Source: Physcia stellaris
Lineage: Eukaryota > Ascomycota > Lecanoromycetes > Caliciales > Physciaceae
Length of the DNA stretch: 64,000 nt
Direction of reading: 5' to 3'
NCBI GenBank assembly: GCA_018902385.1
Contig: JABSSW010000032.1
Location: 420,509-484,508 of the forward strand
The notes under the pieces were generated by a model that was given only the letters and a program-made list of their open reading frames with translations, searched no databases and was not told the DNA's origin. Both the position numbers and the translations under genes were made by a program. Of the stretch, positions 1 to 64,000 are shown one piece after another. Position 1 is the first letter of the stretch. Every line of letters begins with the position of its first letter.

Positions 1-363
1 CAGCTCGGCACTTGGGAGGCAAGACAGAAACCTGATTGGCTGTCCTGCTTCGCCCACTGGCCTCTACCCTCCTCTGCAAACCGAGCAGGATCCGGATATC
101 AGTCCCAAGGGTTCTGTTGCCTCATATATGTTTCATTGTCGATCGGCTGCGTTTGATTTCTAATACTAGTAGTCAAACCCTTAAAGCCCCGACTGCACTA
201 AGGAAGATGTTCTATCAATAGGGTGCGACCTGTAGCGATATCACTAGGCATCTTCAATTCTCAATATATCCGCCGTCGAAAGTCCTGGCACCTGCTGTCT
301 TGTCTTCCGCTGCTCAAGCTTGACGTCAGCGACACGTAGTCCCACAAACAAGAAGTATGACAA

Positions 364-2656
364 ATGGACCCTTTGTCAATTACCGCCAGCGTCATTGCTT
401 GCGGAGGCGCTGTAAAAGGCGCAATCAACGGCCTGAAAAAGATCAAACGATACACGAACGCGAGCCAAGAGATCGATACTTTGATCGATGATCTCGCAGA
501 TGTCCAAGCTTTTCTTCAAGAGAATTCTCAGCTGATCGCGAATGGCGACTTCAATCATTCCACAGAACGATACCTCAATCAACAAGTTCTAAGGCTAGGG
601 AGCAAGATTGAAGAGCTCAGCCGTCTTTTGAATCCTGCGCGGCATCAGATCGCTGGCATAAGTGAAGAGAAACAATCACATTTGTCATGGGTGAAACACG
701 AAAGGAAGATCAAGTCTCTTCGAAGGGACCTGATCGATGCGAAGAACAATGTCACAAATGCTCTGGCTGTAGTCATAACGTGAGTATTCGTCCCTCCAGC
801 GAACATTCCGCTGCCATGAAAGCTGACATTATTCCAGGGCGTCGACTTCTAATATCAGCAGATCACTCACCAACTCAATTGATCTGCAGAACCAGTACCT
901 TTCTCATGTTCCTGGGCTGGTGGATAAAGTCAATCTTACTCAAAAGGCCGTTCAAGGTTTCCTAAGATCCAAAAACCCCCAGCTCGGAGACGAAGAAGAC
1001 CACCGCTCCAGTAACCAACCGTCGCAGACCATCACATATACCGATCAAGATGAAGGCTCGAACGTGCCATACGCTTCAGAAGGTATGGAGGTCGTCTCAA
1101 GATCGAGTGTCATGCTCACTGCCGTGGGAGCAAATTCTCCTTGGCGCCTCCAAGGTTTGAAGGAATGTGATAGCTGGTGCAGCTGTCGCTGCCATGCGAA
1201 GACTACCATTGTTGTTCCACGTTTCCTAAGATCTGTGATTGGCAAGACAGTGGTCGAGTATGCTGGCAACCAACAGAAATGTAATGAACATAGCTGTCGA
1301 GGACCAAATAAAGCTGGTCTTGAGCTGTCATACTGTATACCGAAATATCTATCACGCCAGTACATTTTCGTAAGGATGTCCCGCGCTCCTATGGGACATC
1401 CCACCGTCACCATACGTATGCCCAGAACCATGGATTGGACACACATCCTATGGAAATATGCTCCAAAAGGAGACGTTAAGGCAATCCAGACTTTGTTTGC
1501 GACGATGAAAGCAGCTCCAGACGATACGAACTTCCAAGGCGGTACAGCACTCCTTCTTGCTTCAGGTCACCCCAAACTATACCACTTCTTGATCCAGGCT
1601 GGTGCAGACATGAACGTAGCAGATATGCACGGCAGAAAGCCTGTGAACTTGATTGGGGAGCGTTTTCTTTCAGGGCGAGTGCCTAAAGAAGATTCAAAGT
1701 CGACGGAAGAATTACTTGGTGAAACCGACTTTATGGAGTCGCGGCAATTCTCCATGATACACAAGTCGGTGCTACGACTATCACAGAGGGTGCTAGCGGA
1801 TGAACTCGAAGAGTCAACCTTGAGCATCAATGCCGTTGATACCGAAGGACGAACACCACTAATCTGGGCGACGATGCGAAATGATATGACAACGATAAAA
1901 ACCTTGTTGGATTTTGGAGCCGACCCAACCATTCGTGATTATGCCGGCAACACTTGTTTACACTATGTCAGAGGTACTGAAGCCTGTCATGCTCTTATCA
2001 AAGCAGGCGCCGATGTGCACACACGGAATCGTACTAGAAGACGAACTTGTGTTCATCATGTTTGCAAAAACACGGACAACCCCGATCTTATCAACCTCCT
2101 CAATAAATCCGGTGCGGACATTGACGCGCGAGACGTTGATGCAGAGACCCCTTTACTACATGCTGTCAGCTGTAACTTCACAGAAACTGCCGACAAATTG
2201 ATCGATCTCGGTGCCGACGTCAATGCTGCAAACGATTCTTCCTGGGATTCAGTCATCCACTTTGCAGTCGCCTTCGATCACTGCGAGATACTCCCAAAGC
2301 TGTTCCAGCGTGGCGTCGACTACACCGCCAGGAACAGGCATGGAAAAACCATTGCTCATAAAGCAGCTGCTTGGGCGACTCCCTATACAGTGGAACACTT
2401 GACGAAACTGAACTTGGCTGATCTGGACCTTTCTGTCAAAGACGCTGATGGCAAGACAGCCAGAGACCACATGTCAGAGCGGGAGATTCTTTTAGAGTCG
2501 GAAGCGGGACTCCATGATAGATTTGAACAATTTGCCACGGCTGTTGAAAAGGCTAAAGCTTCGAGACCAGCGGAAAGTGCAGATTCAAGCCTCGGTATTG
2601 TTCGACGAACCACTGACAAGATACGGCCACCCGGTACGTTTCCAGCACATGAATGA
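364..2656 (+). CDS. STAND N-terminal-like domain + ankyrin repeat protein
   Basis: Two exons, 364-779 and 838-2656, with a 58-nt GTGAGT...CCAG intron at 780-837; 744 aa. The first 60 or so residues (starting MDPLSITASVIACGGAVKG) match the fungal N-terminal domain of STAND/NLR proteins (Helo-like N), followed by helical sequence. About residues 370-680 hold ankyrin-type repeats, seen as GADMNVADMHGRKP, DTEGRTPLIWA, GADPTIRDYAGNTCLH, GADIDARDVDAETPLLHA and GADVNAAND. There is no NACHT or NB-ARC P-loop between the two parts, so this is not a full NLR. The family is linked to protein-protein interaction and self/non-self recognition; a role here is inference. The splice junction keeps the frame, and the ATG is the first in the open frame. 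Confidence 0.85.
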
Positions 2657-3272
2657 GCTTTGACCATCGGCCACATAAGACACTGCCCTCAAGAGAATAC
2701 TTAACACACGACAAAGACAAAATTTGAGCGATTTGCTCTTACGGAATAGCACCCCTTAAATGGTCAAATCTTCTCATTAATGCCGATCTCAGGTCCAGGG
2801 CTATACAGGGTATAGTCGGTGTAGTTGCATGTTAACATGAGCCTAGGCCTTCGCGACAGGAATCTTCAGTCTGAACGCTGGCTGGGTTAAGTTAAGCGAA
2901 GATACTTCCAGGTTCTTGCCCTCACGATCCTTAATACTTAAATCAGATTATCTATTCTTGAAGCGATTGTGATAGATCATTATCAGCGCATGTTCTGGTC
3001 CTACTCAAGATTTTGAAAAATGAGCCAGAATATATTTGGGAAGGCATCCCACCTCACATCTCTGGTACTGTGTTTGCGAAAGCTATGGTCACAGCGTATG
3101 ACTGCACCTTGCTATAATATTATTCCATGCATCTAGATATATATTGAGTTTAGAGCAAGAAGTACTCAGCACAAAAGATACCTAATCAAAAGCCATCCAC
3201 AGATACACTTGAATGGGAAGTACCAAGACACCCTCATTGCTGACAATGGGGACGATCATTGGCTTGAGATAG
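2657..3272. other. intergenic, nothing recognised
   Basis: No supportable frame or RNA gene is seen between the ankyrin gene and the F-box relic. Base composition is ordinary. Confidence 0.5.
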
Positions 3273-3600
3273 TGGAGGTCGCTTCCTAGAGAGATTTTGA
3301 TCCAGATTCTGAAGTACCTGCCCATTCGCGATGTCTGGGCTATCAAAGCCTTTCGCGAAGATTCGCGTATCAAGGATACCGCTTGCAAGAAGCCTTTTCC
3401 ACAATTAGACCATCCATTCACCATTTGAGCTCATTCAGAACTGCCTTCCAACTCACCTATTTGCGTAGGAGTTTTCCAACAGCACACTCGCTACCAGACC
3501 AGTCTTTGCTTCAAACCTACACGACGGCTATCACGCTGACTTCGCAATCATAGCAGATCGATGATGCCCGATTCATGGATAAGGCACTGTATCAGAATAA
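3273..3600 (+). pseudogene. F-box protein relic
   Basis: The plus frame starting at 3273 reads WRSLPREILIQILKYLP followed by IRDVWAIKAF, which has the spacing of a fungal F-box (LPxEIxxxILxYLxxxDxxxxxxV). The frame stops at about 3426. Weak similarity to downstream F-box protein sequence continues in another frame (LTYLRRSFPTAHSLP) with further stops. There is no start codon and no intact product, so I read it as the decayed 5' part of an F-box gene. Confidence 0.5.
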
Positions 3601-5578
3601 TATAACTATCGTCCATCCAGCCTAGTAGGTGCGCCATCTAGCCATCTGCAATCAGACAGCTCGATGTCTCGCGCGTACCTTAGCAAAGAAATGCTTTAGA
3701 GCCTAGATAGACACATGACCTCTCAACTTACTTAAAAGCGAGAAATTGACTGCTGTCAACGACCACAATACAAAATGATGCCCATGACAGTGAAAAGCCG
3801 GATTCCGGAGCTAGTGCTGGATTGGCATTCCATCCTCACAAGTTGTGATATTTTACTGTACTGTAGCCCAAATTAAGCTCAATTATAGCTAGAGATTTAT
3901 GAACTATTAACACCTCAGCGCACGTCCAGACAATACTTGCCATCAGTCCCCAATTGCACCCCCTCGAGCTTCGTGGCACTGCTGGCACTGGAGATACCTG
4001 TTAGCAGCAGAACACCTACAATCGAGGCACGCGAGCGGGAAGATCAAATTCTTACATATGTGAATCTAACAGCGGCGGTTGTCAGCCTTTTCCCGAGCTG
4101 CATGGTCTCAAATCAATCATTACCTTTTTTGGGTCTGATCTTCGATATTCGTGAGAAATACCGTGGATATCTAAAACACTTCTTCAGAGCCTAGAGTATA
4201 GGTAGTGGACGAGAGATGCGTGGTCGTGGATGAGCCCCTTCGCCGACACCGACCTATGGGTCCGTTTCCCCTGCATCCATACTTTGAACTATCCCATAAT
4301 CCCAAACCTATCCCGCTCTTCTCCCAACCCAAAATGCATATCGATGAAAACCTATCCCGATCGTCTCAAGCGCGAAAGATCTAGACTCTCCGGTTTCGAG
4401 GCGCGGCAAGTTGTTTGGTGGGAGGACGTTCCTTTCAGAATCAAAAAGACGCCGGACTCTTAGATGGGAAGCAAGAAACGAAAACGCACCGAGATTGTAG
4501 GATCGCCGAATCAGTTTTATTACCTCGAATCTTGATCGAAAAAAAAACGGCAACGCACATTCCATATCCCATGAGACGCGATCTGAGAGACTCCAACTAA
4601 CACAACCGCTCAAACAAGATTCCTTAATTCGAAGAATCCTGCGTCTCTTCTTCCCATAAGACGACACAGCTTTTCATCTCCCGATCAGGGACCTAAGACC
4701 TCGCTCCAAGATTCGACAGAAAACCAGCCCCCAGATGCCGCCATTCCTTGGGCGCCCGGGCTGTTTCCTTGGGATCAGGTGGCATTCGAACCAAATTCCA
4801 ATTACCCGGTCAACCGCCTTTGTTGGAGACCTCTGATATGATATTTCGGTTTCTCGAGATGCGGGCTTCTTTACATATAATAGCTTTCGCATTTCGGGTT
4901 TCGTCTTCGATTGGGTAGTCCCGTATTCATGGGGGAATGGTGATTGGTACGATGTTTGAGGGTTCTTGACGGGGATTACGGGGGTTTGGATTGATGAGGG
5001 AGGGAGGAGGGAGGAGGGTGAGAAAAGGGAAGGGAGGGAGGGGATTGGAGAGCCTGAAAAGGCTCAATAAAGAGATTGAATAACCGACTCCCTCAATCAA
5101 GCATCTATCCATCCATTGCGTCTTGGTCTTGGGGCGTTTAACTATCACTCTTTCTTCTCTGCGCATTCCATTAGAAGCCCTCTGCTCAGGGGGTGGGATG
5201 GAGCAGTTCGATATTCGTTGGACGTTTGTTTTACGCTTTACCAAAGTGGCTTTCTTAGATTATTCGAGGTATTCTGGGGGATGCTTGTTCATTTTTGCTG
5301 AGGTGGGCCGCGATGGGTGAGGGGGGCATGGTTGTTGATCTAGCTAGGTTGAGATTGGGATGGGGGGTTCAGAAATCGAGGGAGGTAGGTGGGTTGATAG
5401 AAGCGCTTTTCGGGGAGTAGTTAAGGGGTTTGTGTGGAGGGCAGGGGACTCATGCACAACTTCAAAGATGTCGAATAATTTATGTACTTCTCTATGCATC
5501 TTCCCATCGACTACTCCGATTAGCGACCGCAAGCCGGAATCCTCCATCGAAAGTAAACTGGAAAAATGGCTTCCTACC
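3601..5578. other. long intergenic region, no gene recognised
   Basis: Only short frames of less than 110 codons without family resemblance. A purine-rich low-complexity run lies near 4,995-5,045. Near 5,577-5,600, at the 3' end of the next gene, CCCTA-type repeats occur. Confidence 0.5.
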
Positions 5579-6997
5579 CTACCCTACCCTACCCACCCTC
5601 CTCCCCCCCATCCTCTTCACATTCCTCAAATGCCGCTTCTTCAGCACAACCGGATTATTATTAAACTCCGACCCGGGTCCGAAATCCGGTTTCCCCCCAA
5701 GACTCCCAAAGATATCGCCAATATAATTCGTCGCATTCACCCCTCCCTTAAAAGTACTCTCCCAGCCTCCCAAAATCCCCTCCACAACCTTGATGCCCGC
5801 GAGATAGATATTCCGCAGCGCGGGCTCGAAGCCGCCCTGGTCCGCATAAAACAGATTGACGGTCCCCGGCTCGCCAGGGAAGGGGCGATCGAAATCCGAG
5901 GCCGTGCGCATGATGACGACGCGGCTGAAATCGGTGCGGTTGTTCAGGTCGGCGCGCAGCATGGCTTCGAGGGTGGCGTTGTCCTCCTGCGCGGTGGTGC
6001 AGTAGGTCGCGCTGCCGTTGGTGAAGAGCGAGGTCGTGTTGTCGAAGGCTTCGCTGAGGAGGGTCCCGCTGAAGTAGACGTCTGAGGTCGCGACGTCGCA
6101 GGCTACGACGCTGGGGCCTTGGCTGCCGGCCGTGTAGAGCGTCGAGGAGGCGTAGTTGGCGCGGTAGGCGATTGCGGCGGTGGAGTCGTTTAGGGTTGCG
6201 GTGCGGGCGAAGGAGAGGGCGAGTTGGCGGAGGGGTTCGGAGACTTCGAAGACTTCGGTGCCGTAGATGCTTTGGGGGTATTCGGTGGGGGAGGTGCTGC
6301 CTTGGGGGACGTAGCTGTAGGGGTGGTTAGTGGGTTGCTTTGAGGGCAGGGTATGGGAGATTGGTGCGGGAGAGAAAGGACGGACCCTGTGGTGAAGTTA
6401 TCGGGGATTTCTCGCGCGTCGAATTCATACTGTAATGCTACCTGGACGGCGTAGCGGGCGAAAGTAACCGAACCGAGGGTTGCAACCTCGGGGTTTACCC
6501 CAGCGATGCCGCCGATTAGGAAATACGTGGTTGTCAGGTCGAAGAGAGGGGAGAAGACTAAGGCTGTGATTGTTGTTGCAGCGTTGATCTCTATTGCTCG
6601 TCAATGACCGCAAACGATCGCTTGATGGAATATCAACGCACCAGCCTCGCCTGTAACTAATTGGCATACTTCTCCGTTAGAGGTGCAGTGCACGTCTGGG
6701 AACAATGGTGATAATCCAGGCACAGTGATATTTCGTGCAAGCAAGTCGAATTCCGGGATCCCATACCAGACTTCACCTTCAGGAGGGAACTATGCGTCGC
6801 GTCAGTCTATCGAGTCGCTTTTCGCGTGTGACTAGTTTTTCCATGTGATTTACCATGCTGATGATGAAGACCTTGGGTTTAGTACAGTCATGGTGTTTCT
6901 TGTGTCGCGGGTCCAGACTTGCCGAGGGATTGGCTACAGCAATCGACAGGAACGAAGCCAGCACCAGAACTTGGCTTGAGAAGGTGGAGAGACGCAT
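5579..6997 (-). CDS. purine nucleoside permease (NUP) family protein, secreted
   Basis: Four exons on the minus strand: 6997-6854, 6789-6642, 6590-6386 and 6314-5579; introns of 64, 51 and 71 nt all have GT-AG ends and keep the frame; 410 aa. It opens with a signal peptide (MRLSTFSSQVLVLASFLSIAVA) and continues with family sequence such as PKVFIISM, EVWYGIPEFD, NITVPGLSPLFPDVHC, TYFLIGGIAGVNP, YALQ-type VQVALQYEFD, and near the C-terminus FYADQGGFEPALRNIYLAG. NUP proteins were named for nucleoside uptake in Candida, but the fold resembles nucleoside phosphorylases and this copy has a signal peptide with no membrane spans. An extracellular or vacuolar nucleoside-binding or hydrolysing role is therefore as likely as transport. 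The last 20 residues are basic and Gly-rich and may be divergent. Confidence 0.88.
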
Positions 6998-7987
6998 GGT
7001 GAAACAACTCAAAAAGCGCTACAGATATCAATTCTATGCGTATGTACCTGTTCCACGCCGGAGAGAAAGCTCAAGTCGTCGAGGAGATGGTCCAGAGCAG
7101 GGTCTTTAAGTGAGGTGGGACACATCTCACATGGTGACATGTGTAAATCGCCATGACGACGGTGGTACCTGGTAGGCTGGCAATTGGTGAATGGAGCTCC
7201 CCTGGTCAGAGCTCCACAACACCTGTACACCTGCATGCGAACTCTCCGACCTGCTTGGTTGCGCTTGAGCAAGGATTGCTTAATTTTGAAGCAAGAGGCT
7301 GGACCGAAGCTTTAGGCGAGGAGGTGTGTCGCATTCGCACCCGGACAAGGATACCAAGGTAGAGAGAACCAGTCCGATGCAACCTTTGTCGTTATCTGCA
7401 TGCTTAGTGGTATGCAGCTTGCCTCGATCAAGCAGTTTCGAAACGAGAAGGATGGGCCGCGCCGCAGAGCGACAGGACGGGCGCATGCGCCAAGTCATCA
7501 TCCTGCATATTGGAGAAATGGGGGAGAAACATCAAACCCTCCATTACAAATCGTGAATCTAGCATCAAAATTCGGTTTGGACCCTTCTAGAAAGAGGTAG
7601 GAATCTCACGGCTGAGCAATACATAATGAAATCGGCATCTCCCATATCCTGGTCTTAAGACCCCGACAGAGCTACCCGACTGGAATGGAATCAGAAGATG
7701 ATGTCTTGTTCGTATCAATTTCAAGTCATGTTCTTGTCGTCTTCATATGCTTTGTGCCAAGAAAGGATCCGCGTCTTGTCACCATGAGTATACTATTAAT
7801 GGCGATCATGGAGAGCAGATCGCACCACACCTGACCATAAGATAAGCAGTGAAGCATCGAAAGAGACACCGGTTTGCCATGGCCGGAACCTCGATTAAAG
7901 ATTATAGACTACGTGCTATACTAGTTTACGTCAATCGTCGACGGTGCTGATGTCCGTCCGACTCCTCTGGTCAAGAATGATCCCCGC
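6998..7987. other. intergenic (divergent 5' side of the NUP gene)
   Basis: Short overlapping frames only, none resembling a known family. The region holds the promoter of the minus-strand NUP gene and the 3' flank of the WSC gene. Confidence 0.4.
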
Positions 7988-10394
7988 CTAGTACCATCCA
8001 GATCCAAAGCTACCACATCTGTTACCCGCGCTGATCCCCACGTTGGCCTTGAGGCAGTCACTATATTGGTTCGAGCACTTGCTCTTCGCGCTGTCGTAGC
8101 TGTCTTGGTTATTACTCTGCGATTGTCCCTTGCACCCGGTGGCATACGTGCCAACACAGGCATTGTACTGCACTTGGCAAGCATCTTTGCACGCCTGGGG
8201 TACATCAGGTTTGCCGTACCCGGAGCATCGCGTAGTGTCTTTGTCCGTGTACAGCTTGAAAGGATATTTGGGGAAAGTGGAAAGTAAGTTGTTGCATGTC
8301 AATGCTGGCGGTTGGATGCCACCAACACACGCGCCATTGGCATAGCCAGAGTTGGGTCCGCCCTTTGGAAGGACACAGACGCTGGAGACAGTAGGGATGG
8401 GGGTAGTCGACGAAGTGACCGTTGTGGTAGTAGCCGTACAGACGCCGGCCGTCGTCGTAGGAGTGACTACTACAGGGGGATTCTTGTTGATACAGTCGTT
8501 CTTGCTGCAGCCTTTGCCAACGCAGGTGCTGCTGCAATACTGGCTAATGTCGGAGCACCAAGATTGATATTTGGCGCACTGGAGCGAGGCGGGCCAGCCG
8601 GCCGTGAGAAAGCAGTCGGCGATTTGAAGGATACATTCGGCAACCGCCATCTTACAAGATGGGTTGTCCAGCCAGGTCGGAAGGGGTTTTGAGCACCACC
8701 TCCCGCAGGAGTATTCGCACGTAGGAGCGGGTGCGACAGCGGTGCATTTAGTCGTTGTAGAGGATAAAGTTGTAGACACGCTCGCAGTTGTAGATTTGCT
8801 GCTTGTGGTACTTGATGTTGAGAATTTAGAGCTACTGCTAGAAGTGCTGGAAGTGCTAGAGGTCGACGATCTGCTACTCATGCTCGAGGTGGTCGAAGAC
8901 AGGCACGTAGAGCTTGTGCTTGAAGTGCTGGGCGTCGAGGATATGGAGCTTGCGCTGATTATGGTTGAAGAAGAGGACGACGAACTGGTAGTCCCGGTGC
9001 TAGGAATTGAGGAAGTGGAGCTGGTGCTTGAAGTGCTCGAGAATACGGAGCTTGAGCTGGTTATGCTTGAAGAAGAGGACGAAGAACTGGTAGCCCCCGC
9101 GCTGGAAGTTGAGGAAGCGAAGATTGTGCTTGATGTATCGGAGGTTGGGGTGGTGAGGGCTGTGCTTTGCGTACTTAATGTCGATGAGATGGGGATAATC
9201 GAGCTTGAAGCCGCGGCGATGCTGCTGGTAGGCGTGCTTGAGGTTGGGGATTCGGAGCTTGAAGCCGATGTATTAGAGGTTAGTGAAGCGCTACTGGTTG
9301 AGCTTGAGGCCGCATCAGTGCTAATGGTACTGGATGTGGTTGGGGCTGAAGAGTGAGAGCTTGTAGGTTCTGCGCTTGATGTTGATGATGTACTGCTTGC
9401 GGAATCTGTGCTTGAAATTGACGAAGGACTGCTTGTCGAGCTTGAAACGGCAGCGGTGCTACTTGAATTCGGAGTGGAGGCGGCGGTACTAGAGGAACTT
9501 GAAGTCGAACTGGGACTGCTTATGTTAGAGGTACTCGAAATCGTTGATACGGATTGGGTGGGCACAATTGGTGGAGGTAATTCGAAAGGCGTGCAGGGCT
9601 CAGAGGACATAAGGTCGCTCGCAACATAAAGGTTTAAGCGAGATCGTCCACCACAGATCTGACTCTTGTCGCCGTTGCAAGGCAACTTACAGTCACTGCT
9701 CGGAGCGGACGCGGTTCCGTTACCCAGAACTACACCACAGTAGCACTCGGAACCATATTCAGTCGCTGCCAGTGGATAATTTTGGCTTTTGCAAGCACTC
9801 AGACATGCTTCAGTCGTGAGGGTGGCCCCACTCAACTGACTTTGTCTGTTTACCACTGCACGACCATATGCGCTGTTGTCGGTGTAGCAGCCTTGAGGGG
9901 TGTAGTCGGAGATGTCATTGGCGTTGGTTTCAGGAAAGGTTGGGTCGGCGTATATTGATAACTTGTTGCTTCCTCCACAAACCTCGCTCTTATCGCCATT
10001 ACATGGGAAAGTACACTGGTCTGTTCCGAGATCCGGGCCTGTGACTGAATCCCCACAGTAACACTCGCCATAGTACTCCAGGCCAGCGTAGCGATAGCCA
10101 TTCCCTATGAGCAATCAGCCGTGCTCTTTCGAAGTTACAGGCATCCCTTACCTTTACACACAGCAACGCATGTCTCCACTGTCATATTCTTGTACACCTG
10201 CCCGGCAGGGCCAAATGGAAGTGTCCGTGGAGATCCATTCTCGCCGTAGCAGCCTACATATGAGAAGTGTGTGAAAGGGACACTGCATGCTGGTAGAGTA
10301 TATTCGTTTGTGCGCTTGACAAAGGATGCCACAGTAGGAGAAAAGAGGGAAGTGCTATAGAAGCAAGAAAGAAAGTGTTAATGAGCGAAGCCAT
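7988..10394 (-). CDS. WSC-domain, Ser/Thr-rich cell-surface protein
   Basis: Minus-strand gene. The last exon is 10104-7988; it is joined through a 47-nt intron (10151-10105, GTAAGG...ATAG) to an exon reading FSYVGCYGENGS. The ATG at 10394 begins a good signal peptide (MASLINTFFLASIALPSFLL). Joining it to the WSC frame needs one more short intron near 10,280-10,335; a weak GTGGCA donor with a CATGCAG acceptor works in frame, so the 5' end is tentative. Two WSC domains follow (each about 90 residues, eight Cys, with ECYCG and NGDKS-VCGG / QICGG signatures), then about 300 residues of Ser/Thr stalk, and two Cys-rich regions ending CGSFGSGWY. WSC proteins bind wall carbohydrate or sense wall stress. 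No clear C-terminal membrane span or GPI signal is visible, so a secreted wall protein is likelier than a sensor. About 800 aa. Confidence 0.8.
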
Positions 10395-11325
10395 TTCCGA
10401 GAGATGGCGATGAGATAGCAAGAGCTCGGACGCGAACAGGAAAGGAGTGACTGGGTAAGAGCTGGTTGATCGAAAAAGAGAGCATCGCACGGGAGATATA
10501 TGTACTCGGTGGCGAGAGGCATTTCCCGTACGCGGACTGTGCCAATGTCGTCGCTACGGGGCGTAATATTGAAGCAATAGTCGTCCGGATCTTGAAGCGG
10601 TCGCAGGCATGTGGTGCCGTTGATGCATTGCCTAAAGCACGCAAGCAAAGGTAACGGCGTCCAGGATCAGGCCGGGTACTTGGCCCGATTGAGGCTCAAT
10701 ACGGGAATGGTCATTGTGCAAGCGGTACGACTTGTGTTGAAAGGAGATGGAGCGAGGAAGAGAGGAGATGGTGGAAATTGAGACGATGAAGATATTTTCC
10801 GATCCGGTTTGGCCTGAATAATTGATTATGGCCTTCCCCGGTTTTGACGTGCTAGCAGGATGCGCCTGCTACATTCGGATGCAGGTGATCGGGATCTGCT
10901 GAGTGGGGGGAAGGATCAGGGTCTTTCATGTGGGATGAAGTGCCGAGGTCGGGTTATCGCACGTGCTTAATCGCTACGGCATGCCATTCCTGCCACGGGT
11001 GCACAGTAATGCTTGCAGGTCGTCAGCCTGCATCAACAAACAAATGGATGACGACCGCAGTTATCAATCCATTTGACCGCCATCCACTCATTGGGAGAGC
11101 CTTACCACAGAAACGACAATAAGCCGTCATCTGACACCTCTCGAGCTAATCACCATGCTCTTCTCACCTTACCTGGAGTGGAGTAGGGCGAAAGCCGGCA
11201 AAGAGCCGGTGAAAATTCATCGCTGCTAGAGGCATAATAATGGTGTCATCGCAAACGAGCGTCATGTAAACCCTCAAAATCTCTCTGGGCGAGGAAGATG
11301 AAGCAACTTCATCACCTTGCCCGCC
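10395..11325. other. intergenic between WSC and MFS genes (shared promoter region)
   Basis: Divergent promoter region. An open minus frame with no ATG at its head (10,355-10,648, containing QCINGTTCLRPLQDPDDYC) lies directly upstream of the WSC gene. It could be a 5' leader exon, but I cannot connect it. Confidence 0.4.
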
Positions 11326-13014
11326 ATGGTTGGAAGCACCCTGGCTGCCGTCGCCTCACGACACGATTCCATCACTCCTACATTATCTCAGACCCGGTCA
11401 CACGCTTCGGAAAATAGATACGGGTCCAAGGTAGATCGGAGAAGCCCCAAGGATGTCGAGAATGCAGACTCGGAGGAAAAGGCACGGATTGATCGCCTGG
11501 GTCGAGAGAGACCCGCCAAATTCAAGTCCATCTGGGCCGAAGTCGCTTTCTGCTACTCCATCATTGCTTCCATGATCATGGCCGTATGAAGAGTCCTAAC
11601 CTGCCCTGTTCAAACTTGCTGATATGTTCGGGCGTAGGAATACTTTGTCAGCGGTTTTAATGTCATCTTACCTATCCTGATCGTCAAACTCGACATCCCT
11701 CAAGCGTCCCAGGTCTGGCCCGCGAGCGCTTTCTCCCTCGTCACAGCAGCCTTTCTCCTTCCATTTGGTCGCTTGGGGGACATGTACGGTGGCTATTCGA
11801 TATACCTGGGGGGCCTTACATGGTTTTGCGTCTGGTCGCTGATCGCCGGGTTTTCGCAGAACCAGCTTATGCTCGTCTTTGCTCGGGCTCTGCAAGGCCT
11901 TGGTCCGGCTGCATTTCTTCCCTCCGGAGTGATGCTTTTGGGAAGCATTTACAGACCGGGCCCCAGAAAGAACCTAGTTTTTAGCCTTTACGGAGGGGCT
12001 GCACCACTTGGTTTCTTCGCTGGTGTCTTCTTTGCCGGTATGACGGGACAGTATCTCACATTCGGATGGTACTTCTGGATTGGCGCTATCCTGATATTCA
12101 CAACAATACTCGCGGCAATCTGGGCTGTCCCCAATGATTACGAGGAAAGGAGAGGAATGGGCGTCGAAATGGACTGGATGGGATCCTTCCTGATCGTGGC
12201 AGGATTAGTTCTGGTGGTCTTCGCCATTACCGACAGCTCGCACGCCCCCAGCGGTTGGGCAACGCCCTACATATATGTGACCCTGATTGTTGGCGCTCTC
12301 CTACTTGTCTCTGCCGTCTATGTCGAAGGGTATATTGCCACGGCCCCGTTATTGCCTCCAAGTTTGTTCAAAGTTCCTTACCTCAAACCTCTGATCCTGG
12401 CTCTCTTACTTTCATACGGTGTACTGGGGGTCTTCCTTCTGTATGGGACACTATACATGCAAGATATCATGGGCGGCACACCCTTGCAGATAGTGGCGTG
12501 GTTCACGCCTATGTGTCTGGGAGGCTGCATCATTGCCATCACTGGAGGCTACGTCCTGCATCTGCTTTCGGGTACCATGTTGATGGTAGTAAGTGGGCTA
12601 GGTTGGATTCTTACCTCTCTTCTTTTCGCCCTTGCTCCCCCTGGAGCGAACTACTGGGCCTTCATATTTCCTGCTATGATTGGGGCTACCATTGGCATTG
12701 ATGTTACCTACAATGTCACGAACGTCTTCATCACTACAAGTCTACCACAGAGGCAGCAAGGGCTTGCGGGAGCATTGATCAATAGCTTGGTGTTTCTGGG
12801 GATCGCCTTCATACTTTCGTTCGCCGACGTTACTCAAACAGAGACGGCTTACCTAGGCTTGAGAAGAAGCTATCAATCTGTGTTCTGGTACCAGCTCGCT
12901 GTTTCGGCAACCGCGCTAGCCATCATGCTTGTCTTTGTACGGATCCGCAAGGCTGAGAGCGATTTGACGGTCGATGAGAAAGCGGCTCTCGAAGCAGAGA
13001 AGGAGAAGTCGTAG
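11326..13014 (+). CDS. MFS transporter, 14-spanner (DHA2-like)
   Basis: Two exons, 11326-11583 and 11638-13014, with a 54-nt intron (GTATGA...CGTAG); 544 aa. The start sits in a good context (cgccATGG) and leaves about 70 cytosolic residues before the first span. Visible family marks are LPFGRLGDMYGG (motif A-like, loop 2-3), RALQGLGPAAFLPSG (motif B/C area) and about 14 hydrophobic segments. This resembles drug:H+ antiporter-2 proteins such as the aminotriazole-resistance type. The substrate cannot be told from sequence. There is no biosynthetic gene next door, so it is probably a stand-alone efflux pump. Confidence 0.9.
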
Positions 13015-13447
13015 GGTCTCCCGAGTCCTCGTATGAGCAGCTCTACAGAAGCCAATGTGGCGCACCATACAATCCATACTAGTCCAAAGTAAGAGTATGC
13101 AGGCGCAGGCTGAAGTGACCAACAGCTGTGTCTCCTGGACAGCTCATCCCATCATACTCATGGATGTCCTTGACGCTCTGTTGAAAATGAATTCCCCAGC
13201 TCGCTGTGAAGAAAAGGCGAGAAAGGCTGGAAAGGTTACTGAGTCAATCAATCATTGGACGCCGGATCCAACCCTAACCTTCAATAAACGTATCCGGGCA
13301 ATCTTAATACCGTCGGAGGAAAGTTGTTGCGCTCTTGGGCATATGTACGAGTAGACTGATGTGGGCATCATCACTCCTAATGTTCTACAATCGTAGCAGT
13401 CACCATATTTCCTCACAATACTCAACTAAAACCGTCCAGATTCCACG

Positions 13448-14591
13448 ATGACTACACCCCAGGCTATTTCTGTTGAAAGGCTTCCACCGAAGCGAGAGCT
13501 TTCATTGGCCCCATCCCACCACGTTGGTAGCCCCCAGCTTCTTTTCAAAATCCCTGGCCTTCATTTCATAAACACACCCCATGGGAAGCTTTCATGACTT
13601 CGCGCCAGAGGGGAGATTTCCAACCGGTCCCTTCTACGCGGGAGAAGCTAGTCAAGATCCGGACACCAGATTGGGGTAGTAGCAGCGAGCATAACGGAGC
13701 TGTGAAAGCAACATGGATTGGACATGCTTCATTTCTGATCGAAACGCCAACGCGATCCAGTGCAAAGAGGGGCGTGAGGGTACTTTTCGACCCAGTCTTT
13801 AGCGAACGGACGAGCCCGGTAAGCTTCGCTGGTCCGAAACGCTACACCCCAACGCCATGTGCACTTGAGGAATTGCCCGATATCGACGTCGTGGTGATCT
13901 CTCATGATCATTACGACCACATGGATTCAGACACTTTGTACAAGATCTTTCAGCGTCGAAAGGAAATGTGCATTTTGTCGTCCCTTTGGGAAACGCAGCG
14001 AGATTAGTAGGCTTTGGAATTGGAAAGGATGCGGTTACCCAATTAGACTGGTGGCAGGCCATACGCGTGAATGTTGTGAACATTGGGAAAATCTCATTAA
14101 CGTGCACGCCTTCACAACATTTCTCTGGCCGTGGAGTATTTGACCAAGGGTCTACCCTCTGGTCATCATGGGTACTGGAGGCCGACGGAGCTGCTGGTAC
14201 CAAGAAAGTCTACTTCTCCGGAGACACAGGATATCGCTACGTTCCCAAAGGTGCCAAGGATGAAGATGTCCCCTGTTGTCCTGCTTTCGAAGAGATTGCG
14301 GAAACCTTTGGCGGGTTCGATCTCAGCCTTTTGCCCATTGGACTGTACTCGCCCCGGCACTTCTGTTCGCCAATACACTGCAATCCCGAGGATTCGGTTC
14401 AATTGCACCGGATTTTAAGGAGTAAGAAGACGATTGGTATGCACTATGGCACTGTTCGAGGTGGCATAAGCCAATATTATGAGGAGGTCACGGAGCCACC
14501 AAGGCGTTTCAGAGAAGCTGCCGAGCGGGAGGGCTTAAAGTGGGGAGAAGAAATTGGTCTAATAGATGTCGGGGAAACTGCCCTTGTGTAA
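13448..14591 (+). CDS. metallo-beta-lactamase-fold hydrolase (NAPE-PLD-like), two apparent 1-base deletions
   Basis: The gene reads in three frames that join perfectly if one base is added at each of two places. ATG 13448 reads MTTPQAISVERLPPKRELS...HHVGSP; after the C5 run at 13531-13535 the next frame continues ASFQNPWPSFHKHTPWEAF, TWIGHASFLIET and the metal site SHDHYDHMD; near 13952-13963 the frame shifts again to HFVVPLGNAARL and runs to 14591 (YFSGDTGYR, HYGTVRGG). With both bases restored it would be 381 aa, normal for the family. The HxHxDH zinc motif is intact. Relatives hydrolyse N-acyl-phosphatidylethanolamines or are uncharacterised MBL hydrolases. Consensus error is likelier than a true pseudogene, because all motifs are preserved. 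Confidence 0.75.
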
Positions 14592-15320
14592 CGTCTGCAG
14601 ATGCGTACAAGTTGAAGAGCATCAGACTATCAAATCCTGGTTCTCGAATGCTTCGACCTCCTTCCCGTTGCTCTGTGTCTAAGTTTATTTCACCGAGACC
14701 CTCCACAGCATACAGTGACAGCAGACATGCTATCCTATGCACTGGTGTAGCACTTTGGTTTTAGGTGGCACTTAGCTGAGGAGTAATTAACGCGAGGCCC
14801 GGGATCGCCCCTAGAGCGTTCCGCTGCCGGGAACCCGTAACCGCGGAAATTGGAGTGCCACCCTCATGGGAAACGTTGGTCAGGGCCGCTAGCGTCAAGA
14901 AGCTCTGCTATAAATCAAGTAATCTCAGAAGTAAATAGGAAGGGATTGGGAGTGGGGGAGGTAAGGGATGCATGCAGAGTCTTGGCACGTCTGAAAAGGA
15001 CTGCTGCAGGAACACGTGACGTTGATACCGGGTGGCTGGCGCTTCATTCATTTCTTCTCTTTCGTCTTCTTCAGAGCTTTATCTTCATCTTCATCATCAT
15101 CGCTGTTGCCATAAATGAACTAATTACGAGAAATATCAAACCCTGGTTCATCGACTGAAACTCGGGTCTAAGGCTACTGCTCTGCCAGCATCTACGAGCC
15201 CCAAATTATCTTTGTGTTTGCTTGGATTACCGCTTTCCGGCCCAATACGACTGTATTCTTCCAGTGTTGTCCCTCGCAAACAGGAGTCACACTCTGCCGT
15301 TTAATAGGATTTGCTCAAAA
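14592..15320. other. intergenic, nothing recognised
   Basis: No family-like frame. A short TCTTCATCTTCATCATCATC-type microsatellite lies near 15,080-15,105. Confidence 0.4.
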
Positions 15321-15881
15321 ATGCCTCTCTTCAAACATAATGTTGGCCACTTTCGTGCCTGCACTCGGAACCTTTCGCCATCCACACAGATGCATTGTCT
15401 TTCCAGTATGAACACTCGTATACACTCAAGGTCATTCACACACCCTCCGGATTCTCGTTTGTTTGAGGCTGTCAGGGACATCGCTTCAACCATGGGTAAA
15501 AACCCAAGTGTCTATACGCCTCAGGGAGGAATGATCGTCGGCTTCCCCCTAGAAAGGTTGCGTGCCTGCCAGGCCATAATTAAGCCACTGATTTCGCAGA
15601 ACACGGGCAGAATATTAGTCTGGAAACTTTTTCGAGAAAAGACATTCGTCACTCCAACTTCGTGCTTCAAGCAAAGCGCGGCGGAACTCATCCAGGTTCT
15701 TGAGCGTGATAGCCAACAAGCGCGACCGCGCTGGACCGCGGAAGAACGCAATATATTCACACTATTCTTAGTAATCTATAGGCGGGAAGTCCTGGCAGAG
15801 CATGCCCGAAAAACGAGACGAAGGCTTTTGCTTTTGGCAGGCGGAATGATGGCTTTTGTTCTACTGTGGAGCAAGGATTGA
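15321..15881 (+). CDS. hypothetical protein with C-terminal membrane anchor
   Basis: Single open frame of 186 aa from the first true ATG (15321). The family is not recognised. The N-terminal 45 residues are basic and Ser/Arg-rich and could be a mitochondrial presequence. The middle is mixed helical. The C-terminus is a basic cluster (ARKTRRR) followed by a single hydrophobic segment (LLLLAGGMMAFVLLW) and ends within a few residues, so a tail-anchored topology is inferred. Confidence 0.5.
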   Translation: MPLFKHNVGHFRACTRNLSPSTQMHCLSSMNTRIHSRSFTHPPDSRLFEAVRDIASTMGKNPSVYTPQGGMIVGFPLERLRACQAIIKPLISQNTGRILVWKLFREKTFVTPTSCFKQSAAELIQVLERDSQQARPRWTAEERNIFTLFLVIYRREVLAEHARKTRRRLLLLAGGMMAFVLLWSKD

Positions 15882-16137
15882 GAATTATCTTAGCGGTTAC
15901 GCAGCAGAATGATCAACGTAGCGTAGCGCACCAAGTCGACTTGATGTTCCGATCAGAGCAAGCCAGACAGGTTTTCATTGACCTTGTGGCGAGCTATAGG
16001 GCCCTCGCCTAGGGAACTACATACAGGTTTCGTCCCTTTCCAGCCACGGCGGGGAAAACGTCTTTGTAGCTTCTAAAGCCTTCCTCGAGACCTAATAAGC
16101 TACCAATGTGTAGATAAAACTTCTCATATCAGCTTTT

Positions 16138-17182
16138 TTAGACTATCGTTGGTTCGTCCTCGTTGCAGATGGACTCAGGTTTCTCAATGAACGAGTTCAA
16201 AATACACGCCATGGCACTCTGAACGTCAGGAACCAGCTGCTCCATGACTCGATGAAAGCTTTGCCATCCACATAGCCCGTCCTGATCCAAGTCGAAGGCG
16301 CCCAGAGTGGCATCGGTAACTTTTTCCAGGCCACCCAATGAAGATGCCAGGATTCGCTCCGGATCAGTATCAGCCCAGTGCAGCTGACATGCCAAGAAGA
16401 GCCGAATCAGGGCTTGTAGATCCGCCTGTGTAAGCCGACCGTTCAGCAATTCCGCATGGGAGGGGGGCAAGGACGAAGGCGATGGAAGTTGGGGCGCAGG
16501 GGTTCCGATCTTTGGAGTGTGCGGGTGTCTTAGGATTCTGCGTTTGGAAACGATACGCAGTGTTTCCTTTATATCTTCGTCGTTCCTTTCACTCCTCTCA
16601 CCTGTACCGAGGCTCGTACTAGGTGCCAGTGATTGAAACAAGATCCGTGTGTACCTAGCTTGAACCTGCGGCGCGCGCTCATTCTCTCCTTCTCCCTCTT
16701 CCTCCTCATCCTCGGCAAGCGGAAAATTTTGTTCGTCGTTACCGAGGAGAAGAACAACAGCGGTACGTAAAGTGCCCAAGTCCAACTCCTTTACCGGGTC
16801 CTGATGATATGGAAATGAGCCAACGCCCAGAAAAAGCCTATAAAGCACTGGTCCCGCCTGATGAATCAACGACGTGGATACTCCCGGGATGGAGAGGAAG
16901 AGGAAAGAAGTGAGATCTACCCAGGCTGACTTGCATGCTTGTCGAAAACCTGTTCAAGCCACGATCGCTCCTCGAATGATAGACAAAAGGTGCTGAGCAC
17001 ACCTCGATACCGCTGTACTAGCTGATCTATGGAAATACTAGAGTCAGAGAGCTACTTGGGTATAGGCTTTCGGTGTGAATCTTCCAACGCCTACCTCGAG
17101 ATGTAATCGGTTTCAACCAGTCCGCCCTTTCCCTGGAATATTTCTCTTCTTCTGCAAGCGTCGTTGATGACGTCTGGCCCAT
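16138..17182 (-). CDS. EF-hand protein related to Rtc5/mEAK7 N-terminal half, one apparent frameshift
   Basis: Exon 1, 17182-17095, starts MGQTSSTTLAEEEKYSRER (an N-terminal MG suits N-myristoylation, as in Rtc5 relatives). A 68-nt intron (17094-17027, CCATAG) leads to DQLVQRYRGVLSTFCLSFEER, then VFDKHA. The frame then shifts by one base near 16,917-16,934 and continues WVDLTSFLFLSIPGVSTSLI, VLYRLFLGVGSFPY and an EF-hand-like loop DLDQDGLCGWQSF, ending at 16138. With one base restored it is 325 aa. Rtc5 and mEAK7 proteins go on into a TLD domain. None is present here, so this is either a short paralogue or a different EF-hand family. The two-exon model and spacing are solid; the family assignment is moderate. 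Confidence 0.55.
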
Positions 17183-20100
17183 GATCGATAGATAGCTAAT
17201 TTTGCGTGGTGAGGTGGGCTATCCCACGGCCTGGTACTAAGTCAATAGCTTGAACATATACGCTGACAGACCTGCAATTACCCGACTTCGGACGGAATGA
17301 GAAGATGATGTTCAATCAATATAGTATTCATGTGCCAAGGTTGGGTCCGCAATTTGTCACAAATCATGGGATAGACTTCTTATCGATGATTCCAAGAAAG
17401 CTGCTGCCTAGAAAGTGCCGAGACTTGGACTTCCATAGGAATATCTAGGACTCTTTATCCGTGCAATGAAGATTGTTGCGCGAGAAACTTCGCTTTGTGA
17501 TGATTAGAAAGAAGACCGTCGCAAATTTATATGAGTGAGAGGTACCTTCTAGATTCCTTGTTACTACTGCCATCTCTCGAATAGTTAGGCTACAGCGCCC
17601 CTTACTTATCAGAACGGCTCTTGACCAAAATGGGGAAACTTTGGAGTTAGGTCTGGGAGTTCTTGATCCAAAATCAAGCCCCCACGCTCACCACTCGAAA
17701 TTGCCATGTAAATCAGATATCGTCACTCGATTTCAGCATTCTTCGTTGCTGAACAGGATAGAATCCGGAACAGGGCGCCACCAGCCCAGATTCGCGGCGG
17801 ACACTCTATCTTGACTATCGATTGATCAAAAATATTCCAATCGCTCTCGATCCTTAACATCCCAGATCTCCCAATCTCTGGGAATACACTCCTGTAATTC
17901 TTTTCACTACACCGCGTAAGTGCCGAATAAGGTCAACAAACGCTTCCAGCTTCAAAGAAGGTTGGCACCCGCACACCCCCGGCCATCAGCCCTCATCTCT
18001 CATCGCGAGCTCAGGATCACGCCCCATCGTTATCAGTTTGAAAGTATCTTCAACACTTAACGGGAAACGCAAGAGTGGGCTAGACGACAACTCCTGAGAT
18101 GGCAGGGAATTTCGCAATGGCTCGTCAGGCTGACCTGGAAACGACATCTGTGCCTGCTTAGGATGAGACGGCACGAAGTTCCCTCCTGAGCATTGCAGCA
18201 GGGGGGTTTAAATCAAACTATGTCATCTGGGAGTAGGTCATCACACTTGGGTGAAACAAGTCTATATATTGGCCTTTCCTCAGGAGGGCTTTGCGTGATA
18301 CTACTCTTTCCAACTTTTGGCACTGCCGAAAATGTCCCCTGAGTGAAACTGCTTGATGATTGACATCCTATATCCAGCATAAATGGCATGCTATCTTGTC
18401 TTCCGATCTAGTTGTCTAGGAACTGCGAGCTGAGTCGCTGCGCCTCGAACCAACTAACCCTTCCAGTCTGGCGAGCTTTTGGTTGCGGACATCCCTCCTC
18501 AGTATCACAGGCATTTAGCTACGAATCGTCCTTCCTCCGGCTACTACGAAAATGTCACAGGGAGGGTGATTAGAACAGCAGCGCCTCTATGCCCTTAATC
18601 TCGAAAAATACCACTCACATACCCAGAGATTCTTCCATGTATCCAAAAATTGATCAGCAAACTCAAAAACCACCCTTCTCTAGCATGAGAAAGAAGTGAT
18701 CCCCTAGTTGAGCTCGTTATATTTATTCAAGTGGTTCAGGGGCGGCACGGTTTCTGCGATTCAGGCGGCCGGCGAAGATCAATCGGTTACTGCTCTACGG
18801 TACGGTACAGGAAGGATTAGAGAGATTGAGCTCTTCGCTGGGTATGTACTTGAAAATCGCTGCGAGTGGGATTGGGGAAGACAGGATCCAGTCGGAGGCA
18901 TGGGGGCAACAAACTTCCCAGTTCCATGAGTAAGTTTCTCCTTTATTCGGCGTATACAAATACGTAAGGGAAACAATTGCTGATTAACCTAATAACATAT
19001 ATGTAGGTGGTGGCAATGAACGATCTCACCTTTTTAATGCTTGCATCGCATTTTCTCTCGTTCCGCGACCTCATTCCCGGAAGCAGCCTTCTATTTCTGT
19101 GGGTTTGTGGTTTTGAGATTTGGGACGCGGGATGTCTCTTTCCGTGACCTCGTACGTCAATCTGATCCTTGAGCGAAAATGTTTTGCAATCCCAAGAGAC
19201 GAGCCTCTATATCAAAAAGTGGTGCATATCTTCGATAAAAGAATCCTCGCTTGATCCAAAAACCTCCCTTCCACCCACGCAAGCCCCCTCCCCCTCCCCC
19301 TCCCCACCTCCGGATATAATTCCTCCAAACAAATGCAAATCGTGGAATGTACTACATATATATATTTCAACAGGCACTTGAGCTACGGACTGAGGTGGCG
19401 AGGAGTGGAAGGGATGATGGTTTGCTGACTGATTGATTGATGGGGGATAGCGGTTTTGTTTCATGGGGCTTTGTGGGAGTTTTTGGGTGTTGGATAGAGG
19501 GAGGAGCGAGGGTGTTGTTTGGAGGTATGTTTAGTTGTCATGGGATGAACTGAGGGATGACTACATAGCTGGTGGGTGATTATCAGGAGGAGGATGCCAT
19601 CGAAGAGAAGGATGACAGCTCGGACGAGTCTGATGCCTTCTTTACTGAGCGCTGATGGATAGCGTTTCGATTTGCTTTCAATATGCCTTGTACTTACGAG
19701 TACAAGTACCTAGGAGCTGAACAGTCTGGTGTCAGTTGGGAAACTGAGTATGCTAGGTGATGTGTAGTCGCCATGGGACAAAACCGAGCGTCTCCACATG
19801 CACTGGTGATTACGGTGAGGAAGAACCGCCATCAATAAAAAAAAAAGCAGGGACGGAGATGAGAAAGGCACAAATAAATCTGTGCCGCAGGGAGTCCAGA
19901 TCTCCTATCCCAAAATCCGAGTCCTTTCACGATCCCCATGCAAAGTCCAAGCTCCCTCTCAGTCTCCACTCCACTCAATCTCCCCCCTCTGCTAAAAATA
20001 ACATCTTTCGCCTCGCTTCCATACATCTCCCTCTCCCTCCCTTCATCCCCCATAACTCTAGAGTAAATGCAATGGACCGCCTAATCCAACTCCAAGCTTC

Positions 20101-20659
20101 CCCACAGGCTACTCGTACAGCAGAGATTAAGGAATCGGGTTTCACGACCCGCAGTTATGTGTCTCAGGACTAGCGTCGTCTCCGATCGGTTGGGACGCGG
20201 TCGCGGGAAGACGGCACTGGGGCGCTTGTTTCGTGGATTCGATCTTTGATTTTAATAGGATTAGGGGGAAAGAGGAGAGGAGGGGGTGGGCACGGACTTA
20301 GTTGCTTTGATTTAGGTCTCTGGAGGAAAGGAGGGGAGGGGGAGATGGGGTGAGATGCAGAGGGTGGCGATGAATTTGTTGAAGGTTGGGTGGCATGGGG
20401 GGCACATGGTATAGGTATAGGAAGACGGATATGTGGAAAGCGATGGATAAGAAAAGCTTTGAAACGATCGAACAGCTCCCAAGTTCCCAATGCACTTCGC
20501 TACGCACTCCACTCGATCAAAAACATGAGGGTATATCCACCAAAGCCCACAACCCCGACAACCATCGCGAGAAAAGCCAGTCCCTCGCCGATCCCCAACC
20601 CCCTCGTAAATCGATAATATAATACACTACTTCAAAACCCCCAAAGTTAGCCCCAAGTC
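17183..20659. other. 3.5-kb intergenic stretch
   Basis: No gene recognised on either strand. Small frames at 17,986-18,174 (minus) and 19,757-20,173 (plus, 138 codons) show no family resemblance. A (CCCCTC)n run lies near 19,285-19,310 and C-rich/T-rich low complexity at 19,920-20,050 and 20,250-20,350. Confidence 0.4.
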
Positions 20660-21911
20660 TCACACCTCCCCCTCAACCTCCCTTACCCCCGTCCTAACCA
20701 GCCCCTCCTGCCCCTCCCCCTCCCCATCCATCTTCGCCCACTTCCTCGCACTGCTCAACCTCAACGCGCTCGTACCGGGCCCGGACCCCTCTCTCGGCTC
20801 GCCGTGGCGGTAGCGTTCGGCATATGTCCGGGGGCGGGCGACGAGGAAGCGATCCACGAAATTGGAGATGGCTTCGCGGCCGGCGATGCCGGCTACGGAG
20901 GCGAAGACGATGGCCATGTTCAGCTCGATGCAGCTGAAGATGTCCGGGTTGACGACGGAGCCGGTGATGTTGTCCGGATTGGCTTTGGCGACGAAGAAGA
21001 TGCGGGTTAGGGAGATTATGGTGACGCTGGGGGATGGGTTAGTTCGGGTGCAAGGGTGGTGATGAGGGGAGGAAGAGGGGGCTTACATCGCTCCGATGAA
21101 TAGCTGGATCCCGGCTACGATCTTGTTGTGCAGGTGCATTTGCAGATCCGTCAGCCACACCGCCGGTACACTGAAGATAATGACATCGGTGATGAGGTTG
21201 GCGATCCCGGTTCCGAACCAGCCTGCACGGGCGGGTGCACATTTGCCGCCGGGGAGGCCTGGCGTCCATGCTGCGGCCAATGGCTTGCATTGGCCGAGAT
21301 AGTATGATATGGAGCCCACAAGGAGGCAGCCAACTGCAACGTGTGCGGTCCAGTACACGATCTTTGTGGACTTTTTGCCGGTGCCTGCCACGAAGATGCG
21401 GCCGTAGAGAATGATGAGAGCGAATTTGAGGAGGCAGAGGGAGGTCGTCCAGGCGAGTTCTTCGATGAAGAGTGCCTTGAGAGCGTCAATGCTGTGATAC
21501 TGAACTGGTTGAGAGGGTTCATACCTTCAAAGCCCAGCCAAGCTGATCAGTGGTCAATGTATCTTGATCCCATCCTACGCCGCCGAGCAAGATGGCTAGC
21601 AATCATCAGCAAAGCAGGGAAGTGGCATGGTGGAACGACTTACAAACGATTCGTAGAGCGCCATTCAAGACCACCAGAACCTAGGATATGTTAGTCTTGA
21701 AGAACTTTGAAGGGGCCAGGGGTTATACCGTCGCCGTCAAGACCAAAGCATCGGTGAGTACAAGATTTCTCCATTGTAGCGACCCCGCTCGGGCCTTTTT
21801 CAGATTTTTAATAAAACGAGAGACAGAGGAAGCGATAGCGAGTGAAGTGAATATAGCATTGATAACGAGCAAAGCTTTACCGCCATGAGAAGGAGCAATG
21901 ATATTGGCCAT
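20660..21911 (-). CDS. fungal rhodopsin-domain integral membrane protein (1)
   Basis: Five exons, all with GT-AG ends and frame kept: 21911-21729, 21680-21644, 21595-21525, 21475-21087 and 21026-20660; introns of 48, 48, 49 and 60 nt; 348 aa. Hydrophobic spans alternate in the way of the fungal 'rhodopsin domain' family (seven spans). Typical stretches are the WTTSLCLLKFALIILYGRIF helix, the loop Cys pair around GQCKPLAAAWTPGLPGGKC, ANLITDVIIFSVPAVWL and FSCIELNMAIVFASVAGIAG. The first span is shorter than usual. The 60-residue tail is Arg/Gly-rich. These proteins resemble GPCRs in topology, but their ligands are unknown and no retinal-binding lysine motif is claimed. Confidence 0.88.
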
Positions 21912-23627
21912 CTCTCCGACAAGATTGAAAGAGTGAAATAATGCCGGTGCGCGGGGTTGGAGTTCTTCTGTTGGGTGTTGTCAGAACGTTGGGAATGCAG
22001 GAACATGTCGCGCATGTTATAGACGAGAATAGGCGATATTGTCTATCCGCTCGATTCTCCTTCTTGCCGTGCTGCAAGGCCTGGGCCTGAGCTTGCGATG
22101 CTATGCGATCGCAGCCCGTGTCTGCTCATCCTTGAAATAGCCATTCGAGAACGCAGCACGGGACATAGTTCGTAGGATCGCAAATTCGAAGGGTCCAACT
22201 GGTCCGTGACAGCCACAATTGAAGCTACGACTTATATTAAATAAATCTTTTCAATAGTTCACGTCCTTCGGCCCAGTCTCCGTAGAAATTCTTTACGCTT
22301 GGATCAAGAGAGGATAGCGTAGGGAAAGTCTGGAGATTTGGTGCGAGTGGCGCGTTTGTAGAGTTTGCCGCGCGAATAGGAAACTTTTGTCGTTCTGGAA
22401 CGTGGCTTGCTCGCATAAAACTTGGCGGTAGGGCAATTCCTCCGCAACGTTGTTATTATTAATCGTCTCATCTTGCCCGATCAATGATTGAACAATTCAT
22501 TGGCTTTGCGGGAGCTGCTGCAGGGACAAGGCGCAAGGCTAAATTTATAAGGCTTAAAAGCTATGTTCAATAGTTAGTACGGAGTAATCTGCGACAATTG
22601 GACGATGGGTAGACGCACGAGCTTTGTATTTCGACTATCGACTAGTCTTCCTGAGCAAGGCGTACAGTAACCGGGCACGTCTATGCACTCCAATAACATC
22701 CGCAAGAAGACTTGGTGGAATTTCATTGAGATTGAGAAACTCTTTCCACTAGCTACTCCGCAACATATGTCGTATTCTGACGGCATGCGATGCAATTAAG
22801 ATGGAAGGCTGTAATGTTCAGTGCTGGTCATATAATTTGTATTTGGCTGAAGTCCCTCGGTCCACTACGTATGTGTGCATGCCTCCTGGGATCAACAACG
22901 GCGACGAGAGTCAATGGTATTAAATTATTAATGAAAATCCGTGCTGTGCTTAGACTGCTGGAGCACGTGATGATCAGCTATAACCACGCTCGTCCACATG
23001 TGTTGCCCACACTAGATGTGCCGTGCCATGTCAACACGAAAAAATAATTGGATACAAGGTCTAAATTTCCCCAGAGGCTTCACAGGCTTCAAGAACGCCG
23101 CCGGTCGCACGACGAGCCCTACTAAACCGCACGGGCTTTTAACGTAATGCGGGGTGCTTGAACATGGCATATTTTTCCATGTCACACGTGTCACGAGGGA
23201 GGCGCCACTAACTGGAGAGTACAGATTGTTGGTCTGGTCTCTAGACAACATCGGGCTCTGATAGCTGAAATGCATAAAATCAAGAGGTAGTTGTTTTAGC
23301 TATCGTACGCCAGGGATGCCCTAGAAGACCCTGGAGGACAAGAGGGAGAAGAGGTAGACGGTGTTGCGTTATAATTACTAATTTATGTTGCAAGGGAAAA
23401 TTGGCTGTCTGCTAGAGGTTAATTAAGGAAGGAGATAAATTGATGGATTTCATACGACGCAGGGATATCATACGAAGTAGAACAGGAAAAAAACGGCGAT
23501 AAAGGTCAGCATAAACGTCCAAGTATCCGTACAATGTTTTTGTCTACTAGAAACCAACTAAAGTATTTCATGCCTTAGACGTTCCGAAATGGCGCCAGAA
23601 TGCGTCTAGTAACTTCTCCATCGGACC
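21912..23627. other. intergenic, AT-leaning, no gene recognised
   Basis: Short frames only. One TACGGAGTA nonamer lies at 22,578-22,586. Confidence 0.4.
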
Positions 23628-24941
23628 CTACAGCTTCAATAGCTCTCCAAACCATCTGACCAGACCCCGAACTGTCCAGGGTTGAGGTACTACTGGCTTC
23701 GGTCTCTCATCCCAATCCTTGATCATCAAGTCCATGAGTTCCAGATACCAACAGGTATTCCCACCACTCCTCGCGAAAGTCCACAAACGTCTCAGCCACC
23801 GGCCATGTCCATACGCGTCCTCAGCATACCCCACCAGCTTTTCCGTAGCCAAGCCATCGAACTTTGCTTTCAACTCCGTCTCCTCTGCCGTGAGCCGCTC
23901 GAGCGACTTAGGTTGGTGGTCTGTATTGAGGTAACCCGTATAACCTTCGCCTTCAAGATCCCAAATCCAGTCCAATGGCGGACGAGCGAGCGGCCGAGGG
24001 ACGGCGATGGCATCATCCCAGTCAATGATGCCCGAGACGCGCCACTTGCCGGTGGAGTTTTCGACCATGATGTTGCGCGGCTCGAAGTCCCAGTGATGAA
24101 GGACTATGGGATAGGGGGCGGCTGCGAAGGCGCCTTCGTTAGAGAGAGCGTCGATGATTGACAGCAGTTTACGGTAGGCCGGAAGTGATATGGACTCTTC
24201 TCCTTCTTCGGCTTCGTCCTTGAGCTCCTTCGCTACCCAGCCATTCATATGGCTCAGTAGGAAGGCTTTCAGATCCGATCCTTGTCTATCTTGCGCGACG
24301 TCTGGGCCACTTAGGAATTCTGGGTCACCCTCGTTGAAATATTGCATGGTTGGGTGTGAGATAGTAACTGTGGAAGCTTCCGGAGGCGCCGCGACGAATG
24401 TTCCCGCTACGTCGAATTGAATTGACTCCAGCTTCGCCATCAATTCCACGACCTGCTCAATGATTCCGAACTTGGCCTCCTGGCTCAAGTCGTCGTAAAT
24501 TCCATTCAGAGATCTGCCTGGCAATCTAGTCTGTATCATGAATGGTGCATTCAGAGCATTGTCCTTGGTCGCGTCGAAGGTCTTCACCTTTGGTACTGGT
24601 AGTACTCCGTGAACGAAATCTAGAAGACAAGCATCGTTCTCAACCGCTTCGCACACACCGTCAGATTCGCGGAAATCCGGTAGAACTGGGACGCGAAGAA
24701 CGTATTGCTCAGCAGGGTTTTCTGAGGACGTCAGGGCGTAGACGTTGTTTATGAAAGCGTAGCCGTGATGTAGTGGCTCGATGTCGAAATTCGGCATATT
24801 GAGACCGTTGAGCATCTCCTCAATCTTGATTCTGTAATCTTCGAAAGGTTCCATCTCGGAGTCTTCTGAGGCGACGGATTCGTCATCAGGTACATCGAGC
24901 TCTTCATCTTTGGTCAACACCTGTAAGTTTTCTGCTTCCAT
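23628..24941 (-). CDS. aminoglycoside phosphotransferase (APH)-fold kinase-like protein
   Basis: Single open frame, 437 aa from the first ATG at 24941. The frame stays open upstream to about 25,053, where a splice acceptor-like ATATAG precedes it, so a short 5' exon may be missing. Seen motifs are the N-lobe ending YVLRVPVL with SDGVCEAVENDACLL, the catalytic loop HHWDFEPRNIMV (HxDxxxxN) and the metal loop GIIDWDDA. Fungal APH-fold proteins phosphorylate small molecules or proteins of unknown identity; antibiotic resistance should not be assumed. The C-terminal 80 residues include a Trp-rich region (WYLELMDLMIKDW). Confidence 0.85.
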   Translation of the reverse strand: MEAENLQVLTKDEELDVPDDESVASEDSEMEPFEDYRIKIEEMLNGLNMPNFDIEPLHHGYAFINNVYALTSSENPAEQYVLRVPVLPDFRESDGVCEAVENDACLLDFVHGVLPVPKVKTFDATKDNALNAPFMIQTRLPGRSLNGIYDDLSQEAKFGIIEQVVELMAKLESIQFDVAGTFVAAPPEASTVTISHPTMQYFNEGDPEFLSGPDVAQDRQGSDLKAFLLSHMNGWVAKELKDEAEEGEESISLPAYRKLLSIIDALSNEGAFAAAPYPIVLHHWDFEPRNIMVENSTGKWRVSGIIDWDDAIAVPRPLARPPLDWIWDLEGEGYTGYLNTDHQPKSLERLTAEETELKAKFDGLATEKLVGYAEDAYGHGRWLRRLWTFARSGGNTCWYLELMDLMIKDWDERPKPVVPQPWTVRGLVRWFGELLKL

Positions 24942-25566
24942 GCTGTTGTTTTCCTGTACTCCGAAACCCTTCTCGGACTCAGAAGATGTATCTCGGTCGA
25001 AGTGCTCGAATTGTGTGTTCCAGCTCACCACTTTCTTGATGAAGAGTCTTCTTCGTCTATATCATTTGTTAATTGAACTCAAAAAGGTTAAAAGTTGAGT
25101 TTCTTGAGTTTTGTATGGTCTTGAGAGGAGTTCCTTTATGTATTTGGTTTTGCCAAGACCTCGGGTTAACAAAGAGCATGTATCCTAAACGTCTTCACTC
25201 ATCACACACTGAGACTTTGTCATATTTGGCCCTTCTTTGTCCATGGAAAGCAGCTGACTGTTTTTATTAACAAAGCACATGGTAAGACTTAGCTTTATGT
25301 CATATGTCAACCTGCGAGGACAACGGCATTGTCATCTATCACAAAATGACACAACTTCAATGCTCATTGTTAGGTTATGACACTACACTCTGCTCACCCA
25401 ACTATTTCAACAAAAAAATATGTAGGCTTAAAAATGTTCAAGAGTCGCTTTCCCTAAGCTGCAAACAAACTTGAAGATTGACTACTCATCCTACAAACCA
25501 CATCCTGCATCCTTACCTAGTACGAGTTGAACAAACAAAAGAACAAACGGCCAGCACACTTCCGAC
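24942..25566. other. intergenic between APH and Cys/His-rich genes
   Basis: Contains the likely 5' extension of the APH gene (to about 25,053). Beyond that no frame of interest. Confidence 0.4.
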
Positions 25567-25758
25567 ATGGGCAAAGGAGGCGGAACCGGCAGAAATACTC
25601 ATCACTGCCCCAAAGACGACAAGGGCAACTGCCGCTGGCACAAGCATCCTGAGCTTGGACACCGGTACTGCAAAACCCATGGCTATTATTGCAGCGTCCC
25701 GAAATGCACATTCACTCCTCTCCAAGGGCAACCGTGCCCCAAGCACGGCAAAAAGTAA
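25567..25758 (+). CDS. 63-residue Cys/His-rich small protein
   Basis: Intronless frame beginning MGKGGGTGRN. It contains six Cys and seven His within 63 residues, in clusters (HHC, C-RWHKH, GHRYC-THGYYC, PKC, PCPKHG). The spacing looks like a compact zinc-binding module duplicated as (H/C)x2-4C...H, and the ends are Lys-rich. No signal peptide, so intracellular is likely. I do not recognise a named family. The strong bias toward metal ligands and the clean ATG and stop argue that it is real rather than chance. Confidence 0.6.
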   Translation: MGKGGGTGRNTHHCPKDDKGNCRWHKHPELGHRYCKTHGYYCSVPKCTFTPLQGQPCPKHGKK

Positions 25759-27891
25759 CCGTACGTCAAGGATCTGGAGGAACCGCTGTACAGAGTAGGC
25801 CCTGATTTTAATTTGGAGGGAAAGGGAGTCGGGAATTGATGTATAATTGGAGGCGTTGATGACGCATACTAGCTTGCTTGGATATTTGATTGGAGGCTTT
25901 GTGGCGGATAACAGCTTGCTTGCGATCGGCCTTAGGTCGTGATTGTCACTTCTTCGTGTAAATAGTATTTAAAACCTTGGCAAGATGAACAAGTGCGATT
26001 TTGATGATTCAACGCACATTTATCCATGGCTCTACAAAATCGGAGAAGGATATTGCTGTATTGATTTTTAGAGACTGTGAACGGGGAAGGTGTCCAAAAG
26101 GAATATACAATTTTTAGAAAGGATTCCTTAAGTGCTTCTATCCTGCTGTCCGATAGTCAATGGTTGATTATGCACAATAGATCAAATTTATTTCCATCAC
26201 GAGGACTGAGTCGCCAGTCATTATTGCACTGAGACTGAGCTTGAACGTAGTCTATTATCCTTTTAAAGAAGCTTACAATATTTGAAGATCAACACTTACC
26301 TTTTCTGTTCCTTGAAATATCAACAGCATGTTTCAGAGCGACGACTCTGGCGGAGACGCTCGGTACCTCGCATCTTTGGAGTTTGAAACTTCGACGATTT
26401 AACTTCGCCCCTCTTTTTCTATGCTTCCTCCCCGAGCTCTTTCTCCAATCCTACATCTTCTTCGTTCCGAGATTGAAAGAAGTTGCTGAATCAACATAGA
26501 GACCTTGATATAACTGAAAGCTATCTTATTAGATGAAGCAACTGTTAGGAAGGCCAAATATGACCGACCACCCTGATCAGGCTAGCATAGTTGGCCAAGG
26601 CCACCGTCTTCAGTACTGTATGTCAGTAGCACGTCCAGAATAATCAGCAAGTATTGCACTTATTAAATCTCCGACCTGCGTACAATCATACGTTCTAATA
26701 AGTTTAGCCTTGGTTGGCGCTCAGTGCCTTTAATTTGGCATACAATCAGTGTAGAATCGTTGTAGTATGGTGAGCTTGAGAACGCTATTCTACTGTAGAG
26801 TAGAAAGGGATGAATGGAGGTGATTGTGTAATCGCGCGTGATACGTAGATAGATGAGGACGATTCGTTGAGCGAATGATGATGGGTAGGCTGGTGACAAT
26901 GATGAAGTGGCAGAACCTGTTTGAGTAAGAAGAATATGGATGAGACTAGAAAAGGGAGTCAAAAATAGAATTAAGGACTTGAATCTACGTGCTGAATTAA
27001 AGGTACTGTGTTTTCTGTTTTCCTCTTTTTCTTTTCATCATCGATCTAGCCTTTTCTCGAAAGAGACAAGATGAGCTTACCCACGCTTTGCAAGCAAGAA
27101 AAAGTCGAGACTCCGAAGTAAAATAGCCAAGCTGAGACTATGGGCTTCTTTGGCCCCATAACTATTTCTCTTTACTGTCTATGAATTGGAAATGTGCGGT
27201 CATCTCCTGGAAATCTCATAGTTAAACTCCCTCAGGAGAGTTCAAGTCGGCTTATCGATTACAGACTATGCCAAGATGCCGTTTATAAGATCAGTCTCGG
27301 AACAGAGTCGAAATGTTCCGTCTTTTGGCATGTTTCCGTAAATCTTTTGTCCATAATAGATGGCGTTCATCTGCATGCATAGGATGAAGCAGTCTCTCGG
27401 TTCTGGATTTGGAAGTGCCCAAAACCGAGACGGCCTGTAGTTGCAGAACGTGAAGAACCACAATATACGTAAGTATCGGCCTGTCTCCGACCACTTTATG
27501 GTTTGCACATATCTAACTCCGCCAACTTGGCACCCACCGCAGACACTCCTTCAATTTCAGTGTTGACGAGTCTTACTGCGTGATGAAGACTTGTTCCAGG
27601 CGCTAAGTCTTGTCCGATACACCCCTTTGCATATTGGGAGCACGATTGATAGCTTAAATAGGAGAGGAATTGAATTGTATGATGATGAAGTTGAGGAAAT
27701 CGAAGACGACCAAACACACGGAAGCGCTAATCCAAATACGCTGATGCCAAGATGAATGACTAAGCTTTCAAACATCATCAAGTCCTTGCAAGCACTACTA
27801 CTCCGTACTGCCCTTCCATCCTTGCATCAATAGGTGTTCCACCCAGTAATGGACTCATGTGGCTGGAATTGAACTCATAAGCCATGTATAA
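25759..27891. other. 2.1-kb AT-leaning intergenic stretch
   Basis: No gene recognised. A minus frame near 27,557-27,781 begins MFESLVIHLGISVFGLALPC (signal-like) but soon stops, and I could not extend it. One TACTCCGTA nonamer lies at 27,799-27,807. Confidence 0.35.
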
Positions 27892-28435
27892 TTTCCTCCC
27901 CCAACCGAGCTTGTGCCTGAGATTCTTGCTTACCTAGATGGACCAGCTTTGTATGCAGCCAGACGCGCGACGCGCTTTTACAACAAGGCCTGAAAATCAC
28001 ACGCCTCTTCGATGGCCACGCCAGTGCTCTCCGTCAGTTCAGGATTGGTTTCAGCTCTTCTATGACGCTTCATACACTCGGATAGAAGACTCCAGAAGCA
28101 TTCGAACGCGCCATCTACTGGTTCTGGAGATACTCCTATGCGGGGTTCAGGGGGGCACCTCGACTCAAGCACCGCGCACCCGGAGACAAGGCAGCTCTGG
28201 CGGATCGACATCAATTGCCTCAACCAGACTGGCGCGTATCTGAGCTGAATAAATACACATGGCGTATACACCGCGGCTGTGATTCCAAGTCGGAAGAGGG
28301 AGGATACAAAACCGTGAAGCAGCTCTTAAAGGAGATTGACTTCCGCTAGTTTCGCAAGAGATGGGAGATAGAGTTGCGCAAGGACGAGCCTAGACCAGCC
28401 ATACCTAAGGAGCCGCGGAAAGTACGCAGTCATGC
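27892..28435 (+). pseudogene. second F-box protein relic
   Basis: The plus frame from 27892 reads PTELVPEILAYLDGPALYAA then RRATRFYNKA and stops, matching an F-box (LPxELxxEILxYLdxxxL). Downstream, a different frame is open over long stretches with protein-like composition (GLKITRLFDGHASALRQF; YWFWRYSYAGFRGAP; DWRVSELNKYTWRIHR) and is interrupted twice. This fits a former F-box gene with frameshifts and stops. The downstream part is not recognised on its own. Confidence 0.5.
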
Positions 28436-29590
28436 TGTATAAATTGGAGGAGGTGAAGCGGGTTTTCCCCATAGCAGATACTCCCCGGCTTCCATCGATG
28501 TTAATGCTAATCGATAACCGGAAATGCGCATACTCCTTGACGATGAATCAGGCCACTTGCGACTCTATGCACTCGGTCGTAGCCGTTGCCAAAAATCAAA
28601 TCATAAGCAGATCGAGGATTGGACAAAGGACATCCGGTGGCAACGGGTGTAATAGAAAAGTTACAGATGGGCGTCACAAATATTGATGAAATGGCGCAGG
28701 ATATCTATTCATAATGGAAAAATGTGGAGATGATTAATCAGAACCCATTCTGCTGCCTTGGAAGAGCCCATGAAGAAATGTACCTCGAAACAGGTCAACT
28801 AGATAAACCGGCCTCGACAGGAACGAGGTAATGACTATCTTCATCATCCCCTTCTGGCTTTCATTTCAAAGACGGTCACGTCCCTCTCCACCGGAAGGCA
28901 TTTGCGAATGTTGAGCTCATTTATATCAAGAGATGTACTGTCATCAAGTCGAAACTCGCGGCCCCGTCTATGGATCTATGGAAGATGAAAATGCAAGAAC
29001 GGTGTGACTCTCCCATCCGTTACTCGAACAAGGTGATGCCCCTATGACTAATGTAGATCAACGCCTTCGCAGTGACTTAGGGATTTCAACCATACAACCA
29101 CAACTGTGCGTTTTAATTCTTGTAAGTGCTTTCTAGCATTTCCATTCCAAAGTCTTCGAGCCCTATGCGGGGCGGTCTTCTTACGAAGTATGGACTACAG
29201 GTGTTCACGCACCTGAACACGGACTTTTCCCCTCCCTCAGCTTCTGTCAGCTTCAAATTCTTCCGACGAAGCCGTATTACGTAAGCTCAGGCCTGACTCA
29301 CAACATATTGTTTCAAATTCAACCTCACCTTGCCAACCAAATTTGAGAACTCAACGTTGACAAAAAATTTTGCCTAAAGCCAGTGGCCTTTTCGACTCAT
29401 CGATACTTCCAATTGATGTTCACCATCGGTTCACATTGAAAACAATTCACCGGCTATTCACATCTCGCCGTTCCATCTTCTCACCTACCAGCAAAACTCA
29501 AGTCCTGCACTTCTACGACCTAATTCCTGTTACACAGATAGCCGACTAAACCACAAGGACTACTACAGCCTCTCCAACTAAGGGCGGCAA
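28436..29590. other. intergenic, nothing recognised
   Basis: Ends in a pyrimidine-rich leader (29,450-29,590) that is probably the promoter and 5' UTR of the next gene. Confidence 0.4.
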
Positions 29591-30799
29591 ATGGCGTCAA
29601 ACTCAGAAGAACCATCACTTGCGTCGCTATCCTTGGCGGACGACAAGTTCCAAGTTACTTTACCAGGCAAAATCCAGCATTGGATTGCTGATCGCCTGAA
29701 CTGGAAGGAACGAGAAGAACAGATGGCCAAGAACCTCATGCAGGAGGAAGACCGACTAGCTCAAGCACTAGAGCGGACTATGAAGCGTTGGCGCTGGTTC
29801 GAGGTAGCAAGGGAAACGGATAAAGATAGGCACACCAGCTTTGGCACTTTGGGATATCTACCACTTGAGGTACGGTTCAAAATATACGCTCTGGTACTCA
29901 ATACCCAGGTGCGAAGAATCCCCAAGTATTGGGGATGCTTTAGCATTGTCCCTCCTTGGAGAGAACGTCTTATGTACCAAAAGTCGCGCCCAATGTGGTG
30001 GATGCAATTCGAGAATCAAGCTTGCGCATTTGGATGCTGGAACGACAAAGAGGACAATCCCCTTACTCACCATATAGACCATCCAGGTCCCCTCAACCTC
30101 AGGACCTATTTCGCACAAGTTGGCTGCCGTGCAGAGGTACTTAGAACTCCATTTCTTCCGGTATCTCGATCACTCAGAGATGAGTTCGGTAATTGGATGG
30201 CTGGCAGTCGTAACTTCGAATTCAGTTGCCCAGCATCGTTTGAGGAGTTCCTTCACAATTTATCGCCAAGCCAGATCGCTTCGCTCCGGCGAATTACCAT
30301 CGACTTAACCGGTCCCGCCTACGCCAAAGGGTGCATAGAGAAAGTGCCGAACCCAGCATGTTGGGCGAGTGTATTCGAGAAGCTACCGTCCGAATTGGCA
30401 TCACTACGACATATTACAATTTGGATTGGCAAGGACGCTCCATCGTATCACTACGAATCTGGGAAGAAAATGGTTTGGTATCAAGATGACATGGACTGCG
30501 TTGGTGAATCATTGTTGCCGTTTTACGATACTGATATAGTAGCAAAAACACTCGGGATCGTCAGGAAGGGCATTCATCGGGTAGCCCCAGAAGCGGATTT
30601 CTTCATTCCAGAATTCTATTGGCTCAACGGTGGGAACCAAGGTATTGACTGGATAACCGGCGACGAGGGTAGTGATAGGAAAAAGGTAACCCAGGCGCTT
30701 GTTCAGGAGGGGATGTCGGCGCGAAAGGTATTGGTACTGCCTTACGACGCCAAGTTGTCGAACACACCCGAAAACGAGACCAAGGCAGAAGAGGATTAA
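29591..30799 (+). CDS. fungal 2EXR/DUF7730-like protein
   Basis: Single exon, 402 aa, ATG in good context (ggcaaATGG). The N-terminal 80 residues are charged and helical (KEREEQMAKNLMQEED). Around residue 90 the sequence LGYLPLEVRFKIYALVLNTQ carries the LPxEVRxKIY signature of the F-box-like 2EXR/DUF7730 families that are expanded in filamentous ascomycetes. A conserved-looking middle follows (SLRDEFGNWM; LRRITIDLTG; LRHITIWIG). The C-terminus is acidic. The family has no assigned function; an adaptor role by analogy with F-box proteins is inference only. Confidence 0.75.
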   Translation: MASNSEEPSLASLSLADDKFQVTLPGKIQHWIADRLNWKEREEQMAKNLMQEEDRLAQALERTMKRWRWFEVARETDKDRHTSFGTLGYLPLEVRFKIYALVLNTQVRRIPKYWGCFSIVPPWRERLMYQKSRPMWWMQFENQACAFGCWNDKEDNPLTHHIDHPGPLNLRTYFAQVGCRAEVLRTPFLPVSRSLRDEFGNWMAGSRNFEFSCPASFEEFLHNLSPSQIASLRRITIDLTGPAYAKGCIEKVPNPACWASVFEKLPSELASLRHITIWIGKDAPSYHYESGKKMVWYQDDMDCVGESLLPFYDTDIVAKTLGIVRKGIHRVAPEADFFIPEFYWLNGGNQGIDWITGDEGSDRKKVTQALVQEGMSARKVLVLPYDAKLSNTPENETKAEED

Positions 30800-32007
30800 G
30801 TCGGGCTGTCTTTCAAGAGAACATTCAAGCCCAGGTGTGTATTCACCTTGAAGGCTGGCTTGATATAGAAACGGCTTTCCACAAGATCACATAGTGCCCA
30901 AGCCTGTTTGACACTTTTCTGGTCATGTGTATCCTTTCAGCTACCATCCAATAGCCGTTCAAAAATTCGATGAGTATCGACAACTTAGTGCTAATAGATG
31001 AATTCTCCACTGCAAATCCGCTTTCGTCGCCCTTAGTGTCTCTCTCTTTCTCTCCTCCAAAAGAGTAGGTCAAGCCCACTTCTCCCCGTCTCCTCCTGCA
31101 ACATCTCTCCTATACCTACGCCCATAAGCGACAGCCCCCGCCTCAGCCTTGCGACACCCGCTACAGCCACAGCATCATCCCGCTTGTGTTCGCCCCTATG
31201 GGCTTCAGCTTCGGCTTCTGCTTCAAAGCCCCCGCGGACCGAAAATCGGGTCAAGCCGCTGAATTGATAACCCACTGACGGTTTGAATGGAAAAGATCGA
31301 GACTCAGGGATATAGATCGTCGACTTATTGTGTGTCTTCTCAAACTTTTCCTTTTGTTGACATGCACGGTCTGGGGCGGTGGGGCTTTCAATCGGCCACT
31401 ACGTACTCGAAGCTGCGACGCGATGGGGTTTATCACGATTAGTAAATGAGGTCCTTCCTGCGCTCCAAGTGCGTTGATTTTCTCCCTGGGATGGATGGGT
31501 CTCAGATCTGGGTATCGGCATACCTGAGACGCTTCAAAGAGCACAGCAAAGCTTGCGAGGACACTTTAGCTGATGCCGTCGTGATTACTTGATTCATTCA
31601 CGTGCTTAAAAATTTGATTGTTTACCCATTCTTAGACTACTAAGTGCAAACCCTAGGTCGCCGCAGAGCGTGGAGACGGGGTTCAGCACTCGGTCTTCCT
31701 TAGGCGCCAGGACCGTCATGTTGCACGGACGCAAGTGAAGAGAAAATTTGATCTGTATATACCACGACGACTCATCAAGCGGATCATTTACCGAGAAACT
31801 CCCTCCAAGACCGCCCATTCAAAGGCTACTTTCCCTACCGTCAAAAGGCGCAAGAACACCACAGAACCGCAAGACACCTCAAGAACCCATCCATACATCT
31901 CCTCCGCGATCCATGACCTCCCTATGCGATATCATCGTCTTCGTATTCCCTAGCATCATGATCAGCTTCCATCAGGATCTTCTTCCCTAGACCCATTTCC
32001 CGAAAAC
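30800..32007. other. intergenic, nothing recognised
   Basis: Short frames on both strands without family resemblance. Confidence 0.4.
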
Positions 32008-33313
32008 CTACTTACCAGGTTTCTCCTCCATCAACTGCTCCTCACTCCCAACACTGCTCGCAACATTCGTCGGGAACCTGCGACTGACATCGCTCGGCTC
32101 ATCGCTCCGCCTCGAGAACACGCTGCGGAAGCCGATGTCGCGGAACAGAGGGCGGTAGGTGACGAAACAGGCGCAGAGGATGGCGGCAGAGGGCTCGATT
32201 TGGGACCACATGTATGTTGAAGCGCCCGAGTCTGTGAGGAGGGGTGAGTTTCAGTTAAGGTTTAGGGGGAGAGAAGTAAGGGGGATTCATACAGGTCAGG
32301 TCTGTTTGCTTTAGCTGGCCGAGGGATACGATGCGCATTACGCTGGCGACGCAGGATCTAGGATATTTAATATTAGCAGCGAAATTCATCCAGATAATCT
32401 TCACATCTACTTGCAAGACGCATAGCAAAGAGTCTTTCTACGTAGGACAAACGGCTCAGGAAGCGCGAAAGGGATAAACAGAAGTGGACTATGAACTTAC
32501 AGTCCTCCCAGTGCCAAGATGGCCGTCAACTCATACTTCTGCCTTCTCTCCAGCCTGAGACTCCAGACTTGCTGCAGCGGCAGAACGAGGATGATCAAAT
32601 CGAGGCTGAATCCGGTGCCCAGGGCGCCATAGAACATAGCTTGCAGGTCAATGCAGCGGCCATCGAGCGCACCCACTACCTCGGGCCGGAATGCGTCGGC
32701 TATGGAATGACATTGGAAGATGTTGGCGGCGCACATTGATACGCCCCAGGCAACGCAAGCTGCGATTAGGATGCTGGTGATGATGCGGAAGGGTCGGACG
32801 TCGAAGAGACGGCGGTAGAGGAGGAGGATTGAGATTCGGACGAGGGTGATGGTGAAGATGTAGGTTATCATCGAGGCGAAGAGCATCTTCTGGGTGTAAG
32901 CCCCCGAGGTTTGTATCATCATGTAGATAGAACCTACCCGGAGGAAGACCACCACCTGCTGCCGCGTGAGGAAAGCTATCGATAGGCCTGCTTTGCCATC
33001 TTCCACCACTTTGTTGGAGTGTCACGGGTTAGATCAATTTCATGCTACGTGCAACATATGCTTGGACTGAGTAATCGCATTGCATAGGAGGCCACTCACA
33101 GAACCCTCCGAGGAGTATCATGACATAATTAGGCCAGAGACTGGCGAAGATGAACCAGTCGTCAACCCCAAGCCTCGCCTTGATCTTGGCCCGCGAAAGA
33201 AATCGTAATCCAACTGCGAGCGTCTCGATGACACCACACGCGATACATACGCTCAGAATCACCCGTCCTCGACGGTTGACCGGCTCGATTGTATAAACAA
33301 TAGACTCAGACAT
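32008..33313 (-). CDS. fungal rhodopsin-domain integral membrane protein (2)
   Basis: Four exons: 33313-33100, 33008-32501, 32357-32293 and 32231-32008; introns of 91, 143 and 61 nt with GT-AG ends; 336 aa. Seven spans of the rhodopsin-domain family: IACGVIETLAVGLRFLSR with KIKARLGVDDWFI (the usual RxxxxxxLGxDDW loop), then ITYIFTITLVRISILLLYRR, the Cys pair around NIFQCHSIADAF...GRC, FSLDLIILVLPLQQVW with LRRR-like RLERRQKYEL, and EPSAAILCACFVTYRPLF. The short cytosolic tail is Ser/Arg-rich. This copy shows the LGVDDWF motif more clearly than the copy at 20.7 kb. Ligand and partner are unknown. Confidence 0.9.
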
Positions 33314-34389
33314 GACCGTGGGCTGTTTGCATCACGAAGGAGGTGCGAGAGACCCAAAATAAGTATTGGAGGTTCATGCAGTTCAATTGCTTGGAAGCCC
33401 ACTGGCTGCATCATTAGAGGACGGTGCTTTGCATCTCGCTAACCTAATCGTGTCTCCTGCAAGGGACGAGATCTCCCACGAAAGGTTTGGCGAGGCCGCT
33501 ATGGCACCTAGTGACAAAGCCTGGTTAGTGACAGTATAAGCGCAGGCAGCTGATTGCTTCGCAACGTCATCCCGTCAGCCACACACGTGTGTTCTATGCA
33601 TATTCAATTTTCATGCATGATGATGAACATGCAAAGCTCGTTCGCCATGCACCTGGACCGGGCGGATTCTTCAATACGATGGATCACAGACGCGTCGGTC
33701 TGCCACTTAGCCTTCCCGGGCGTTAGCTAAGCGTGCAAGGGCTTCTAGACAAGCCCGAGACCTTTACTCCGTCCTATTCGATTACAAGGCACCTTTGCGC
33801 ATCATAGCACACCGTGCAAAATGAGGTCTGTTCGGGCCAATTGAGCTCTTGGAATTATGTATACGAACACCCTAATGAACGTTGTATATTGCTTGCTACC
33901 GCCAAGATTTTTGCTACACCGCCGCTCTGAGGTATATCCTTTCCCAGCGCGCTCTGCGTTGGGGAAGGCCGATATTTATGCGAAGATTCGGGATGGTCGC
34001 AATGCCGATTCCTTTTCTCGATCAAGTTTGGGTCTCACCGGACAATTTCAGCCACTGAAGCTGCACTCGATAGACCAGGCATTGGCTAGGGAAGATTCAT
34101 GGATCCAAGTAATCTAGTGGCCATCGCTCTAAAAGAAACATTGTCCTGATGTTTCTCTTTCTTTTAGCACTTCAGTTTCAGCTCTCAAGGCACGCTGCTG
34201 TTGGAACTCGACATCCGCTTTAATCAAGCCTTGAGTACATCTCGAGTTTTTGCTTCCCTAAAATTTCAGTTCTCAACACCCATTGTTTACTGCATTGATT
34301 TACTAAATAACAGAACATGATCTTTCACCCGTCTCCACATAAATAATCCCACCCTCCAGTCTCACGTCCGTTTTTCATCTTCGCTCGAC
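33314..34389. other. intergenic, nothing recognised
   Basis: A plus frame at 33,857-34,117 (86 codons) has no family resemblance. Otherwise empty. Confidence 0.4.
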
Positions 34390-34890
34390 TCAGCCCAACG
34401 TCAAATTCCCCAAATTCGGCGTCATAAAATTCAGCTGCCGTCGCTTGATCCTCCACCCCTCACACGTCAGAACCAAGGCATCTTGATAGTTTCCAAACAA
34501 CACCGTAAACGCCCCCACAGCGCCAGAAGGCGCTACCTTCACCAGATTGACCGTGAAGTACGTCGTGCTGTTCGCGACCACGCTGCTCTTCGAAACGATG
34601 TCGATGAGAGTGGTGCCCAGCTGATGCTGGGTGGCAAGATTGGCGACTGAGGCGAGCAGAACCTCTCTGATGGCATCGACACCGGTGAGGGAAGAAAGGG
34701 GGCCGGTATAGTTTGCGGTGGCGTCCGCGGTGAAGATGGCGCCGAAGAGAGGGCCGTTTTTGAAGTCGATTGCTAGCGGGTAGGTGTGAAGGGTTCGGTG
34801 GATTTGTTCCCAAGGCGTGAGTGCGCTGTGATGGACTATTGCGGGCGGAGCGAGAAGAGTCATGGTTGGGAGAAAGTCGCGGAGGCGCAT
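34390..34890 (-). CDS. secreted SnoaL/NTF2-like protein
   Basis: Single exon, 166 aa from ATG 34890 (MRLRDFLPTMTLLAPPAIVHH, a signal-like start). The body has the NTF2-like cone pattern: an IHRTLHTYPLAIDFKNG helix, GAIFTADATANYTG, LTGVDAIREVLLAS, then strands TTLIDIVS, TTYFTVNLVKVAP, FTVLFGNYQDALVLTCEGWRIKRRQL. This matches the SnoaL_4-type layout, which covers cyclases, isomerases and dehydratases as well as non-enzymes. No catalytic residues can be assigned, and no secondary-metabolite gene lies next to it. Confidence 0.7.
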   Translation of the reverse strand: MRLRDFLPTMTLLAPPAIVHHSALTPWEQIHRTLHTYPLAIDFKNGPLFGAIFTADATANYTGPLSSLTGVDAIREVLLASVANLATQHQLGTTLIDIVSKSSVVANSTTYFTVNLVKVAPSGAVGAFTVLFGNYQDALVLTCEGWRIKRRQLNFMTPNLGNLTLG

Positions 34891-35923
34891 TGTTAGTTGG
34901 GGTTGTTGAGGTCTTAGCGGAGAGTGCAAGGACGGCTTTGCCAGAAACTTGGTGGGAGTACTTTTGGGGTCGGGAAAGGCTTGTAGAAATCGTTATAGAA
35001 CTCGCTGTATATGGAAAGAGGATAGATTCTGCTGGGGACAGGGAATTATGGTACAGGATGTTTATATGCCTCGCTCACTATTCGGATGGCTGGGAAAGGT
35101 CGTGGTGATGGATGCAGCTTAGATTACGTCATCATGCATGGCAGTGCGTTGCGGCTGCAAGAGACATCTCTGATCGGAACATCGAGAAGGCAGATCGGCG
35201 AGATCAGCTGCTGTGTGTCCCTATGGTAGCTTGGCAGGGCGATCGTGAGTACGGATATGTAAGTGCTAGAATGTGGCAGATGATGGGGAGTAACTTTGAG
35301 GAAATCCCGGCTGGTTATCTGGGCGAAGTGGTTCGCTGAGACGTTGCTGCGCGAATACAACTTCTAGAGGTCAAGCCGGATGTAGAATTTGAAGCAGATC
35401 TTGATTGGTAAAGACTTGTCAGAAACGTAATGTAGTTGCGGATTCCTTGGTATGGGTCTTGACTGAGGGATTAATCGGGGTACTTCCAATATTGAGGTGA
35501 ACTTGTGGTCAGTAGTCAACCGAAAGACCAAAAAGATTCTCGTTTCACTGACAGATGAGAAGAGCGAAGGACTGCCTTCGCGAATGCTGAAAATGTGCCA
35601 ACAATGCATTTTAACAGGTTTATCTTGTCTGAAATTACCTCCAAAAAACGTGATGGTTGAATTCCGTGAACGCTGCTGTCGACAAACCTCCCAAATTATT
35701 GCCAAGAATATACATATCAGACACAGCGTTAAAACTTCAGCTTCCTAGCTAATCATTGTATACAAATGTTTTGTCATATGGTGCAAAAAGGTCGATGCTA
35801 TCGAAAGCCAGTCAAAATGCTGTAACTGGATTTTAGCAATCTTCGACCGTGGCTTCAAAGTGCTTGATCATTGAGTAGACGGGTAGTACCCTCTGGGACG
35901 GAGATCTTCTCATGCTTCGAGTC
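34891..35923. other. intergenic, nothing recognised
   Basis: Short frames on both strands only. Confidence 0.4.
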
Positions 35924-36574
35924 TCAGTCGAGGAGTACATCTGCTTTACGCATCAGTGCATCTCTAATGGCACAGTGTACACAATTCCCTCTTTGAAGGA
36001 CGCATAGTGGTTTTCCAGGTTTCTTCGATCCCTGTATCAGCATCTCGTGAGAAACAATTGCTCTTTGTACTAAGGTGTTCCCGTTCGCCAGGATGAGATT
36101 GAGCGTGGGCACTTCGCTTGCTACAGGCCCTGCGAGAACTACCCGCCCGTCCGGAAGAGTCCGACGCTGTGGTTCCGGCACGACAACGCCATAATTGCTC
36201 GCATCAACTACTCTGACCTGCCTCACTTCCTCTTCGGTGAGCTTTCCTTGCGCACACTCCCCGAAGCAACCTTGCCAAGGTACCAGATCGGCGGCGCGGT
36301 CAATTGCATTCAACAAATGGATTCCCATGATTCTACCGCGAACGCTGAGAACAGTATGAACAGCCGCCATATCGCCTCTGACATTGATCACATGACCGTA
36401 ATTGGCTTCACCGAACCTGTCCAGAGGCATTTGAATTGCGTGAAGTCCGATACAATCAGCCCACTGGCCCTTTTCGGGAATTACAGTGTCTTGAAATATC
36501 TGCGAAACACGCCTCTCTGGAGCCTCCATGGCCCCAGGAATGATATGGATACAATGACCTGCGTCCTGAAGCAT
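35924..36574 (-). CDS. hypothetical protein, Cys-rich C-terminus
   Basis: Open frame of 216 aa from ATG 36574 (an in-frame ATG at 36529 is an alternative). The family is not recognised. The composition is protein-like (GQWADCIGLHAIQMPLDRFG; GDMAAVHTVLSVRGRI; TLPDGRVVLAGPVASEVPTL), and the end carries a CVLQRGNCVHCAIRDAL cluster with a CxxC. No signal peptide or membrane span. It belongs to a group of three minus-strand orphan frames between 35.9 and 38.1 kb. Confidence 0.5.
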   Translation of the reverse strand: MLQDAGHCIHIIPGAMEAPERRVSQIFQDTVIPEKGQWADCIGLHAIQMPLDRFGEANYGHVINVRGDMAAVHTVLSVRGRIMGIHLLNAIDRAADLVPWQGCFGECAQGKLTEEEVRQVRVVDASNYGVVVPEPQRRTLPDGRVVLAGPVASEVPTLNLILANGNTLVQRAIVSHEMLIQGSKKPGKPLCVLQRGNCVHCAIRDALMRKADVLLD

Positions 36575-37075
36575 AGGTTGATCGTCGTTGCCTCTCAGTC
36601 AAATCACAGTCCCTCCCGCCAAGATCCCTATAGTGCCGCTGGTCTTTACAGGTATTGGTCTTCCTGTCAGTCTCAAGTTGAAAGCCCCTATTAGGGTATT
36701 TGTGTGGACGATGGGCCAGATTCAAAATTTCCTTTAGTCACCACGAAAGGGGTGGGAGATAGAAGGTCTCGGCCCACCCCAACCTGTACAGAAAGGGATT
36801 GTGTTGGAAATAGCCCAGTCGCCATTGGGCCCAATATCACGAAGTATTCTTTGCGGAAGTATGATCCACGTGAGCCAAGACCCACAATTTCCAGGCAAAG
36901 TCCTCCAGAGCTCCCAAAAGACACTCTAGATCGCAATTATACGTATGAGGGGAGCGGCTCTTAGCATCTGGCGGGCGAGAGTCGCAAAGCTGTTTTGCAA
37001 TGTCCACGCCGTTCTTTTCCATGAGGTGTGAAGCAGGGTCTGCCTTTTTACTGTTTCTTATATTCTCAAGTAGCA

Positions 37076-37633
37076 TCATCTTAACAGACCCGGGTCGAGG
37101 AGCTGAATGGCACTTTCCATCCTCTTGACTTGATCTATGCCTACGGTGTTTGGTCGTTCCCTTGTTGGTACTGGCTTTCGTAGATATGAGATTGGTAAAC
37201 ATGATGACTGAACGTAATTCATTAACCACATGCTAATATGGTGCGTTCCGTCTATGTCCTCGATTCTAGATTTCCATATCCTTAGATTCATCATGTTGAC
37301 GGCTCCCGGAGAGTCACAATCCTCGTTCATCGGAGTATACAACGAGTGGTGACGGGGGACCGGTTGATAATATTTCGGCTTGTGGAGTGTGAGCTCCGAC
37401 GTGGGAAGCAAAACATGTCGCACCGAGTCCTCGATCGAACGCTCATCCATGAAGTATCCAGTGATCCAATCGCCTTGGACTTCAAGATCTAGTACAATGC
37501 TGATCTCTACTGACCTCTGCTCGTCGCCGAATTGTGCTTCCCCCGGCTCTGATTGTATCGTAACATGGGACCCGCAGACCATCGAGAGGTATAGAGCGAG
37601 ATGTGCTACACCTTTAGAGCTTTGCGCCCACAA
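37076..37633 (-). CDS. hypothetical protein fragment
   Basis: Open minus frame of about 185 codons without a good ATG at its head, so it is an internal exon or a broken gene. The family is not recognised. Protein-like stretches include VAHLALYLSMVCGSHVTIQ, QGDWITGYFMDERSIEDSV, PVPRHHSLYTPMNEDCDSPG and AVNMMNLRIWKSRIEDI. A second minus frame (36,837-37,229), overlapping in another phase, may be its continuation, but I see no convincing splice pair. Confidence 0.35.
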   Translation of the reverse strand: MWAQSSKGVAHLALYLSMVCGSHVTIQSEPGEAQFGDEQRSVEISIVLDLEVQGDWITGYFMDERSIEDSVRHVLLPTSELTLHKPKYYQPVPRHHSLYTPMNEDCDSPGAVNMMNLRIWKSRIEDIDGTHHISMWLMNYVQSSCLPISYLRKPVPTRERPNTVGIDQVKRMESAIQLLDPGLLR

Positions 37634-37751
37634 TTTCCGCCCCGCGCAGTCTTTAGCGCTCAGCTCTCAGATACGAAAACCTGCTAGCATAGTAGGTGTA
37701 AGAAAAGCCTCAGTAGTCGGGTAGAGCGAACTCCTTTATTTCGGTGGACAT

Positions 37752-38145
37752 TTAGATCCGTATATTGTCACGATCCTTAAAGAACTGTCTCTGTATAGAG
37801 GTATTAAGGAATAATTCGCGACCCATAATCCACATCTTCTCTGTCTGTTCTCTGTCTAGAACATATTCTCTGACCTCATCATCCGCGATTCTCTTCAGAA
37901 GATTGTGAAGCTGATCGCCGCCAGGGATTTCTTGAGTGATCAGGCTAGAAATGGCCAAGACCCATAGCCACCGAGAGCCAAAAGGAGTATTCAAGATCCC
38001 AAATATTACAGTTCTGCCAGGAAACCCGACCCACAGATCACCGTAATGAAAGCCGGTGTTTGAGCGGACCTCGAGTGACTTCAGGGTCACTTGCCAACCT
38101 TCAAAGTCACCGGCGCCGACGTTGTGAACATTGCAGCTTCTGTAT
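37752..38145 (-). CDS. hypothetical protein exon
   Basis: Minus frame ending at 37752. It extends upstream past the first valine start to a splice-acceptor-like GATACAG near 38,145 and reads CNVHNVGAGDFEGWQVTLKS. Further stretches are FHYGDLWVGFPGRTVIFG, RWLWVLAISSLITQEIPGG and EQTEKMWIMGRELFLNT. The family is not recognised. No ATG-bearing first exon was found between it and the transposon at 38,636, so the 5' end is missing or lies outside what I could resolve. Confidence 0.35.
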
Positions 38146-38635
38146 CAATCTGGTCATAGTAAGAATCGAGTCTATTGCGCTATGACTCGATTGGGACAGT
38201 GTGTGATTTTGCATCCCACACTCATGCCTACTTTTCGTGATATTATTGTATCGTCGAGGTTTCAGACTCCTCTTCACGGTCAAAAGCAGGGGCAAGACCA
38301 AAGAAAGGAGCGACTGGTTTCCTTGCTAGCAATGCATTGACATGTCATGAAAATGGCAAGACTATGCGCCGTCATGGTTTCGTGAGGCTTTATGATGGGC
38401 TTCTGTATGAAGCACAGTCCTAGGAGCTGTCTATCGAATTGTTGTATTTTGGCATACTAGGTGAGACGGACATGAAAATTTCTTACTGCTGATGATGAAA
38501 TAATAATGTCAAAGCCTATTCTTCATGTATCAAGGATGTGGCTATTTCGGTGATTCAGCGGAAAACCTGATCAGTGAATGATCGGCGTGGAGCTTGGATC
38601 TCTCGGACACGAAAAACGCGTCTCCAGTGTTATCG

Positions 38636-38735
38636 TATCGTCGATTTCGTAAATCTGTGCTGGATCCAGAAAGTGCCGCTAGTCCGCCGAGTCCCCCACC
38701 AAAATCATGGAAAATTCTGGCAAAATGCCATAATT
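38636..38735 (+). repeat. left terminal inverted repeat (100 bp)
   Basis: Begins TATCGTCGATTTCGTAAATC. It is perfectly repeated in reverse at 43078-43177 and keeps a normal base mix with a CCCCC run, unlike the interior. Confidence 0.95.
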
Positions 38736-38854
38736 CCTTCTACTCTTCTATTAAAGCTTTGTAATTTCATTATTGAAGCTCAGTATATCTCGTTTATCTC
38801 GTGTCTTGATGATTGTTTTTCACATTTGACGTTTTGACGTCGTCGTCGCTCATC

Positions 38855-39915
38855 ATGTCGTCGATGTTTTTCACAATCATTCAAAACGAAATACGAAATC
38901 AAATTGTTTTCGATCGTTTTATTCTTCAAATACAAAAATTCATCGACGTCAGTCAAACACAAATCGATAAAATGAGAAAAAATTTGAAAAAATATGAAAC
39001 AATCGTCGTTTCGTTTTCGATACGAGAACGATCGAAAAAAATGATCGAAAAAATGAAGAATTTTTTGCTCGAGTACATTAATTTTCATTCAATCAAATAT
39101 TTGAACGAAATGTGCTGATATGTTTACGATGAATTTGACATCGTCGTCAACGAATTCATTTTGTGTAAAATGTTGAAACGTCGAAAATGAACACACAAGA
39201 AAATGAGCATTTTTTTTTTTTCGTTTTTTTTTACATTGCTTTTTCTGTTTTACAGTTTTCATTGAAATTGATTCGTTCAATAAACGTTTTTTCGTATTTT
39301 ACAACGAAATCAAAATTAACGCGATGTTTGACGTCTGCGACTCTGTGACTGAAAAATTCATCAATTCATGTTTTTGAACGAGACGATCGTTTGCGAACGC
39401 ACTGAAAATCGAAAATACGCATGAACACGACGAGATCGAAAAATCAACGTTGTTACGTTGTTCAAAAGAAATAAAAAATGATTTATACTTTTTGCTTTCA
39501 CGTTGAAAAACTACATCGTTTGAACGATACATCATGATTCTATTACGCAAGAGATTTTCAATGATTTCGTCAAACATCACGTTTTATTTCTCACTACATC
39601 GATCATTTATGAAGACAAGAACTCTGTATTGATTCTGAACAACGTTTCGATTCACAAGTCTGTAAAATTTCAAAAAATGTGCACTGAAATCGACGTGAAG
39701 TTGATTTTTTTATTTTTTTATTCATTTGACTACAATTCAATAAAAATTTCGTTCGCAATTTTCAAAAAATGAATCAAACGACACGATGATTTGATCGAAA
39801 AATACGAATTTGAATTCGAAAATTTCGAACGTTTTTTACACGATGCGATACATGCACAAACTCAACGAGATAATTCAAACAATTTGTTTCGAGTTTCAGA
39901 CATCAGTTTGTGAAA
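38855..39915 (+). pseudogene. decayed Tc1/mariner (DDE) transposase
   Basis: One reading frame (starts congruent to 38855) carries the whole family order: MKNFLLEYINFHSIKYLNEM (helix-turn-helix region), YVYDEFDIVV, KMLKRRK, then the DDE domain with FMFLNET (FLDES in the family), TIHHDSITQEIFNDFV, SVLILNNVSIH (VMDNASIH), VKLIFLFFYSFDYNSI (LPPYSPDLNPIE) and IKRHDDLIEKYEFEFENF. The catalytic triad is lost by G-to-A changes (D to N, D to N, E to K). Eight of nine in-frame stops are TGA, several standing where relatives have Trp. Prolines of the PPYSPD motif are now Phe or Ser. The product cannot be active. Confidence 0.85.
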
Positions 39916-42900
39916 ATTCAAAGCATATGTACTAATAAACTATTCAACAGAAACTATGTCATAAATCGCTAGAAAATCAAATATGAATGCTTTTCGAATG
40001 TTCGAATTGTAAATTCTCGTTGATGTTCTCATTCGTATCATCAAACGAATCATTTTCAAAGTCAACATTCGCGTATTTCAGATTCTCGAAATGAAATGAA
40101 AATGAACGAAATTTATCGTCGAATGAGAAAACGATTTCAAAATTCGAAAAATTCGATTTTTGCAAATGTGAAAATTGAAAAATTTTTTTGATTGATTTGA
40201 ACATTCGTTGAATGAAAAACGAAATTTTCAAATCGAATCACATCGATGAAAATTTCGAATCTGAGAAATTTTGTTTCGTAAATGATCGTATTGATGTCGA
40301 CGACGAATTTCGAATGACAAACAATTCTAAATCAAATATTTGTTAGCGAAAATGTTTTCAATGATGATTAGAACTTTTTTTTGCGAATGCGAAAAAGTTT
40401 CGATTTTGAATTTTTGTGCGACTTTGCGACTGTATTTTACGAATATATTACAACGTTACAGTCAAAACATCAACGATTTCAACGTCAAAAATCGAACGCT
40501 AAAGTGATGATGTTTTGTTACACGTTTTAGCGCTGTTTTGATTTCCGTTCATATCGAAAGTCGCATGAACAAAAAATAAAATGAATGCATTTATTTCGCA
40601 TGTTATCAAACAAATTCGAATTTTCGACGTTTTGTTTGAATTTTAATTCACGTTTTAATCAGATTTTTTCAAAGATTTTCGCATCAATGACAAGTTCGTC
40701 ATCGATGTCAAATTTGATGCTTTGTTGAGTTCATCAAATTTCGACGTTTTTTTTGATTTGTATTTGACGAAAATTGAAATTCTCGTCGATTAAAATTTCA
40801 TTTGTCATTTGATATGCATTTAATTCGCGTTTAGATTCAAAACAGCGATTTTTCTGAATTTTTCACTCAATGAAATTCTGAATTTGCTTTTTCGAATTTT
40901 TTTTCAGCTTGATTGAACTGTTAGATGAATTTTGATAAACAGATTGAGCGTCAAACAACGAAAACATGATTTTTGATCGTGAAATAAAGAAAATATATGA
41001 CAATTTTGAAATTGTCAAGTTTGAAAAAATTGAAAATTTTTCGCGATGATTTCGTTTTCGTTTCTCGTTTCGAAACGATGATTTGTTTCGTTTTCGTTTC
41101 TCGTTTCGAAACGATGATTTATTTCGATGACGACGATGTTTTTCACTGTTTCGATGATTTTTTACATTTTCATCGATATATCGTCGATTTGATTTACGTT
41201 TTGAATGACGTTTGTTATAACGTTTGCTATGATCATGACGAGTATCAAATATCAATTTTTTCAACTTTTTTATTCGACGTTTTCATTGTCGTCTATTTTT
41301 GGCATGTAAATGATTCAAATCGTCAAATTCATTAACGATTTTGCGTTTTAGTTTTGCGAATTTGATTTTTAATTTTTTCACATTGTCAAGCGTTTGTTGT
41401 TTCGATTTTTGCGTTTTATTCATTTCTTTGTGAATCGAGAACTCGATATAGCGATTCAAGATCGTTTTCTTTGATTGTTCGTCGATTTGATCAAATGATT
41501 TTTTATTGTTATAATCATTTGACGTTTTGCGTTTGAATTTTTTTCTATTTTTTTCTGAAAATTTGTTGATAGTAAATTTATTTTTTACAATGACGTTTCG
41601 TCACTCGTTAAAGTCAACAGAAATCAGTTCGTAATGATGATTATTGTATATGTAACATTGATTTTTTTTTCAATTTTTGCACGATTTTTCAGTACATTTG
41701 TATTTCGAAATGAGTTGAGTTTTGAAATCACTCGATTGAATTTTTTTTTTGACTCGATCGATTTTCTCTTTTGCGATTTTTTCGATTTGAAATTGAATTT
41801 TCATTTAAACGACTGACATTTGCACGAGTACAGAAGAAAATTGTTAAAATTCGAATAAAATGTCGTTTTCATTTCTGTGTCATTTTATTACAGTCTGAAC
41901 AGCAAATTTTTTTTTTTTGTTTCAATACGAATTGCGACAAAAACAAAATGTTTCATTTTATATAACGTTTAATCGTAATCGTCGTTTTTTCATTTTTCGT
42001 CTGTTTAAATCACGATAGAGAAATTTCATCGTGCAAATGATAAAATTGACGTTCAACATCATTTGCGTATTTTTTTACAAACTGAAAAATTGTTTTGATT
42101 ACACTCAAATAATTGAGAATTTCGTTTTTTTTGATAACACGAACGAAAATATTGTCGTCGATTTTAATTTTTTCGAAATAAATCGTTCAAATGAAAGTGT
42201 ATTTAATATCGACGAATTGTTTGTTTTCGTTTTCATTATTCAATTGAGTCATCGTTTTTTTTTTTGTGAACGAACAAACGTGAAAAATGTTTCGTCGTTT
42301 TCGAAAAATAATTCAACGAGTTTGTCTAGACTTTTTTTCTTTCGTTGTTTGAATTTTTTTTTTTTTTGTTGAACAATTGCGCGATTTGTAATTGCTTTTG
42401 TTGTTTTGCAATTTGACGTCTAAAAGCAAACATTTTCGAATTTTTTTTTTTTTGCGTGTTTTTTTTTTTTTGTTCGTTTTCGACAAACGTTTTCGAGAAA
42501 ACGTTTGCAATGATCGCGTTTTTTTGATTCAAAGATTTTTGCACAGATTTCTGTACATCACTTTCGCAATCGTCGATATCGAAAAAAAAAAAAAAATCGC
42601 GAATTTCGATTTCGCGTTGATTTGTTTGAATTGCGATATTTTTTTCGACGACGTTTTTTTGACGAAAAATTTCATTTTTTTTTGATTTTTGACAGTTTTT
42701 TCGTTTTTTCGAACTTGTACGAGAGTTTGACTAGATGTTCGATGACGTTTTGTCATGACGACGAAACGAAAAAAGACAATAGAATTACAGAAAACGACGA
42801 GAAAATATCAAAAAAATAGAAAATGTTCGAAACATCAAAAGCAACAATATCACAATCACGAAATCAAAATCGAGTTGCGCAAAAAATAGAAATGTAACAT

Positions 42901-43077
42901 TGATGCAATTTCATTATGTGCGCTCGTTTGATTTCTCATTTGATGCATTATGCATCAAAACAGTGACACGTCACGCGTTACTCGCGAATTGATCAATGAG
43001 AAGAAAATCTACATCAAAAATCACAATTAAACGAGATATATTGAACTTCAATTGGCCTGCAATTGGCCGTGATTGGC
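39916..43077. other. unexplained 3.1-kb right half of the transposon interior
   Basis: No DDE motif. Minus-strand frames have Lys/Arg/Ser-rich composition (40,863-41,264: KRYNKRHSKRKSNRR, EKRKRN twice; 42,313-42,760: KKKKTRKKKK), and other frames are Phe-rich owing to T runs. A 36-bp direct repeat (41050-41085 and 41086-41121, 35/36) encodes the duplicated NKSSFRNEKRKR. This could be a second transposon gene, a captured gene or an older nested element; hypermutation hides which. Confidence 0.5.
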
Positions 43078-43177
43078 AATTATGGCATTTTGCCAGAATT
43101 TTCCATGATTTTGGTGGGGGACTCGGCGGACTAGCGGCACTTTCTGGATCCAGCACAGATTTACGAAATCGACGATA
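43078..43177 (-). repeat. right terminal inverted repeat (100 bp)
   Basis: Exact reverse complement of 38636-38735. It ends 113 bp before the ATG of the MYND gene. Confidence 0.95.
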
Positions 43178-43290
43178 GAACCAGATTCCCCGCGACACAA
43201 TCTAACTTTTTCTTGATCAGCCCCAAAGAGCAATTGTAAATAATCAACCACATACGATTGATGCACTGACAGAAACGCCCTCGGCTCACA

Positions 43291-44002
43291 ATGGCAACCA
43301 TCCTCGACCCAAAGTGCGCCGTCTGCGCCTCGGAGGAGTCCATCAGGAAATGCGCTCGCTGCCGCAATATCCAATACTGCTCCCCCGCTGCCAACGCGCG
43401 GACTGGCGCGCCCACAAGTCCACCTGCCACACGCCCCAAGTCTGGTACGACGCCCATCGCCGCTGCGAGGACGGCGCCAACCACGAAGGACGACTGGAAC
43501 TCATCACGTGGCCATCGTTAGCTGCAGATACGGGGGACGAAGAAGATCTAGGCTGGGGCGCGTGCTTTGCGGAGGAGAGTGAAGATTTGAAACATAAGTT
43601 TGAGACGGAGTACGAGGGGGATGAGGAGAAGTGGTATCACTACTGGCCCCAGGGGTTTAGGTGGACGTGCTGTGGAACGGCGGGTGATCAGATGTTTGGG
43701 TGTGATCATCATGGCTCCGGGTCGAGGGCTTGTACTTGTGATTTCTGCCATGTGAGTTCACCCTTTATATTAGGTCAAGAGATTGTGCCTTGCCTACTGT
43801 CGTTGCACTGGCTTGCTGACTGGGGGCCGGACAGATGGGGAAGCCATTGCCAGATGATATCTATAGCAAGACAGTGAGGTCTCCCTCGGCGAAGGGGCTG
43901 AAGTTGCTGAAAGGTCCGGATCCTAGGTCTTTCAATCCAGCGAAAGCAGGCGTAGCGGCGATGGCGAGGGGCATCATCGGTATGGATCGATCTGGCCTCT
44001 GA
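43291..44002 (+). CDS. MYND zinc-finger protein, one apparent 1-base deletion
   Basis: Exon 1, 43291-43751, and exon 2, 43835-44002, with an 83-nt intron (GTGAGT...GACAG). It opens MATILDPKCAVCASEESIRK then CARCRNIQYCS, the first half of a MYND finger (CxxC...CxxC...YCS). The second half (RCQRADWRAHKSTCH) lies in the next frame, joined if the C5 run at 43382-43386 were C6. With that base the protein is 209 aa and the C6HC metal set is complete. The middle is acidic (EEDLGWGACFAEESEDLKHK) with another Cys/His cluster (CCGTAGDQMFGCDHHGSG...CTCDFCH). MYND fingers bind proline-rich partners. The gene lies just downstream of the transposon end. Confidence 0.75.
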
Positions 44003-45567
44003 AAGCACATGGAATTCCAAGATTCGAACAGTGCGAAACCGATATTGTACCTACTCTGGAAGTTCAAGGTGTGGAGACACGACTACGATAGAACTGCTTG
44101 GTATCTCACGTGAATTAGCAGTATGTGATATCTTACTGCGCTCTTTCGAGTCATCGTAAGAGGCTTAATCCTGTTCATATGTCCTCTGATTCTTGCTGAG
44201 GCACATTTTGCATCGACTTCCCAATAGTTTCAGAATAGTAGTATGGATTTCTTCCTGATTGATGAGTTCACTGCTACTAGCAAATCGCCTCCAAATGTGG
44301 TAAAGTCACACAAAACCAATCTCCATGAACAATCCAATACAGGAAAACCCAGAAAATGGTTATACTCTGTAGGATCTAAACACATTCGAGGGATTGCATC
44401 TTGGTTTGGAATATTGCGAAGTTCCTCCTAGTGGTCTTCACTTCGTCAATAAGGTAGTCCAATCTATGTCTAGTGATTACAACAAAGACCCACCCCTAAT
44501 ATTTGCCTGGGCTGCTGTAGCGACAAGCTTAGGGTCTTGCAACTCCCGACAAAGCTCGACATTAAATCAATTAAGACGATAGGCACGGAGTAGTATTCGT
44601 CTAATATACTCGTAATTAATAGATAGAATCAGACGTGGCGACCTTTCTCTCAGGAACGGATTCCCTGCTTTGATTAACTCAATCAATGGGCTTCACGACT
44701 CGGAAGCGCGCCTGGAAGCAAACTCGGATAAGAGACCAAGAACGAGATAAAGCACTTCATCCGAACGTCCAATAGGTCAGCCAGATTCGAAGTACGGAGT
44801 AGTCCTGGGAATGGGGACCCTTGGACCCCTATGCAGCAAACACGGGTCGCATAATGGGTCCTGTGGGATCGATATGCGCCATTTTCGATCGCGATTCGCG
44901 GCTCGAATAGCTCATCCAATCACTGCCTTGATCATCTGCACGTGTTGAACGAGACTCACCCGCTCGATCGTTGGCTGGACTCTGACCTTTGAAACTTGAA
45001 ATTAATGCACATGCGAGACAGGTTGGTCAAGGCCGAAACACATGTACAGCAGCCACTCGTTGTCTTTTTCCAAGGCCGATGATAAAGAATTCTACTTCAG
45101 GAAATCCTTCGCGTGCCATTTTACCAGATGGACTTCTCATTATTTTTCTATACTACGTAGTTACCTGAAGAGTTTGCCGTATCAATATTGACCCCACGAC
45201 AAGCTCGAGTCTAAACGACTACTCCGGACACTTTTCGGTGAAGTAGCCAGTAGTGGTTACTTCCCATCCAAGATCATGCCGAACAAGGAATAATGAGTAT
45301 CGACGACAGGCCCAAGATCTTCATCATGGATGTCGAGACGCCCACCAGCGCCCACCATGTCCTGTATGACTTCCCCACATCCCGTCTCCATCACTCAAGA
45401 AGTCAAGATCGCACTTTTTCATCTGGCGGCCCAATCGGACATTTTCCGTTCAGTTAAGCGTCAAACGGAAATAAAGCCATGTGGACATCCTCCCGTCCTC
45501 ATCCATCGTGAAATGATTTTGTGACTTGTGTTGATGCTGTTCGCGTTGCTGGTCTACACTGGTGGAG
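44003..45567. other. 1.6-kb intergenic stretch upstream of the phosphate transporter
   Basis: No gene recognised. Contains TACGGAGTA at 44,793-44,801 and one CACGTG at 44,939. Confidence 0.4.
44939..44944. promoter_or_regulatory. CACGTG motif upstream of PHO84-like gene
   Basis: A single E-box lies 624 bp before the transporter ATG. Pho4/NUC-1 regulators of fungal phosphate genes bind CACGTG, so a phosphate-response site is possible. A 6-mer is expected by chance about 16 times in a window of this size, so evidence is weak. Confidence 0.2.
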
Positions 45568-47580
45568 ATGGTGCTCTGGCAGGAGGATGCCTATACAAGG
45601 ACTGATGGCAATGGCAACCCACTGTCATTTGTGAGTAGAGACGATGCGCGTAGAACTATCGCTTAACTTACACTTCGGGACAGGAGCAATACATTGAGCA
45701 AACACCGCGGACCTCCAGATGGCAGTGGATGACCAGGAACGATGCTCAACTATACGCTGTCACTGGGTATGAGGCGGAAACAGCTTGAATCAATCGCGCG
45801 CATACTCACTAATCGTACTCCTCAGGATCGGCTTCTTCTTGGATTCGTATGACTTGTTCATCGTCAATCTGGTAACACCGATATGGGCCTACGAGTGCGC
45901 CTACAAATCCCTTGACATTATCGCTTAGGCTAAGCATGACCTTCAGATACTGGGGAGGAATGCAGGGCAAGGTCCCACACTATCCTCTCCTGCTCCGCGG
46001 TCTCGTCAACGCAGCTGCAAACATGGGCAACATTGTGGGGCAGCTTTCTTTCGGCTATCTTGGAGACATCTATGGTCGGCGCTTCGTCTACGGCAACGAG
46101 CTCATCATTGGTATATTCGGAATTGTGATGTGCATCGCTCTTCCGAACAGCATACCCACCGCACACCTGAAGATGGCATGGATCTTTTGCTGGCGATTCG
46201 TGCTTGGAATTGGCATAGGAGGCGACTACCCGATCTCGGCTGCAATCACAGCGGAGCGGACACATTTGAATAGAAGAGGGAGGCTATTGGGTTGGATTTT
46301 CTCGAATCAAGGATGGGTAAGTACTCTTCCAGTCACAAAACAGAAGCCATGACCTATCTAGGCGTGCACGCCACCTTCAAGCTTCATATCATACTGAATC
46401 TACATTCAGGGCAATCTCACAGGCTCAATAATTACCCTCATCCTCCTCGCCTGCTTCTCAAAAGCCCTCGACAAAGGAAGCGAATACGGACAGCTCGACG
46501 CACTGTGGCGCCTCCAAATCGGCGTGGCCCTAATCCCAGCTCTCATTATGCTCTACCCCCGCCTCACCATGCCAGAAGGAAAGAAGTACCTCGAATCACG
46601 CGAGCTCAATCGATCTCTACGCCCAACAAGCGTCAACTCGACTCGAAGTCGCTCGACCATTCACAGCCGAAAGAGCAGGGGAAAGTCTATGGACGTTGAA
46701 CTCATCGCCTCGGACGGCCAGGGCCTACAAGCGGAGATAGATGCAGCAAGAGCAGAAATCGAGGCCCAAGGTCGACGGCCTAGGTTGGATGTATTCCTTG
46801 TGTATTTCCGGGAGTGGCGCCATCTCAAAACACTGATAGGCACGGCGTCGACGTGGTTTTTGCTGGATGTGGCGTTTTATGGGACCAATCTCAATCAGTC
46901 GGTCATATTGAGTGAAATTGGCTACTCGTCTGGAAGGAATGAGTTTGATATGTTGAGGCGCAACGCGGTTGGCAATATCATCATCGCGGTGGCAGGATAT
47001 GTGCCTGGGTATTTCGCGACGATTTATTTTGTGGAGAAGTTGGGAAGGCGGTGGATACAAATCCAGGGGTTCTTGATTACAGTAAGTCACCTTGGTGTTG
47101 ATTCCATCGCCATTCGCCAAAAGGAAAAGTTAATGCGACTAGAATCAATAGAAGGACCTTGCTAACTCTCAGCTCCTTACACAGGCCCTCCTCTTCGCCA
47201 TCCTCGCTGGTGGCTACACTCACATCGGCACCGCCGGTAAATTCGTCCTTCTAGCCTTCGCCCAATTCTTCTTCAACTTCGGCGCAAATAGCACCACCTT
47301 CATCATCCCTGCGGAAGTCTTCCCTTCCCGCGTGCGCGGCTTCGCCCACGGGCTCAGCGCCGCCACCGGGAAACTCGGCGCCATTCTTTCGGCTTTACTG
47401 TTCAATTATCTGGCGGACAAATCGAGACTGGGATTGCCAGCCGTTCTGTGGATTTTTTGCGGATGTTGCGTGCTTGGGGCGGGGATCACGGTGTGGATGG
47501 TGCCGGAGACGAGGGGGCGGGATGCGGATGTGGTGGATTGGGAGGAGTGGATGGAGGGCAATGTTACTGTTGTTCGATAA
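45568..47580 (+). CDS. PHO84-like inorganic phosphate transporter (MFS)
   Basis: Six exons: 45568-45630, 45684-45766, 45826-45894, 45947-46316, 46410-47081 and 47185-47580; introns of 53, 59, 52, 93 and 103 nt with GT-AG ends; 550 aa. Signatures of the phosphate:H+ symporter family are [19 protein letters not shown] in span 1, [37 protein letters not shown] (motif A), [18 protein letters not shown] (the GGDYP phosphate signature), the long central Arg/Ser loop, then [20 protein letters not shown] and VPETRGR near the end. It imports phosphate at the plasma membrane. The ATG is the only one in frame upstream of exon 2. All motifs look intact. Confidence 0.9.
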
Positions 47581-48601
47581 TGAGTTATGAATCTTTTTGA
47601 TTTGTTGAGGGTTTCATGCTACCTCCATCTCCGTTGAACTCCGTCACAAAGCAAACAGGTCCGGCCGTCCAGCAGGCGAACCTCATTTCCGCGGTCTATG
47701 TCATCTTTGCCGGGTCCTGATGGATTCAGGATTCAGATGATCAGGGAAAGGTTGAAACCGAAAGAAAAATAAATAGCTGTTGGTTCTAGGCGGGACTTGG
47801 CTGAGAACAACCAGCGGAAGCCGGGCCCGGAAGCAGCCCTAGAGGGCCCCGTAGCCTGGAATCCCTAGCCGCGAAATCTGAAGTGGCCACCAGTGCATAC
47901 CGAGGGATACTCGAGTCGAAAGCATACAGCCACCAATCAAAATCTCTTACAGCTAGAGTCCAAACCTTCCATCAACGGACAACGTACCGTTCGATGTTTC
48001 TTTTCGAATAAGGGTAACAAGTCGTGCAGATCTGAAAAGAGGAAATTCCACTCTCATCTTCTGCTCTTCAAACATCATGAATTATAGCTCTCATTTGGCT
48101 CAATTTGAAAAAGTTAGTCGCTGACTCCTTGCCTCTTGATTGGCTGTGCTTTCGTACTACAGTCTGGACTGCTTGTTATACACATATCGTTGTTAGATAA
48201 GGTCTATCACGATCGGTACATGTATTCAGCAGAAAAGACCATGCTTCTGGCGAACATTAAGCGACAATTTGCCATCCATACAATCGATGGATGCAGTAAT
48301 AAAGGAAACAATCTGACAAGCAGTCTGCCAATCGTATTCTAAAGCCTGACGACGGCACGCCACGCTCGCCTAGAATACGTGCTGATGCATCATGCAGGGC
48401 AAGGCGATCGAACTTTGGACGTCCGAAGATGCGCTTCCCACACAAGCGATCGAATCTCGGATAATTTGCGTGGGGCGCTTACCACCGCTGTCCTCATGAT
48501 GTCTTACCTCTCAGGAATAAAACCCCTCAGAGGACCCCAAAAGCCGTCAGTCATGACCATTACTCACTGAATTATAGTTATCTTAAGTCTTTCGCACGGC
48601 G
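47581..48601. other. intergenic, nothing recognised
   Basis: Short frames only. Confidence 0.4.
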
Positions 48602-49237
48602 ATGATTCTTGTCTCAGTACTATCTTACGTATTATCAGCATACCTTTCCCTCCACACCCTCGCCTCACCAACCCCAGCCCAAACATCTACGAGCAGCACC
48701 AACGCTACAGCAACTCCCCCACAACTTCGAACCCCTCCAAACCCCTACATCTACAGGTACGACCCCTCCCACGAGGTCGTCTTCGAGCGCAGAAGCACCC
48801 ACCACACCAAACTAAACCCAAGCACCAACATCTACAACTTCCGAGCCGCGATCCAAGACGCCGGCCGCCGCATCATCGCCCTGCAAGAGCAAACCCACGA
48901 TCAAGGCAGCGCGCGCTTCCCCTCCAACAAATTCGTCTACGAGGAGACGTTGGCGCGTCCGGCTCACACCCCCCGTGGCCAAGCGGAGCGTACGATCAAG
49001 ATTGAGGTTCATGGGGTCAATTACGTGCTATACCTGTCGTATGACGCGGTTAAGATTGTTATGCTGGGGCTGATCCAGTATGCGGCGCTGTGGGACAATG
49101 GGTATGGGACACATAATCGGGTGGGTATGTGTAATTTTACGCTGTACTGGCTGCAGTATGGTGGGCAACGGATCGCGGAGGGGGGTGTGAGTCTAGACGT
49201 GCCGGATGCACCGACGGAGGTTGTTGCTACGTCGTGA
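48602..49237 (+). CDS. secreted hypothetical protein
   Basis: Single exon, 211 aa. It starts with a signal peptide (MILVSVLSYVLSAYLSLHTL, cleavage near LAS-PTP), followed by a Thr/Ser/Pro-rich stretch. The mature part (YRYDPSHEVVFERRSTHH; NFRAAIQDAGRRIIALQEQ; KFVYEETLARP; VNYVLYLSYDAVKIVMLGL; MCNFTLYWLQYGG) looks folded, with two possible N-glycosylation sites. The family is not recognised. Size and signal suit a small secreted protein, but effector function should not be assumed. Confidence 0.65.
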   Translation: MILVSVLSYVLSAYLSLHTLASPTPAQTSTSSTNATATPPQLRTPPNPYIYRYDPSHEVVFERRSTHHTKLNPSTNIYNFRAAIQDAGRRIIALQEQTHDQGSARFPSNKFVYEETLARPAHTPRGQAERTIKIEVHGVNYVLYLSYDAVKIVMLGLIQYAALWDNGYGTHNRVGMCNFTLYWLQYGGQRIAEGGVSLDVPDAPTEVVATS

Positions 49238-49451
49238 GAGGTTTGTATATGGGTCCTGATTATCGAGATGGATGTAGTTGATAACCAGTTGTTCCGAATC
49301 CGCATTCGCCAAAACCTGGTCTTCCGACATGTGCCTCTTGATTGCTCCCTAGTTGCTTGTCCCAACATTGCTTCTGCTGGTTGCTGTCTTCCTACCCGGG
49401 CTTGGAGCAAATCTCCATATCTTTCCATAAGCAGCCCTCAATCACAAATAT

Positions 49452-49798
49452 TAGAGGTATTCAGATATCTCTTTTTGAGACACATATGGGCCCATAAGCC
49501 CATAAGTGGACCCCTGTTATGTGCCAAGAAATGTGCTTATGGGCCCATAAGCACATATGTGAAAAAGTGTCTCCGGGGTTACTTTTTCACATATGTGCCA
49601 CATATGTGAACTCATAATCACATAATGAAGCTCATAAAGTGGGGTTTTTGCCAAGAAATCATTATGGGTCGCTAAATGACATGATTCGAGCACTTGGGGG
49701 TTTCAGATATCTTATGACCCATATGGGCCATATGGGCCATAATGGGCCATATGGACTTATGGGCCGAGTTTTGCAAAATAGATATCTGAATACCCCTA
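49452..49798. mobile_element. MITE, about 343 bp, TA-flanked
   Basis: A 17-bp terminal inverted repeat GRGGTATTCAGATATCT lies at 49454-49470 and in reverse at 49780-49796, with one purine difference, and TA on both outer sides (49452-53, 49797-98), as for Tc1/mariner-type MITEs. The inside is built of palindromes: a perfect 26-bp one at 49531-49556 (centre GGGCCC), CACATATGTG units near 49,555-49,610, and tandem ATATGGGCC units near 49,715-49,760. No coding capacity. Confidence 0.75.
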
Positions 49799-51098
49799 TT
49801 ATATGTTCTAAGCGCAGCTCCCTACCCCCGTGTCGATCAGCTGCATCCACGCCGACACAAAGCAATCTCGCTTCATACACTAGACACTCAAGACCAAACT
49901 GAGTCCCATCGATAGAAAAACATCTCACTGCTATCTCGATTACAACAGCCAAGCGCCATCTCTACATCATTCAGTACTTCTCGCTACCGACTCGGAAATA
50001 TGCATATTTCTCCAGCTACAAATTTGAGTAACAGCAACATGACATCCCGCGTCCCTAGCTATTCCTCTCAATACTCCACGCACCCAGTCCATTTCGCTCC
50101 CCGCGTAGTATGAACCCAGATCTCGCATCCTGCATCTTCAAGCCCCTCTGCACCTCCCAGCTTTACCCCCTTCACGTGCAAACAATCCACCGTCCTGCTT
50201 CACATCTAGGTCTTCTATCAACCCGGCGAAGGGCCTCCTCGTTGTTCAGCGATCATTGCCGAGGTACAATAGTTCGTATCTGGCGACGATGCTGTCCGGT
50301 GTTCCAGCTTTCGTCCATCTAATGCTGTTTAGAGAGGAGATCGCTGCCCATGGCCGGATAGAGCGAGGGAGTTTTTGAGATTAATGGGCCGGGGTGATGG
50401 CTCTCATGAGCCGTCGTGTCGGCAACGGAGAGATTGGCACATCCAGTGACTTCGGACACTTCCACAGCGTACCAAGAAGAACAAGCTGAATTCCGGGTCT
50501 TGAACTAGGAAGGGTGCGAGGCTCTTCTATATCTCCACCGAGCAGAGTCCAGCGCCCAAAACACTCAACTCCATGGTGGGATTTTTTTGGGAGGTCGACG
50601 CAATTGGAGGCGCTACGGGATTCGCTGATCTGGTAAGGTAGATACGGGTGTTCTCTTCCTCTGTGTCTATTGGTTTGGGATAGAAATAGGTTTTTTGGGT
50701 GCACAAGTAGCACTTTGGGAGACGGGGCTGTGGGTTCGGTATATACATTTCCTTTAGGATGACAATTCTAAGAAATCACGAAACCGCCGACGAGCCAGGG
50801 TCTTATCTATTTGCAAGAAACTCGTCAAGATATCTTGGTTCTTCAAAATAACGAGAATTTCTATTTGTTTCGTCATGGTCGAAATCAGCTTTTCAGTTTT
50901 TGGATTTTTGCAATAAATGCGTCAAGATGAAATGCTAAGGCGAAATTGAAAAATGGCTATGGCGAAGATTGCGGAGAGAAAGTCGTTTTTTTTGTTATAG
51001 TATTTGATAGTCATTTTGGTAAATATATCATCTTTTGATACCGGAACCCAATCAATCGTCCCACATCCCTCCCCACCACCAGCCTCACAAAAACCAGA
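49799..51098. other. intergenic, nothing recognised
   Basis: Frames at 50,110-50,322 (plus) and 50,381-50,713 (minus) have no family resemblance. Confidence 0.4.
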
Positions 51099-51737
51099 TT
51101 ATCGCCCTTCACGATCGCAAAATACGCACCCCATATCGACTCCAGGCGAGCTGTAGTAGCCGTCGTAGAGCGCGACGCCGACCCCGTGCTGGGTCACGGA
51201 ACTCAGCATTCCGGCCGCGAAGGCGGCGAAGAAGGGCCAGGGGATGGTGGTCAGTGAGCTTTGGATCGAGAACTGCAGCCGGCTGTAGGTGACTGTGAGT
51301 TTGGAGAGGGGAGGAGTGGTGGATAGCTGGTGGGGGGAGAGGGGGTTAGTAAGACGCTGCGAGAAAGGGAGTTGGTGATTCGTATTCTTGGTTTTTTCTT
51401 CTCTTTTTACAGAAGCTGTGGAATCATGACTCGTGTTGAGGAAAAGACTTACGGATCCAGATGCGCTGGCGTATAGGTAGCTGTATATCGCTGTCAATGC
51501 TTTCCCGGCATTGGGGAATCGCATGTCGAACTGTAAGAATTGGACCAGCCGGATACAGTTGAGTGGAAGATGGGCAGGAGTAGTGGCTCGATTGTTCCGC
51601 ACACTCAGCGGTTGTGGCTACAGGTCTTTCCTTGATGATTCGTCCTTATTCGATGTCGAGCACACAGATTGGTTGGGATTCAGGAGAATCAACAGCCTTG
51701 CGGTGAGGAGCCACATAGTTGCCAGCCGGTAACGCAT
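51099..51737 (-). CDS. small secreted hypothetical protein
   Basis: Three-exon model, 51737-51666, 51530-51453 and 51326-51099, with introns of 135 nt (GTGTGC...TTACAG) and 126 nt (GTAAGT...ACCAG), all in phase 0; 125 aa. Exon 1 gives a signal-like start (MRYRLATMWLLTARLLILL). The body reads FPNAGKALTAIYSYLYASAS, then VTYSRLQFSIQSSLTTIPW and FFAAFAAGMLSSVTQHGVGV. It resembles small uncharacterised fungal proteins with an IPWxFFxxFAxxML core, but no named domain. The second intron is strong; the first exon is less certain because its donor is GTGTGC. Confidence 0.5.
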
Positions 51738-52199
51738 GGCAGATCTCGTAGGATAGTTATTCGATGAATTCGAGTTTCCGATAGGTTTACGCGAGGCTGC
51801 ACCTATACGCTTGCAGAAGTTCCCGGATGAGGTATTTGCGGTGGCAGAACCATCTCCGTGACCTCGAGGGGACTGTGGAAACGGAAGGACTGAAGGACCA
51901 AAAGGTTGTTTCAAGAGTCTATAGGATCTTCGAAGGTATTTCTCTAATTTCTGCAAGCCCCTCAAGTCTAGCTTATCCTTCATCCACAGCAACGGCGTCC
52001 CTAAGGTTGTAAAAAGACAGGCATCGTCGAGCATCGAGAATCCACGCAAGACACTTCAGGCCAACACGCCGAAATGTCTTAGGCTATTATTCAATTTGAT
52101 TAAACATGCGAGAGTAGTTGCGTGTAGTTCTTGAGGTTATGGACAGAGCTCTGTGTTGATTTTTTTTTCATTCCTTTGAGGGCACAAGTTGTCTAAGTG
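51738..52199. other. intergenic, nothing recognised
   Basis: A minus open frame covers 51,618-52,049, but its upstream part shows no family resemblance. Confidence 0.35.
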
Positions 52200-52808
52200 A
52201 AGCTTCGTTCAAAGGAAGAGACCATCTGCACGGTCAAAAGGAGCTTGAACGCCTTCGTCTCTAGTCGTTGCACTCTGTATCCTGAACCTTTGAGCCTTAG
52301 GCTTGCCGCTACTCCCCGACGGCTGCGTCAGCTGGTCTGAATGGCTTCTGAGGTAGAGTTTGACCCCAACGTTAGGTACAAGTTGCTCCTTGAAATGTTC
52401 GTTTATGTCAATTTCAGGCCTACTGGCCGCAAAGAGTTTGATGCAAGGGACTTTCTTGTGGCATCCCAGATCGAATCAAGAATGAGTTTCCTTGCCTTAT
52501 TTCAAAATTAATCCTGACCGTCTATGACAATGAACACTTCTTTTAGATTTCTGACGGCTAGATCGAAGTGCTCTACATACGCTTGGAACTTTGCTCGTGT
52601 ATCATTCTGTGAAGGAAAGTGGAACGCGGAGAGAATTCCAATTGGCACCGGTTTCATCCTGCGGCATAAATCTTTTACGAAGTTGGCCAAGATGTTCTCA
52701 GATTTCTGTACTTCTGCCGAGTAGTACCTAAAGTAAGCGAACGCTACACCAACACCTTCAACGAACATCAGTATAGTCTCCGTATATTCGTCCGACTTGA
52801 CAGTGTTG
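52200..52808 (-). pseudogene. NACHT (STAND) ATPase relic
   Basis: Minus frame 52,508-52,808 reads GVGVAFAYFRYYSAEVQKSE, ENILANFVKDLCRRM and KEVFIVIDGQD, matching the stretch between P-loop and Walker B of NACHT proteins (VAYIYCDY...VFIVIDALDE). Beyond a stop, another frame (about 52,260-52,450) reads KLFAASRPEIDINEHFKEQL, the SRPE sensor region of the same domain. The P-loop part is absent; the 3' end of the CorA-like gene occupies that position. A broken fragment of a former NLR-type gene. Confidence 0.6.
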
Positions 52809-54334
52809 TTATAAAGGATTTGAGGCTTCCCATTGGGGGCGTGCAAGAAAGTATACAACCAGACACAATGGAATTGCCACCACAAAGTACAGCCAGAACG
52901 CTTTACCTCCTGGGGCAATGTTGTCGTTCATGCTAAAGAGCCCTGTCACGAACGTGAGCGGGACAAACACCATAGCTAGATGCGTCAGCCGCGAGATGTT
53001 CGCAGTCTCAATGAGTGCACGTTGACTATCAATGACTTGAATCGTCGAGGTGACTATTGGAGCCATGTCAATCAAACGTGAGTTGTAGGCTTCAAAAGTC
53101 GCGGCGATGTGACTGAAGTCTTTCAACAGTAAAGTTTGAAGCTCAAGAGTGTCATCGTCCTCGCGATCAGTCTTAAGCCAATCAATGACGTAACGAAGCT
53201 TATAAGCTGTCGCTATGTTCCGGCGGGCCCATCTTTGGAGGTTGGATAAATCGGCGTAGAGATTTGCCATCTGTTCCAGGGCAGCAGGGATGGTTCCGAT
53301 TCTGACTTCGTATTGCTTGGTACTATGATACATTACTTCCAAGTAGACCATCCATTCTGCAGCGACGATCCTTAATGGATATTGTGACAGAGCAATGAGG
53401 GTTGGAGCTTCGATGTTGAGGCATCTAGGCTTTGCATTGCACCAGTAGAAGATCAGATCTTCGAGCAAAGAGCGTCTTTCGAGTCTTGGTCCAGCCATCG
53501 AAGTTTCGAGGAAATCCGGCCGAGGGAGAAAGTCCTCGAAACCACCCTGGAATAGGCGAGGTAGTAACGACGCGGGCTGTGCCCCTTCTTCGGCTTGCGA
53601 CTTTGAGGGACACAATATTCTTAGTGACGGGTCGACAAGAATAAGACCTGACGAGCGTTAGTGAGACCCAATAATTGGTATGGTCGGTACTGACACAGCC
53701 AGAGTCCATCCTTTCCAGATGTTCGAAGCACAGAACAACAGTGTCGCGCAAATCCAATGCGTCGCGCAATCCCAGTGCTAACGCCCTTAGTAGGCGGTAG
53801 CAGTTTGACCTTCCTTGGCACATTCATAGCTTGAACAAGTGTACTTTGGCATGTCAGACTATCAACCTCAAGCACACGGTGGTAGTGAAGAAAGAGGCTA
53901 TCCTGATTGCGAGCCATGGACGGTAACTTGGACAGGTAAGGCCTTGGCGTTGATATATCGGGCTGAAAAACATCGAGGTGGGAGGCAAAGAAGTAGGGGT
54001 CAATGTTGAGCTGAGAACCAAGCTGCTCGATGACGTCTCTTGTCAAGTCTTCAACGATCAGAATTCTTCCCCGAAGTCCACTCTTTCTGTTGATCCTATC
54101 GCGCAGAAGAGCCGCCAGATCGTCCATACCAAGACTTCGATGGCTGGGAGTGTGTGATTCACCGGTAAATTCTATGCTGGTGATTCGGCAGTCGTATCGG
54201 GTTGAAGCATCACTCTCAAGGAATCTAGAGAGATTGCTCAAACATGGACTAGATCGGGTTTGTGCTGCAACGTAGGATCTGTACGGGTATTCTTCGCACC
54301 GGGTTCTGCTATGGAATTTGTTTGGGAAGGACAT
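52809..54334 (-). CDS. CorA-like divalent cation transporter
   Basis: Two exons, 54334-53695 and 53647-52809, separated by a 47-nt intron with a clear branch site (CACTAAC) and CGTCAG acceptor; 492 aa. The cytosolic N-terminal half includes MDDLAALLRDRINRKSGLRG, LTRDVIEQLGSQLNIDPYFF and ASHLDVFQP (the usual family fold). After the intron come LILVDPSLRIL and the long stalk helices (IAATFEAYNSRLIDMAPIVT). The pore region reads LTHLAMVFVPLTFVTGLFSM then NDN, a fungal SMN variant of the GMN motif, and a second span FWLYFVVAIPLCLVVYFLA. The start is the first true ATG of the open frame. Mg2+ or another divalent is inferred from the family; fungal members of this branch are uncharacterised. Confidence 0.8.
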
Positions 54335-54945
54335 TTTGGACGCAAGCTTTACTTTCAGACCGTCCTTGTCTCGATGCTGAATCGTCCAAAAGTGTTGAGT
54401 CCGCTTGGAACCACCAGTATTACTAGAGAAATATGGCCGAGAGGAATGATTGAGATTTATCCGATCCGTATCTGAATAATCCGGGCAGTGCACAAGGCTA
54501 CGTTGGCCTGTCTTCGTGGATTGATCTTCGAGGAGCCTTGGTGGGACCAATACAAATATCGTAAATCAGCCTCGTCGAGTACATCTCCAAACAGGGGAAA
54601 ATGCCTGAGAAAGCCTTGGTGACGAGCTCGGCAACACCTACCTAGGTTATGAGTGATCAGGTTGTGCCCTTGATCATTGATGTTATACAAAAGAGGGGTG
54701 CAACCTCATTCAATGAGCTTGCCGGCAACGGCTTCCTTGTAACGGCAGATCAGCCCAGCCTTGCACTCGTACCAAGCCGGACAGCTGGCGCATCAGACAT
54801 TCCATCATTCCTACCGTCACTCTGATTGCTCTTGCTCGGTACTTTGAGTTCAATTACGAAAAGTGGTTTCGACCATTGTAATGATCAGCGTCGATTTGAA
54901 TCCTCAATCGTTGACTTACAGCTACAAGGCTTCTGTCTGGACACA
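54335..54945. other. intergenic / 5' flank of RelA-SpoT relic
   Basis: Open sequence just before 54,946 (54,826-54,945) is in frame with the relic and may be its degraded 5' part. Confidence 0.35.
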
Positions 54946-55408
54946 ATGGGAACTCTTGTCGACTTCACTAAGCTCTGTGACAACGATCGGTACAACTACT
55001 TGAGCATTGAAAGCCATGTGGAGAACGTATGCAAGCAGAATTCAAGGGAAAGTAAAGTCAATTTTCTTTCAGAGAATCGTGTGAAAGCTGTAGAAAAGTT
55101 GAATGATCGAAGAGATATGTACCAGAATGAAGCCGATAGAGAGTAACGTAGCTGATATCTACGATTTGGTGGGCGCCCGCATTCTTCCTTTGCGCTCAGG
55201 TGACGCCCTGCTTGTTGAGAGAGTCATTCAGCAAACAATTCGACATGCAAAACAAAGCTCAGCATCCCAGCATCGGTGCAGTCTCATCGCACGCAAGAAT
55301 CCGTGCCAAGCTTTGCCCGCGGAACAGGACAAAGATCCCATCAGTGAGATTCAGGTGAGATGCATTGTCATGTGGACCTGGGCCACACTGAACCACGATA
55401 TTGAGTAG
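54946..55408 (+). pseudogene. RelA/SpoT-domain relic
   Basis: From ATG 54946 the reading includes LVDFTKLCDNDRYNYLSIES, SENRVKAVEKLNDRRDMYQN, VADIYDLVGARILPL and ISEIQVRCIVMWTWATLNHD. These correspond in order to the RVKxxxSxxEKLxRR, (I)xDLxGxRI and EIQV/IQT...HDxEY motifs of (p)ppGpp synthetase-type domains. The copy is broken (about two breaks) and ends at the HDxE motif, so it is treated as a fossil. In fungi this domain occurs as an effector-like module of NLR-type proteins. Confidence 0.6.
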
Positions 55409-55990
55409 ATATTGAGTAATTGAGTTGAAGTTATGATGATATTGGAGTCGCCGGCAAAAAGCAGCCGTTATGCTCGCAATTGTGACAAGGTGAAGGACGT
55501 GTCGTTTATGGACAAGGCTTGTTCCGGACGTGTTTATTTTTATTTTTTCTCCTGGATTCCGAGTCCCCGATACAAGTTGCCCCCATATCTATTTATACCC
55601 GGAGTTGGGGACTCGCGGTTAGCCAAGCAGATACTTCGACCCGATTTTTGAATTCGTGAGCGCAGTGGCATACTAATGTACCTTAACGGACGGCTATGAT
55701 CTGTTTTAACCGTGGAGTGATCGTGATTGATAAATAGAACTAATCGCTCAAAGGTAATTTTTCAACGTAAGTTCGAGATTGCATAGCTCTTCAGAAACAA
55801 ACTTATGAACGTAGAGCTCCAGTTCAAAAATATTGATAGCTATTGCCCTTTCTGTTGAAGAAGGGGATGGATCGTTGAGAAACCCAACTACCGTGAAGAC
55901 TGTGAGGCTAGAATTCAGTTAATCCCGAATCAAATCCTGCAAGTTCCTAGCAATCCCCTCCACACGATGTTACCATTTTACTTGACCTTA
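55409..55990. other. intergenic, nothing recognised
   Basis: Contains the 3' flank of the NRPS gene on the minus strand. No gene seen. Confidence 0.4.
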
Positions 55991-58900
55991 TCACTCGCGC
56001 TCCTTCTCCTCCATTTGTTCGATCACTAGTCTCAACTCCTCCACAATCTCGCTCACAAATTCCCTTACCTGGGCCTCATCCATGACGCCTGCATCGCATC
56101 TGACGCCGATATCAATTGCGTCCCCAGACCCATCTCGACTGATATCCAGAAATAGATTTTCGTCAGCTAAAAAGCTGGTATCCAGTGCGTCGACTGCCGT
56201 CTTTGCCGGAGCGATTTCATCTTTCGGCAGTAGGAAGTCGGAAGAAGAACCAAGGTGGCAGGGTGTGAACAGGTCCTTTTCTCCTGTAGATTTGGGTGTC
56301 GGAGCGTCCTGCCAGAGAATGTTGGCGTAGCAGTTGAACAACGGTCCTTCATCCACCATTCCGTTGCCGTCCTCCTCATCCCTGATGAACCTAAGTACAT
56401 CCCTCAATGAACTCTGCTCAAATGCCACCCGTTCCGCCAAGTCATCTTGGAGTGCCCTTGCTGCATCTATCGGCTTCATAGATAGCACATCGGGTACCTG
56501 CAGTGGCGTCACGTTTAACAGCGGGGCACAAATCCGATCCACGCCGTCGAAACCAGACGAGCGCCCTGTTTGGAAGAGACCAACTGTCGGAGATGTTTCA
56601 TTTTTATGTTGGGCGAGGACACGGACGTAGGCGAGAAGAATGATTGTGGGAAGGCGCAGGGAGAGGACGCGTGTACTGGCCTCGAGGGTGGAGAGATAAG
56701 GGACTGCGGCTCTGAGAAGGAGAGATGTAGGAGTGGAATTGGCGGCTGGAGAGGTGGTGGTAAGGGAGCGAAGGATTGTGGGTTTGGTATTGGGGAGGCT
56801 TTTGAGCCAGAACGCTTTTCGGGAGGGTGTAGTTTGGGTGTGGGTGGTGTGTGAGATAAAGTGGCGAAGGGCTGGTAAGGTGGGAGGGGACACTTTTTGG
56901 TAGAGAAGTTCTAAGTCGTGGATGAGGGTTTCGATTGTCGAGACGTCGTAGAGGGAATGATGTATTTTGAGTAAGATGTGGTCTTTACTTGATCCTTGGA
57001 CTAGGGTCAATCTTGCTGGTACAGTGAAGAGGTCGAATGGCTCCCTGGTTGATTTCTTGACAAGATCTAGCGTTTTGTCTTCCAAAGGGTCTGGCACGTC
57101 TAGAGTGCGTAATGCATTATCAGAGGACGAGGACTGGTTGAGCACGAGTTGTATAACTTCTTGTTCCGACACGGCCACAAGACACGTCCGCAAGATCGGT
57201 CTTTGGTCTCTTAGCCTGGTCCATGCAAGCCTTAGCTTGTCAACATCTATCTTTTGGGAGCAGCGGTAGCTAAACGTTGCCTCACAGATGGTTCGAGAGG
57301 ACTTGAGCCACATAGCAAGGTGATAGATCTGACCACTTAGACAAGGCAATACATCCTCCACCAATTCACCTGGAACATCAATGATCTCCAAAGCCCTCAA
57401 TTTTGATTTTTCACTGACAAGCGTGCCTGAACTGGTGGGTGGGACAGTTGGCTCAACGCTTTTAGCTCGCAGTCTTCTGCATATGCCAGCTAATGTTTGC
57501 CCCTGAAGTACGTCTGCAACACCAGTATTCAACCCCTTTTTCCGGCACAGGGAAGCAACTTGAATAGTAGCGATGGAATCGAGGCCTAGTGCGAAGATAC
57601 TTGTGCTCTGTTGGATGCTATCCGATGACATTCCAGAAACTTCAGAGAGAACGCTTCGCAGGCCATCAAGATCTGAGCCTGGTGAGATATCTTCTTGTAC
57701 GCTGGTTTCGCCCTTGTCGCCGACTCTGGCACAGATGTGTGTCTTATTCTTGAAGGAACTGGGGAACGCTAGAAGGCTTTCATGGGAGTTCTGGATCACG
57801 TCGACGAAGATGTCCTGAAAGCTTGCCAGCCAGTCTGAGACATATTTTCGACTCTGGCGAGCGATCATACGTATGAGGATCCTGTCGTCCGTTTGCTCGA
57901 ATTCAAAATTGCTAGAGTATTCAGTAGGTGCAGCAACACTGTCTATGTTTAAATGTTCCATCATTATCGGCCTCTCCTCGCCTTCCTTGGTGGTTCTCTG
58001 GAACACAAAAAGATTATCAAACAATCGTCCAACTGTATCACCGGACTTTTGCCGCCACATCTGCTGGACCTTTCCGAGCGAAGCATGGTGATAAGCCAGT
58101 GATTCTCCGGAGAAGCGTTGAATACCGTCGAGAGAGTCGCTTATCGTAATATTCGCTTTGTTAAATTTGAGACGGAAAGGGACAGTATTGAACAGTGGTC
58201 CCACGATGTCCTCTGCTGCCGGTACTCCAAGGGATCTGCCTCCAACCAAGTGTCCGAAGACTATGTCATGCGTTTTCAATATATAAGCAAGAGTTTTACC
58301 ATACGCGAGGAGCGCAGCTGTTTGGAGAGTCACGCCAAGCTCTTTACATCTCCGAAGAATGGCCTGGGAGTCCATTGCAATGGTAGTCTCGACTTCGACA
58401 CTGGCAATTCCAGCGGGCTCGGAGTCTTGAGGTACCATGGTGTTCTCAAAATCGTCTAATTGCTTGGCCCAGAAAGCCTCCGCCTCGGTACTGCTGCTAG
58501 AAATCTCACGAGCTGCTGAGCTGAATGGGGGACGTTGTATACACAGATCGTTCCGGTAGACACGCGCAAAGTCGTTGATCAGAAGCTTCATCGACTCGCC
58601 ATCGTATAAACTATGATGGATGGAAAGGACGAAAACAGTCTCAGAAGGAGACTTGAGTATAGTCACCCTCCAGGGCTGGGTATCAAAGTCTGTATCCTCG
58701 CGGAACGAGAACCGGTCAATGACTTCCGACCAAAGATTTGATATCGATGTGTTGTCGGTCACTGTAGTCCATGAGTCGCTGTACTTAAGAGGCTTGTCAT
58801 GAACAGTGGCCCTCCAAATGCTCTGGTTCTTAGAAAAGTGGAATGTGCTCCTGAGTATCTCCGTCTGCTGGACAAGCGTTGCCCATGAACGCTTCAGTCT

Positions 58901-61900
58901 GTCGACAAAAATACTGCTCGACAAGCGGAAAGCATGATGGTTTGCGTACAGTTTACCATCTGAGCCCAGGGTTTGTGTCAACATGGATGACTGCAGAGGC
59001 GTGCAGAGATACGTAGCTGGGTCTGAGTTATCGGGACTTCTAGTGGACCCATGCACGGATGACTCTCCTGCCCGAACGGTGCCCTCGTGGGTGCCATCTA
59101 TTTGCACTGGTGGTCGAGCGTTGATGTGTTGCGTAAGTGCTGCTATAGATGGGTAGCGCATAACGTCAGCAGAAGAGCATTGCATCCCTGCTTGTCTTAG
59201 CTCTCGTGCAAACCGAATGGCAATGATAGAATCTATCCCAAGACTAAAGAAGGATGCCCTCCTTGAGATGTCTGATTCCTTAATATCACAGATTATGGAT
59301 ACAGTATCTTTGACCTGCTGCTCTTCAGTACTTTCTGGTATATCGTCTAAAGGTGGCGCTCCCAACGCAGACTTGGCATTGGCAATATGTGAGTCTCTTG
59401 GTAATATCGAAGATAAGTCTTCTCGGCTTATCAACGCTGCTAGTAATTTGTCCATCTGCTTGATGAAAGCCTCCGCTCTATCGGAATTCCCAAAGGCTGA
59501 TGTGTAATTGCAATTAGCTACAAGCTCATCTTTCCTAAGGTCTGCTTGAACCTCCATAGCGAAGGGGAATTCGGCAGGCATAGAACTTTCATTTTCAGTC
59601 CAGAGATCTGATTGATCAGATGTCTCAAGCTTGCGGATATACGAGAAGAGACATTGGAACAGAGGTTTGTCAGCCCCCGCCCATCGATGGATGTCCCTTA
59701 GTGCTGTGTGCTGGAAATCTAATGATCTCGTAAATCCATGTTGGGCATTGGCAATGGCATCGATAAAGCTTGAGTGAACAGAGCGCAGTATTACCCGCTG
59801 TGGAATAGTTGTTGTGCATGGCGCTAAGATTGTATCAGGGTTCTCTATGGGTACAGTCCGTCCTGAAAGTACTGTGCCGAATACGATATCAGATATTTCT
59901 AGAGTCTGTGCTAAGCAGATGCCGAATACAGCTTGTATAACGGAGGCTGCTGTACAATTGAAAGAGGATGCGAGATCAGTCACCTCTGATAATTTGCTTG
60001 CGAGCTGAACTTCTAATGACATAGCCGCAATGGTATTTTCGTTGCCAGCTCCGCGTATACTTGCAGATGGGTTGTAACCGGCTAAATAGTCCATCCAGAA
60101 CTTTCTGGATTTATTCAAGTCCTGAGCAGATACGTGTTCCAGCAGCCTGCTGAAAGGTGTACGTAGCAATGGAGAGCTAGTAGACGTATACCGTCTGTGG
60201 ACCTCTTCAAGCAGCATTCGCAGTGATTCGCCATCGTACAAAGCATGGTGAATGGATAAAAGAAGGGTAGAGTTTTTATTACTAGTGAGAGATTTGACCA
60301 AAACCAGTCTGAGCGGCGCCTCCGTCGAGATGTTAGAGATAATGTCTTTTGAAAGCTGGCTTCTGTACGATGCCACGTCCGACGTGGAGTGTTCAACTAT
60401 TTTCCAGTAATTTGAAGAGCGAATGCCATCAAGCCTCAGAACAATTTGAACGAAGCGATTCTCGAATTCCAGGAAACACGTCCTCAGGATTTCTTGGTCG
60501 GCTATAATACTCTCCCAGGCTTTGAAGAGACGGGTAGGATCGATATCATCCGAAAGGTTGAAGCTAATGTGGTTGACATAGAGCGGATTATCACTTTCAC
60601 CGAGTGAACTTGCTACAAGACTTTCTTGTAAGGGAAGACAAGGTCGTATAGCAGATATGGAAGAATCGTCAAGGGCATGTGGACTGGCACGAAACCTGGC
60701 TTCAAGCTTTGCTATATCGTTACGAGCTTCCTCGTATTTGAATAGTGAATCATCAGTCCGAGAATTGCGTGGCATAGCTGCTAGGCTTGAAAGATTCGAG
60801 TTATTCAAGATGTCTGTTACAGAGCAAACGTAGCCTAGCTTTTGTAACCGGATCGCTAGACTGATGGCTCCAAGACTATCAAGTCCACACTGAAAGAGGT
60901 TCGAGTCATGCGACAAGCCCGATCTTGGCACACCCAATGTCTTTGAAATGACGTCTTGGACTGCCCTCTCCGCTGTGGATAGCTCATTCTTAGGGGCCTC
61001 TGTTCCATTAGACATGCCTTGTGAACTGTGCGACATGATCCTAGCCAACGGTATATCGGAGAACAGAGCTTTGAGTTTCTTAACGTCGGCTTTGCCCGAC
61101 GATGGCGCGATAGGAATGGCCGTAAGAAGAGCCACAACGTCCGGTACCATATAGGTAGGTAATTTTTCTTGGCAGTGGGCGCGAATGCTGGCTCCCAGGT
61201 GTCGCTCATCAGGAGAATCGAGAATATCGAGAGAGTCTTGAGGGTGACTGAAATATCGGTCAGGCACTACGAAAGTGACAAGCTGTGGCCTCGAAGACTC
61301 TGAATGCTGGATAACGAGAGTTGCGACATTTGGATTTGGCAGATCTAGTTCCTTCGTGGCAAAATTGTGGATCACTCCAGAGACCTCTCCAAGCTCAAGT
61401 CGCTGCCCTCTGATCTTGGTTTGATCATCCTGACGACCAATGAACTCGACAGAGTCATCTGCCATCAGTCGGACGATGTCGCCTGTGCGGTACATCCTCG
61501 AGCCATGAAAATCTTCGATAAAGCCCTTGGTGTCAGGCCGATTGTGATATCCATTCGCGACCAAATCCCCAGTCATACAAAGCTCCCCAGGAATACCTCG
61601 CATAGTAGGTGTGTTGGTTCCAGGATTAAGAATATGTGCTACACTGTTCCCAAAAGGACGACCCACGTTCCTTGCATTTGATCTTTGGGTGACCTCCACG
61701 GCGCAACATCCAATTGACAATTCAGTTGGCCCATATGGATTAACGATGCAGACATTTTTGTTTGATGCCCAGATATCGATTACCATTTGCGACATTTTCT
61801 CCCCTCCGATACCCAGGTAACGGAGTCCAGGAAGTTTGTCAGGATCCAAGCCAGCATGTTCAATTAAAGACGGCACAAAGCTGGCATGAGTGATCTTAAG

Positions 61901-64000
61901 CTTGCGTAAAGCCGTCTCAAGATCATCTAGTAAGACAGCCCTAGGGGCTGTAACTACAGCCATTCCACGGCGCCACGCAAGAAATGTTTCCGCAAGGTGG
62001 ACATCAAAAGCTCGACTGGCAAGCCCAAGATATCGTCCCTGTCCAGGAAGCCTCCCAAAGTCTGGTGTGAGGGGCCATATGTATTCTGAAAGGCCTTCAA
62101 CAAAGGAAGAAAGATTCCCACGACCCACGAGGACGCCTTTAGGAGCTCCGGTAGATCCAGAAGTGTACAGTAAATATGCATTTTCTTCACGATGCAAGGG
62201 CGGAGAAGGATTTGATGGTATATCATCGAGCGCGTCATCTAAAATATTCTCGTGGTCGATAAGTACCACACGGCTCCTAGAGGAGCTATTTGGGAACTCT
62301 GATGCTAATTGGCTTATTGTGATTAGAACCGTAGCTGCACTATCCTCTAATAAGAAGGTTTTGCGCTCCTTGGGTAAAGATTGGTCAATGGGTAGGTAAG
62401 TATTGCCTGACTTCAATATACCCAACATTACAGCGTACGCTTCAAGCCGATGATCAAGGCACATTGCGATCATGTCACCCCTACGATTATCTCGATGCAG
62501 GAAAGCTGCAACCCGGTTGGACTTTTCACACAACTGACGAAAAGTCCATGTATCGCCAGTTGACTCCGCATCTTCCAGCGAGTGTATGCTCTTCGCCGCG
62601 AGCCAATCTGGATGTTCAGTAGCGAAGTGGTCTACCCAGTGGACAGGGTCTCGATGTGGAGCTAAAGCCACTGCTTCGCTTGGAACCACGGAGCTGATAG
62701 AGAGCAAATGCTTTGGTAACTTAGATGTGATATCTTTAGCTGGTATATCTGGCCACTTGATCATAGCATCGACCACTGCCTCTACCTGTCGAGCGAGAAG
62801 CATCGCGTGACTCTGGCTCATGACCGTTTCGCTAGCAGCGATTTCCAGATGAAGGTTACCATTTGGTAGCTGCAGCACATTGAGAGCTACGGGATGTTCG
62901 ACGGTGAGCTTTGTTAGATCGTCCAATTTCCTCCATGGCTGACTTGCTTCGCCGTCGTTCTCTTGGGATATCTCAGGGAGGTAATTGAAGATCGCAGGAT
63001 AAAGCACTGCGTCTTGAGGCCGTTGTAGGATTTTTCGGATAGTTCGTGGATGAACTGACCTGTGCTCCCTGGACTGTGACTGTAACTTTGATTGAGCGAC
63101 AAGCAACTCGCGAATTGACCCGCGTGCTTTAAAAGGAACGGGCATTACGTTGATGAAAGGTCCAATGGTGTCTTGCAACGCGGGGAATTTGATGCGGTCG
63201 GAGTTGGTCTCTCCAAAGACTAATGACTCGGCTTCCAGATACTCTAGTAATACAAGGCCCCAAGCAAGTCTAAATAGGGACGCAACCGATGACGCTCCCA
63301 AGCTCATCGCGGTACTTCTGAGATCCTCATACGGTGTGCTTACTTGTTTGGTTTGCGTTGTAAACCCGGTATTCCCAACTCTTTCGATGGCCCTCTTACC
63401 TGTCAAATCAGGCCACGCATTGGTCTCTTGATCAGCATGTTCATTGATCACTGAAGACCAATATTTCTCGTCTTCATCTATTTGATGGTTTGTTGGGAGT
63501 AGTACCTCAAGGGCTTGAGTAAGTTGATGTCGTTGTATAATATTCCCATCCCCACCATGGTAGGCGTGGTAAACATCTGTCAGGATATGATCAAGAGATG
63601 GCTCATCTCGAATCGCATGGTGTATGGAAACAATCATCTCGTAATGATCCGGTTGTTCAAGGATAGTAATGGCCCACAGAGGATTGCGGAAGTGAGTATC
63701 CTGGTGCTTCTTGATTAACTCTTTGACTCGCTGGCCCGCTTGATCTTCAACACTTGTTTCTCCTGAGTGAATAGTCTCCCAATCCAGAAGTGGTTGTTTG
63801 TAAATGAGCTGCAGGAAAGCGTCTTTCGGAGAAGAAGTACTATCCACATCCTGCGCACATTCGGCAAGAGGAATGAAAGCACTCCGCAAGGCCTCCGTAT
63901 TGCTTGCAACCCGCAACCACGCAATGCGCATTCGTTGGAGGTCAATGTTAGTATCAAGGTCGAAGACGGCATTGCTCCAGTAGGCGTTGGGATCTTTCAT
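55991..64000 (-). CDS. nonribosomal peptide synthetase, ferrichrome (SidC/NPS2)-type C-terminal part; N-terminus beyond window
   Basis: One uninterrupted minus frame of 2,669 codons enters from beyond 64,000 and ends at 55,991. Residues are numbered from the window edge. C1 about 1-430 (HHAIRDE near 125); adenylation domain about 440-1000 (YTSGSTGAPKG near 611, FDVHLAE, NPYGPTELSIG, YRTGD near 835, PSSGKADVKKL); T1 (FQCGLDSLGAI near 1040); C2 (HHALYDG near 1250); T2 (FSLGIDSIIAI near 1585); C3 (HHSLYDG near 1795); T3 (FALGLDSIATI near 2137); C4 (HHSLYDV near 2347). The A-T-C-T-C-T-C tail is the hallmark of ferrichrome synthetases, where the extra T-C units repeat use of the last A domain on N5-acyl-N5-hydroxyornithine and close the ring. 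No thioesterase is present, as expected. The product, an intracellular or secreted hydroxamate siderophore, is inferred. No ornithine monooxygenase gene lies in the window. Confidence 0.88.
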   Translation of the reverse strand: MKDPNAYWSNAVFDLDTNIDLQRMRIAWLRVASNTEALRSAFIPLAECAQDVDSTSSPKDAFLQLIYKQPLLDWETIHSGETSVEDQAGQRVKELIKKHQDTHFRNPLWAITILEQPDHYEMIVSIHHAIRDEPSLDHILTDVYHAYHGGDGNIIQRHQLTQALEVLLPTNHQIDEDEKYWSSVINEHADQETNAWPDLTGKRAIERVGNTGFTTQTKQVSTPYEDLRSTAMSLGASSVASLFRLAWGLVLLEYLEAESLVFGETNSDRIKFPALQDTIGPFINVMPVPFKARGSIRELLVAQSKLQSQSREHRSVHPRTIRKILQRPQDAVLYPAIFNYLPEISQENDGEASQPWRKLDDLTKLTVEHPVALNVLQLPNGNLHLEIAASETVMSQSHAMLLARQVEAVVDAMIKWPDIPAKDITSKLPKHLLSISSVVPSEAVALAPHRDPVHWVDHFATEHPDWLAAKSIHSLEDAESTGDTWTFRQLCEKSNRVAAFLHRDNRRGDMIAMCLDHRLEAYAVMLGILKSGNTYLPIDQSLPKERKTFLLEDSAATVLITISQLASEFPNSSSRSRVVLIDHENILDDALDDIPSNPSPPLHREENAYLLYTSGSTGAPKGVLVGRGNLSSFVEGLSEYIWPLTPDFGRLPGQGRYLGLASRAFDVHLAETFLAWRRGMAVVTAPRAVLLDDLETALRKLKITHASFVPSLIEHAGLDPDKLPGLRYLGIGGEKMSQMVIDIWASNKNVCIVNPYGPTELSIGCCAVEVTQRSNARNVGRPFGNSVAHILNPGTNTPTMRGIPGELCMTGDLVANGYHNRPDTKGFIEDFHGSRMYRTGDIVRLMADDSVEFIGRQDDQTKIRGQRLELGEVSGVIHNFATKELDLPNPNVATLVIQHSESSRPQLVTFVVPDRYFSHPQDSLDILDSPDERHLGASIRAHCQEKLPTYMVPDVVALLTAIPIAPSSGKADVKKLKALFSDIPLARIMSHSSQGMSNGTEAPKNELSTAERAVQDVISKTLGVPRSGLSHDSNLFQCGLDSLGAISLAIRLQKLGYVCSVTDILNNSNLSSLAAMPRNSRTDDSLFKYEEARNDIAKLEARFRASPHALDDSSISAIRPCLPLQESLVASSLGESDNPLYVNHISFNLSDDIDPTRLFKAWESIIADQEILRTCFLEFENRFVQIVLRLDGIRSSNYWKIVEHSTSDVASYRSQLSKDIISNISTEAPLRLVLVKSLTSNKNSTLLLSIHHALYDGESLRMLLEEVHRRYTSTSSPLLRTPFSRLLEHVSAQDLNKSRKFWMDYLAGYNPSASIRGAGNENTIAAMSLEVQLASKLSEVTDLASSFNCTAASVIQAVFGICLAQTLEISDIVFGTVLSGRTVPIENPDTILAPCTTTIPQRVILRSVHSSFIDAIANAQHGFTRSLDFQHTALRDIHRWAGADKPLFQCLFSYIRKLETSDQSDLWTENESSMPAEFPFAMEVQADLRKDELVANCNYTSAFGNSDRAEAFIKQMDKLLAALISREDLSSILPRDSHIANAKSALGAPPLDDIPESTEEQQVKDTVSIICDIKESDISRRASFFSLGIDSIIAIRFARELRQAGMQCSSADVMRYPSIAALTQHINARPPVQIDGTHEGTVRAGESSVHGSTRSPDNSDPATYLCTPLQSSMLTQTLGSDGKLYANHHAFRLSSSIFVDRLKRSWATLVQQTEILRSTFHFSKNQSIWRATVHDKPLKYSDSWTTVTDNTSISNLWSEVIDRFSFREDTDFDTQPWRVTILKSPSETVFVLSIHHSLYDGESMKLLINDFARVYRNDLCIQRPPFSSAAREISSSSTEAEAFWAKQLDDFENTMVPQDSEPAGIASVEVETTIAMDSQAILRRCKELGVTLQTAALLAYGKTLAYILKTHDIVFGHLVGGRSLGVPAAEDIVGPLFNTVPFRLKFNKANITISDSLDGIQRFSGESLAYHHASLGKVQQMWRQKSGDTVGRLFDNLFVFQRTTKEGEERPIMMEHLNIDSVAAPTEYSSNFEFEQTDDRILIRMIARQSRKYVSDWLASFQDIFVDVIQNSHESLLAFPSSFKNKTHICARVGDKGETSVQEDISPGSDLDGLRSVLSEVSGMSSDSIQQSTSIFALGLDSIATIQVASLCRKKGLNTGVADVLQGQTLAGICRRLRAKSVEPTVPPTSSGTLVSEKSKLRALEIIDVPGELVEDVLPCLSGQIYHLAMWLKSSRTICEATFSYRCSQKIDVDKLRLAWTRLRDQRPILRTCLVAVSEQEVIQLVLNQSSSSDNALRTLDVPDPLEDKTLDLVKKSTREPFDLFTVPARLTLVQGSSKDHILLKIHHSLYDVSTIETLIHDLELLYQKVSPPTLPALRHFISHTTHTQTTPSRKAFWLKSLPNTKPTILRSLTTTSPAANSTPTSLLLRAAVPYLSTLEASTRVLSLRLPTIILLAYVRVLAQHKNETSPTVGLFQTGRSSGFDGVDRICAPLLNVTPLQVPDVLSMKPIDAARALQDDLAERVAFEQSSLRDVLRFIRDEEDGNGMVDEGPLFNCYANILWQDAPTPKSTGEKDLFTPCHLGSSSDFLLPKDEIAPAKTAVDALDTSFLADENLFLDISRDGSGDAIDIGVRCDAGVMDEAQVREFVSEIVEELRLVIEQMEEKERE

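Follow-up and report, generated by a model that had tools for sequence, protein, structure and literature searches.

A 4.54-kb Tc1/mariner-type transposon of Physcia stellaris probably inactivated by RIP-like C-to-T mutation before pyrimidines

A 4.54-kb element in Physcia stellaris is, in our judgement, probably a Tc1/mariner-type DNA transposon of a filamentous fungus that was inactivated by a RIP-like C-to-T process targeting C before a pyrimidine (CpY). This CpY preference is best read as the inverse of the CpA preference usual for RIP. We lean towards a repeat-directed defence whose enzyme reads CpY rather than CpA, nearly exhausts CpC and stops abruptly inside the target's ends.

Results

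The analysed window is a stretch of 64,000 nt (contig JABSSW010000032.1, positions 420,509-484,508 of the forward strand), and the element occupies positions 38636-43177 of it (Table 1). Perfect 100-bp ends, each holding 13 CC/GG, had been described in the initial annotation; alignment of the two terminal inverted repeats (TIRs) indeed found them complementary at 100/100 positions, and the recount again gave 13 CC/GG (10 CC and 3 GG) per repeat, together with 21 CpY sites. TA is present at 38636-38637 and 43176-43177, in both cases within the identical repeats, and represents a probable target duplication at the outer edges. The subterminal inverted arms mismatch at 2 of 25 positions, both of them CpT/ApG transitions. 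Two 36-bp tandem copies at 41050-41121 carry a single mismatch, G versus A after T, which is of the CpA type and not CpY and so speaks against the proposed CpY process. Elsewhere in the window, a 339-bp MITE-like element contains 47 CC/GG and has no CC depletion.

Within the window, the only other matches to the TIR were three weak ones (12-22 bp), of which two lie inside the element. No exact match was present in viral contigs (26-mer) or prokaryote contigs (22-mer), in which fungal DNA would be at most contamination. A 17-mer search returned 10 viral stretches; all were checked, had 31-41 of the 100 TIR positions in common and were read as chance.

Table 1. Positions of the features of the element within the window.
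Feature	Position	Strand	Description
Left TIR	38636-38735	+	100 bp; opens with TA; unmutated
Left transition zone	38736-38800		CC/GG scarce, 1 (expected 7.7); 12 CpT/ApG (expected 8.5), as dense as in unmutated DNA
CC/GG-poor interior	38738-43053		CpC about 0.4%, CpT 33%, CpA 0.91 and CpG 1.18 of outside density
Probable N-terminal transposase part	38765-39280	+	7 TGA; open only with TGA as Trp; in frame with 39320-39961
Left subterminal inverted arm	38772-38796	+
DDE_3 (IS630/Tc1-type) transposase remains	39320-39961	+	7 in-frame TGA
425-codon frame	40530-41804	-	7 TGA; open only with TGA as Trp; candidate second part of second gene
455-codon frame	41644-43008	-	13 TGA; open only with TGA as Trp; candidate first part of second gene
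Right subterminal inverted arm	43028-43052	-	Has the two TpT/ApA states
Right subterminal 25 bp	43053-43077		CC/GG still abundant, 5
Right TIR	43078-43177	-	Complementary to left TIR; closes with TA

The interior is nearly empty of CC/GG. Only two had been counted between 38,738 and 43,052, and the recount returned the same two, at 40545 and 41301; 200 mononucleotide shuffles of 38740-43050 gave a mean of 188 (range 161-227), against the 2 observed. The longest CC/GG-free runs of the window (1809, 1753 and 756 bp) all fall within the element, and the next measures 75 bp. As a control, the 12 AT-richest 300-bp segments outside the element (overlapping; GC 0.36-0.39) have 16-25 CC/GG each, and 13 such segments inside the element (GC 0.25-0.32) have 0 or 1 each; the control is close but inexact because every outside segment is less AT-rich than the interior. 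The index (CpC+GpG)/(TpC+GpA) is 0.003 inside the element versus 0.78-0.85 outside. Foreign or naturally AT-rich DNA that was never mutated would accommodate the low GC of the interior (0.29 versus 0.49 outside), but not a CpG at 2.89 times expectation beside a CpC at 0.05, nor a transposase that is recognisable and has altered catalytic positions; we consider this origin extremely improbable.

The depletion follows a dinucleotide rule. Removal of CpC had been proposed, and there is good support for a strand-symmetric C-to-T change restricted to the interior; the loss is however not of CpC alone, as CpT is depleted too. Per kb, CpC amounts to 0.2 in the interior versus 59.6 outside and CpT to 21.7 versus 65.3, CpT/ApG being down to one third, while the values are 61.8 versus 67.9 for CpA and 63.3 versus 53.7 for CpG; TpC is at 1.07 of outside. 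The 5' neighbour of the mutated C has little effect, CpT retention relative to CpA being about 0.43 after A, 0.40 after G and 0.30 after T. When C was changed to T before pyrimidines on both strands of neighbouring DNA in silico, the misfit to the interior dinucleotides was 7.8, compared with 575 for no mutation and 431 for one fixed Neurospora-like CpA setting. The best of a grid of 64 mutation settings, run once each, had neither CpA nor CpG mutation. The C-to-T direction is taken from the protein alignment described below and from the two subterminal-arm differences, whereas density and confinement are read from composition.

The usual hallmarks of RIP are a depletion of CpA and an enrichment in TpA. 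The usual indices are negative for the element (TpA/ApT 0.37; (CpA+TpG)/(ApC+GpT) 1.22); CpA, TpA and TpG are barely altered, and CpY mutation therefore does not register in them. The element lacks the CpA preference that is a usual but non-universal trait of RIP, CpA standing at 0.91 of outside.

Another mutagen is highly improbable. UV, APOBEC/AID-type deaminases and deamination of methylated CpG all yield C-to-T, which is what they share with the element, but here TpC, CpA and CpG are intact. UV-induced changes fall at TpC as well as at CpC/CpT and would have depleted TpC, which is not reduced; APOBEC/AID-type deaminases read the 5' base, the cue with little effect here; and deamination of methylated CpG would have lowered CpG, yet it stands at 1.18 of outside. 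All three agents were rejected.

Read with TGA as Trp, the frame at 39320-39961 matched DDE_3 (2.5e-15, 57 bits; cut-off 28.6) and, under its cut-off of 100, an IS630 model (2.8e-10, 40.2 bits). Translated search (tblastn) with the transposase remains retrieved IS630 transposases (best 5e-7), and the transposase piece had 0 matches among PDB sequences. The transposase frames also had weak matches outside the DDE and IS630 families (all at E 0.0084 or higher), which were dismissed as chance. The preceding 172-codon frame had neither a family match nor a match to a helix-turn-helix DNA-binding domain. At the catalytic positions the element reads N, N and K, so that the catalytic acids of the Tc1/mariner type are absent from this copy; the second and third positions are 34 residues apart, which is the Tc1 spacing. 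From these residues, the element is read as a dead Tc1/mariner member that retains the catalytic spacing. In columns conserved among nine fetched IS630 relatives, P is replaced by F (3/5), S (1/5) or W (1/5), G by D (2/3) or A (1/3), D reads N in 2/3 and D in 1/3, and E reads K in 1/2 and E in 1/2. The element thus resembles IS630-Tc1-mariner transposons in its edge TA, TIRs, DDE_3 domain and catalytic spacing, and differs in its 4.54-kb length, a probable second gene on the opposite strand and a dead transposase. One published study (PMC4188875) reportedly treats Tc1-Mariner in Sclerotinia.

The two minus-strand frames probably constitute this single second gene, with the change of frame caused by an intron or a frameshift; Pfam and NCBIfam gave it no notable match (one at E 0.64). 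They are the two longest TAA/TAG-free frames observed, at 455 and 425 codons. In 1000 Markov simulations, the longest such frame reached at least 425 codons in 11 and the second longest at least 400 in 1. In-frame TGA across the four frames numbers 34 versus about 43 expected from composition; as there is no excess, the coding argument relies on the absence of TAA/TAG and on homology. As GG and CC are lacking, Gly and Pro codons are bound to be scarce, and their scarcity is not independent evidence.

Mutation had been claimed to stop at the repeat edges. It is indeed confined to the interior with the TIRs spared, but its edges lie slightly inward of them. The CC/GG-empty run begins 2 bp inward of the left TIR and finishes 24 bp inward of the right TIR, and change points computed from all dinucleotides fall at 38792 on the left (38758-38812 within 2 log units) and 43054 on the right (43034-43055). 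On the right, about 124 bp are spared; on the left the figure is 102 to 157 bp, with 177 bp as the upper bound. A few bases inward of the TIRs the loss of CpC exceeds 99%. The 100 bp flanking each end hold 19 and 17 CpY, where about 25 are expected if unmutated and 4 if mutated; there is no clear leakage of mutation into the flanks.

We tentatively favour a reading in which the ends were spared as mutation halts where homology to a partner copy ends. It accounts for the same facts as the three readings proposed in the initial annotation, namely protection of the ends, gene conversion and mobilisation in trans. Gene conversion from an unmutated relative, intact or short and non-autonomous, may instead have restored two ends that were, or would have been, mutated. 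By the two edge measures, the spared pieces pass the TIRs by unequal lengths (2-77 bp left, 23-44 bp right), as conversion tracts could, and the MITE-like element of the window is not CC-depleted, so short elements may escape. Such events would however be required at both ends, and the window contains no donor copy; an unmutated donor from elsewhere would have to be invoked, since TIR-to-TIR conversion alone could not bring back CpC once both repeats were mutated. We regard conversion as unlikely, and judge in the same way the possibility that an active relative mobilised, in trans, a copy already mutated but intact at its ends, under selection for bindable ends. The latter fits TIRs that agree at 100/100 while the subterminal arms mismatch at 2/25, and the TA at both edges, but selection alone could not explain how 21 CpY per TIR escaped, and a spatial limit would still be required. 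Less likely still, a bound protein, either transposase or a host factor, shielded the ends: whole TIRs do lie within the spared pieces on both sides, but these pieces take in subterminal DNA beyond the repeats, and the catalytic positions of the element's own transposase are changed, though supply in trans is possible.

Discussion

In the mechanism that we propose, C before a pyrimidine would have been hit on both strands, almost completely at CpC and to about two thirds at CpT, with CpA and CpG left alone. The process would be directed at repeats, of which one copy is seen here, and its agent may be a RID/DIM-2-type cytosine methyltransferase, proposed because the 3' neighbour sets the target, as in such enzymes.

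Like RID-dependent RIP of the Neurospora type, the mutation is dense, affects both strands, is confined to a transposon and has its target set by the 3' neighbour; unlike it, the targets are CpC and then CpT, CpA and CpG being untouched. Passages of PMC5496416 give the Neurospora order as CpA>CpT>CpG>CpC and place CpC last in both Neurospora and T. reesei, which counts against a RIP reading of the element. Transposon C-to-T at CpT is known from Botrytis, Sclerotinia and Magnaporthe, fungi with a RID/Masc1 gene, but there, according to sections of PMC4352252, CpT signatures accompany CpA, whereas the element combines CpC and CpT without CpA. A ten-genome table in the same sections lists CpA, CpT and CpG signatures (>10% of copies), not CpC. 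CpT/ApG is the dominant form in the alignment analysis excerpted from PMC7882544, and extracts of PMC8959702 describe classical CpA-type RIP plus CpC-to-TpT double mutations in Monilinia. DIM-2 methylation is likewise non-CG and CpT-preferring, but covers all CpN contexts, with no CpC preference named in the portions of PMC13297926 at hand. Across the genome of Rhizoctonia solani AG8, CpC is the context changed most often of the four, with one change per 214 bp versus 370-491 for the others; the species is however a basidiomycete, the figures are whole-genome SNP spacings, and the authors term the hypermutation CpG-biased (parts of PMC4014442). The open-licence literature, as represented by such excerpts, yielded no report of CpC-dominant RIP. 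As for the spared ends, portions of PMC2621366 describe RIP in S. nodorum as strongest in the central regions of non-tandem rDNA repeats, which counts for our best explanation, and as slightly higher toward the ends in the X0 family, which counts against it.

Assuming an initial composition like that of the neighbouring DNA, the same kind of change as in RIP has cost the element about 40% of its G+C (0.49 to 0.29), although neither of the usual indices flags it as mutated. CpY mutation, being invisible to these indices, may go overlooked in other fungal genomes. The spared ends pose a second question, that of the limit on the mutated tract. If the host shows CpY mutation genome-wide, this would point to a RID/DIM-2-type enzyme with an inverted target choice, which, if true, would make the determinant of RIP specificity testable by comparison of enzymes.

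Loss of cytosine before pyrimidines in the transposon interior

For the element read here as a putative Tc1/mariner transposon, the initial annotation had described a CC/GG-poor interior between identical inverted ends, which was borne out: the ends agree at 100 of 100 positions and CC density, per kb on both strands, is 0.2 in the interior (38740-43050) versus 59.6 in the rest of the window. The claimed loss of CpC held but extends to CpT (21.7 versus 65.3), so the rule becomes CpY (C to T before a pyrimidine). By the same measure, CA is 61.8 versus 67.9 (0.91 of outside), CG 63.3 versus 53.7, TC 77.1 versus 72.4, TA 41.1 versus 46.0 and TT 172.9 versus 67.3. Thus, C is kept before purines and mostly gone before pyrimidines, and its 5' neighbour has little influence on loss. 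Interior GC is 0.29; GpC stands at 0.31, as expected where the CpY rule acts on both strands. The interior composition itself is beyond doubt.

In silico, the CpY rule was imposed on the remaining window sequence, at 0.997 for CpC and 0.67 for CpT on both strands, and the outcome was set against 38801-43030: GC was predicted at 0.286 (0.294 observed), and the misfit was 7.8, versus 575 without mutation. A Neurospora-like CpA spectrum (CpA 0.64, CpT 0.18, CpG 0.13, CpC 0.05) gave 431, a comparison on unequal terms because these proportions were unfitted; the intact CpA is the stronger argument. The largest residuals of the CpY rule (predicted/observed) were AT 122.9/107.1, CG 53.7/63.8, AA 165.1/174.1 and TA 46.0/39.5. 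In a grid of 64 settings run once each, the best among the six listed had zero CpA and zero CpG mutation. Since the CpY parameters derive from the same data, the fit probes the sufficiency of the rule, not its rates.

Features in and around the transposon
Feature	Position	Strand	Description
Transposon	38636-43177		100/100 identical inverted ends; TA at each outer edge
Transposase frame	39320-39961		DDE_3 match (2.5e-15) with TGA read as Trp
Tandem copies	41050-41121		two 36-bp copies within the mutated interior; one differing site, not CpY-type; same CpT retained in both
Cysteine pattern	43296-43400		resembles a MYND zinc finger; in a frame beginning ~120 bp right of the transposon
MITE-like element	49456-49794		339 bp; 15-bp perfect inverted ends, palindromic interior, CCATATGGG-type repeats; 47 CC/GG
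NRPS frame	55991-64000	minus	2669 codons, to window end; four condensation stretches, one adenylation domain, three carrier stretches
Tandem repeat	8907-9136		~102 bp, two copies, inside a long minus-strand frame with WSC domains

Edges of the mutated tract

Mutation had been thought to stop at the edges of the inverted ends. The ends are indeed spared, and the boundary lies slightly inside them. Two survivors aside, the CC/GG-empty run (38738-43053) starts 2 bp inside the left end and finishes 24 bp inside the right; likelihood change points over all dinucleotides fall at 38792 (38758-38812) and 43054 (43034-43055). Within 38736-38800, CpT/ApG density is that of unmutated DNA and CC/GG is almost absent, reflecting either a lighter zone in which the faster target alone was hit or a stretch originally without CC. 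The left 25-bp subterminal arm retains one CpT and one ApG gone from the right, consistent with a weaker left edge. The 100 bp of host DNA beyond each end hold 19 and 17 CpY sites, closer to the 25 expected unmutated than to the 4 expected mutated, indicating that the process spares the ends without visible leakage.

The spared ends may, tentatively, reflect mutation limited by the extent of homology. Refreshment of the ends by gene conversion is rather unlikely; equally doubtful is recent mobilisation in trans of an already mutated copy, which requires one of the other end explanations besides. Protection of the ends is improbable. The MITE-like element, with its CC/GG retained, is unaffected by the CpY process and would fit a length threshold, provided that it is repeated in the genome.

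Genes in the interior and its surroundings

By deduction, TGG becomes TGA under the CpY rule, whereas neither TAA nor TAG can arise. The transposase frame matched IS630 transposases in 106 plasmid records, the strongest at 5e-7; every match covered less than 80% of the query. Nine of these were aligned, and columns with at least 70% agreement among at least seven relatives were examined. Conserved P reads F in three of five columns, S in one and W in one; conserved G reads D in two of three and A in one; conserved D reads N in two of three, and E reads K in one of two. Other columns deviate in further senses (L to F, K, V, T, L; R to K, T, Q; A to N, V), as expected for distant proteins. By alignment and motif, the altered D, D and E are the catalytic set; 34 residues separate the second and third positions, the Tc1 spacing.

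Two minus-strand frames, 455 and 425 codons long, are interrupted by TGA alone and resemble a single gene split between frames by an intron or a frameshift; profile searches gave them no family match. Of 1000 Markov simulations, 11 yielded a longest frame of at least 425 codons and 1 a second longest of at least 400. All four frames together contain 34 TGA, no excess over the ~43 predicted from composition, and zero Gly, Pro and TGG because GG and CC are missing.

The window has 49% GC and further frames of ankyrin, MFS, WSC and CorA type. Together with the NRPS frame, this gives it the look of filamentous fungal DNA, probably of an ascomycete. Among solved structures, the NRPS frame best matched SidN siderophore synthetase, a fungal enzyme. 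The transposon may lie in the promoter of the MYND-like frame; a 193-codon stretch in the frame neighbouring the latter had no Pfam match.

Comparison with known RIP and proposed mechanism

Dependence on the 3' neighbour is more readily explained by an enzyme of the cytosine methyltransferase type, as in repeat-induced point mutation (RIP), than by 5'-reading deaminases. The intact TpC argues against UV, and the intact CpG against CpG deamination. Together, these features point to a RIP-like process with a CpY target, which would have made the interior composition.

In the available portions of the literature, the target order in Neurospora is CpA>CpT>CpG>CpC and CpC is likewise last in T. reesei (PMC5496416), whereas in the transposon CpC is nearly gone and CpA intact. 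The portions available also give CpA, CpT or CpG signatures, with CpC absent, for ten fungal genomes (PMC4352252); CpT as the DIM-2 preference (PMC13297926); CpA and CpT for A. anomala (PMC10998396); CpA, plus CpT in some classes, for S. nodorum (PMC2621366); ten MITE families without bias in M. graminicola (PMC4522978); and CpA or CpT, depending on family, in C. truncatum (PMC6180176). By the cut-offs of the last study (TpA/ApT >0.89, (CpA+TpG)/(ApC+GpT) <1.03), both indices are negative for RIP in the interior (0.37 and 1.22). No CpC-dominant case appears in the available portions of PMC11105155, PMC5602860, PMC5555474, PMC8959702, PMC9073689, PMC3017866 or PMC7882544; in three of these papers, CpC occurs solely as the name of a strain or an author. 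The nearest hint in the literature examined, as far as available, is the basidiomycete R. solani AG8, in whose genome-wide table CpC changes rank first among the four contexts (one per 214 bp versus 370-491); its authors describe CpG-biased hypermutation (PMC4014442).

We infer the repeat dependence, timing and enzyme of the CpY process. From this one copy of the transposon, we likewise infer that the process would act as a genome defence.
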